Source of the DNA: a virus
Virus record (IMG/VR): IMGVR_UViG_3300043499_000285
Coordinates: 1-34,557 of that record
Length of the DNA: 34,557 bases
Strand: one strand, 5' to 3'
Shown: piece after piece, positions 1 through 34,557 of the stretch
How positions within the stretch are numbered: the stretch's first letter is position 1
Layout: each line of letters begins with the position of its first letter
Position numbers and translations under genes: made by a program
Notes under the pieces: generated by a model
Told to the model about the DNA's origin: nothing
The model's input: the letters and a program-made list of their open reading frames with translations, nothing else
Database searches by the model: none

Positions 1-1158
1 TGCATCCCGACATCGCAGCCGCTCGGAAGTTGGATCGAGTTCAACCAACCGACGACCGACATCCCTGCCGCTCAGGTTTACGATGGTGTCGCGCGCAGTG
101 TTGCCGGGGGCATATTGCTTAACTCGTGGGAAGCATTATACTGGGATCATAGTATTGGTGGGTTTAGAATTGTAACTTATGCTGGCACCCCTTTTACCGC
201 ACAGAGCAGCTGGATCTATGTCGCCTCGGTAAACGGTGATAGCACCTTGCTCAAGCTAGGTACAGGCCAACAGATCGCTAATCCGGGTTCAACTACGAAT
301 GGGTATGAGAATAAGTATATCTGGAACAGCGGCGGCCAGCCGCAAACCGCAAGTATCTCGATGGCTCTTGGGACTGTTCGTAATTATCTCAACTACGTTG
401 ACTTTAACAATAATGAATTTGTGTATATGGGGGAGTGGTATGCTGGCATAGCGTATTACGGCACTGGTATGATCGGCTCGGGCCAAGCTCGCGATGCGGT
501 GTTTCAACGTGGGGGTGTAACGCAGCTTACTTTAAATAGTTTGGGTGTTGATGCTCAAGCTCCAATCTATTCGCGGGGCGCCGCATCTGGCTTTCTTACA
601 CCGGAGCGGACGACGACGACGCAGGTGTGGGGCACCTATGCCGATGTGGGGGCGTACCGAATTAACGTCACAGGCGGTGGTGACGTTGTGACTATCAGCA
701 CGGCCGGCGCGATTACCTGCGGTTATCTCCAGGCAACCGGGCGGCAGTGTCGTGCTGGTATAGTGGGCGCGACAACAGCGAACGTGTTTAACATCAACTG
801 GACCGGCGTGCCGGTGCTTTGGATTGATAATGTCAACGTCGGAACCATCACTGTAACTTGCGATTACCGTATCAAGGACAATATCGTTGAACTGCCCTCG
901 ACATGGCAGCATGTTAAATCGCTGCGGCCGATTTCGTATACGATTAAGGACAACGAGGAATTGTTATCGAAAGCTAGCTCCGACGAGCAGTGGGGTTTCC
1001 TTGCCCATGAACTACAGGAAGTGTTAATTCCTAGCGCGGCTACCGGGTACAAGGATGCGCCAAGTCTAATTCAGTCGCCTAACCTTCTTACTTTGCTGGC
1101 AGCGTTGACTAAAACGCTACAGGAAGCAATGGTGCGGATCGAAGCACTGGAGACATGA
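1..1158 (+). CDS. Tail fibre / tail spike, C-terminal part with S74-type intramolecular chaperone (5' truncated)
   Basis: The frame is open from the first base, so the gene starts outside the window and about 385 residues are visible. The body is glycine-, threonine- and asparagine-rich with beta-strand character, as in trimeric fibres. The last ~100 residues match the peptidase S74 / endosialidase chaperone domain: a CDYRIKDNI motif (nt 859-885), then LRPISYT, EQWGFLAHELQEV and a C-terminal helix ending in IEALET. In this family the domain trimerises the fibre and is then cut off by a Ser/Lys mechanism just before the S-D-x-R-L-K motif. Here the serine position is cysteine (nt 859-861) while the lysine (874-876) is kept. 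The protein should sit at the tail tip or side and bind the host surface. The family call is firm; receptor and cleavage are unknown. Confidence 0.85.
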   Translation, partial: CIPTSQPLGSWIEFNQPTTDIPAAQVYDGVARSVAGGILLNSWEALYWDHSIGGFRIVTYAGTPFTAQSSWIYVASVNGDSTLLKLGTGQQIANPGSTTNGYENKYIWNSGGQPQTASISMALGTVRNYLNYVDFNNNEFVYMGEWYAGIAYYGTGMIGSGQARDAVFQRGGVTQLTLNSLGVDAQAPIYSRGAASGFLTPERTTTTQVWGTYADVGAYRINVTGGGDVVTISTAGAITCGYLQATGRQCRAGIVGATTANVFNINWTGVPVLWIDNVNVGTITVTCDYRIKDNIVELPSTWQHVKSLRPISYTIKDNEELLSKASSDEQWGFLAHELQEVLIPSAATGYKDAPSLIQSPNLLTLLAALTKTLQEAMVRIEALET

Positions 1159-1469
1159 TGACGGATTTTGTTGTGACGATAACAGACCCGGACCAGTTGG
1201 CCGGGATTACCTGGGCACGCGAGCAGCACAACGCGGCATTGCCGCCACCACCACCGGAGGATATGGGCGTAACCACGTTGCCCGTAGTCTCGCCGCCAGA
1301 CCGTGTGGTCCAGTTACCGACGACAACCTCGGACGACCCGCTTCTGACCGATGAGGCGTATGTACAGTGGGTCATGGAACAGGCGGCGCGCTCCTATTCC
1401 GATCAGAAACTACGGCACGAATACGAGCAGGAGTACCAAGCTGCTGTAAAGGCGCGTTCGGAACGATAA
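1155..1469 (+). CDS. Small tail-fibre-associated protein, unknown function
   Basis: A 104-residue protein whose ATG overlaps the stop of the fibre gene (ATGA), so translation is probably coupled. It starts with a short hydrophobic stretch (VTITDPDQLAGITWAREQHN), has a proline run and a threonine/proline linker near residues 30-60, and ends in a charged helix with YVQWVMEQAARSY. Short proteins of this pattern (LAGI..ARE..NA, then YVQ.VM..AA.SY) recur beside phage fibre genes, as far as I recall, without a known function. It could be a fibre assembly or attachment factor; that is inferred from position only. A second ATG at 1158 is an alternative start. Confidence 0.65.
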   Translation: MMTDFVVTITDPDQLAGITWAREQHNAALPPPPPEDMGVTTLPVVSPPDRVVQLPTTTSDDPLLTDEAYVQWVMEQAARSYSDQKLRHEYEQEYQAAVKARSER

Positions 1470-1499
1470 TTCTTGCCAGGCACGATCAGGAGGAAACAA

Positions 1500-1670
1500 A
1501 TGTTTGACGACCCTGAACGCGAACAACGGACGCTGAGCGAGATCGATGTCATCCGCACGCAGCGTAACAATCTGATGGCGCGACTATTGGAATTGGAAGT
1601 GCAATTAGCGATGCAGGACGACGAGCTGCGGCGACTGCGCGCTGCGCCGATGATTGCTACCCCAAACTAG
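1500..1670 (+). CDS. Small coiled-coil protein, unknown function
   Basis: The ATG at 1500 is preceded by a strong ribosome binding site (AGGAGGA, 1489-1495 region) at good spacing, which favours it over an in-frame TTG at 1473. The 56-residue product is almost entirely one charged helix (DVIRTQRNNLMARLLELEVQLAMQ at its core) with leucine and hydrophobic heptad spacing, suggesting a short coiled coil. It lies between the fibre companion gene and another unknown gene, so a role in fibre assembly is possible, but no family is recognised. Confidence 0.6.
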   Translation: MFDDPEREQRTLSEIDVIRTQRNNLMARLLELEVQLAMQDDELRRLRAAPMIATPN

Positions 1671-1701
1671 CGCCGGGCTTTCTTGCGGTAAGCGATAGGC
1701 G

Positions 1702-2262
1702 ATGTACGGCTTCGCGCCATTTGGCTCGCTGGCTTACGGCCAGCTTCCGGGTGCAAAAGAGCAGGCTGGGCAAGCCACCGGAGCACTGCTTGGGGTTGCG
1801 TATACACTTGAACCCGGCATCGTCGTTGCTGAGGCGACCGCACTCGGCACCGATCTCGAAATCACTTATCGCATTGAGGCTGGACAGGCGACGGCGGCCG
1901 GGCGAGGCGGCCTGTGGCTCCGCTCGCCGATCTACCGCAAGGACGCCCACGTCAGAGGCGCGTTGCTGCGTGTCGATTACTTCCTAACACCCGGTAACGC
2001 TGTTGCGGAATGGCGGGTGGACGGGAAGGCTGACGGCGCGTCCCTCGCTTTGCATTTATTTGTTATCGCTGGTCGGGCGCGGGGTCAGCATGTCGGCTTG
2101 ATAGCCGGTTATGCTTCGGCGGGGTCCGTGGCGAGCGGCGCTGTCTTGCATGTGGAACATTCACTTTTGACGGATGAGTTTACCGGGATAGACAACGACT
2201 TTTTGCTGATGGATGGCATAGACGTAGAAGAGTGTGACCGCGATTTTCTACTCGCTGCTTAG
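1702..2262 (+). CDS. Hypothetical phage protein with Ala/Gly-rich repeats
   Basis: A 186-residue protein beginning MYGFAPFGSLAYGQLPG, an opening that resembles small virion-associated proteins of other phages (F-G-x-x-A-F-G-Q-L-P type). The body has irregular alternating small/hydrophobic segments such as GALLGVAYTLEPG, GALLRVDYFLTPG and GAVLHVEHSL, which look like three diverged beta repeats. The end is acidic (GIDNDFLLMDGIDVEE). The ribosome binding site is weak. It sits between the fibre cluster and the head genes; no function is recognised. It loosely resembles the 113-residue protein at 23188-23529 in composition, not in clear sequence. Confidence 0.55.
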   Translation: MYGFAPFGSLAYGQLPGAKEQAGQATGALLGVAYTLEPGIVVAEATALGTDLEITYRIEAGQATAAGRGGLWLRSPIYRKDAHVRGALLRVDYFLTPGNAVAEWRVDGKADGASLALHLFVIAGRARGQHVGLIAGYASAGSVASGAVLHVEHSLLTDEFTGIDNDFLLMDGIDVEECDRDFLLAA

Positions 2263-2285
2263 TTTCTATTGCCCCTAAGTAGGAT

Positions 2286-3587
2286 TTGGTTAAATATGCC
2301 CACTTGATGTTGGATTCGCTCATGACCATGAATGCGTTTGCCCGTGACATTGCATTCCGTCTACATCATCGCGGAGCGTTGATCGAACGCGGGCACGCCG
2401 ATGTGGCGGCCGAATTGCGAGATATCGCCGTGGCCGAGTTGGCGGCCATAAAAGCTAGTTTTCCCGTACGCATGGCCGAACTCGTTTCGAGCTACGGTTA
2501 TCAAGAGCCGGTACAGGCGAAGCCGTTTGCGTATGCGTCCGGGGTCGCGTTTATCCCGGTGCACGGGCTGTTGGTGAACCGGATGTCATGGAGCGCTTCA
2601 TTCGCGACCGGATACGATTTCATCCGGGCGCAAACTAGCGCGGCTCTGGCCGATGATGACGTGAAGCAGATCGTGTATGACGTGAATTCGTCGGGTGGCC
2701 TTGCCGCTGGCTGTGCCGAATTGGCGGACTTCATATACGAGAAGCGCGGCCAAAAACCTAGTTTGGCGGTTGTCGATTCGCGTTGCTACTCGGCCGCCTA
2801 TTTTCTGGCGAGTGCTGCGGACCGGGTTGTTGTGACCCCTAGTGGCGGCGTGGGCAGTATCGGTTGTGTCGCAGTGCACGTCGATTTCAGTCAAGCGCTC
2901 GAAAATGAGGGTGTGAAACTAACTTTTATCCACGAAGGTGCCGAGAAAGTAGACGGCAATTCGTATGAACCCTTGTCACCAAGGGCGAGAGAATCTATAC
3001 AGCGTGATGTCAGTTACCATTACGGCTTGTTTGTTGAAGCCGTCGCTCGACATCGCGGATTGTCGGAAGATGAAGTTCGTGCCACGGAAGCTAGGTGTTA
3101 CCTACCACCCGAAGCGCTTGAACTCGGTCTTATCGATGGAATCAAAACACCCGTCGATGCTGTTTCTGAAAAGGCGGAGCCTACTATGACAGATCCTGTG
3201 ATGACGGCAGCGGATGTATCCCGACTCGTTGCGGAGGGGATAGCGCAGGGGCTTGCGGCTGAACGTAGTCGTTCTGCCGCGATCCGCACTTGTACAGAAG
3301 CCACGGGGCGGGAAAACCTCGCGGCGCATCTGGCGGAAGCTACCAGCCTGTCGGTTGACGAGGCGCGGGCCATCCTGGCAGCAGCTGGTAAGCCGGAAGC
3401 GGGGACGGATAATCCGCGACAGACACCAAGCGGATTTGCCGCTGCAATGGATGCATCACAGAATCCGAATGTCGGTGCCGATCCGGCGGCGGGGGATGGG
3501 GGTGGCGATGACTCGACTGCTACCGCCAACCGACTGCTGAACAATTACGCTGCGGCGTCTGGTCGAAAGATCCGGGCGGCGGCCTAA
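2286..3587 (+). CDS. Phage S49-family capsid maturation protease with C-terminal scaffold region (lambda gpC-like)
   Basis: The first ~290 residues match the SppA/S49 serine protease fold of lambda gpC: an ASGVAFIPVHG strand, DVNSSGG, the nucleophile motif RCYSAAYFLAS (Ser169 counted from 2286), GGVGSIG, and the catalytic lysine in GAEKVDGN (Lys221). Such proteases degrade scaffold inside the procapsid. Residues ~300-433 are Ala/Glu/Arg-rich and then Gly/Asp-rich, like a fused scaffold domain. The start is uncertain: TTG at 2286 gives the longest form, but AGTAGGA lies too close to it, and ATGs at 2307, 2322 and 2328 are in frame. It is followed by gpD and gpE, the lambda order. The portal gene that usually precedes this protease is not here. 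Confidence 0.88.
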   Translation: MVKYAHLMLDSLMTMNAFARDIAFRLHHRGALIERGHADVAAELRDIAVAELAAIKASFPVRMAELVSSYGYQEPVQAKPFAYASGVAFIPVHGLLVNRMSWSASFATGYDFIRAQTSAALADDDVKQIVYDVNSSGGLAAGCAELADFIYEKRGQKPSLAVVDSRCYSAAYFLASAADRVVVTPSGGVGSIGCVAVHVDFSQALENEGVKLTFIHEGAEKVDGNSYEPLSPRARESIQRDVSYHYGLFVEAVARHRGLSEDEVRATEARCYLPPEALELGLIDGIKTPVDAVSEKAEPTMTDPVMTAADVSRLVAEGIAQGLAAERSRSAAIRTCTEATGRENLAAHLAEATSLSVDEARAILAAAGKPEAGTDNPRQTPSGFAAAMDASQNPNVGADPAAGDGGGDDSTATANRLLNNYAAASGRKIRAAA

Positions 3588-3600
3588 ACTTAGTTTTACG
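2451..3600. promoter_or_regulatory. Cluster of four AAASTTAGTTT-like sites across the protease gene
   Basis: Four near-palindromic 11-mers of one family lie in 1.15 kb: AAAGCTAGTTT (2451-2461), AAACCTAGTTT (2754-2764), AAAGTTAGTTT on the minus strand (2916-2926) and AAACTTAGTTT (3586-3596). The last overlaps the protease stop codon and precedes the gpD ribosome binding site. The core AAACT-T-AGTTT is a perfect inverted repeat around one base, the form expected of an operator. Further copies lie at 19023, 32169, 32782, 33703 and 33818. The function is unproven. Confidence 0.4.
3186..3587 (+). CDS. Probable nested scaffold protein from internal start (lambda Nu3-like)
   Basis: An in-frame ATG (protein start MTDPVMTAADVSRL) lies at about residue 301 of the protease, preceded by a purine-rich GGCGGAG at suitable spacing. 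It would make a 133-residue protein that is helical and rich in Ala, Glu and Arg, then disordered, ending in AAASGRKIRAAA. In lambda the scaffold Nu3 is made exactly this way from the 3' part of gene C. The expression of this internal start is inferred from the analogy and the candidate ribosome binding site. Confidence 0.45.
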   Translation: MTDPVMTAADVSRLVAEGIAQGLAAERSRSAAIRTCTEATGRENLAAHLAEATSLSVDEARAILAAAGKPEAGTDNPRQTPSGFAAAMDASQNPNVGADPAAGDGGGDDSTATANRLLNNYAAASGRKIRAAA

Positions 3601-3609
3601 GAGGACGAC

Positions 3610-4338
3610 ATGGCAGCGACATATCCGCCTCTGCTGGCGACCGGGTTCACCGATCAGGGTCGGTTTGACCCATTCGATCTGTACGGCGGCGAGTCGGATA
3701 TCGTCACCGATCAAGGTCAAGCCGCTGACGGGCAAGCGATTCGGCAGTTTGAAGTCTTGATGCGGAACGCGGACGGCAAGCTTGTGCCGTTTACCACTGC
3801 TGGTGTCTATGCTACGGGCGCGATCACCGTGGGCGGGCAGCCGACAGCCGCTGACACGGTGACGATCAACGGTGTCGCGATCACATTTAGGACCACCCTC
3901 ACCGGTACGGGTGATGAATGCCTGATTGGCGCGGACACCACTGCAACTGCGGCTAATCTCGTCACCGTCATCAATAACGGTATCACTCGGTTCAACGTAT
4001 CGGCATCGTCTGTCGGTACAGTCGTCACGCTTGTGGCCGAAGATGTCGGCGTGGCCGGCAACTCGGTTACATTGGTGGAGGGTGTTACCAGTATCGGTTT
4101 CACCGTCTCCGGTGCCACTCTGACGGGTGCCTCTGCGACAGAGGGCACGCTGACCAACAATGCGATCGGCATCGCAGGACAACCGGTTGGCGCGAGCACA
4201 CCGGGTGGCTGGTTCCCGTATTTCACTGGTGGTGTGTTTAACCATCAGGCACTGCTCTGGCCGGCGGGTTTCATATCGCTTGAAGAGCGCAAGAGGTGTT
4301 TCGACGGCACCAATATCGGTGTGCGGCAAGTCCTGTAA
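3610..4338 (+). CDS. Head decoration protein (lambda gpD-like) with an inserted beta domain
   Basis: The two ends together look like a gpD-type capsid-stabilising trimer: residues 1-65 (DLYGGESDIVTDQGQ, IRQFEVLMR..GKLVPF) and ~180-242 (NAIGIAGQPVG, YFTGGVFNHQALLWPAG, FDGTNIGVRQVL). Between them, about residues 68-176 form a beta-rich module: ATGAITVGGQPTAADTVTIN, TFRTTL, TATAANLVTVINNG, VGTVVTLVAEDVGVAGNSVT. This resembles a module found in other phage surface and sheath proteins. Canonical gpD is about 110 residues, so the insertion doubles it and probably projects from the capsid. A strong GGAGGACGAC precedes the ATG. It sits between protease/scaffold and major capsid protein, as in lambda. 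Confidence 0.82.
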   Translation: MAATYPPLLATGFTDQGRFDPFDLYGGESDIVTDQGQAADGQAIRQFEVLMRNADGKLVPFTTAGVYATGAITVGGQPTAADTVTINGVAITFRTTLTGTGDECLIGADTTATAANLVTVINNGITRFNVSASSVGTVVTLVAEDVGVAGNSVTLVEGVTSIGFTVSGATLTGASATEGTLTNNAIGIAGQPVGASTPGGWFPYFTGGVFNHQALLWPAGFISLEERKRCFDGTNIGVRQVL

Positions 4339-4362
4339 GGGTCTTGTGTTGGAGGGATTTAG

Positions 4363-5427
4363 ATGGCGATCACCTTTTACTCCACGCAGGATCTGATCAT
4401 TGTTCAGCAGCGGCTTGCGGATCTTCCGGATGGCTTCTGGCGGGACATGGCGACTCGAACGATCACTAGTGATCGTGAAGAGATTCTGTTCGAGAAGGCC
4501 GATGTGGACAATCGGAAGCTCGCTCCGTTTGTCGCGCCCAATATGCAGGGGCGCGTGATGAGGGGACAAGGGTATTCCGCGCAGTCCTTCCGTCCTGCCT
4601 ACGTCAAGCCGAAGCATGTCGTTGACCCGACCAAAGCGATTAGCAGGATGATGGGCGAGCCGTTCCTGGGTGGCATGTCGATGGAAGCACGGTTCAACGC
4701 GCAGGTCGTCAATAACCTGCGGCTGGAGCGTGAGTCGATCGAACGCCGCTGGGATTGGATGGCATCAAAGGCTGTCCAAGACGGTCAGGTGACCGTGGCC
4801 GGTGACGACTACCCGAGTGTCACTGTCAGCTTTGGCCGCGATGCTCAGTTGACTTCGCAGCTTACCGGTACTGCCCGGTGGAGCCAGACGGCAACAGCCG
4901 ATCCTCTAGGTGATCTGGCGAGGCTGAACGATCTGTGCTTCACCCTTGGCAACGCACCGATCACCCGGTTCGTCTTTGGCGCAACAGCCTGGGGCAATTT
5001 CATCAAGAATCAAAAGGTACTTGATTTGCTCGACGCCACCCGGCGCATCGGCAGCAGTGAGTTCCCAGTGATCCCGCTGGTTCAGAACTCCAACTCGCAG
5101 TCGATGGGGTCGATCATCACCACCGGGGGCCGGTTCGAGTTGTATCGGTATTCCAACTGGTACTCCGATGTCGATTCGCTTAACGGCAATCTGACCACCC
5201 GGCAATTCCTTGATCCGACTGTAGTTGTAGGCGTGGGACCGGGATTGGATATGGTGGCGATGTTCGGTGCCATCATGGACGCCGATGCGAACTTCACCGT
5301 TGAGCAGCCGATTTTCCCGAAGATGTGGAAGAACATGGACCCGTCAGTTGTTTACACCATGTCTCAGTCGGCACCTTTGTTTGTGCCACTGAACCCCAAC
5401 AACAGCTTTAAGCTGACTACCGAATAG
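4363..5427 (+). CDS. Major capsid protein (lambda gpE family)
   Basis: A 354-residue protein of the phage major capsid protein E family, close to the usual ~340 residues. Recognisable features are the N-terminal YSTQDLI region, the DREEILFEK and LAPFVAPNMQG segment before the E-loop/P-domain, the long helix around ERESIERRWDWMASKAVQDG, PITRFVFGATAWGNF, the strand GGRFELYRYSNWY, and a C-terminal QSAPLFVPLNPN end. It should form the HK97-fold hexamers and pentamers of the head, stabilised by the upstream gpD-like protein. A GGAGGG ribosome binding site precedes the ATG. Confidence 0.93.
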   Translation: MAITFYSTQDLIIVQQRLADLPDGFWRDMATRTITSDREEILFEKADVDNRKLAPFVAPNMQGRVMRGQGYSAQSFRPAYVKPKHVVDPTKAISRMMGEPFLGGMSMEARFNAQVVNNLRLERESIERRWDWMASKAVQDGQVTVAGDDYPSVTVSFGRDAQLTSQLTGTARWSQTATADPLGDLARLNDLCFTLGNAPITRFVFGATAWGNFIKNQKVLDLLDATRRIGSSEFPVIPLVQNSNSQSMGSIITTGGRFELYRYSNWYSDVDSLNGNLTTRQFLDPTVVVGVGPGLDMVAMFGAIMDADANFTVEQPIFPKMWKNMDPSVVYTMSQSAPLFVPLNPNNSFKLTTE

Positions 5428-5438
5428 GAGATACGGGT

Positions 5439-5729
5439 ATGGTGGACCGGGTTGCAGTAGGGACTATCGTACACGGTGACGGGGACAACCGCGTAATCCT
5501 TGGACCGGGCGAACGTTTCAACACTGACACGCTGAAATGGAGCGAGGATTACGTCCGGGAACTGGACGCTCGCGGTGTCATCCGGGAGCCACGGGACGAC
5601 ACCGGGCGGGCACCGGCTACTGCCGGTCCCGGTGAGGAGGTTACCGAGAACCGTACCCCCACCAGGGCACAGGAATCGGCTGAAGATCGCCGCAACCGGC
5701 GGCGGGCAGCCGAAAACAACGATCTGTGA
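5439..5729 (+). CDS. Small protein after the capsid gene, possibly head-completion/packaging-associated
   Basis: A 96-residue protein with a short ordered N-terminus (VGTIVHGDGDNRVILGPGER, then LKWSEDYVRELDARGVIR) followed by a charged, disordered C-terminal half rich in Glu, Arg and Asp. It occupies the slot held by FI in lambda, between the capsid and head-tail connector genes. No sequence match to FI can be claimed; placement in the head-completion group is from order alone. An AGGAGATACGGGT ribosome binding site precedes the ATG. The next gene starts with GTG overlapping its stop (GTGA). Confidence 0.6.
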   Translation: MVDRVAVGTIVHGDGDNRVILGPGERFNTDTLKWSEDYVRELDARGVIREPRDDTGRAPATAGPGEEVTENRTPTRAQESAEDRRNRRRAAENNDL

Positions 5730-6070
5730 CGGATTGGTTTACTGTCAGGCGGCAGGCGCGACGTGATGTACATGACGCGTTCTCCCTGATCGCCTCGTAT
5801 TCTGATTCGACACCAGCGAGTGCCACCGGTCTTCATGTTCGGTGGCATTCTCGTTTTACGGCAGCGATCGGAGATATCCCCGGTGGTGACTACGCCAGGG
5901 TGATGGAGAACATCGATCGTCTCATATTTGATCTGGACGAGTTGACGGTCACGCTCAAGCGTGGTGGTGTCGTTGTCTTTGATGATTACCCCGGACAGCA
6001 GTTCATGCTGGATGTGCGAGAGCCTGCCGATGGCCCGGTGATCGCTATCTGGACGGTGACCCGGCCATGA
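5726..6070 (+). CDS. Head-tail joining / head-completion protein (lambda FII position)
   Basis: A 114-residue protein starting from a GTG that overlaps the previous stop. It opens with a helix typical of connector proteins (FTVRRQARRDVHDAFSL) and continues with beta strands (GLHVRWHSRF, LTVTLKRGGVVVFDD, FMLDVREPADGPVIAIWTV). Proteins of this size and pattern lie between capsid and tail Z genes in lambda-like heads, where FII or gpW-type proteins close the portal. The role is inferred from position and the general fold pattern. Its stop overlaps the next start (ATGA). Confidence 0.6.
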   Translation: MTDWFTVRRQARRDVHDAFSLIASYSDSTPASATGLHVRWHSRFTAAIGDIPGGDYARVMENIDRLIFDLDELTVTLKRGGVVVFDDYPGQQFMLDVREPADGPVIAIWTVTRP

Positions 6071-6717
6071 CGGTGATCATCGATGCGACCGGGTTGCGCG
6101 AGTACAGCCGCTACCTGAAGATGCTTCCAGAGATCGCGCCTCGTGCTGCCATGTTGGCGATTAACCAGACCGCTGAGCGCCAGGGACTAACGATGGCGCG
6201 AGAGGCGATGCTGTCAGAAGTCGCTTTTCCTGTCGGCTACCTGTCTGGATCGGATGGGATTGGACAGAAGCGCTTCAGGCTGAAGTACCGGGCTAACGCG
6301 AATCAACTGGAAGCCGGTATCGTCGGCCAGTTCACCCCGACCCCATTGGCGCGTTTCAGTCAGCAGAGAACGACGTTTGTCAGGCGTAGGAGCCATCGTC
6401 GTTCACAGCGCGGACAAGGCGTCACCGTCACCGTACAGCCCGGTCGGCCGGTAAACTTGAAGCGGGCTTTCCTGATCAACCTGCGATCGGGGAATGTTGG
6501 GCTGGGCATCCGGTTGCGCCCCGGTGAGACGATGGAGCACACGATCGGCGCGAAGCTGATAACCACCGGCCCGCTTGCTGGTGTCGCGTTGTTGTACGGT
6601 CCTTCGGTGGATCAGGTGTTCCGTACCGTAGCGGTAGATATATCGCCGGCTTTGTTGGTGCACCTCCAAGCTGAGTTTTTACGACAGATCCAACGGCTGA
6701 GTGGGAACCGTGAGTAG
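6067..6717 (+). CDS. Minor tail protein Z-like (tail completion)
   Basis: A 216-residue protein resembling the prophage tail Z family. Features: the N-terminal helix LREYSRYLKMLPEIAPRAAMLAINQTAERQ, a basic segment (FVRRRSHRRSQRG), VNLKRAFLINLRSGNVGLGIR, LLYGPSVDQVFRTVA, and a C-terminal helix LVHLQAEFLRQIQRL. In lambda, gpZ acts at the tail end that joins the head, with gpU. The order here (connector, Z, terminator candidate, major tail) agrees. The lambda protein is of similar length (192). Confidence 0.78.
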   Translation: MTVIIDATGLREYSRYLKMLPEIAPRAAMLAINQTAERQGLTMAREAMLSEVAFPVGYLSGSDGIGQKRFRLKYRANANQLEAGIVGQFTPTPLARFSQQRTTFVRRRSHRRSQRGQGVTVTVQPGRPVNLKRAFLINLRSGNVGLGIRLRPGETMEHTIGAKLITTGPLAGVALLYGPSVDQVFRTVAVDISPALLVHLQAEFLRQIQRLSGNRE

Positions 6718-6726
6718 AGGTGACAT

Positions 6727-6870
6727 ATGACACGGCGCGAGACACGGATACGTGAACGAGCGAAGCAGTTATGGGAGGAGGCGGGTAAGCCGGAGGGCCG
6801 AGACGAAGAGTTCTGGGAGCGGGCGGAACGTGAGATCGGGGTCGAAGACCATAATGAACCTAAACGATAG
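6727..6870 (+). CDS. DUF2934 small protein
   Basis: A 47-residue reading frame with an AGAGGTG ribosome binding site. The sequence RIRERAKQLWEEAGKPEGRD followed by EEFWERAEREI is the DUF2934 signature, common in alphaproteobacterial chromosomes and phages; its function is unknown. It is basic/acidic and probably one helical hairpin. It overlaps the following gene by 17 bases. Its position inside the structural operon, between tail Z and the tail terminator candidate, is unusual for this family. It is shorter than many annotation cut-offs and easily missed. Confidence 0.8.
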   Translation: MTRRETRIRERAKQLWEEAGKPEGRDEEFWERAEREIGVEDHNEPKR

Positions 6871-7384
6871 CAGACAGCTTGATATCCTGAAGCGTCTGAC
6901 CACGCATTTGCAGGGGATCACCCCCGCGAACGGGTATGACTTTGACCTGTCGCAAAGCGTGTTTCGTGGTCGGTTGATCTTTGGCGATGCCGACCCGTCG
7001 CCCTTGGTATCGGTTGTTGAGCACCTGACCGCAGACATCAATGTCGCGACGGCCGAAGAGAACAACGTGCAGCGGCACGAGACGTGGGTCCTGCTGGTAC
7101 AGGGTTGGATTCTATACGATGTGCAGCATCCGACAGACGATGCGTATCAGCTAAAAGCTTCGGTGGAAAAGCGGCTGGCTGAGTGCATCAAGACAAATGA
7201 TCAGGGTTATCCGAAGTACCCCAACGCTTACTTCCTGGGTTTGAAAACGGGTATAACGGGCATGGCAATTGGACCGGGGGTGGTTAGTGTCGCTATCCGG
7301 CAAGATGCATCCAGCAGGGCTTTCTTCTACCTTCCCCTTGGTATAGGTTTGGCGACGGACGTTAGCGATCCGTTCTTGCCGTAA
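6854..7384 (+). CDS. Probable tail terminator (lambda gpU-like position)
   Basis: The ATG at 6854 gives a 176-residue protein (MNLNDSRQLDILKRLTTHLQ), chosen over an upstream GTG at 6752 because that would overlap the DUF2934 gene almost completely. It has a helical start, then strands (VFRGRLIFGDADP, HETWVLLVQGWILYDVQHPTDDAYQL) and a second helix (SVEKRLAECIK), ending with VVSVAIRQDASSRAFFYLPLGIGL. This alternation and the slot between tail Z and major tail protein suit a tail terminator that stops tube growth. The call rests on gene order and general pattern, not on diagnostic residues. Confidence 0.6.
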   Translation: MNLNDSRQLDILKRLTTHLQGITPANGYDFDLSQSVFRGRLIFGDADPSPLVSVVEHLTADINVATAEENNVQRHETWVLLVQGWILYDVQHPTDDAYQLKASVEKRLAECIKTNDQGYPKYPNAYFLGLKTGITGMAIGPGVVSVAIRQDASSRAFFYLPLGIGLATDVSDPFLP

Positions 7385-7395
7385 CGGAGGTTCCG

Positions 7396-8172
7396 ATGCA
7401 AGGCGAGTTGAAAAACTATACACTCGGTCGCGGCAAGCTGTATTTCGACAAATTCGCCGCTGTGAACACCGAAACTCCTACCGGTGAGCGGTATCTGGGA
7501 AACACGCCAGCCATCACGATGACGACGGCGTACCAGAACCTCGACCACTATAGCTCCGATGAAGGTGTTCGTGTCCGGGATGATTCGGCGCAGCTACAGG
7601 TCGATCGTGCCGGTACGTTTCAGTGTGACAACATCAACATGGCGAACCTTGCCTTGATGTTTGGGATTGCTGACCCGCTAGAAGATGACACCGTTGTCGC
7701 GACGGCAGAGAGCGAGGATTTCACCGTCCAACAGGGACTGTGGTATCAGCTTGGAACGTCGATGTATCCCGATGGCGTCGGGAAGGTGTCGAACGTTTTG
7801 GTTAAGGATGGCCTTACAACGGTCCCGGAGACGGATAACTACCAAGTCGATTTGGATAAGGGCCGCGTCTTTATCGAGGACGACGCACCCGATATCGATA
7901 ACGATGATGTGCTCACTGTGACCTACGACGTGGCGGCCCAGGATCGCGTACTGGTTGTCGATGACAACACCCAGGTCGAGGGTTCACTGCGGTTTATCGC
8001 GGATAACCCGAAAGGGACGAATCGCGATTACTACTGGCCGCATGTGCGGCTGGCCCCGTCAGGCGAATTCGCACTGAAGGGTGAAACGTGGCAAACGATG
8101 ACTTTCGCCTTTGAAATCCTGATCCCGAAGGATGGCCGGAAGATGGTCTACATTCGGGAGGCGGCGGCGTAG
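7396..8172 (+). CDS. Major tail tube protein
   Basis: A 258-residue protein with a strong AACGGAGG ribosome binding site. It opens YTLGRGKLYFDKF, then YLGNTPAITMTTAYQNLDHYSSDEGVRVRD, and has repeated beta strands and the end-motif LKGETWQTMTFAFEILIP. This 'GRG.lyfd......y.GNtp....s.....dHysSd.G' pattern is typical of major tail proteins in alphaproteobacterial siphophages. It should form the hexameric tube rings around the tape measure. A middle section (residues ~105-190, acidic, with DKGRVFIEDDAPDI and DVLTVTYDVAA) probably forms an added surface domain. It is next to the G/GT chaperone genes, as expected. Confidence 0.85.
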   Translation: MQGELKNYTLGRGKLYFDKFAAVNTETPTGERYLGNTPAITMTTAYQNLDHYSSDEGVRVRDDSAQLQVDRAGTFQCDNINMANLALMFGIADPLEDDTVVATAESEDFTVQQGLWYQLGTSMYPDGVGKVSNVLVKDGLTTVPETDNYQVDLDKGRVFIEDDAPDIDNDDVLTVTYDVAAQDRVLVVDDNTQVEGSLRFIADNPKGTNRDYYWPHVRLAPSGEFALKGETWQTMTFAFEILIPKDGRKMVYIREAAA

Positions 8173-8227
8173 TAGTCCCTGGCCCTGGTGTCTGCGTAAC
8201 CGGGGCGACCTTGTACGGAGACGAGCT

Positions 8228-8671
8228 ATGCCTTTAGCCGATTTTGTGCCGGTGAAACGCACGGTGGCGTTTCCCGGTGGTGAGTTCGAGGTTCGCGCAT
8301 TAAACCTTCTCGACATCAGTATGCTGATCGACAACCACCGATTCGCTATCGACCAGATCGCCTCCCAGATACGAACCTCGCGAGAGTTGTCGTTCCCTGA
8401 TGACGATATCATCCGCGAAGCCATCATCGAGGTGATCCGCGAATCGCCGGTACTCGTGGCGAATATCATCTCCCTGTGTTCCGATGAACGGGACCAGCAG
8501 GAGGTGGCCCTGTCGTTACCTGCCACGATTCAACTGGAAACGTTGCTCGCCGTTGCGGATCTGACCTTTAAGGATACCGCTGCCATAAAAAAATTAGCCG
8601 CCGACGTAATGAGACTGATCACGGGGATTCTCCCACCGGGGACGGTAACGTTGGCGCAAGCGGCCGAGTAA
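8228..8671 (+). CDS. Tail assembly chaperone, short form (lambda gpG analogue)
   Basis: The ATG at 8228, behind ACGGAGACGAGCT, gives a 147-residue protein. It begins LADFVPVKRTVAFPGGEFEVRALNLLDISMLI, a pattern common to tail chaperones (a statement of the acceptor surface, then 'v.gl...d...l'), and continues with helices. It lies between major tail and tape measure genes, exactly where G and GT lie in lambda; these proteins coat the tape measure and recruit tail tube subunits. Its 3' end contains a perfect slippery heptamer (8587-8593) that leads to the extended GT form. Confidence 0.8.
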   Translation: MPLADFVPVKRTVAFPGGEFEVRALNLLDISMLIDNHRFAIDQIASQIRTSRELSFPDDDIIREAIIEVIRESPVLVANIISLCSDERDQQEVALSLPATIQLETLLAVADLTFKDTAAIKKLAADVMRLITGILPPGTVTLAQAAE

Positions 8672-8916
8672 GGGAGACATGGGCGATCGAGACTTACCGT
8701 GGGCTGCGTGAGGATGCAGCACTACTGATAAGCGAAGGATATGGTCGTAGCGACGTGTGGGCGTTTCCGCTCGCGATGCTATGGACCGAAGCCGACATCG
8801 CCAGGGAACGCATTCATTATCGGGTTGCTACCGAGTCCGTTCTTATCAGAGCGGCTATTGTAGATGTATTGTCTGGAGGGAACCATCTGCGCGATAGCCT
8901 AGAGGAACTGCGGTGA
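8228..8916 (+). CDS. Tail assembly chaperone, long GT form made by -1 ribosomal frameshift
   Basis: The G frame reads ATA AAA AAA TTA at 8585-8596. A -1 slip on A_AAA_AAA (8587-8593) puts ribosomes into a frame that stays open until TGA 8914-8916, whereas the same frame has a TAA at 8569-8571 just upstream. The product would keep 122 residues of G and gain 107: a flexible SPTGDGNVGASG linker, then a conserved-looking helical T part (WAIETYRGLREDAALLISEG, WAFPLAMLWTEADIARER, ESVLIRAAIVDVL). The T part has no good independent start and ends at the tape measure GTG. This copies lambda gpG/gpGT in order, slip direction and size (229 residues). Frameshifting itself is inferred. Confidence 0.8.
8587..8593 (+). 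promoter_or_regulatory. Programmed -1 frameshift slippery site A_AAA_AAA
   Basis: The heptamer is in register with the G frame (codons AAA 8588-8590 and AAA 8591-8593, preceded by A). Both tRNA-Lys can re-pair after slipping back one base. About 30 bases downstream, GGGA..TCCC (8624-8634) and a second G-rich run could form a stimulatory hairpin. A stop in the -1 frame only 16 bases upstream makes this the practical entry point to the T frame. Confidence 0.78.
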
Positions 8917-11900
8917 GCGACCGGGGCGATCTCTCACGGGACATCCTGCTACGCATTCGGGCGCAGAATCTTTCTACGGCCGAGTTCAATCAGGCTAAAG
9001 CAGCGGTCGATAGTTTAACCGCTTCCCTCGACAAGCAGATCGCGGCGGCGAACAAGGCGGAAATCAGCGAGAGAGAGCTTTCCGCCACCCTGACCAAGTT
9101 GGAGCAGGCAACCCGGAGTTTCACCGGGCTTGCTACTGCGATCGACCAGTTCAAATCGTTTGAGCGGGTCATCGCGGCAAGCGAAGCACGGGTAACGACA
9201 GCCCGTGAGAGGCTTGAAGCGTACCGGTCGAAGCTTGAACAGACCAAGGACACCAGTGCCGCAGCCGAGCGGATGATGTCCACGCTGACTACCCGGCTGG
9301 AGAAGCAGGAAGTCGTCCTTCGTGAGAATGTGCAGACGTTCGCCGAGATGGGCCAATCGCTCACCAAGGCCGGCGTTGATATCAACAACATCGCCCAGGC
9401 GGAGGATAGGTTAAAGGCGGCGGCCGATCAGGCTGGCGTGGCTATCACGAAGCTGAGTGAGGCCAAGCTCAACTTAGCCGAGAACACGAGGAAGGCGAAA
9501 GAGGAATCGAGGAAGCTCGCTGAGGCGACAGCCGCAGAGGCAGCCGAGCAACGCAAGGCGGCAGAGGCATACGCTCAATCGGTTAAGGCGCAAGAGGCCG
9601 GTCAGCTACAGGCGTTCCAGGCATTCAAGACCACGGAGAAGGCACGGGCGGATGCGAACGCTAGGTTCGTCGCTCAGGTACGCGAAGGCTTGGTCATTGT
9701 CAGGAGGGAACAGGCTGAGAAGGTTGCGGCGGCGAAGGCGGCGGCGGACGCACAGATCGCCGAGGAGGCGCGGGTAGCGCAACGCACCAGGGAGATAGCA
9801 CGGCAGCGGGAGACGGACGCGCTTGCCGGTTTCCGGCGGCTTCAAGCCCGATTGAGGGGTGAGGAAACCGCTGCCGCAGCACCGGCTAGGACACCGACCC
9901 CGTTACCCGGTGCGGGGCCACGTACCGACGCGATGGGGCGACCTGGGCGTGGTGCTGCCGGTACGCCGGGGTTCCTGGGGCTGCGCCCCTACGAACTGAC
10001 TAACCTGGGTTACCAAGCCTCAGACGTGTTCACCGGCTTTACCAGTGGGCAGAATCCACTTCAGATCCTGGCGCAGCAGGGACCGCAGATCCTCCAAATT
10101 TTCGGTATGGCTGCGTTGAAGTGGTTCCCGCTCGTTGCGGTGGCCGCTACTGCCGCAGCGGTTGCTATAGGAGCGTTGAATAAGAGCCTTCAGGAAGCTG
10201 CATCGCTACGTCAGTTTGATGCAGCGTTAACGGCTAATGCCCGCGCGATTGGTTACACCAAAGAGCAACTTGTAGGTCTTCAACACGCTGTTGAAGACAT
10301 GGCTGTCTCCTGGGAAGACGCCGGCAAGATAATCAATCAGGCGGTTAAGGCGAACATTCGGCCAGAATTACTTCAACCGTTTGCACAGCTAGCGAAGGAT
10401 ATATCTCGCGTTGAAGGCGTCGATATCAAAGACGCGATGGCCGATCTGATTAAGGGTTTGACTGGTGGTCGGGAAGCGATCGAGGATCTGACTGCCAAGT
10501 ATCCGGCTCTTAAGGGAGCCCAGCTTGACCATGTTCGTACTCTCCTGGAGGAAGGGAAGAAAGGCGAAGCACAAATTGAAACCCTTCGCATCTTGTCTGG
10601 CGTGTATCGGGATGCGGCCGAAAAGGGCACGGGTCCGCTTACCAAGGCTACCGAGAACCTAAGTAAAGAATGGAACCATCTTCTCGATACGCTTGGTAAA
10701 AGTCAGGTATTTAAGGATCTCGTAACCGTTCTCACCAGTGTCGTTAGCGGGCTGGGTAAAGCCGTTGAATATGCGGATCAACTCGCTAAGAAGATGGGTG
10801 ATCCGAATTTCCAACTTGCCCTTAAGATAGCTTTTTTTCCTGCCTACGCCATCGGGAAAACGGTTGGCGCTGCACACACTGCGATCTACGGCCCATCACC
10901 GGTAGCAGAGGCGGGGATTGGAGGAGAACGTTTTAGTACCGGAACCGCGAAATTCGATACCGATCAGCTTCGCCTTCTTGCTCAGATATTAACCGAGGCG
11001 TCTAAATCGCTCCCCCCTGGCTACCGAGTGGAGACTTCTAATACGGAACGCCCTGGTGCCGTAGTAGCCGGCACCGATCGGCCATCGGAGCACGGTTTTG
11101 GGCGCGCGATCGATGTTCGCATTGTGGATGACAAGGGACAACCGGTTCCCGGTTTTATGGGGGCGGGCGGACCGGTTTACCAAGCTTTCGATAAAGCCGT
11201 AGAAGCTGCGGCGGCGCGGATAGCTCCAGGTCAAGCGGTTGCTATTGGAACGCGGTTTACAAAACAAGATTCCGGTCACTACAGCCTAGGTGGTCAGGAG
11301 GCCGCTAACCAAGCCGCTCGAACTGGCGCAGGTACTACTGGTACGCAGACCGGACCGACAGAGGCGCAGGATAACGCGGCAGCCCGGATCATCCAGCAAC
11401 AAAAAGATCAACTGGACATAATGCGGGCGCAATCTGAGGAAGCAGAGCGACAGGTAGTTCGTCGGAAAGCTCTTGCCGAGGCACAAGCAACAGGGGCCAG
11501 CGACCAGAAGCAACAAACCATTGTCCAGCAGGCGCTGGATGAATTCAACCAACGGAAAGCACGGGAGAACTTTGAAAGGGAACAGCAGGAGGGAAAGCAG
11601 AAGATCCAAGATGGTAACGATTACAGCCGCATTCAGGCAGCCGGTGCCAAGGCACAAGCTGACGCGATAGCGGCAGGGGTTCAGGGCTACGAAGTCCTAA
11701 AGACGATTAGAGATAAAGGCGAAGCCGAAGAACGGGCTTTGATCCAGCGACGAAAATCCGAGACAGATCAACTCGACGCCGCTCAGAAGCGTGTCGACGA
11801 ACTTCGGCGCGGCCTTTTAAACGAACACAAATCGGCGTTGGATCAACTCAACACAGCCACAAACCTGCGTTACGACGAAGAGATCAAACAGCTTGACAAG

Positions 11901-13025
11901 CTGGCAGAGCGCCAGAGTACGACGGACAAAGCCAAGATCGATGGCATGAAGGCGCAGACCGAGGAACTGCGTAAACAGCAGCTTGCCCGGAACGAGTTGA
12001 CCGCTGCCGAAAAGCAGGGACAAGAAGCACTTCAGACCCGCCAGTATCTGATTCAAACCTACACCAAACTTGAAGAAGCCGGCGTGATCACGATTAGCGA
12101 AAAGGAGGCGAAGCGCAAGGAAGCCTACGATCTTACCCGGAAGGCGATCCTCGATGCAGCGGATGCGATTCAAAAATTCATCGACGCCAATAAAGGAACG
12201 TTGTCGGAAACCGAGGTCGCCAAACTCACTGCCCAGATGAAGGAGTTGCGCGCGGAGACGCAATACACCAGCGAGTTTATGAAGGGTCTGCGTAGCACAA
12301 TCAGTTCGTCTCTAGGCACCGGGTTGGAGACTGCATTCAACACCGTGTCCGAGGCAATCGGTGGGGCGATCGCGAAGACCAAGGAATGGAAGGACGTTCT
12401 AACGGCAGTCAAGAATGCCGGTATGAACCTGTTCGCGCAGTTGTTAAAGGATATCGCGAGTTACCTGATCAAAGCGGAGGCAGCGAAACTTGCGTCTAGT
12501 TTGTTCGGTGTCGATACCGGTGGTGCCGGCGGCGGCGGTATCGGCGGCTTCTTCGGTAAACTGTTAGGGTTTGGCTCCCAGACAGGTACGAATCTAGCGG
12601 GAGCTACGATAAGCGGGACCGCTTCGACGGTGGCACCGGTTGCAACCAGCACGCTCGCACCTGAAGTGTCGATGCTGTTCTTCCATAGAGGCGGTGTTGT
12701 TGGTCGGGGAGGCGTCCCCGGAACGGCACCGGCATCGTGGTGGGACCATGCACCGCGCTACCATCGAGGATCTGTGGTCGGGATGGGCGTGAACGAGCAA
12801 GCCGCTATCCTACAGCGTGGTGAGGAGGTACTGACCAGGGACGATCCAAGGAACGTTATGAACCGTGCGCGTGGTGGGGGTGGCGGCGACATCAACATTC
12901 GGTCGGTGTTGGTCGATGACCCGCAGCGCATCCCGAACGCAATGTCGTCGTCAGCGGGTGAGCGGATCGTGGTGCAGCATATGGTCAAGAATGCAGCCAC
13001 GCTTCGTTCGATCGTAAAGGGCTGA
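8913..13025 (+). CDS. Tail tape measure protein with embedded M15-like peptidase domain
   Basis: A 1370-residue protein; the GTG overlaps the GT stop. Residues ~1-310 are long coiled coils. Residues ~350-430 hold YELTNLGYQASDVFTGF, NPLQILAQQGPQIL and a hydrophobic segment (LVAVAATAAAVAIGAL), typical of lambda-type tape measures. Around residues 685-790 is a domain with S-E-H-G-F-G-R-A-I-D (His727, Asp734) and DSGHYS (His789), the zinc-ligand pattern SxHxxGxAxD...H of M15 (VanY / D,D- or L,D-peptidases). More coiled coil follows to ~1130, then a Gly-rich segment and the usual C-terminal HRGGVVGRGG and RGEEVLTRDDPRN motifs. It sets tail length (roughly 0.15 nm per residue predicts ~200 nm) and may cut peptidoglycan during DNA entry. 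Confidence 0.9.
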   Translation: MSDRGDLSRDILLRIRAQNLSTAEFNQAKAAVDSLTASLDKQIAAANKAEISERELSATLTKLEQATRSFTGLATAIDQFKSFERVIAASEARVTTARERLEAYRSKLEQTKDTSAAAERMMSTLTTRLEKQEVVLRENVQTFAEMGQSLTKAGVDINNIAQAEDRLKAAADQAGVAITKLSEAKLNLAENTRKAKEESRKLAEATAAEAAEQRKAAEAYAQSVKAQEAGQLQAFQAFKTTEKARADANARFVAQVREGLVIVRREQAEKVAAAKAAADAQIAEEARVAQRTREIARQRETDALAGFRRLQARLRGEETAAAAPARTPTPLPGAGPRTDAMGRPGRGAAGTPGFLGLRPYELTNLGYQASDVFTGFTSGQNPLQILAQQGPQILQIFGMAALKWFPLVAVAATAAAVAIGALNKSLQEAASLRQFDAALTANARAIGYTKEQLVGLQHAVEDMAVSWEDAGKIINQAVKANIRPELLQPFAQLAKDISRVEGVDIKDAMADLIKGLTGGREAIEDLTAKYPALKGAQLDHVRTLLEEGKKGEAQIETLRILSGVYRDAAEKGTGPLTKATENLSKEWNHLLDTLGKSQVFKDLVTVLTSVVSGLGKAVEYADQLAKKMGDPNFQLALKIAFFPAYAIGKTVGAAHTAIYGPSPVAEAGIGGERFSTGTAKFDTDQLRLLAQILTEASKSLPPGYRVETSNTERPGAVVAGTDRPSEHGFGRAIDVRIVDDKGQPVPGFMGAGGPVYQAFDKAVEAAAARIAPGQAVAIGTRFTKQDSGHYSLGGQEAANQAARTGAGTTGTQTGPTEAQDNAAARIIQQQKDQLDIMRAQSEEAERQVVRRKALAEAQATGASDQKQQTIVQQALDEFNQRKARENFEREQQEGKQKIQDGNDYSRIQAAGAKAQADAIAAGVQGYEVLKTIRDKGEAEERALIQRRKSETDQLDAAQKRVDELRRGLLNEHKSALDQLNTATNLRYDEEIKQLDKLAERQSTTDKAKIDGMKAQTEELRKQQLARNELTAAEKQGQEALQTRQYLIQTYTKLEEAGVITISEKEAKRKEAYDLTRKAILDAADAIQKFIDANKGTLSETEVAKLTAQMKELRAETQYTSEFMKGLRSTISSSLGTGLETAFNTVSEAIGGAIAKTKEWKDVLTAVKNAGMNLFAQLLKDIASYLIKAEAAKLASSLFGVDTGGAGGGGIGGFFGKLLGFGSQTGTNLAGATISGTASTVAPVATSTLAPEVSMLFFHRGGVVGRGGVPGTAPASWWDHAPRYHRGSVVGMGVNEQAAILQRGEEVLTRDDPRNVMNRARGGGGGDINIRSVLVDDPQRIPNAMSSSAGERIVVQHMVKNAATLRSIVKG

Positions 13026-13026
13026 C

Positions 13027-15540
13027 ATGCCGGCGCTGTGGGCAACCGATACGGTGGTGTCATCCGGTAGCTTCGGCGGCAAAACTGCGTTGCCGAACGG
13101 GTCTTCGATGTATCCGGGCCAGTGGGTCGATAGCCCGAATGGCGCTTTTCGGTTGTTGTTTCAAAAAGACGGCAACCTCGTCTTGCTGCAACTGCCGTCT
13201 ACCGTCCTCTGGGCCACCGCCACGGAGAATCAGGGGGCCACTTGGCTGATCATGCAGCACGACGGCAACCTCGTCATCTACGCCGACGAGGACGCCCTGT
13301 GGTCGAGTGACACTGACCACAATGATGGTGCTTACCTGTCACTCCAGAACGACGGTAACCTCGTCATCTACTCGTTTGAGTCACTAGAGAAGCTGGCGGT
13401 CTGGGCGATGCGCCCTAACTGGCGCGGTGGCATGAGCGAGACGCTGGAATGGATGACAACCGTTGCCGAATCCCCGATGGCGTTCGAGCAGCGCATGGGG
13501 CTGCGGCTCAGCCCACGACAGCGGCTCGAATGCAGCTACATGCTAACCGGTCCGACCCGGACCTATCTCGACTTGCTGACGATTGCGACAGCGGGTTCGC
13601 CGATCTACGTGCCCCTGTGGCACGATGTCTGTCACCTCACGGTAGCGGCTTCCAGTGGCGCTACGACGATCTACCTCGATACCAGCTATACCGAGCTTCA
13701 GACGTGCCGCTACGCGATCCTCGTCAATCTTGACCCGTTCACCTACGAGTTGGTTGAGATCGCTGGGTATGGTCCCGACCACCTCGATTTGGCTACACCC
13801 ATCACCGGCAGTTGGCTGATCGGCACGCGGGTGTTGCCAGCGAAAAAGTGTAAACTTGAGAGCCAACCACAGTTTGCGCGACGAGCCGATCGCACTGCGG
13901 AGGTACGGGTAAGGTTTCAGTCGTTGGAACCGAATCGCTCGAACGCCGTGTCGCGCCTTGGGGTCTACCACAACAACTACGTATTGGAGGAGGATACAGA
14001 CGAACAGGATTTGTCTGTACGTTATGACCGTAAATGGTTTTCGCTCGATAACGATATCGGTACCCCGATCCAATACGACGTCACCGGCTTCACGCATCAG
14101 GATTTCGCGTGGTTCGCCAAGGGCCGCGCGGCGCATTGGCAGCTACGGGGTCTGTTCTACACGTTGATGGGTCGCCTGATGCCGCTTTGGCTGTCATCGG
14201 GCATGATCGACTTTGAACTGGTCACGCCGATGTTCGCGGTGGATACGACGATGCTGGTCAAGCGTGTCGGTTATACCGACATGGGCGGGCCGTTTAAACA
14301 CCGTGACCACATTGTGATCCAGCTTCGCGATGGGGTACGGCTCTACCGGGAGATCATAGCGGCGGCGAATGTTGGTGATCTGGGTGAGCACGAGCAGCTT
14401 GCGATTGACGTATCCCTTGGGCGAGATGTAGGGCTGCGGGATGTGCGGCGCATCAGCTTTCTGACGATCTCGCGACTTGATCAGGATCAAATCGAATTCT
14501 TGCACCCTGTCGATACCCAAGGGGTTACGACTGTTAACGCGGTGTTCCGGACTGCGGTGAACACCGGAGCCGGTCCCGCGCCGCCAGAACCGTTTCCAGC
14601 GGTTCTGTTTCAGGTGCCCGCCCCGGTTCCGGCATACCTATCGAGGGCCGCGTACATTAATATAACGACAATGTTGCAAAGCGCGGGGCCATTAGCCGGC
14701 GTTGGTTCCACTCCTACCGGCATCTATAGTATTTGGTTTCGCCAGATTACGACGTATCCAGGCGCGGAGTCTGGGCTGGAGAAGTATTGGTACGATTTCT
14801 TTTGCCGACTTTCTTCGGTGCTTTCCGTACCCGGTGATTCTAGTTTCCCAGAGGTGCGATTAACATCCGGTGGCTCAGAAGGGGGTGTTTATAATTTCCT
14901 TTTCAATCCGGTTAATAATGACGTGCCAAGGGTGACGCAGTTGATGACTGACTTCAATCCGATTGAGATCAATCAGGATGATGGACATTGGCATCACATC
15001 ATATTTGCGTGGGATTTGAGTACAGCTAACCCTTACACGATGTTCCACTTATACGTCGATGGCGTATCCCGTCGCGACATGGCCGCTGACGTGATCGGTA
15101 CGATCCCCCCGACCACGATTGATTATTCATCCGGGCCGGTCAATGTGTTCGGTACGTTCCCCCCGCTTCACTCCACTGAAGACGGTATGATAGCCGAGTT
15201 GTACTTCGCCCCTGGACAGTATCTCGACCTGTCGAATCCAGCAAACTTGGCGAAGTTTTACAACGCGGGCTATGCGGTTGAGCTTGGTAGTACCGGATCA
15301 ACGCCAACCGGAACCGCGCCGGCAGTTTATCTTAGTGGCCCCGGTGGCCCTGGTTATCCGTTTAGTGATAACAGGGGGACTGGTGGCCCGATCGATATCG
15401 TGGTGAATACGCCTGATACCAATCACGGGGTATATAATGTTGATGCTACAATATGGTCAAAAAAAATAGGTGAAATATTCGTGTACGGCCCGGCACCCTT
15501 TCCAAGACCACGCGACCCCTTTCCAGGAACTCCAACATGA
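13027..15540 (+). CDS. Distal tail / hub protein with N-terminal GNA-type lectin and C-terminal ConA-like domain
   Basis: An 837-residue protein in three parts. Residues ~20-128 have three repeats of the bulb-lectin mannose-binding motif QxDxNxVxY: Q46-D48-N50-V52-L54 (Tyr lost), Q77-D79-N81-V83-Y85 and Q107-D109-N111-V113-Y115. Residues ~137-500 start SETLEWMTTVAESPMAFEQR followed by LRLSPRQ, the pattern of the minor tail protein usually encoded between tape measure and DUF2163. Residues ~530-800 look like a LamG/concanavalin fold (DGHWHHIIFAWDLS, FHLYVDGVS, MIAELYFAPGQYLDLSNPAN). The C-terminal part is richer in A+T than the rest. It probably forms part of the baseplate and binds host glycans; ligands are inferred. 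Confidence 0.78.
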   Translation: MPALWATDTVVSSGSFGGKTALPNGSSMYPGQWVDSPNGAFRLLFQKDGNLVLLQLPSTVLWATATENQGATWLIMQHDGNLVIYADEDALWSSDTDHNDGAYLSLQNDGNLVIYSFESLEKLAVWAMRPNWRGGMSETLEWMTTVAESPMAFEQRMGLRLSPRQRLECSYMLTGPTRTYLDLLTIATAGSPIYVPLWHDVCHLTVAASSGATTIYLDTSYTELQTCRYAILVNLDPFTYELVEIAGYGPDHLDLATPITGSWLIGTRVLPAKKCKLESQPQFARRADRTAEVRVRFQSLEPNRSNAVSRLGVYHNNYVLEEDTDEQDLSVRYDRKWFSLDNDIGTPIQYDVTGFTHQDFAWFAKGRAAHWQLRGLFYTLMGRLMPLWLSSGMIDFELVTPMFAVDTTMLVKRVGYTDMGGPFKHRDHIVIQLRDGVRLYREIIAAANVGDLGEHEQLAIDVSLGRDVGLRDVRRISFLTISRLDQDQIEFLHPVDTQGVTTVNAVFRTAVNTGAGPAPPEPFPAVLFQVPAPVPAYLSRAAYINITTMLQSAGPLAGVGSTPTGIYSIWFRQITTYPGAESGLEKYWYDFFCRLSSVLSVPGDSSFPEVRLTSGGSEGGVYNFLFNPVNNDVPRVTQLMTDFNPIEINQDDGHWHHIIFAWDLSTANPYTMFHLYVDGVSRRDMAADVIGTIPPTTIDYSSGPVNVFGTFPPLHSTEDGMIAELYFAPGQYLDLSNPANLAKFYNAGYAVELGSTGSTPTGTAPAVYLSGPGGPGYPFSDNRGTGGPIDIVVNTPDTNHGVYNVDATIWSKKIGEIFVYGPAPFPRPRDPFPGTPT

Positions 15541-16325
15541 CTTCACCCACTTACATCTGGACCGAAGTGGGGGAGGAGAGCGTCAATGTAACTGATACGT
15601 TTCTGCTGGCGGGCTGGTTTCAAATTCCACCATTCGATGGATCGCTTCAAGTGTTCGCCGCGATGTCTGATAGTGAGGGGGTTTTTGAAATTGACCTGTC
15701 ATTCAGCGGAGGTATCGTGTTTGTTGATGTAATGATCAGGGAGACGCGGTTCGGGGATATGGTTGTGGACGAGGGCACGGACTACTTGGATGACCCACCA
15801 AATCATCCGTACATCCAGGGTGGATGGAACTCGTTTGCGCTGAGCGGTCGGTTTTCCAGCCAGACGATGCAATACATGATCAACCGACAACTTCTCGACC
15901 CGAATGTGAATTGGCACACCACCGGACCTGTGACGTTCGTTGCTGGCACTGAGTGGGCGGTTGGAGCGGGGCGCGCGTATCCCGGTTTCGCGTTAAGTGA
16001 TTGGCGGTTTAGCTATGGTGAGCCGTTCTTCGACCTGTCCAATCCAGGCAACGTGGCTCGCCTGTTTGGTGGAGGTCCGGTGGATTGGGGACCAGCCGGG
16101 GAATTCGTTACCGGTCTTATCCCCAAGGTTTTCCTTCACGGCGACGCTGCTACGTATATGGACAATCCGGGGTCATTGGGGAAGTTCACACGGGGTGACA
16201 CACTACTGCTGCTGGATACACCGGGACCGGGTTATGGCACCTCCGGTAGGTCGATCACGGCTCCAGCCGAGACGGTAGTGTCGAGTGAGGGTATGGTGGT
16301 TGTTACCACCGTTGGGAAAACGTAA
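15537..16325 (+). CDS. Tail protein with ConA/LamG-like domain, related to the C-terminus of the preceding protein
   Basis: A 262-residue protein; ATGA overlap with the previous gene. Residues ~20-185 have the strand pattern of a jelly-roll lectin (TFLLAGWFQIP, FEIDLSFSGGIVFVDVMIRE, GGWNSFALSGRFS, TMQYMINRQLL, ALSDWRFSYGEPFFDLSNPGN). The segment FFDLSNPGNVARLFGGGPVD..GEFVTG..PKVFLHGD parallels YLDLSNPANLAKFYNAGYAV..STPTG..PAVYLSGP in the preceding protein, so the two domains are paralogues. It probably decorates the tail tip or side. The lectin role is inferred from fold pattern only. Confidence 0.65.
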   Translation: MTSPTYIWTEVGEESVNVTDTFLLAGWFQIPPFDGSLQVFAAMSDSEGVFEIDLSFSGGIVFVDVMIRETRFGDMVVDEGTDYLDDPPNHPYIQGGWNSFALSGRFSSQTMQYMINRQLLDPNVNWHTTGPVTFVAGTEWAVGAGRAYPGFALSDWRFSYGEPFFDLSNPGNVARLFGGGPVDWGPAGEFVTGLIPKVFLHGDAATYMDNPGSLGKFTRGDTLLLLDTPGPGYGTSGRSITAPAETVVSSEGMVVVTTVGKT

Positions 16326-17194
16326 TGCCCGTCATTGGGTACGAAGTCTCAGGGTATGGCGGGCGACCGATCGAGCTTTTCGAGTTCATTCGCACGTCGG
16401 GTGGGATCGACTACTATTGGCGCTACACCGGTTCAGATCGAAACGTCTGGCATAACAATGTCGAGTGGAAAGCGGTGCCGATTCGGCACGATGCTATTCG
16501 CTTGAGCAGTGAAGCGCAAAGCACGACGCTGGTGGTCACGCTGCCGATCGAAGAGGAGTTCTGTCAGCAGTTCCGGTACTTCGGGACACTGCCGTCAGAT
16601 ACCGTTTGGCTGCGGTTGCGCCGCGCGCATGCGGGTGACATGACTGATCCCGATGGTATGGCACCCACGATATCGGACTCGCTGGTGACGTGGATCGGCA
16701 CCGTCAACGGGATCACGCAAGTTGACGAGGTTGAAGCCAAAGTGACTTGCGCGATGCTGGCTGCCAGTTTTCAGCGGGGTGGATTGAGGTACGGCTATCA
16801 GCGTAACTGCCCACATGCTTTGTACGCACCCAACACCTGTAAGGTTAACCGCGAATCGTTTCGAGTGAACGGGGTGGTTACCGTCATTAGCGGGCTGACG
16901 ATCACCGCCCCTGAATTCGCCACTGAACCTGATGGCTGGTTTGCTGGTGGCTTTATCGAATACCCGCTTCCTGCTGGTATGATCGAACGGCGCATGGTGG
17001 TGGCGCACGTTGGCACCCAGATCACCTTGGTCGGGATACCCGTGGGGGTGGATGTCGGTGACACGATCGCGGCTTTTGCCGGGTGCGACCGGGTCGTTGA
17101 TACTTGTGTCAATAAGTTCAACAACCTTGGAAACTTTGGAGGGTTTCCGCATACGCCCGGTCGCAACCCGTTCGACGGCAAACCGGTGTTCTGA
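16325..17194 (+). CDS. Tail hub protein, DUF2163 / phage BR0599 family
   Basis: A 289-residue protein beginning one base inside the previous stop (TAATG). The N-terminal half has the DUF2163 layout (LFEFIRTSGGIDYYWRYTGS, VEWKAVPIRHDAIRLSS, LVVTLPIEEEFCQQFR, VTWIGTVNGI). The C-terminal half carries YGYQRNCPHALYAPNTCKVN and the BR0599-type signature FAGCDRVVDTCVNKFNN followed by NFGGFPHTPGRNPF. Conserved cysteines in these motifs probably bind a metal or form disulphides. In gene-transfer agents and alphaproteobacterial siphophages this protein belongs to the baseplate hub and is encoded just before the NlpC-like or small proteins and the tip protein, as here. Confidence 0.9.
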   Translation: MPVIGYEVSGYGGRPIELFEFIRTSGGIDYYWRYTGSDRNVWHNNVEWKAVPIRHDAIRLSSEAQSTTLVVTLPIEEEFCQQFRYFGTLPSDTVWLRLRRAHAGDMTDPDGMAPTISDSLVTWIGTVNGITQVDEVEAKVTCAMLAASFQRGGLRYGYQRNCPHALYAPNTCKVNRESFRVNGVVTVISGLTITAPEFATEPDGWFAGGFIEYPLPAGMIERRMVVAHVGTQITLVGIPVGVDVGDTIAAFAGCDRVVDTCVNKFNNLGNFGGFPHTPGRNPFDGKPVF

Positions 17195-17442
17195 TGAACT
17201 TCATCTGGGCGCTAGCCCTAATGATCATCAGCTATACGATCACGGCTTTGACCGCAAAGAAGCCGCAGACCGACATTGTAAAGCCTGCCACGTTCGAGGA
17301 CTTCCAGTTCCCGCAGCACGAGGAAGGGACGCCACAGCCCGTGATATTCGGCGACGTGTGGATAGAGGATTGGATGGTGCTGTACTATGGCAACTTGTCC
17401 AGCCAAGCGATTCGCACCAAGACGAGTGGGGGTAAGAAGTGA
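17194..17442 (+). CDS. Small tail-module protein with N-terminal hydrophobic segment
   Basis: An 82-residue protein starting at TGATG. It has an N-terminal hydrophobic helix (FIWALALMIISYTITALT), then KPATFEDFQFPQHEEGTPQP and VIFGDVWIEDWMVLYYGNL. Proteins with this 'f.fP.a.eg.~ipvvfG....~~p.v.wyG' pattern stand between DUF2163 and tip proteins in related phages. The strand pattern resembles the start of tail tip proteins; function unknown. No cell-wall hydrolase (NlpC) gene accompanies it, which is usual at this place in other phages. Confidence 0.7.
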   Translation: MNFIWALALMIISYTITALTAKKPQTDIVKPATFEDFQFPQHEEGTPQPVIFGDVWIEDWMVLYYGNLSSQAIRTKTSGGKK

Positions 17443-17645
17443 GCCGTATCTACATGCGCCACTTGCGTGCGGCCGGTATGTGCAACCGCGAACCCCGCCT
17501 CTGGTTTGCCGCGCACGGTTTTAGCTGGTCGGATTTTGTCACGAACGGCATCTCGGTAGCCGAGGTCGAAGCGACCGGGGACGCATTAGGGTTAATCGTG
17601 GTTGAGGTGGCGAAGCGAGAGGCTGCCGATGTCCAGCGGCGGTAA
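17439..17645 (+). CDS. Small conserved tail-module protein
   Basis: A 68-residue protein from a GTG that overlaps the previous stop. Motifs: RIYMRHLRAAGMCNREPRLW, FAAHGFSWSDFVTNGI and EATGDALGLIVVEVAKREA. I recall this type (short, 'YCs.G.r.ff..hgldw..fl..Gi......tgDa.a..~v..A') next to DUF2163 genes, with no assigned role. It overlaps the next gene by 17 bases, suggesting coupled translation within the baseplate module. Confidence 0.7.
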   Translation: MSRIYMRHLRAAGMCNREPRLWFAAHGFSWSDFVTNGISVAEVEATGDALGLIVVEVAKREAADVQRR

Positions 17646-20202
17646 AGGTGGCAGCAAGTCACAGGTCACCGGCTACAAGTATTTTATGGCCGTGCAGATG
17701 GGCATCGGTCGCGGACCGATTAATGAGCTTACCGAGATCAAGGTAGGCGATCTTAACGCGTGGTCGGGTAACCTCACAGTCAGCGACTTCCAGGCGATCA
17801 ATCAGCCAAGCCTGTTTGGTGGTGACCAGAAAGAGGGAGGGATTGTTGGCACCTTCAAGCTGTTGATGGGTGCGGCGGATCAGGTTGTCGATTCGATAAT
17901 CACTGGTGCCATAGAAGGCGGGTTCCCCGTGCCCGGATGGCGGGGTGTATCGACACTGTTCTACAACGGACAGATTGGTTCGAATAATCCGTATCCGAAG
18001 CCCTGGAAGATGCGGGTCAATCGCCAGACCGCCGGCTGGGACGGCGATGTGTGGCGGCCCGATCTTGCTGTCATCCCGATGACTACGGCTCCCCTGACCC
18101 TGGTCACCTTCAATACCCAGCCGCATTCCGGCGACGGCATCGCCATTGGCGACGAACAGGTAGATTTTTTTACCTACCTTACTGGCTCGAGTCACAACGT
18201 AGCGATCGGCTCCACAGCGGAAGAAACCGCCTCGCGTTTTGCCGCCGTCTTGAATGGGCACAGCGGTGAACTTTATGACGTGAACGCGACGGTCAACGGT
18301 CTGATCGTGTCGCTGTTGTTCCCCGACCCGGTAGCGGTACAGGAGATTCGCGGTAAGTTTACCTCGATCAGCCAGCAGGGCGGCGGCATCAAAGCGATGA
18401 ACCCTGCCCACATCCTCTACGAGTGCGCCACTAATAACGTCTGGGGTCGCGGGATGCCGCGATCCTTTATCGATCACGCGAGCTTTACAGCGGTTGCGCA
18501 GCAACTCATCGCCGAAGGCTTTGGGATGTGCATCCGTTGGAACCGGCAGGAGGATATCGATAGGTTCGTTCAGGTCATCGTCAACACGATTGGCGGTGTA
18601 GTTTACATCGACCGACAAACGGGGTTGTTGAAGGTACGTTTGATCCGTGCCGACTACGCCCCGGAATCCCTACCACTCTATACATTCGAGAATGGCATCC
18701 TCGAAATCATTGAGGACGAGTCGAGTGCGTCCGACACAACTTTTAACGAGATCATCGTTTCCTACATCGATCCGGTGACCGGACGGAAGGGTCAAGTCAG
18801 GGTTCAGAACCTCGCTTCGTTTCAATCGCTGGGCACGATGATCTCGACCACAGTCGAATATCTCGGTGTGCCAATCCCGGCTCTGGCGATGCGGCTCGCG
18901 CAACGCGATCTTCAGGCGAATTCGTCGGATGTACGCCGAATGCGAATCAAGTTTGACCGGGTCGGGTTTGCCTTCGCGCCGGCTGATGTGTTTCGGATCA
19001 GCGCACCAAGCCGTGGCATCGGAAACTTAGTTTTACGTGTCGGGGAGATCGAAGAAGGTCCGCTTGACGACAACACGATAACCGTCATCGCCATCCAGGA
19101 TGTGTTCAGCCTGCCCGCTACCAGCTTTGTAACCCCGCAACCGAGCTACTGGATACCCCCTGACCGCTCAGCAAGGATCGTTTCCGAGCGGCTGGTGGGC
19201 GAGATGACCTACCTTGATCTTAGCGAAAACCTGCCACCAGCCGAGCTTGCAGCGGTGCCGGCAGATACCGGCGCGATCAAGATCTTCGCCGAACAGCCCG
19301 GTGGCGCGTCTCAGGATTACGTTGTCTCCAGTAAGACTACGACAGAATCGAGTTTTGTCGAACGCAACATCGCCGGGTTTGATGCCGGTGCCGAACTGGT
19401 TGCGGCCATTGGGTTGCGCGATACGACGTTTAGCTTCAAGAGCGGCAGTTCAATGGAGTTGGTAACGGCGGCGATCGGTACTCCGATCGTCCTCGTAAAA
19501 AGGGGTGATCCAACGGTTCAGGAATACTGCCGCCTTGAGGACATCGATCTATTGACTGGTGAGATGACGGTGGCGCGTGGCTGCATCGATACCGTCCTAC
19601 ATGAGTTCAAGGCGGATGACAAAATCTGGTTTCAAAGCCACGCGCCGACCACGGACTTTCGCGACTACTCGACCAGCGAGATCGTCCAAGTCAAGCTTCT
19701 CACACGCACTTCAAGCGAACAGCTTGATGCCGCTGTCGCCGATACCGATGAGGTGACGATCGGCGGGCGGCAGGGGCGACCCTACCCACCGGGTAACCTG
19801 AAGATCAACGACGTTCCGTATGAAGAAAACATCGTGTCTACGGACGCCGATCAGGAACTGACCTGGGCGCATCGTGATCGGATCACGCAGGGTAACTTCC
19901 TGCTGGAGCACGCGGCGGGTAGCACTGGGCCGGAACCCGGCACCACTTATACGATCCGCGTTTACGACGGTGCCGACCCCGAGCCGACGACGTCGCTGCG
20001 GACCGTTAGTGGTATTACAGGTACGTCGTGGACTTACGATGGCGGGATGGATACCGCAGACGGCGAACTTGCTTCCTATTGGTTCGAGTTAGAATCGGTG
20101 CGGGGTGGTCTTGTATCATGGCAGCGCTACCAGTTTCGGATCTATCGTACCGGGGCTTTTGACGACGACTTCGACTACAACTTTGATGGGGGGCCACCCT
20201 GA
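17629..20202 (+). CDS. Central tail tip / host-specificity protein (lambda gpJ-like)
   Basis: The ATG at 17629, behind GCGAGAGG, gives an 857-residue protein opening SSGGKGGSKSQVTGYKYFMA, as tip proteins of this type do. It contains NPAHILYECATNNVWGRGMP (a hallmark of TipJ-like proteins), a conserved central part (FENGILEIIEDESSASDTTF, NEIIVSYIDPVTGRKGQVRV), FDRVGFAFAPADVFRISAPS, and C-terminal FN3-like strands (residues ~720-850; ELTWAHRDR, TYTIRVYDG, WFELESVRGG). It closes the tail tube and, with attached proteins, contacts the receptor. The length is moderate compared with lambda gpJ (1132). Confidence 0.87.
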   Translation: MSSGGKGGSKSQVTGYKYFMAVQMGIGRGPINELTEIKVGDLNAWSGNLTVSDFQAINQPSLFGGDQKEGGIVGTFKLLMGAADQVVDSIITGAIEGGFPVPGWRGVSTLFYNGQIGSNNPYPKPWKMRVNRQTAGWDGDVWRPDLAVIPMTTAPLTLVTFNTQPHSGDGIAIGDEQVDFFTYLTGSSHNVAIGSTAEETASRFAAVLNGHSGELYDVNATVNGLIVSLLFPDPVAVQEIRGKFTSISQQGGGIKAMNPAHILYECATNNVWGRGMPRSFIDHASFTAVAQQLIAEGFGMCIRWNRQEDIDRFVQVIVNTIGGVVYIDRQTGLLKVRLIRADYAPESLPLYTFENGILEIIEDESSASDTTFNEIIVSYIDPVTGRKGQVRVQNLASFQSLGTMISTTVEYLGVPIPALAMRLAQRDLQANSSDVRRMRIKFDRVGFAFAPADVFRISAPSRGIGNLVLRVGEIEEGPLDDNTITVIAIQDVFSLPATSFVTPQPSYWIPPDRSARIVSERLVGEMTYLDLSENLPPAELAAVPADTGAIKIFAEQPGGASQDYVVSSKTTTESSFVERNIAGFDAGAELVAAIGLRDTTFSFKSGSSMELVTAAIGTPIVLVKRGDPTVQEYCRLEDIDLLTGEMTVARGCIDTVLHEFKADDKIWFQSHAPTTDFRDYSTSEIVQVKLLTRTSSEQLDAAVADTDEVTIGGRQGRPYPPGNLKINDVPYEENIVSTDADQELTWAHRDRITQGNFLLEHAAGSTGPEPGTTYTIRVYDGADPEPTTSLRTVSGITGTSWTYDGGMDTADGELASYWFELESVRGGLVSWQRYQFRIYRTGAFDDDFDYNFDGGPP
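19023..19037 (+). repeat. 15-base copy of the AAACTTAGTTTTACG sequence inside the tip gene
   Basis: The sequence AAACTTAGTTTTACG is identical to 3586-3600 near the gpD ribosome binding site, 15 kb away. It belongs to the nine-member AAASTTAGTTT family. Being inside a coding region, it cannot be a simple promoter operator for an adjacent start. Confidence 0.45.
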
Positions 20203-21026
20203 TGCCCGGTACTAGTGGACCCAACCTAGGGGTCGTATGGGGGTGGACACCGCACGAAGACGGCTGGGGTGTCGGCGGGTTCAACCCTAACTTCGCGAAG
20301 CTCGATGCGCTGGTGCATTTGGCCGTGCTCGATCGGATGGATTCGCCACCCGTCATCCTGCCCACAAATGGTGATCGCTACATCGTTGGCAGTGCGGGAG
20401 CAGGCGCGTGGGCGGGGCATTCCAACTCGATTGCGGTCTTTCAAAGTGTCACTACAGATTGGTTTTTTTATGCGCCAAAGCAGGGCTGGCAAGCCTGGAA
20501 CTCTCAAACCGATTCGGTCTGGCTATTCGACGGCACGGTCTGGGCCGAGAACGTTGCTGCGGGGTTCGAGTTCACGACACCCGCCGACAACGACGTCATT
20601 GTCTACGATGATACGACGAGCAAGTTCATCAATGTCAGACCGATGCGCGGTCTATCGTTCGGCAGCGATCCCGCCGCGTTGCTCACTGCCAATCAGGCGC
20701 TCTTCTACCACCGATTCAGCTTCCCGTTCCGGATACCGCCGGATTTCGGAGACTACCTGAATGCGTCCAGTACGTTGGGCGGGACTGCCGCAGCCGCTAG
20801 TGGCGATGTTGTGCTACGTGTACAGAAGGCACTCGCCGCGACACCGCTTACCTTCACCAATGTCGGTACAATCACGGTTGGCAACGGTACGGTCAATGCC
20901 ACGTTTTCCTCGTCTGCGACTGCCGTCAATTTCGCCAAGCGGGACGTTATACGCATCCTCGCCCCGGTGACTCCCGACAGCGGGTTCACTGGGCCATACG
21001 GTACCATTGTGGGGTATGAGACATGA
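20202..21026 (+). CDS. DUF2793 tail protein
   Basis: A 274-residue protein; ATG overlaps the tip stop by one base (TGATG). Residues ~20-125 match DUF2793: DSPPVILPTNGDRYIVGSAG, GAWAGHSNSIAVFQS, WFFYAPKQGWQAWN and DSVWLFDGTVW. This domain is known in alphaproteobacterial phages and gene-transfer-agent-like clusters, near tail tip genes. The C-terminal ~130 residues contain fibre-like beta segments (LNASSTLGGTAAAASGDVVL, GTITVGNGTVNATFSS). It is probably a tail-tip accessory or fibre base. Confidence 0.82.
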   Translation: MPGTSGPNLGVVWGWTPHEDGWGVGGFNPNFAKLDALVHLAVLDRMDSPPVILPTNGDRYIVGSAGAGAWAGHSNSIAVFQSVTTDWFFYAPKQGWQAWNSQTDSVWLFDGTVWAENVAAGFEFTTPADNDVIVYDDTTSKFINVRPMRGLSFGSDPAALLTANQALFYHRFSFPFRIPPDFGDYLNASSTLGGTAAAASGDVVLRVQKALAATPLTFTNVGTITVGNGTVNATFSSSATAVNFAKRDVIRILAPVTPDSGFTGPYGTIVGYET

Positions 21027-21682
21027 CCGGATTTACCGATCGCGTGTCGCGCGGGGTTCTTAATCACGTCACCGGCAAGACGGCCATGTTTACCCTGTCC
21101 ACAGCCTACATCGCGCTGTTCACAGCGGTGGGGTTGGACGATGGCACCGGGTTCGTGGAGGTGTCGGCGGCAGGGTATGCCCGTGTAGCGACCGCCGCCG
21201 CCGACTGGAATACCGCTGGCGGTTCGGCACCGAGTACGATCAGCAATGCCGCCGCGATTAACTTCCCGCTGCCGGGGGCAGCCTGGAGCGGGGTGATCGC
21301 CTTCGGGCTGTATGACGCCTCGACCAGTGGAAACCTGTTGGTATGGGACTACCTGGGTAACTTCGATTGGTTGCCGGCGACCGTGTCGCTCGCTTCACCG
21401 GGGGTGTTGACCGTACCCGGTCATGGCTTCACGGCGGGGGATCTCGTCATCTGGACAAACGAGTACGGTGGGTCCAGTCCAACCTTCTCGCAGTCCAACT
21501 TCACGGGTCCGCTGACCGTGACCGGCCCCGCCGCGAACACGTTCACTGCGACTAACGCCGGCACTGCGGTTAACACCAGCAGCGTGGGTAATGGGATGCT
21601 GCGGAAGCTGGCGGCTCAGACCCTTGCTAGCGGTGTCCCGGTCGCATTTCCAGTTGGGTCGTTAACGATCGCTTCGGGATGA
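21023..21682 (+). CDS. Phage tail fibre-like protein
   Basis: A 219-residue protein in an ATGA overlap. The first ~120 residues (LNHVTGKTAM, YIALFTAVGLDDGTGFVEVS, GYARVA, NAAAINFPLPGAAWSGVIAF, GLYDAS..GNLLVWDYLG) form a pattern widespread in phage tail fibre-associated proteins (mycobacteriophage Gp80-type as I recall). The rest has LASPGVLTVPGHGFTAGDLV and GPAANTFTATNAG, a short beta unit also seen in other virion proteins. The end VPVAFPVGSLTIASG completes the first domain, so the second unit is inserted in it. Confidence 0.75.
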   Translation: MTGFTDRVSRGVLNHVTGKTAMFTLSTAYIALFTAVGLDDGTGFVEVSAAGYARVATAAADWNTAGGSAPSTISNAAAINFPLPGAAWSGVIAFGLYDASTSGNLLVWDYLGNFDWLPATVSLASPGVLTVPGHGFTAGDLVIWTNEYGGSSPTFSQSNFTGPLTVTGPAANTFTATNAGTAVNTSSVGNGMLRKLAAQTLASGVPVAFPVGSLTIASG

Positions 21683-21697
21683 AGGGAGGGTGCGGTT

Positions 21698-23191
21698 GTG
21701 GCTATTGTGTTTCTGGAAGGATTCGATAAGTACGGCGGTGTCAACTCTAACAATGCTGGCGTGCAGGCGTTGCTGACGGCGGGTGACTGGACATCGGTCA
21801 CCGGCGGCGGCACCTTTACTATTGCGGCACCTCTTAGTGTAACTGGATTTGCGGTTTTTATTAGTTCACTAGTTAATCTTAACAAAACGCTGACTGGAAA
21901 TTACGCCCGACTGATCGGTGGTATGAGGTTTTCAGCCACTCTGGGTAATGTATGTGGCATTCAGTTTAACGATGGGGGTTCTGCTCAAGCCAGTATTGTT
22001 ATCAATTCGGCGGGGCAGTTTTTGGTTAGAAACGCGGCTTATTCAAGTGGTACGATTCTTGGCACGAGCGTTGCCACCATATCGGCAAACACTACCCATT
22101 ATCTTGAGTGGGACATCACGTTTGCCAATGCCGGCTCTTATCAATTGTGGCTGGATGGGGTTTCAATTCTGACAGGCAGCGGTGATACGACGGCGACGGC
22201 TAACGCTTTCGCGAACAGTCTTGCGCTTGCCGTTCAAACTAGTACCGCCCTTACCATTGATGACTTTTATCTTTTTGACACAACTGGTTCGATTAACAAT
22301 GCGGTCTTGCTGACCAGCCCACGCGTGGAAACCGCATTCCCGATCTCCGACAGTGCGGTCCAATTTGCGTTTGGTGCGGGGATACTGGGGTCGAGTGTGG
22401 CACGCACTGGCGCGGTTTCAGGTCCAGCGGCTAACTCTTTAACTTTGCGGCGGTTTACGCCCGCCGTAGCTTGTACGGTTAATTCAATTACTATCGTACC
22501 CGCCACATCGAACGGTTCCACTCAATATCGGGGAGTTGTTTACACTGATAGTGGTGGTGTAGCGGGCACGTTGATGTCGTCAGGGACAACGGTGGTAGGT
22601 GCCGTAGCCGGAACTCCTCTAACATTACCGCTGACGACGCCGCAAGCCTTGAGTGCTGGCACCCCATACTGGTTAGGCTTGATGAACGACCTATCTGCTG
22701 TCAATTTACAGCAACTGGACGGACTAGCTTCGGCGTCGAGAGCTACGGTGACGTTTAGTTCGGGTGCGCCAGGGACGGCGCCTGCGATGTCTGTTGGACA
22801 GATCACGTTTCTTTTGTGGGGAAATCTCACCGGCATCACCGGGGCTAACTACGACGAGGTAAACAACCAACCGCCGGAGGGCCAGTACAGCTACGTTTTC
22901 GAGGCCACGGTGGGCGAGGAAGACCTGTACAATTTTCTGCCGGTTACCGCTCCGATCGTGCATGCCGTCGCGGTTAAAGCGTCACTCGCGAAGAGTGACA
23001 GTGGTGCGAAGACCGCGAGCATGAGGTTGAAGTCGGGTACAACCAATAGCGCGGGGTCTGTCGCCAGCGTTGCGCCCGGAACAACCTACGGCTGGGGGGC
23101 AACCTACTTCTCGACCGATCCCGACACCGGGGTTGCGTGGACCCCGACAGGGCTTAACGCCGCCCAGGCGGGGGTGAGGGTGGCATCGTGA
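21698..23191 (+). CDS. Tail fibre / adhesin with ConA-like N-terminal domain
   Basis: A 497-residue protein from a GTG with GGGAGGG seven bases upstream. Residues 1-195 look like a jelly-roll lectin domain: FLEGFDKYGG, ARLIGGMRFSA, GIQFNDGGSAQASIVIN, HYLEWDITFANAGSYQLWLD, ALTIDDFYLFD. Residues ~220-375 form a second beta domain (SLTLRRFTPAVACTVNSITI, YRGVVYTDSGGVAGTLMSSG, GTPYWLGLM). Residues ~390-497 (YSYVFEATVGEEDLYNF, VHAVAVKASLAKSDSGAKTA, MRLKSGT) resemble phage structural beta domains ending 'v....n.aevGv'. The first half is richer in A+T than its neighbours. It is a likely receptor-binding protein. Confidence 0.65.
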   Translation: MAIVFLEGFDKYGGVNSNNAGVQALLTAGDWTSVTGGGTFTIAAPLSVTGFAVFISSLVNLNKTLTGNYARLIGGMRFSATLGNVCGIQFNDGGSAQASIVINSAGQFLVRNAAYSSGTILGTSVATISANTTHYLEWDITFANAGSYQLWLDGVSILTGSGDTTATANAFANSLALAVQTSTALTIDDFYLFDTTGSINNAVLLTSPRVETAFPISDSAVQFAFGAGILGSSVARTGAVSGPAANSLTLRRFTPAVACTVNSITIVPATSNGSTQYRGVVYTDSGGVAGTLMSSGTTVVGAVAGTPLTLPLTTPQALSAGTPYWLGLMNDLSAVNLQQLDGLASASRATVTFSSGAPGTAPAMSVGQITFLLWGNLTGITGANYDEVNNQPPEGQYSYVFEATVGEEDLYNFLPVTAPIVHAVAVKASLAKSDSGAKTASMRLKSGTTNSAGSVASVAPGTTYGWGATYFSTDPDTGVAWTPTGLNAAQAGVRVAS

Positions 23192-23529
23192 CCGACATCC
23201 GGGTTGGCGGGGTCGCCCGTGAATCCCTCGTTAGTTCGACCGGTGAACTCCGGGTCGCGGGCAGCGCCCGTGAGGCACTGGTTTCCGGTGTCGGTCTGTT
23301 TGCGAGGGGGTCGGCAGTCCGATCGAGTGCCCGTGGCGTCATCATGCCGAGTGCGATTGTCTACGGCAGGGCCAGGGGCCGCAGTACCGCACGAGGCGGG
23401 ATGGCCCTTGCAGCGCTGCTGGAGGGGCGTGTCACGGCAATGTCGAGCGCGGTGGGCAGTATGGGTACGGGGCCGCCGCCCCTCCCCGCCACCAGCGGCT
23501 TCAACCGTGCAGTGACGATATTCACATGA
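23188..23529 (+). CDS. Hypothetical Ala/Gly/Ser-rich tail-cluster protein
   Basis: A 113-residue protein from a GTG that overlaps the preceding stop. It consists of loose repeats of small residues with regularly placed arginines (VGGVARESLVSS, RVAGSAREALVSG, ARGSAVRSSARGV, GRARGRSTARGG). It ends in a GPPPLPATSG linker and FNRAVTIFT. No family is recognised. Its stop overlaps the start of the lysis gene cluster (ATGA). Confidence 0.55.
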   Translation: MTDIRVGGVARESLVSSTGELRVAGSAREALVSGVGLFARGSAVRSSARGVIMPSAIVYGRARGRSTARGGMALAALLEGRVTAMSSAVGSMGTGPPPLPATSGFNRAVTIFT

Positions 23530-24149
23530 GCGATCCGCCGCCCTCTCGTAGCGTTGTGGGCGATCTTGTTGGCCGCCTGTTTAACTACGTCGATAGTCCC
23601 TGGAAAGCATTTGCTGTTGCCGGTTTGGTTATCGTAGGGGTGATTTGCTGGGTAGTGTACGAGAAACGTGATGAGCTTTTTGAGGCGTGGATGACCCCGG
23701 TTGCCTCGACACTCAAGGTTGCCGATGTACCCGCCGCACTGGATAAATTGGTCGTGGAAGCGGATGCGGATCTTGTTCAGATCTGGTCTGCCGATTTACC
23801 TAGAAACATGCAAAAGTTTATTGGTGCCAGGAGACGCGACGGCGAGCGTCAGGTAATCCCGACCCCGCGCTCCCTGCCGATCATCGTACACAGTACCGAT
23901 GCGCGGGCACTGGTGACTGTTCTAGACGGCAGTCCGTGGTGTGTGGATTTGACGATTTCCGGCACACCAGTTGTTCGCCGGTTGGCTGAAAGAGGGATGA
24001 AGCGCGGTTGTGCTGTGCCGATCCCGCCCTCCCCCGACGCTTTTGTAGGGGTGATCTATCTGGCGTGGGCCACGGCAGTGGAGCGAAGCTCAGAGGATGT
24101 TGCCGTCCGGGTCGCGCGAGAGATCGCCGGGACGCTAGTGACCCATTAA
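23526..24149 (+). CDS. Membrane-anchored GAF-like protein at the start of the lysis cassette
   Basis: A 207-residue protein. Residues ~28-45 form one transmembrane helix (AFAVAGLVIVGVICWVVY) with a short N-terminus. Residues ~65-205 look like a GAF-type fold: LDKLVVEADADLVQIWSADL, LPIIVHSTDARALVTVLDG, GMKRGCAVPIPPSPDAFVGV, IYLAWATAVE and a closing helix. Position directly before the endolysin suggests a holin-like or lysis-timing role. A soluble sensor domain joined to a single membrane helix would be unusual for a holin. Fold assignment is pattern-based. Confidence 0.6.
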   Translation: MSDPPPSRSVVGDLVGRLFNYVDSPWKAFAVAGLVIVGVICWVVYEKRDELFEAWMTPVASTLKVADVPAALDKLVVEADADLVQIWSADLPRNMQKFIGARRRDGERQVIPTPRSLPIIVHSTDARALVTVLDGSPWCVDLTISGTPVVRRLAERGMKRGCAVPIPPSPDAFVGVIYLAWATAVERSSEDVAVRVAREIAGTLVTH

Positions 24150-24166
24150 AATACAGGAGACGGAGC

Positions 24167-24613
24167 ATGAAAACGAATACGGCCGGATTGGATTTGATCA
24201 AACGCAATGAAGGTTGCGAGTTAACCGCGTATGTGTGCCCCGCTGGGGTTCTCACTATAGGTTATGGGGACACGGGGCCGCATGTCGTTCGCGGCATGAC
24301 TATCACACGGGAACAGGCAGAAGAATTACTGGCGAATCGGCTGGAGCGCGAGTTCGAGGCCGGTGTGTTGAGGCTCATCGGCGATGCGCCCACCACAGAG
24401 AATCAATTCAGCGCGTTGGTGAGCCTCGCGTACAACATCGGCCTTGGCGGTCTGAGGCGCTCCACCGTGTTGAAGATGCATCGAAACGGGGAGTATGACG
24501 CTGCGGCCGAGGCGTTTTCGATGTGGAACCAGGGCGGCGGGCGTGTGCTGGCTGGGCTGGTACGGCGGCGGAAGGAAGAGGCCGACCTGTACCTGACGGA
24601 AGAGGACGGATGA
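24167..24613 (+). CDS. Endolysin, GH24 lysozyme family (E-8-C-5-T triad)
   Basis: The ATG at 24167 with AGGAGACGGAGC upstream gives a 148-residue protein. It has the phage lysozyme catalytic pattern: Glu15, Cys24 and Thr30 (NEGCELTAYVCPAGVLTIGY), which is the E-8aa-C-5aa-T variant of the T4-type E-D-T triad. It continues with VVRGMTITREQAEELLANRL, FSALVSLAYNIGLGGLRRST and GLVRRRKEEADLY. It cleaves the glycan strand of peptidoglycan. No signal peptide or SAR helix is visible at the N-terminus, so release should depend on a holin. The stop overlaps the next gene. Confidence 0.92.
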   Translation: MKTNTAGLDLIKRNEGCELTAYVCPAGVLTIGYGDTGPHVVRGMTITREQAEELLANRLEREFEAGVLRLIGDAPTTENQFSALVSLAYNIGLGGLRRSTVLKMHRNGEYDAAAEAFSMWNQGGGRVLAGLVRRRKEEADLYLTEEDG

Positions 24614-24792
24614 ACTCCGAGGATGCGGCTAAGGTTGAGATGGCAGCGGCGGTCCGAGACTTTGAGGAGAAGGCACGTTCGCTCCAGATCCACCTCCAAG
24701 CGGAGGGTTTGTACAAGGGTAAGATAGACGGAGATTGGGGTCCGCAATCACGGGCTGCATTGCGACGATATCAAAAACGGAGGACATCATGA
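24610..24792 (+). CDS. Stand-alone peptidoglycan-binding domain protein
   Basis: A 60-residue protein whose ATG overlaps the endolysin stop (ATGA). Residues ~24-57 match the PG_binding_1 pattern: LQIHLQAEGLYKGKIDGDWG followed by PQSRAALRRYQKR. In most endolysins this domain is fused to the enzyme; here it is a separate polypeptide in the -1 frame. It probably supplies cell-wall binding to the lysozyme or an independent wall-attached function. No slippery site is visible at the junction, so reinitiation is more likely than fusion by frameshift. Confidence 0.78.
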   Translation: MNSEDAAKVEMAAAVRDFEEKARSLQIHLQAEGLYKGKIDGDWGPQSRAALRRYQKRRTS

Positions 24793-24947
24793 TCTTGGAG
24801 ATCCTGTTCGTTGTAGTAATGTTTTTGTGGCTACTAACGATTCTGCCACTCCCACCAATGGCACCGTTTGCTTCGTCCAACGTATTCTTCGCGTTTGTAG
24901 CGGTGCTATTACTTGGACTTTACCTCTTCCTTCCCGCTATGCGGTAG
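24789..24947 (+). CDS. Small two-helix membrane protein, candidate holin
   Basis: The ATG at 24789, directly behind GGAGGA (24779-24784), gives a 52-residue protein with two hydrophobic helices (ILEILFVVVMFLWLLTIL and NVFFAFVAVLLLGLYLFL) separated by a proline-rich turn. A longer in-frame start at 24735 lies inside the preceding gene and is less likely. Size, topology and place at the end of the lysis cassette fit a class II holin. It would form the pores releasing the endolysin; family assignment by sequence is not possible. Confidence 0.7.
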   Translation: MILEILFVVVMFLWLLTILPLPPMAPFASSNVFFAFVAVLLLGLYLFLPAMR

Positions 24948-25016
24948 AACCGGCTGTCGCTCAGGGTGATACGGAAGCCATTTAAACGTCAACCCGACAC
25001 TCGGCACCGGTTCTAC
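24944..25016. terminator. Inverted repeat between convergent operons, candidate bidirectional terminator
   Basis: GTAGAACCGG (24944-24953) and CCGGTTCTAC (25007-25016) are exact reverse complements, and inside them TGTCG and CGACA extend the pairing imperfectly. The element fills the space between the rightward lysis genes and the stop of the leftward gene at 25018. There is no long U tract, so it may be a weak or factor-assisted terminator, or a structured RNA end. Confidence 0.4.
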
Positions 25017-25017
25017 T

Positions 25018-25986
25018 TTATCCACGTACCTGTACGTGGCGCGGGACGGGGCTACCGCTGCCGCGCATATATGGTTCGACTAGCCAGTGCTTATCGCCCC
25101 GCCGCGCTAGGTAGCGAGACACCATGTGTATCCGGGGGCTCTTACGCGCGTACCCCAATGGGGCGTGCGGCGCTTCTTTGGCGACCCGGTTAGAGAGGTG
25201 CATTACAACCTCTGTGTGGTCGAGGAGCGGTGTCTCGCGTCTCTTGGTTCGCGCTTTATTAATCTTGGCTCTGTCCATCTGTCTGTACTCCACAGCCTGA
25301 CGACTGGAGGTGAGAAGAAGGATGATAGTCCAGATCTCGATGTACTCGCCGTAGACATCGGCAAAGTTATGATCGATCCTTTCTTCAATGTTACCAACCT
25401 TGGTAGCCAGCATGGAAAAGTATTTTAAGCCCCATTTACTGGGCTGGTGCTTGGCCGTTCGCCAAATCGCATACAGGGCTTCCAGTTGTACTGGGTTATC
25501 CCGCCACATCTGACCCAAGTTGCCGGTAAGGATTCCGGTACGCCGGTCGGGGGGTTGCTTGATGCTGGCATCGAGATCGAAGAACGGGCTGATCGGCGCG
25601 ATGTTAGGGACATCGTTGCCGGGGGATGTCCATGCCCAAGTGGCGACACCTTTCCGGCCGCCTTTATCGCATTCGAGGAGGAAGCCCAGGCGATCGGGTA
25701 TGGGTCTGCCGGGTACGGGATCGACTGCGCCAACCAGCGTGCGGAGCTTTTCGCGGCCCGCTTCCGCCCATTCAACCCACATGACGGGGTAGGGCACCTG
25801 TACGTGTTCCAGGGCTTCCAGCAACACCTTGGGGCGTCCTAGACCTATCTCGACCGATGCGTGGATCGCAGCGTTGTCGAGCAGGAAGCGTGGTGCGCCG
25901 GTCATCCGGTCGCGTAGATCAGCGTAGATATCTAAGATCGGGTCACCGGCAGGGGCGGCAGTGGCGACCTGGGCGATCGAATCCAT
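25018..25986 (-). CDS. Uncharacterised phage protein with basic C-terminal motif
   Basis: The ATG at 25986 forms a TGATG overlap with the upstream gene and is preferred over a TTG at 25995. The 322-residue protein has a helical N-terminal half (ILDIYADLRDRMTGAPRFLL, VPYPVMWVEWAEAGREKL), a middle region with DRLGFLLECDKGGRKGVATW, then helices (DNPVQLEALYAIWRTAKHQP). It ends with YARKSPRIHMVSRYLARRGD and HWLVEPYMRGSG. The last motif (S-P-R-x-H-x-x-x-x-x-x-R-x-G-K/D, then pHxRG) is a recurrent C-terminus of unknown phage proteins. It is the last and largest gene of the leftward operon. Function unknown. Confidence 0.7.
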   Translation of the reverse strand: MDSIAQVATAAPAGDPILDIYADLRDRMTGAPRFLLDNAAIHASVEIGLGRPKVLLEALEHVQVPYPVMWVEWAEAGREKLRTLVGAVDPVPGRPIPDRLGFLLECDKGGRKGVATWAWTSPGNDVPNIAPISPFFDLDASIKQPPDRRTGILTGNLGQMWRDNPVQLEALYAIWRTAKHQPSKWGLKYFSMLATKVGNIEERIDHNFADVYGEYIEIWTIILLLTSSRQAVEYRQMDRAKINKARTKRRETPLLDHTEVVMHLSNRVAKEAPHAPLGYARKSPRIHMVSRYLARRGDKHWLVEPYMRGSGSPVPRHVQVRG

Positions 25987-26168
25987 CAGGTACAAGGAAG
26001 CTCGTCCTTCAGATAGTTCTCGTAGTAAGCCGGGTGGTGTTTCTTGACATACTCGATGGTGACTTCAAATTCAACCGCTTGCGCGCCGTCTCGTAAAAAT
26101 GCCCACCCGTCGTTTTCGACCCGTTTGATGATCTTCCCGTCGCGAATAAAAAACCAAACATCGCTCAT
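25986..26168 (-). CDS. Small phage protein, unknown function
   Basis: A 60-residue protein (SDVWFFIRDGKIIKRVENDG, WAFLRDGAQAVEFEVTIEYV) ending KKHHPAYYENYLKDEL. It starts with ATGA overlap and ends in TGATG overlap, so it is tightly coupled to both neighbours. Its composition is that of a small soluble alpha/beta protein. No family is recognised. Confidence 0.6.
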   Translation of the reverse strand: MSDVWFFIRDGKIIKRVENDGWAFLRDGAQAVEFEVTIEYVKKHHPAYYENYLKDELPCT

Positions 26169-26410
26169 GGTTCGCCCTCTGCCCCTGCCGCTACCTTTAT
26201 CAATACCCTGGTGACTTCACGCGCATCGCGAGCGTAATCAGCCGTACCGCATACCCGCAACCGTTCTGCTTTAAGTTTTTCGGGTTCTACTATCCCATAC
26301 TCGTACCAAAGTACAAAGCACGCTATGCAAATTAGCGACTGTCCGTGCCAAATAGATCCCCGCCGATAGGATGACGGCACACCGCAACAATCGCATAGTT
26401 CAAGCGGCAT
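26165..26410 (-). CDS. Small protein with zinc-ribbon-like cysteine pairs
   Basis: The ATG at 26410 overlaps the stop of the upstream gene (TGATG). The 81-residue protein has CDCCG near residue 6 and CIAC near residue 30 (C-x-x-C...C-x-x-C), suggesting a small zinc-binding fold. A helical C-terminus (DAREVTRVLIKVAAGA) follows. Two cysteine pairs about 22 residues apart fit a zinc ribbon; whether it binds nucleic acid is unknown. Confidence 0.6.
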   Translation of the reverse strand: MPLELCDCCGVPSSYRRGSIWHGQSLICIACFVLWYEYGIVEPEKLKAERLRVCGTADYARDAREVTRVLIKVAAGAEGEP

Positions 26411-26580
26411 CAACTCATCATAGCCTTATATTTACTAATCGCTTCCTCATAAAGTTTCCAACATTCGATACTGCCCTCGATGCTTAAAACTTGGTGTTCG
26501 TATTGGTGCGTCATAAAATAACGATATCTCTCTAACCAATGTATAGCGTCGTCTAAAGCTTTTAATGCTTTTTCCCCCAT
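26410..26580 (-). CDS. Small helical protein, copy 1 of a recent duplication
   Basis: A 56-residue protein (MGEKALKALDDAIHWLERYR, YFMTHQYEHQVLSIEGSIEC, WKLYEEAISKYKAMMS). It is nearly identical to residues 1-53 of the product of 27314-27508; only the second residue and the C-terminal tail differ. It is too short for common gene-length cut-offs. It is all-helical and acidic/basic, of unknown function. The stop overlaps the next start. An AAAGGA lies just upstream. Confidence 0.65.
   Translation of the reverse strand: MGEKALKALDDAIHWLERYRYFMTHQYEHQVLSIEGSIECWKLYEEAISKYKAMMS
26420..26580. repeat. 161-bp direct repeat, copy 1
   Basis: This segment matches 27348-27508 at an offset of 928 bases with three mismatches that I can count (AGCT/AGCC, and CCCCC/CTTCC near the start codon). 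It holds almost the whole small gene. ACATATTCCTT is also shared beyond the start codon, displaced by five bases. The similarity is at DNA level, so the duplication is recent or maintained by conversion. Confidence 0.92.
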
Positions 26581-26603
26581 CCTTTACATATTCCTTTAGG
26601 ATA

Positions 26604-27053
26604 TTAGGCAGTGCCACCTTTGCTGATGCCGGCCATCGGAAACATCTCCAACACGCGCCGCTGGGTTTCCTGCGTGCTGACGCTGTCACAGCTATGGCAA
26701 ATCGGCAAGGTGAGGGCCGGCTTCTTGCGCGATGTCCCGCGCGCCCGCTCGATCACCGCGTAGCAGGAAAAGCCCTGTACGTTGTACCGGGTGCTGCATA
26801 GCCCGCAGCGCCCCTCGATCTCACCAGTGCGAATGCGGTCAAATACACCGAAGGCAAGTCGCAGTGCGCGGTGCTGTGGCTTCATTAGTTCGTCAAGCGG
26901 CATCGCGGTGACTGTAGGCATAATCAGACCAGCGCCGACCAGAGCGAGGCTTATCGGCTCTCCCGCCTCCTCGAAGATCGCTAGGACGCGCGGATCGCGG
27001 TTATCCGTCCAGCTAAGATTGCCTTTCTCTCGCCGCCGTTTTGCCTCGCCCAT
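26604..27053 (-). CDS. Phage protein with zinc-binding CxxC pairs (MGEAKRRRE start)
   Basis: A 149-residue protein with the familiar phage-protein opening MGEAKRRREKGNLSW. It contains helices (LDELMKPQHRALRLAFGVFD), then GRCGLCSTRY around residue 83 and LPICHSCDS around residue 116, i.e. two CxxC pairs about 35 residues apart, fitting a zinc ribbon. The C-terminus is GGTA after AGISKG. It starts directly after the upstream stop (TAA-ATG). It lies between the two copies of the duplicated small gene. Function unknown. Confidence 0.65.
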   Translation of the reverse strand: MGEAKRRREKGNLSWTDNRDPRVLAIFEEAGEPISLALVGAGLIMPTVTAMPLDELMKPQHRALRLAFGVFDRIRTGEIEGRCGLCSTRYNVQGFSCYAVIERARGTSRKKPALTLPICHSCDSVSTQETQRRVLEMFPMAGISKGGTA

Positions 27054-27254
27054 TTATCCCGTTTTCACCCTTTGAGCGATGTCGATGATCGCCTGCCGCG
27101 AAGCTTGCCGATCATCCCTGGTGGGCAGTCCGCGACTCACGTCATTCAAAAGCTTGATCGCGGCTGATAGCGCCGCCCGATCCTCAGCGCTACCCCAGCG
27201 CTCGATACGCGCGACGGCGCGATCGACTTTGAACATTGGGACCAGTAGTGTCAT
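27054..27254 (-). CDS. Small helical protein, unknown function
   Basis: A 66-residue protein with an AGGAGG ribosome binding site five bases upstream. It has VDRAVARIERWGSAEDRAAL, then LLNDVSRGLPTRDD and a C-terminal helix QAIIDIAQRVKTG. It is all-helical with heptad-like spacing. It is directly followed by the CxxC-pair gene with no gap. No family is recognised. Confidence 0.6.
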   Translation of the reverse strand: MTLLVPMFKVDRAVARIERWGSAEDRAALSAAIKLLNDVSRGLPTRDDRQASRQAIIDIAQRVKTG

Positions 27255-27313
27255 GCTGCCCTCCTCCCAGTGGTCGGGGGTAGGCTACGTCGGGTGGACG
27301 GTGGCGGCAACTG

Positions 27314-27508
27314 TCACCGCTTTTTACCATCGTCGTCGGTTATCATTATAGCCTTATATTTACTAATCGCTTCCTCATAAAGTTTCCAACATTCGATACT
27401 GCCCTCGATGCTTAAAACTTGGTGTTCGTATTGGTGCGTCATAAAATAACGATATCTCTCTAACCAATGTATAGCGTCGTCTAAAGCCTTTAATGCTTTT
27501 TCTTCCAT
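27314..27508 (-). CDS. Small helical protein, copy 2 of a recent duplication
   Basis: A 64-residue protein identical over most of its length to the product of 26410-26580, but ending ITDDDGKKR instead of MMS. AAGGAATATGT provides the ribosome binding site. The two copies flank two unrelated genes. The acidic-basic tail in this copy, absent in the other, probably shows which end was recombined. Function unknown. Confidence 0.7.
   Translation of the reverse strand: MEEKALKALDDAIHWLERYRYFMTHQYEHQVLSIEGSIECWKLYEEAISKYKAIMITDDDGKKR
27348..27508. repeat. 161-bp direct repeat, copy 2
   Basis: This is the partner of 26420-26580 (about 98% identical by eye, same orientation, 928 bases apart). Homologous recombination between the copies would delete the two intervening genes (26604-27053 and 27054-27254) and leave one chimeric small gene. 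Confidence 0.92.
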
Positions 27509-27564
27509 ACATATTCCTTAACAAGATGGGTTAGTCGGAATCGAGTATGGCTGAACCACCTCCG

Positions 27565-27753
27565 CTAATAGTCGTAAGCCTGCATCATAAACGCAGCAGA
27601 CATCCTTTTCGGATCTATCTCCTTAGCTAGATCAAATAAGTGGTTCGTCAATGCTGACGCTCGTTCGTTATTATTATTAAGACCGTTGACCTTCCATTCC
27701 TGATAAATGGAAGCTATTTGAACCATAAGGTCGTGTTCTTGCTTCTCAGTCAT
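27565..27753 (-). CDS. Small phage protein, unknown function
   Basis: The ATG at 27753, behind GGAGGTGG, gives 62 residues (MTEKQEHDLMVQIASIYQEW, KVNGLNNNNERASALTNHLF, DLAKEIDPKRMSAAFMMQAY). An upstream in-frame start at 27843 would overlap the neighbouring gene and lacks a ribosome binding site. It is helical with an asparagine run. Function unknown. Confidence 0.6.
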   Translation of the reverse strand: MTEKQEHDLMVQIASIYQEWKVNGLNNNNERASALTNHLFDLAKEIDPKRMSAAFMMQAYDY

Positions 27754-27790
27754 CGAAAGACCACCTCCAGGGCAGTGACCCCAGCGTCTG

Positions 27791-28006
27791 TCAATTAAAG
27801 GATCGGGACGCCTGGAAAGCCGGTAGCGGGTCGGGGACCGCAATCTCGTTAAACCGGGGCGGCGCGATCGCGCGGTTGGCCTGCTTTACGATCTCACGGG
27901 CTTCGGCTTCGGTATACCGGCCTGCATCGGTCAACCGGACCACATAGCCCCAACGGGCCGCTCCCCACCACGCGCGATGCTCTTCCGACCAGATCACCCA
28001 CAACAT
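27791..28006 (-). CDS. Small conserved phage protein (WSEEHRAWW type)
   Basis: A 71-residue protein starting MLWVIWSEEHRAWWGAARWG, then YVVRLTDAGRYTEAEAREIV and ANRAIAPPRFNEIAVPDPLP. Proteins with 'W...H..WW......Y......AG.Y...EA..I' occur widely in phage genomes without known function. An AGGAAG lies seven bases before the ATG. It is the first gene of the leftward operon 28006-25018, next to attP. Confidence 0.72.
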   Translation of the reverse strand: MLWVIWSEEHRAWWGAARWGYVVRLTDAGRYTEAEAREIVKQANRAIAPPRFNEIAVPDPLPAFQASRSFN

Positions 28007-28080
28007 CGACAGGCTTCCTATGGGTTACGAGGGCGCACGGTACGCCCGTGTCGCCTCGTTTGCGACCCCAAAAAGCTCGA

Positions 28081-28309
28081 CGGGACAGTAGCCGGGACAG
28101 TGGTTTTGGGGTAGGCTGTAAACCCTTGAAATCGTTGGCGTCCCCAACCGGATTCGAACCGGTGTTGCCGCCGTGAAAGGGCGCAATAAAAGACAATAGT
28201 GGAAATAGTAGAAACCACCAAGCCGTTGAAATCAAGTTATTTTGACCAATATGCTGTCATGCTGTACCGTAGCGTTCTTAGCTGTCCGGGACAGTGGCCG
28301 GGACAGTGG
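28081..28309. other. attP: 3' half of tRNA-Glu as core with two pairs of arm repeats
   Basis: Read on the minus strand, 28183-28136 is the 3' part of a bacterial tRNA-Glu(TTC): anticodon arm CGCC-CTTTCAC-GGCG, T arm ACCGG-TTCGAAT-CCGGT, acceptor GGGGAC and GCCA. No 5' half is present, so it is not a functional tRNA but the piece that restores a host tRNA after integration. Paired direct repeats flank it, each pair spaced 12 bases: CGGGACAGTAG (28081) and CGGGACAGTGG (28093) on the left; CGGGACAGTGG at 28287 and 28299 on the right. These look like integrase arm sites. AATCAAGTTATTT (28230-28242) is close to an IHF site. TTGAAATC occurs at 28126 and 28226. A weak promoter candidate (TTGACC 28242, TACCGT 28265) faces the integrase. 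Nothing else is seen in this 320-base gap. Confidence 0.85.
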
Positions 28310-28329
28310 CTCATTTCTCCGAGGTAGGC

Positions 28330-29517
28330 ATGACGATCGAGACGAAGACGGCGAGACTGCGGCTGGAGGTGCGATGGAAGCCGTACTGGATGCGGCTTTC
28401 GGGCGGGATCTCACTGGGTTACAGGCGGACGGACGAGGTTGGCACGTGGTCGGTGCGGCTTGCGGACGGCAAGGGCGGGAACAGCGTTAAGCGGATCGCT
28501 GCGGCCGATGACGTAAAGCGAGCGGACGGCCGGGAGGTGATGAGTTTTGCCCAAGCGCGTGAGGCTGCACTGCGGCTGGGGCGAAGCGAGGACGAGGGCG
28601 AGATCGCTCCGGTGGTCACGACTCTGGCGGATGCTGTTGAGACGTACCGGACCGATCTGGCTGCCCGTAATGGGCGGGGGGATAACGTGACCCGGTTGCT
28701 ACACAACCTGCCCACTGCGATGCTGAAGCGCCCTATCGGGTTGCTGGATGTTGAGGAATTACGGAAGTGGCGGAACGGCCGGAAGATGGCCCCGGCGTCG
28801 GTCAACCGGCTCGCCACGATTCTGAAAGCGGTGCTGAATCTCGCGGCGACTAAGGATATGGGGTTAAGCAAGAGGGCATGGGAGATCGCGCTGTCGGCGA
28901 TACCCGAAGCTGAATCGGCCAACAACGTGGTGTTGTCCGAGTCCACGGTGATACGGTTGGTATATGCCGCCCGTGAGCAGGGTGAGGAATTTGGTATACT
29001 CGTTGAGGTACTCGCGGTGACGGGGGCACGGTATTCGCAGCTTGCCCGGTGTCGGGTGCGCGACTTGCTGGACGACCGGTTGATGATCCCGAGTAGCGCG
29101 AAGGGGACCAAGAAGCGGGTTACGCGGGTGCCGGTGCCGGTGCCGGATACCCTGGTAGCGGCGTTGCGCGTAGGGGCCGCTGGGCGGTCTGGGGGTGACT
29201 TTTTACTCGTGAAGGCATCCGGACAGCCTTGGGCCAAGAGTGACCACGCACGGCCCTTCAGGCGGGCCGTAGAGGCTATCGAGGAAGACCCGGAGACGGT
29301 GACCAGCTACGCTTTGCGGCATACACACATAACGTCTCAGTTATTGGCGGGGCTACCCGTCCAGCTTGTTGCGAAGTTGCACGATACGAGCGCGAGTCAG
29401 ATCGAACGGCATTACGCGGCGACGATCGCGAGTCAGACCGATGACTTCGTGCGGGCGTCGATGTTGCGGGTGGACAGGGTTGCGGTGGGCGATAATGTGG
29501 TGAGGATGCAGAAATGA
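28330..29517 (+). CDS. int: Tyrosine-family site-specific integrase
   Basis: The ATG at 28330, behind GAGGTAGG, gives 395 residues; a GTG at 28294 lies within the arm repeats and is unlikely. Residues 1-75 are a basic arm-binding region, 95-190 a core-binding domain (TLADAVETYRTDLAARN, ASVNRLATILKAVLNLAATK), and 200-395 the catalytic domain. Active-site residues: Arg234 (VTGARYSQLARCRV), Lys in KGTKKRVTRVPVP, Arg330 (YALRHTHIT), His351 (KLHDTS) and Tyr362 (ERHYAATI). The usual His three residues before Arg330 is Tyr327, a known tolerated position. It should catalyse recombination at the adjacent tRNA-Glu attP. Confidence 0.95.
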   Translation: MTIETKTARLRLEVRWKPYWMRLSGGISLGYRRTDEVGTWSVRLADGKGGNSVKRIAAADDVKRADGREVMSFAQAREAALRLGRSEDEGEIAPVVTTLADAVETYRTDLAARNGRGDNVTRLLHNLPTAMLKRPIGLLDVEELRKWRNGRKMAPASVNRLATILKAVLNLAATKDMGLSKRAWEIALSAIPEAESANNVVLSESTVIRLVYAAREQGEEFGILVEVLAVTGARYSQLARCRVRDLLDDRLMIPSSAKGTKKRVTRVPVPVPDTLVAALRVGAAGRSGGDFLLVKASGQPWAKSDHARPFRRAVEAIEEDPETVTSYALRHTHITSQLLAGLPVQLVAKLHDTSASQIERHYAATIASQTDDFVRASMLRVDRVAVGDNVVRMQK

Positions 29518-29792
29518 GAGAAACACAAACGACTATAAATCAATGGCAGGCTAAACGGTTCCCCGATGCTAGTTATGACGGCGTAATTAACCACTTACGC
29601 GAGGAAGTCGCGGAATTCTTCACCGCGTCAGATGAAGACGCTGCCGAAGAAGCCGCTGACATTGTGATCCTGCTTTACTGCTGGGCGATGTACCAAGGTA
29701 TCGATTTGCAGGATCAGATCGATTGGAAGATGGCGAAGAACCGTGCTCGCAAATGGAACATTCAATCTGATGGCACGGGGAGGCATACATGA
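29514..29792 (+). CDS. MazG-like nucleotide pyrophosphohydrolase
   Basis: A 92-residue protein, ATGA overlap with the integrase. It carries the all-alpha NTP-PPase metal site: the helix HLREEVAEFFTA and, 12 residues on, DAAEEAADIVILLYCWAMYQ (E-E-x-x-E ... E-x-x-D). Then DLQDQIDWKMAKNRARKW matches 'K...n..R.w' of the dATP/dGTP-pyrophosphohydrolase type. Phage members reduce non-canonical nucleotides or adjust host (p)ppGpp/dNTP pools; the substrate here is not deducible. Placement after int is unusual for a lytic function and suggests expression along with it. Confidence 0.87.
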   Translation: MRETQTTINQWQAKRFPDASYDGVINHLREEVAEFFTASDEDAAEEAADIVILLYCWAMYQGIDLQDQIDWKMAKNRARKWNIQSDGTGRHT

Positions 29793-30037
29793 AACACCTG
29801 ACACGCGATCAACACATAGAGCTTGCACAATTACTCAACCAAGCTGCCGACAACCTGACCACAGCTTCTCGTATCGTTAACCGGGCCGGCTTTACGGATC
29901 AGATGTTGTATGCCAGTGGCACTATACAGGATCGGTTGATCGATCCATTACGTGACGCCTGGGAAACCCTGGGGTCCGATAAGTGCCCCTATCAATCCGT
30001 AGCTTACGGTGGTCCCGTCGCTTATCGTAGGCAATAA
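29789..30037 (+). CDS. Small protein after the MazG-like gene, unknown function
   Basis: An 82-residue protein in ATGA overlap. It has helices (DQHIELAQLLNQAADNLTTA, DRLIDPLRDAWETLGSDK) and a polar tail ending AYGGPVAYRRQ. Short proteins of this layout are sometimes seen near phage nucleotide metabolism genes, but no family is recognised. It is the last gene before the leftward operon's terminator. Confidence 0.62.
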   Translation: MKHLTRDQHIELAQLLNQAADNLTTASRIVNRAGFTDQMLYASGTIQDRLIDPLRDAWETLGSDKCPYQSVAYGGPVAYRRQ

Positions 30038-30041
30038 GAAA

Positions 30042-30059
30042 GCCCCGCCGAAGCGGGGC
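30042..30059 (-). terminator. Intrinsic terminator of the leftward early operon
   Basis: GCCCCGC-CGAA-GCGGGGC is a perfect 7-bp stem with a tetraloop. Read on the minus strand it is followed by TTTCTTATT, so it works best for transcripts coming from 30609 leftward, after the proline-rich protein gene ends at 30130. It could also weakly stop rightward integrase transcripts, but lacks U's on that side. The rest of the 92-base gap has no other feature. Confidence 0.82.
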
Positions 30060-30129
30060 CAGTGGGATCACTATCGCCGTCCGAAGCGCCGCCTCCGGGG
30101 AGACGGCGCGGGTGGTTCGGGCGGCGTTA

Positions 30130-30609
30130 CTACTTTGGGGTTGGCGTCGGCGCAATCGGGTGCGACGGGCGCAGGCTTGGATCAACGCAGACGTAGCGCC
30201 AGCCGTAGCCCGGTATCCCGCAAACGATCCAGAATGTCTGACTCGGCAGCCCCTGATCGGGATGCCCCGGCTCTCCCGGCAGCGTGTTGTCGGGATGCCC
30301 TGGCTCTCCCGGCAGCCCCTGATCTGGATGAGCCGGCGCTCCCGGCAGTCCCTGATCTGGACGCCCCGGCGACGGCCAGATGGTGCCGGGCGGAACCGAG
30401 GAGCCCGGTGGGATCGGGACAATCGGATGCGCGATTGTGGGTGGCGGCCAAATGCCGGGAGGCGGAACGGGCAGCCCTTGATCGGGGTAGGGCATCCCGC
30501 CCGGCAGCGTGTTATCGGGATGCCCCTCGCCGACGCCATAACCGGGATCAACCGGCCCGCCGGTTTGTCTGACATGAATAGGTGACGCACTAACTGCAAC
30601 ATAAGCCAT
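30130..30609 (-). CDS. Proline-rich repeat protein
   Basis: A 159-residue protein of low complexity. Eleven-residue units of the form (G/A)-H-P-D-Q/N-x-L-P-G-x-P occur six times: residues 29-39, 40-50, 82-92, 93-103, 104-114 and 115-125. Between them is a run of PPPGIWPPPTIAHPIVPIPP. The C-terminal ~35 residues are non-repetitive with two cysteines (FWIVCGIPGYGWRYVCVDPS). Repeats of 'HPD(N/Q)(T/G)LPG.P' are common in otherwise unrelated phage proteins of Proteobacteria; the function is unknown. The ATG is behind CGGAGACGAC. Both strands are open here because of the GC-rich repeats; the minus strand is chosen because of the known repeat motif. Confidence 0.78.
   Translation of the reverse strand: MAYVAVSASPIHVRQTGGPVDPGYGVGEGHPDNTLPGGMPYPDQGLPVPPPGIWPPPTIAHPIVPIPPGSSVPPGTIWPSPGRPDQGLPGAPAHPDQGLPGEPGHPDNTLPGEPGHPDQGLPSQTFWIVCGIPGYGWRYVCVDPSLRPSHPIAPTPTPK
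30235..30366 (-). repeat. Four tandem 33-bp units in the proline-rich gene
   Basis: Codons 82-125 consist of four consecutive 33-base units encoding GRPDQGLPGAP, AHPDQGLPGEP, GHPDNTLPGEP and GHPDQGLPSQT. The DNA copies are imperfect (for example GGCAGCGTGTTGTC versus GGCAGCCCCTGATC), so unit number may vary between relatives. Confidence 0.8.
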
Positions 30610-30638
30610 GTATGTCGTCTCCGTGTATTGGGTTGGAG

Positions 30639-30812
30639 TTACGGAGTTACGGCTTTACACTTATCAATGAATTCCTTGGGCGAGGTCAGGATAACCCTAG
30701 CTTTGCCTACCTTAATTGTTTCCAGCTTGCCTTGATCCATCAATTTGTACACGAAACTGCGTGACAGTCCTACCTCCTCTCGCCACGGGTTGACGCGCCA
30801 ACCTTGTTTCAT
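30639..30812 (-). CDS. Small HTH DNA-binding protein (excisionase/AlpA-like)
   Basis: A 57-residue protein (MKQGWRVNPWREEVGLSRSF, VYKLMDQGKLETIKVGKARV, ILTSPKEFIDKCKAVTP). EEVGLSRSFVYKLMDQGKLE is a helix-turn-helix of the MerR-like / excisionase type: a first helix, 'SrSfvYkLm..Gkl', and the wing 'tikvGkaRvi'. A TGAGGTAAC before the ATG overlaps the preceding stop. It could be an excisionase for the integrase or a transcriptional regulator. It is shorter than 60 residues and easily missed. It lies 1.1 kb beyond the integrase on the opposite strand. Confidence 0.82.
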   Translation of the reverse strand: MKQGWRVNPWREEVGLSRSFVYKLMDQGKLETIKVGKARVILTSPKEFIDKCKAVTP

Positions 30813-30821
30813 GATGTTACC

Positions 30822-31127
30822 TCATAGTGGGCCGAAGAACTCGTCGGCCATGCTCTGGCGGTAGCGAAAGAAGCCCGCGTGGTCAGGATAGTCCTCTGCG
30901 AATAGGCGAGAGTAGAATGCCACGAAGTCGTTACTGATCTTGTACTTTTCAGCTATTACCGGATCGGTGAAGCACTCGAACCTGACCACGTGCATGATGC
31001 CATCCGCTGAGTGAGTCGGGAACCCTTGGCCGATCCGGATGAAAGTTATTTTAATAAACCATTCATAGATCTGCGGGTTCGCCCGATGGTAGTCCCGCCA
31101 CGCTTCCCACGTTTGTTGCGGGGTCAC
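30822..31127 (-). CDS. Uncharacterised conserved phage protein
   Basis: A 101-residue protein from a GTG overlapping the preceding stop (GTGA) with GGGGAGG before it. Motifs: QTWEAWRDYHRANPQIYEWF, MHVVRFEC, KISNDFVAFYSRLFAEDYPD and GFFRYRQSM. Small phage and plasmid proteins with 'W..y...NP..y..f......g......~~~i....R~....d...ki.Nd....ysR~f....P...gfF' are widespread but unassigned. It is part of the leftward early operon, after the ParB-like and small genes. Confidence 0.75.
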   Translation of the reverse strand: MTPQQTWEAWRDYHRANPQIYEWFIKITFIRIGQGFPTHSADGIMHVVRFECFTDPVIAEKYKISNDFVAFYSRLFAEDYPDHAGFFRYRQSMADEFFGPL

Positions 31128-31339
31128 CCCTCCCCTCTAAGCCACGTGCTGCTGTATAGGGCACCCTTATACCGGCTTCGGATGTCGGCCACCAAGTGTT
31201 CCAGGGTGGGGCGTTCGCCGTTCATGTGTGTTATGACGATTTCAGTTATGCTGTCACCGTCCAGCCGGGGTACAGCACGGATGACCGAATCGCCTTCCGC
31301 GAAACTGCGCTCGTTGCCGTATGTCGGTATGTCGATCAT
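31124..31339 (-). CDS. Small protein downstream of the ParB-like gene
   Basis: The ATG at 31339 lies two bases past the ParB-like stop (TGAGATG), giving 71 residues (MIDIPTYGNERSFAEGDSVI, RAVPRLDGDSITEIVITHMN, GERPTLEHLVADIRSRYKGA, LYSSTWLRGEG). An earlier in-frame start would overlap the ParB-like gene by 70 bases. No family is recognised; a small alpha/beta fold is likely. Confidence 0.6.
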   Translation of the reverse strand: MIDIPTYGNERSFAEGDSVIRAVPRLDGDSITEIVITHMNGERPTLEHLVADIRSRYKGALYSSTWLRGEG

Positions 31340-31340
31340 C

Positions 31341-32201
31341 TCACAAGTCCACATCTTCGAGTTGCTTCTTCTTGGAGACGCGCGGCTTGCGGGGCTTGCG
31401 CAGGGTGGCGTCAACCTCTGCCATTGCTTCCGTGTCTCCCTTGGACCATCGCGTAAGGAAGTCCACTATTCCAGTGGGCAGGGAACAGCCATAGGTGATG
31501 GCTGCCATGGCTTTGCGTACCGTTACGCCTGTGGAATTGCGCTTCCTTGGAGTAGTGAGTACTTCATATAGTTCATCCTGATCGGGGATCTTATGGGCCA
31601 TCCTAATGATGCGGGTGGCCGACACCTTGTTGTACATAGCCAACTCTTGGATTCTCATGTCCAAGCTGTGCAGGAGCAGGAGATTTTTAATGTGGGTAAT
31701 CGATATATCCAATTTTTCCTTGATCTCGGCTTCGTTATACCCGCCTCCGATCAGGCGCTTCACGATAACACCTAACTCCCATGGGGGAAGGGGATTCCCA
31801 GTGTTGTCTCGGTGAATGGCGATTTGGATGTCGAGATCGCTGCCGCCCGGTGCGCGAATCACTATTGGGAGCTTTTCGATCGGGTAGCCCTGATCCCTGG
31901 CCCTCTTAGCGGCTGCGAGGCGGGTGAACCCCCCGGTAATCTTAAACACGTCGTTGCCGTTGGCATCCTTGGCGATCACAGCAGGGAGCGGCTGGTGCTT
32001 GTAGAATCCGTTTTGCATGATCGATGCCGCAAGGTCTTCGATCCGGTCCTCGTATGCCTCGTTGTGAACGCGGACGTTCAGTCCTGGGGTGACGACGATC
32101 TCATCGATCAGCACCATAAAGAGATCAGGTGACTTGGCATTCTGCACAGCACGGGCGTTGCCCGGCTCAAAGTTAGTTTTGTGGTCATATGAGGGTAGCA
32201 T
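31341..32201 (-). CDS. ParB-like DNA-binding / CTPase-fold protein
   Basis: The ATG at 32201 follows AAGGA at eight bases and gives 286 residues; the longer GTG start at 32240 falls in a hairpin. Residues ~30-140 have the ParB/Srx-type N-terminal layout: NVRVHNEAYEDRIEDLAASI, QNGFYKHQPLPAV and GGFTRLAAAKRARDQGYP (equivalent to the GERR box), then IHRDNTGNPLPPWELGVIVK (equivalent to the E-N-x-Q-R-x-x-L-x-P-x-E motif). Residues ~150-175 form a helix-turn-helix (YNEAEIKEKLDISITHIKNL). The C-terminus is basic (RKPRKPRVSKKKQL). No ParA is nearby, so it may regulate transcription or methylation-like functions rather than partition. The next gene upstream is GapR-like. Confidence 0.88.
   Translation of the reverse strand: MLPSYDHKTNFEPGNARAVQNAKSPDLFMVLIDEIVVTPGLNVRVHNEAYEDRIEDLAASIMQNGFYKHQPLPAVIAKDANGNDVFKITGGFTRLAAAKRARDQGYPIEKLPIVIRAPGGSDLDIQIAIHRDNTGNPLPPWELGVIVKRLIGGGYNEAEIKEKLDISITHIKNLLLLHSLDMRIQELAMYNKVSATRIIRMAHKIPDQDELYEVLTTPRKRNSTGVTVRKAMAAITYGCSLPTGIVDFLTRWSKGDTEAMAEVDATLRKPRKPRVSKKKQLEDVDL
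32169..32179 (+). promoter_or_regulatory. AAAGTTAGTTT site at the 5' end of the ParB-like gene
   Basis: One of nine members of the motif family; the longer match AAAGTTAGTTTTGTGG resembles AAAGTTAGTTTTATGG at 33703. It lies about 22-32 bases downstream of the ATG at 32201 (within the coding sequence), where a bound protein could block transcription or mark the gene. Confidence 0.35.
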
Positions 32202-32256
32202 TGGCACATTCCTTATGCGGAGGTTCGGTGCGCACGGCACCGGGCGCGGGTGCGCT

Positions 32257-32502
32257 TTACAGCGGCACGCCGAGCATGCGGCGGTAGTAGTCGAGGGTTT
32301 CGTTTAAGGCAGTTAGCTCGCCCTGATCCTGGCGACGCTCGCGAACCAGGGCATTGATGGCTTTGACGTTAAAGCCAGCGCGCTTGGCTTCTTTCTTAAT
32401 GCCTGATATGTCGGCAGCAATGTCGGCTTTTTCGTTTTCTAGTCGTTCAATCCGGGAGATAATGGAATCGATCTCTCCCCGTTCGTTGTGTCCCGCCTCC
32501 AT
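32257..32502 (-). CDS. GapR-family nucleoid-associated protein (DUF2312)
   Basis: An 81-residue protein with the DUF2312 signature: EIDSIISRIERLENEKADIA, DISGIKKEAKRAGFNVKAIN and ALVRERRQ, then LDYYRRMLG. GapR of Caulobacter is a tetrameric protein that clamps overtwisted, AT-rich DNA ahead of forks and polymerases. Phage copies could compact or regulate phage DNA. It points to an alphaproteobacterial host. GGAG lies eight bases before the ATG within an inverted repeat (32503-32545). Confidence 0.93.
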   Translation of the reverse strand: MEAGHNERGEIDSIISRIERLENEKADIAADISGIKKEAKRAGFNVKAINALVRERRQDQGELTALNETLDYYRRMLGVPL

Positions 32503-32561
32503 CCCGGTACTCCAGTTCGTCTTGGGGACGTATAGGAGTACCGGGGTAACGGGGGTGTCAA
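32503..32561 (-). promoter_or_regulatory. Inverted repeat and promoter candidate before the gapR-like gene
   Basis: CCCGGTACTCC (32503-32513) and GGAGTACCGGG (32535-32545) form an exact 11-bp inverted repeat with a 21-bp spacer. The proximal arm, read on the minus strand, contains the GGAG ribosome binding site and ends at the ATG. A perfect TTGACA (32561-32556, minus) and a TATAC element in the spacer suggest promoter and operator overlap, although the 20-21 bp spacing is long. It may be an autoregulatory operator or an RNA hairpin hiding the ribosome binding site. Confidence 0.5.
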
Positions 32562-32590
32562 CTCTTTTTTTGTACCGCTAAATGTAGGGG

Positions 32591-32605
32591 GTATAGATTC
32601 TATAC
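32591..32605. promoter_or_regulatory. 15-bp perfect palindrome
   Basis: GTATAGA-T-TCTATAC is palindromic around one base. It stands just after the stop of the leftward gene 32612-32875 and 86 bases upstream of the gapR-like ATG. It is AT-rich in a GC-rich genome and could be an operator. No U tract makes it a poor terminator. Confidence 0.4.
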
Positions 32606-32611
32606 ATACTA

Positions 32612-32875
32612 TTATTCGTTCCTCACTACGACCGTTACGATGACCATATCGAGTTGCGCGGTGAGATTATGAAACGAGTGTATGCGATACACGGCGGCGG
32701 GGTTACGCAATTTGGCACGCGAGACAGCTTTGGTTACGATGTTGGTCAGATCACGCTTCGTTTGGTACAAAAGTGCACTCGAAACTAAGTTTTGTGTGAT
32801 GAACCGGGATCGGCACACAGATCCCCCTGGTTCGAGGTTAGCAATAGCGGTAACAGCGCTTCCAGGGTGATCCAT
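32612..32875 (-). CDS. Small early protein, paralogue of 33040-33312
   Basis: The ATG at 32875, behind AAGGAACTGGAAC, gives 87 residues. It aligns over its whole length with the product of 33040-33312: NLEP/ALEV, CRSRFITQN/TRSRYIPGN, TKRDLTNIVTKAVSRAKLR/AKRELSNTLTPVLTRARSR, VYRIHSFHNLTAQLDMVIVT/VYSMHGFHGWTTGYDVVVAV, VVVR/VVVR. I recognise no family. The conserved basic helix and the strand-rich end suggest a compact alpha/beta protein, perhaps DNA-binding; this is a guess. An AAACTTAGTTT site (minus strand, 32782-32792) lies inside it. Confidence 0.65.
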   Translation of the reverse strand: MDHPGSAVTAIANLEPGGSVCRSRFITQNLVSSALLYQTKRDLTNIVTKAVSRAKLRNPAAVYRIHSFHNLTAQLDMVIVTVVVRNE

Positions 32876-32993
32876 GTTCCAGTTCCTTAAGTGTCTTGTT
32901 TCCCTCCGTGTTTGTGGCAAAAACGTTAGGCAAACCGCGCGGTAAAAGAAGGTTAACGGGGTGCGACAGGTTGTCTCAGTTAGAGAGAACACC

Positions 32994-33012
32994 GCCACGC
33001 GCGGCGCGTGGC
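32994..33012 (-). terminator. GC-rich hairpin after the 33040-33312 gene
   Basis: GCCACGC (32994-33000) pairs with GCGTGGC (33006-33012) around a five-base loop. It lies 28 bases beyond the stop of the leftward gene at 33040, where a terminator or attenuator would sit, but no U run follows. The rest of the 164-base gap 32876-33039 shows nothing else clear. Confidence 0.4.
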
Positions 33013-33039
33013 GCGCAATTCACGCAACCCTGCCCCGCG

Positions 33040-33312
33040 TCACAGTCCTAGCTCCCGCACGACGACGACAGCCACAACCACGTCGTATCCCGTAGTCCAC
33101 CCATGAAAACCGTGCATGCTGTAAACGTTCGAGGGTACGCGGCTCCGCGCACGAGTCAGCACCGGGGTCAGGGTGTTCGATAGCTCCCGCTTGGCCCGTT
33201 GGATGACTTCACCCAGGTTTGGCGTGTTGCCTGGGATATATCGTGATCGGGTGTACGTCTCGCCGACTTCCAGGGCCGCCACTTGAGAGGTGGCGCTAGC
33301 TGGGTTCTGCAC
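33040..33312 (-). CDS. Small early protein, paralogue of 32612-32875
   Basis: A 90-residue protein from a GTG six bases after AAGGAG (an out-of-frame ATG overlaps it). It has EVGETYTRSRYIPGNTPNLG, QRAKRELSNTLTPVLTRARS, PSNVYSMHGFHGWTTGYDVV and VAVVVVRELGL. It is clearly homologous to the neighbouring gene, with about a third identical residues by eye. It is the first gene of the leftward early operon and is directly controlled by the promoter/palindrome at 33346-33374. Confidence 0.65.
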   Translation of the reverse strand: MQNPASATSQVAALEVGETYTRSRYIPGNTPNLGEVIQRAKRELSNTLTPVLTRARSRVPSNVYSMHGFHGWTTGYDVVVAVVVVRELGL

Positions 33313-33345
33313 ATCGTTCTCCTTGTAAACCCTAGGGGCATTGGC

Positions 33346-33374
33346 TAGATAGTGACATGCTATTCACGTGTCAA
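33346..33374 (-). promoter_or_regulatory. Leftward early promoter candidate overlapping a 19-bp palindrome
   Basis: On the minus strand a perfect TTGACA (33374-33369) stands 17 bases from TATCTA (33351-33346), 34 bases upstream of the GTG at 33312. GACATGC-TATTC-ACGTGTC (33354-33372) fills the -35 and spacer: an inverted repeat of 7-bp arms with one internal mismatch pair. The arrangement suggests repression by a dimeric protein. The same arms recur at 33879-33897. Confidence 0.55.
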
Positions 33375-33390
33375 TCCGTCCGGTGCCCCC

Positions 33391-33681
33391 ATGAACAAGT
33401 TTGAACTCGGTCAGATTGTCGCCACGCCCGGTGCGATGGCAGCCTGCTCTTCCGCCCACCTAGCTGCGTGTCTCAAGCGACACGCTCGCGGCGACTGGGG
33501 GGTCATTCACGCGGAGGACAAGGCGCTGAACGACAAGTCGGTGACTGGAGGGGCGCGGCTGATGTCGGCTTACCCAATTGATCCGGGGCAGCCGAGTGCG
33601 GGCTTCGGTGAAAATACGTTATGGATCATCACCGAAGCCGATCGGAGTGCAACCACGTTTCTGCTGCCGGATGAATACTGA
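33391..33681 (+). CDS. Conserved phage/plasmid protein of unknown function
   Basis: The ATG at 33391 gives 96 residues, MNKFELGQIVATPGAMAACS then AHLAACLKRHARGDWGVI, EDKALNDKSVTGGARLMSAY and LWIITEADRSATTFLLPDEY. This 'lG..vaTpgA......ll.rH..GDWG.l..eD...N......g.R~~SaY........~wiiTEaDRs.TT.LLP..Y' protein is widespread on plasmids, integrative elements and phages, with no established role. It is divergently transcribed from the leftward operon across 78 bases of regulatory DNA. The ribosome binding site is weak. Confidence 0.85.
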   Translation: MNKFELGQIVATPGAMAACSSAHLAACLKRHARGDWGVIHAEDKALNDKSVTGGARLMSAYPIDPGQPSAGFGENTLWIITEADRSATTFLLPDEY

Positions 33682-33748
33682 TTTCTCCGGGTTGTGTCGG
33701 GCAAAGTTAGTTTTATGGGTCCATTTCTCCGGGGTCCATTTCTCCGAG
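33681..33748 (+). repeat. ATTTCTCCGRG repeats, including a 2 x 15-bp tandem
   Basis: ATTTCTCCGGG occurs at 33681-33691 and 33723-33733, ATTTCTCCGAG at 33738-33748. The last two belong to a tandem GGTCCATTTCTCCG(G/A) of 15 bases (33718-33747). A fourth copy, ATTTCTCCGAG, is at 28313-28323 before the integrase, overlapping its ribosome binding site. The shared element may be a protein-binding site; it may also just be conserved leader sequence. Confidence 0.6.
33703..33713 (+). promoter_or_regulatory. AAAGTTAGTTT site in the control region
   Basis: This copy, in AAAGTTAGTTTTATGG, lies between the two groups of ATTTCTCCG repeats. A second copy is at 33818-33828. These are the only two members in a non-coding control region and the natural place to look for regulation. 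Confidence 0.4.
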
Positions 33749-33826
33749 TATCCGGTCTATGTCGGGCGCGGGCAGGCCGGCTTGCGGGTGCGGGTGCGCC
33801 CGTATACGTGTGTCATAAAAGTTAGT

Positions 33827-33860
33827 TTGAACGTAACAGAATAAACCGCGAACATATAAT
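33827..33860 (+). promoter_or_regulatory. Rightward early promoter candidate
   Basis: A perfect -10 TATAAT lies at 33855-33860. TTGAAC (33827-33832) is the best -35 nearby but is 22 bases away, longer than ideal, and overlaps the AAAGTTAGTTT site at 33818. It faces the small genes starting at 33948. The non-coding gap 33682-33947 thus holds repeats, two motif sites, this promoter and the palindrome at 33879. Confidence 0.35.
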
Positions 33861-33878
33861 TAACCATCTTCCTCCGTT

Positions 33879-33897
33879 GACATGCACGGTGCGTGTC
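33879..33897 (+). promoter_or_regulatory. 19-bp palindrome, partner of 33354-33372
   Basis: GACATGC-ACGGT-GCGTGTC is palindromic with one mismatch over 19 bases and overlaps a TTGACA (33877-33882). Its arms match GACATGC-N5-ACGTGTC at 33354-33372. A half-site GCGTGTC recurs at 33926-33932 in GCGTGTCAA. Together they resemble operators of one repressor controlling divergent early promoters. Confidence 0.5.
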
Positions 33898-33947
33898 CTT
33901 ACCTCTGAGTGGCGTTAGTCAACGTGCGTGTCAAACAGGAGATGAAT

Positions 33948-34109
33948 ATGACAGATTTTCAGGCGTGGTGGGCGGCTCTTAATTGCGAGCTTGTCGATGC
34001 AGGTCAGCCCGAAGCGCCATACGGAGTGGCGCGGATACTGTATGCACCTACGCCAGCAGTCGCGGCGACGCTGATCGAAAAAGCGCGGACGGAGGAGGCG
34101 GGTCTCTGA
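33948..34109 (+). CDS. Small early protein, unknown function
   Basis: The ATG at 33948 has AGGAG six bases upstream; the ATG at 33942 directly abuts that AGGAG and is less likely. The 53-residue product (MTDFQAWWAALNCELVDAGQ, PEAPYGVARILYAPTPAVAA, TLIEKARTEEAGL) is helical with a Trp pair near the N-terminus. No family is recognised. It is the first gene of the rightward early block. Confidence 0.6.
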   Translation: MTDFQAWWAALNCELVDAGQPEAPYGVARILYAPTPAVAATLIEKARTEEAGL

Positions 34110-34142
34110 CCCGTCTACCCGACTCTACAGAGGCAAGGGGCA

Positions 34143-34418
34143 ATGAAACGCAAACACCCAACACAGACGCCTGTGCTGATCACTGGAAAGACGTACTGGT
34201 ATCGACGAAGTGATGACCGAAGCGATGATGCTTGGGTTGTCGCCGCTTCGTCCACGCATTTTCTAGCTGACGCCGAGGGATGTACTGCGTTCTTTCGAAC
34301 CGAGCAGGAAGCCCTCGCAGCTTACAAAACAACAGAAAGAGTTCAAGATGAAACGCAAATATCGTCGTATGACGTTGAGCCTGGAAGTTGTAGTTTTTGC
34401 GGAGGTAGGGGAGAGTGA
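34143..34418 (+). CDS. Small early protein, unknown function
   Basis: A 91-residue protein after AGGCAAGGGGCA. It contains TPVLITGKTYWYRRSDDRSD, AWVVAASSTHFLADAEGCTA and FFRTEQEALAAYKTTERVQD, then a tail with CSFCGG (one CxxC). Its last 71 bases overlap the next reading frame. The N-terminal part looks like a small phage alpha/beta protein; function unknown. The C-terminal extension may be the less constrained part. Confidence 0.55.
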   Translation: MKRKHPTQTPVLITGKTYWYRRSDDRSDDAWVVAASSTHFLADAEGCTAFFRTEQEALAAYKTTERVQDETQISSYDVEPGSCSFCGGRGE

Positions 34419-34557
34419 AGTTGAAGAAGCGATAAACGCTGCGCTTGCTGAGCCACCGTGTGATTGGGGGGACTGGTCGGTTAGGGCCGCGCGGATCAAA
34501 ACCGTAGTTGCAGAATGGCGGAACTATGAAGACGATTATGAGGAGGGTAGCCTGTGA
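34348..34557 (+). CDS. Small early protein, unknown function
   Basis: A 69-residue protein ending with the last base of the window. It begins MKRKYRRMTLSLEVVVFAEV, then GESEVEEAINAALAEPP and SVRAARIKTVVAEWRNYEDD. It looks like a ferredoxin-like beta-alpha-beta pattern with a charged end. It overlaps the preceding gene by 71 bases in another frame; both start MKRK. It could be the true gene and the upstream one shorter, or both may be translated. Confidence 0.55.
   Translation: MKRKYRRMTLSLEVVVFAEVGESEVEEAINAALAEPPCDWGDWSVRAARIKTVVAEWRNYEDDYEEGSL

Follow-up and report, generated by a model that had tools for sequence, protein, structure and literature searches.

The 34,557-nt stretch of viral DNA analyzed here, hereafter the window, carries a run of tail genes on the + strand in the order tape measure, distal tail protein (Dit), BR0599, two small proteins and hub, with one extra ORF (15537 to 16325) between Dit and BR0599. 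The gene of the tape measure protein (8913 to 13025; TMP_2, phrog_2335) lies directly upstream of that for Dit, whose 837-aa ORF (13027 to 15540) starts a single base after the tape-measure stop codon. This Dit consists of an N-terminal lectin domain of the GNA/MMBL (B_lectin) type (13027 to 13380, residues 1 to 118), a core (13381 to 14560, residues 119 to 511) and a C-terminal extension (14561 to 15540). Further downstream, the BR0599/DUF2163 baseplate protein (16325 to 17194), recognized by Pfam and PHROGs, occupies the position of JBD30 gp50, the upper baseplate protein, and the J-like baseplate hub is encoded at 17602 to 20202.

The window also encodes other fibre-like proteins, one at 20202 to 21682 and an S74-chaperoned fragment at 1 to 1158; the latter, located ahead of the head genes, is a C-terminal portion that includes a chaperone domain of the S74 endosialidase type. 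Within the tape measure, a stretch at approximately 10953 to 11387 contains the sequences SEHGFGRAIDV and GHYSLGG, reminiscent of motifs in M15-type peptidases; searching the PDB sequences with this stretch gave no match. Integrase and ParB-like genes at 28294 to 29517 and 31341 to 32240 indicate that the phage is probably temperate, and a search for tRNA genes in the window found none. Two scans of genome contigs found no relative of the window phage. The nearest isolate phages, which infect Sinorhizobium, Erythrobacter and Burkholderia, are distant, with hubs 37 to 43% identical to that of the window.

The carrier of the lectin domain

The initial annotation had placed the lectin on a tail hub protein, an assignment that we revise here. 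Residues 122 to 509 match phrog_1082 (E = 4e-96), and the core retrieves gp49 of the Pseudomonas phage JBD30 (8rk3_U; E = 2e-47) and the Dit of phage Chi (8vjh_B; E = 2e-33) by sequence. The predicted fold of the core finds the same two structures in Foldseek (8rk3, E = 3e-34; 8vjh, E = 9e-29). Homology to the J / gp53 hub falls instead in ORF 17602 to 20202 (JBD30 8rk3_o, E = 1.6e-139; Chi 8vjh_A, E = 9e-154), and the baseplate hub was accordingly rejected as the carrier. It is close to certain that the lectin sits on a Dit of the JBD30/Chi type, with which the window protein shares core, fold and gene neighbourhood. The sequence SETLEWM, which had been pointed out behind the lectin, belongs to the start of the Dit core. 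A BLAST match of residues 49 to 122 to MP29-type Dits was read as a Dit alignment running into an unrelated domain and set aside; repeats like those of the lectin were not found in MP29-type Dits.

The two structurally characterized Dits differ from that of the window at the N-terminus, where their first ~175 to 194 residues are not lectins. In JBD30 gp49, N-terminal residues 2 to 74 wrap the side fibres and residues 75 to 174 project from the tail axis (PMC11445458). In the window, Dit follows the tape measure without any intervening gene, so JBD30-type fibre genes are absent at this place. The lectin takes the position of gp49 domains I and II, which make up these N-terminal residues.

At the other end of the protein, Pfam and comparison with relatives show a C-terminal extension whose residues 649 to 684 weakly resemble a Laminin_G_3/ConA-like domain. 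This extension resembles, by sequence comparison, the C-terminal part of the separate protein encoded at 15537 to 16325. In relatives L005 to L011, it is replaced by an unrelated extension of ~480 aa, and the phages bearing that extension do not have ORF 15537 to 16325. Given the weak LamG/ConA-like stretch, the extension and the related part of the neighbouring ORF might represent a second carbohydrate-binding module.

Repeats and fold of the lectin domain

Three Q-x-D-x-N-x-V repeats start at residues 46, 77 and 107 of the Dit ORF, just where the initial annotation had seen them as the mark of a GNA-type lectin. Site 1 (QKDGNLVLL; 13162 to 13188) is degenerate, whereas site 2 (QHDGNLVIY; 13255 to 13281) and site 3 (QNDGNLVIY; 13345 to 13371) are intact QxDxNxVxY motifs and predicted sugar sites. 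The regular spacing of the three motifs is thus confirmed, two being exact and one having its tyrosine replaced by leucine, a loss noted from the outset. Across the six reading frames of the window, the Q.D.N.V pattern is matched by these three repeats only, and in 100,000 shuffles of the 144 N-terminal residues not one contained all three (mean 0.0014). Of a putative core triad of tryptophans, W62 comes after site 1 and W92 after site 2; the candidate for the third is W5, in the N-terminal strand, or W126.

Sequence and structure comparisons agree on the nature of the domain. The Pfam B_lectin model (PF01453) matches the ORF in two stretches (E = 1.5e-6); the hmmscan score of 29.1 bits compares with a cut-off of 32.4, and the two stretches joined reach 40.9 bits. 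With phmmer, the best PDB matches were pyocin L1 (E = 4e-29), then pyocin L2 and putidacin L1 (LlpA; E = 4e-20), while plant GNA-type lectins matched at ~1e-11 to 1e-15. The structure prediction proposed earlier as a check was run with AlphaFold2 on an alignment of 20 lectin rows. Residues ~20 to 118 were modelled at block-mean pLDDT of 75 to 94, with an additional N-terminal strand at residues 3 to 6. In Foldseek, the top match of this model was the D-rhamnose complex of pyocin L1 (39% identity, E = 1.3e-10); snowdrop GNA superimposed with a TM-score of 0.80 by target length and an rmsd of 1.4 Å. Comparison with the snowdrop, garlic and pyocin L1 structures confirmed the beta-prism II fold. 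A fold search of BFVD with the lectin returned no named phage tail protein among the matches. When lectin and Dit were modelled together from an alignment with mixed N-termini, the lectin remained unplaced (pLDDT <50 there), probably because unrelated N-terminal domains had been aligned onto it. We consider it close to certain that residues 1 to 118 constitute a real and complete GNA/MMBL-type (B_lectin) beta-prism.

Kinship to the pyocin L-type bacteriocins, also suspected initially, is borne out: the nearest solved lectins by sequence and fold are those of pyocin L1 and LlpA bacteriocins (4le7, 4led, 3m7h). Like the sugar-binding C-domain of pyocin L1 and LlpA, the window lectin has two intact sites and one degenerate QxDxNxVxY site; in LlpA, the conserved Val of such a site has been mutated to Tyr (PMC3585409). 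Unlike LlpA-type bacteriocins, which are free proteins made of tandem lectins and a C-terminal extension, it is a single lectin fused to a virion protein. With one lectin on a Dit, no tandem pair and no bacteriocin extension, the window protein is not itself a lectin-like bacteriocin.

Gain, conservation and exchange of the lectin

A search for the same fusion in related phages recovered nine IMG/VR contigs, all uncultivated, in which it is kept at ~85% identity (ten contigs with the window). Sites 2 and 3 are canonical in all sampled relatives, with the exception of a V-to-A change in site 3 of L003, whereas site 1 is degenerate in every relative, always without its tyrosine, and in L007 has also lost the aspartate. 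Judging by these sequences, site 1 is probably inactive. The dN/dS ratio of the lectin, 0.07 to 0.15, is as low as that of the Dit core, values that are approximate because several pairs are close to saturated at synonymous positions; by this measure, the lectin evolves under purifying selection. Ten contigs, purifying selection, near-intact sites, the correct fold and a single open frame together contradict the idea that the domain is a dead or chance lectin-like repeat without function, or a fusion created by misassembly. That idea could draw on the single-protein Pfam score of 29.1, just below the cut-off, and on the fusion being seen in uncultivated contigs only; we regard it as extremely improbable.

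Dits of the same kind also occur without the lectin. The Dits of L030 and L032 are 44 to 47% identical to that of the window and lie next to a tape measure of the same kind; in L030, the downstream genes, too, are of the same kind as in the window. These proteins begin MSDLSLPVWSLYPDW right where the tape-measure gene ends. Similarly, the lectin-less Dit of L140 (38% identical) starts MALENLVVW, and the BcepNazgul Dit likewise has no N-terminal domain at all. The starts of the L030, L032 and L140 proteins align from window residue ~119 (SLEKLAVW..PNW), which places the lectin ahead of the ancestral N-terminus. Relative to these sisters, the alignments indicate a clean gain of the lectin at the N-terminus of Dit. 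In this respect the fusion qualifies as an "evolved Dit," with an extra, predicted carbohydrate-binding domain that the sister Dits of L030, L032 and L140 lack.

Once acquired, the lectin has also been exchanged. L011 and L007 are 98 to 100% identical on either side of the lectin, but identity falls to 84% inside it, and there L011 resembles L003 instead. At the informative sites of L011 between window positions 12960 and 13319, 44 are L003-like and 17 L007-like, while the flanks are nearly all L007-like (Fisher p = 5e-24). As read from this distribution, the L011 segment is a cassette exchanged by recombination, with edges near those of the lectin. The donor must have been a relative of L003 and not L003 itself, because L007-like sites persist within the segment. 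Such a pattern is what would be expected of a specificity cassette.

To see where else such lectins occur, we considered viral contigs scanned with a degenerate site pattern, with 61 ORFs among the matches listed. A lambda gpL-type minor tail core (phrog_18, PF05100) was present in 31 of these 61, the lectin being internal, in several copies or in front of the core among the matches listed. L117, L103, L127, L149, L134, L100 and others are PF05100 proteins with one to several GNA repeats. As in the window, a GNA lectin is thus grafted on a tail-tip protein in such cases (L117, L127, L149 and others), which nonetheless differ in carrier and insertion points, sometimes have several copies, and carry more distant lectins. 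At the threshold applied, 15 of the 61 ORFs among the matches listed resembled tandem lectins of the pyocin L kind, two of these being long multi-lectin proteins that are not bacteriocin-like.

A lectin also occurs in a BR0599/DUF2163 protein of L140 (L140:3806-4429); it is 54% identical to that of the window and follows residue ~111, and the contig ends inside it, which leaves this case incomplete. In a tree, this lectin groups with that of the window (98/99) on a long branch. In L226 (L226:2674-3948), a B_lectin stretch interrupts a complete BR0599/DUF2163 protein at the corresponding profile position (~115 of phrog_778), within the same internal loop as in L140. On the whole, we lean slightly toward seeing GNA lectins, of the kind that also arms Pseudomonas bacteriocins, as mobile modules for adhesion at siphophage tail tips, repeatedly grafted onto different baseplate proteins (the Dit N-terminus, a BR0599/DUF2163 loop, gpL-type proteins) and swapped among related phages as a cassette that changes the polysaccharide gripped.

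Other GNA-bearing phage proteins came up in the same context. L227:4529-7963 (1145 aa) and L120:1667-6616 (1650 aa) are long phage proteins with GNA repeats, and L110, L119, L224 and similar are pyocin L-like tandem-lectin proteins in Pseudomonas phages or viral contigs. The Pseudomonas phages with GNA matches (Hali, Riah and OQ658367) were rejected as carriers of the fusion, the combination of lectin and Dit being absent from them; Hali encodes a free pyocin L-like tandem-lectin protein of ~280 aa (L013:3563-4402) near an integrase.

A putative adhesin of the tail tip

Our preferred reading is that the window Dit is an evolved Dit whose lectin serves as an accessory adhesin for mannose- or D-rhamnose-type polysaccharide; we consider a role in adsorption likely. 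Surface exposure, stoichiometry, sugar binding, ligand and role in adsorption are all features that we infer, the binding of mannose- or rhamnose-containing polysaccharide from the conserved sites. The Dit core would connect tail tube and baseplate, with the N-terminal lectin projecting from the baseplate ring. By the JBD30 Dit trimer, each virion should carry three lectins with two intact sites apiece. These may bind mannose-like residues, of the D-mannose or D-rhamnose type, in capsule, exopolysaccharide or O-antigen; binding would be reversible and multivalent, bringing the tail tip to the cell, after which a separate fibre or tip protein would make the committed contact. Our preference for D-rhamnose or D-mannose comes from the nearest solved relative, pyocin L1, which binds the D-rhamnose of LPS (PMC6240691). 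As the phage encodes other fibre-like proteins, the lectin is probably not its main, nor its sole, receptor-binding part.

Speaking against an adhesin, not every GNA fold binds sugar: the ability can be lost, or the partner can be a protein, as for the N-domain of LlpA, which binds BamA (PMC6240691). The lectin might accordingly be structural, replacing domains I and II of the JBD30 Dit and stabilizing the baseplate or anchoring a fibre by protein contacts, its sugar sites being leftovers. It does sit where the JBD30 Dit holds the side fibres, and the degeneration of site 1 would fit, yet sister Dits manage without any N-terminal domain (L030, L032, BcepNazgul), and sites 2 and 3 have stayed nearly canonical across ~15% protein divergence. 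Moreover, the domain has been exchanged and is found on another baseplate protein, unlike a structural part. We judge a purely structural role unlikely.

Another possibility concerns the origin of the sugar. Phage Ig-like domains have been proposed to bind mucus, and the lectin could similarly bind non-host sugars, such as plant, fungal or biofilm-matrix mannans, and hold virions where hosts live. The mannosides that GNA-type domains bind come from many sources, and the separate fibre-like proteins could take care of host recognition. We nevertheless find this reading improbable: the lectin is placed on the ring at the tail tip and not on the capsid, which speaks for contact with the cell, and the sugar bound by the nearest solved relative is a bacterial one, the D-rhamnose of LPS.

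Precedent for the accessory adhesin comes from lactococcal skunaviruses, in which evolved Dits, through inserted carbohydrate-binding modules, help the phage adsorb to hosts that bear exopolysaccharide (PMC10688798). There, as predicted here, a carbohydrate-binding domain has been added to Dit. The skunavirus modules have other folds, are inserted internally and belong to phages that infect Gram-positive bacteria, while in the window a GNA lectin heads a Dit of the JBD30/Chi type. No description of a GNA or bulb lectin in a phage tail was found in the open-access literature searched. In PHROGs, the lectin corresponds to phrog_19296, a family of unknown function, which makes it probable that many tail proteins of this sort have escaped annotation.

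The lectin has the look of an exchangeable hook for gripping sugars on the bacterial surface, one that related phages lack, swap or carry on a neighbouring tail protein. For phages with JBD30/Chi/Nazgul-type tails, the sequence predicts a sugar-binding adsorption part and the class of its ligand. The evolved-Dit idea, documented in the literature searched for phages of Gram-positive hosts, would thereby extend to another tail lineage and to another lectin fold, and phage adsorption modules would be linked to lectin-like bacteriocins that grip LPS with the same fold.
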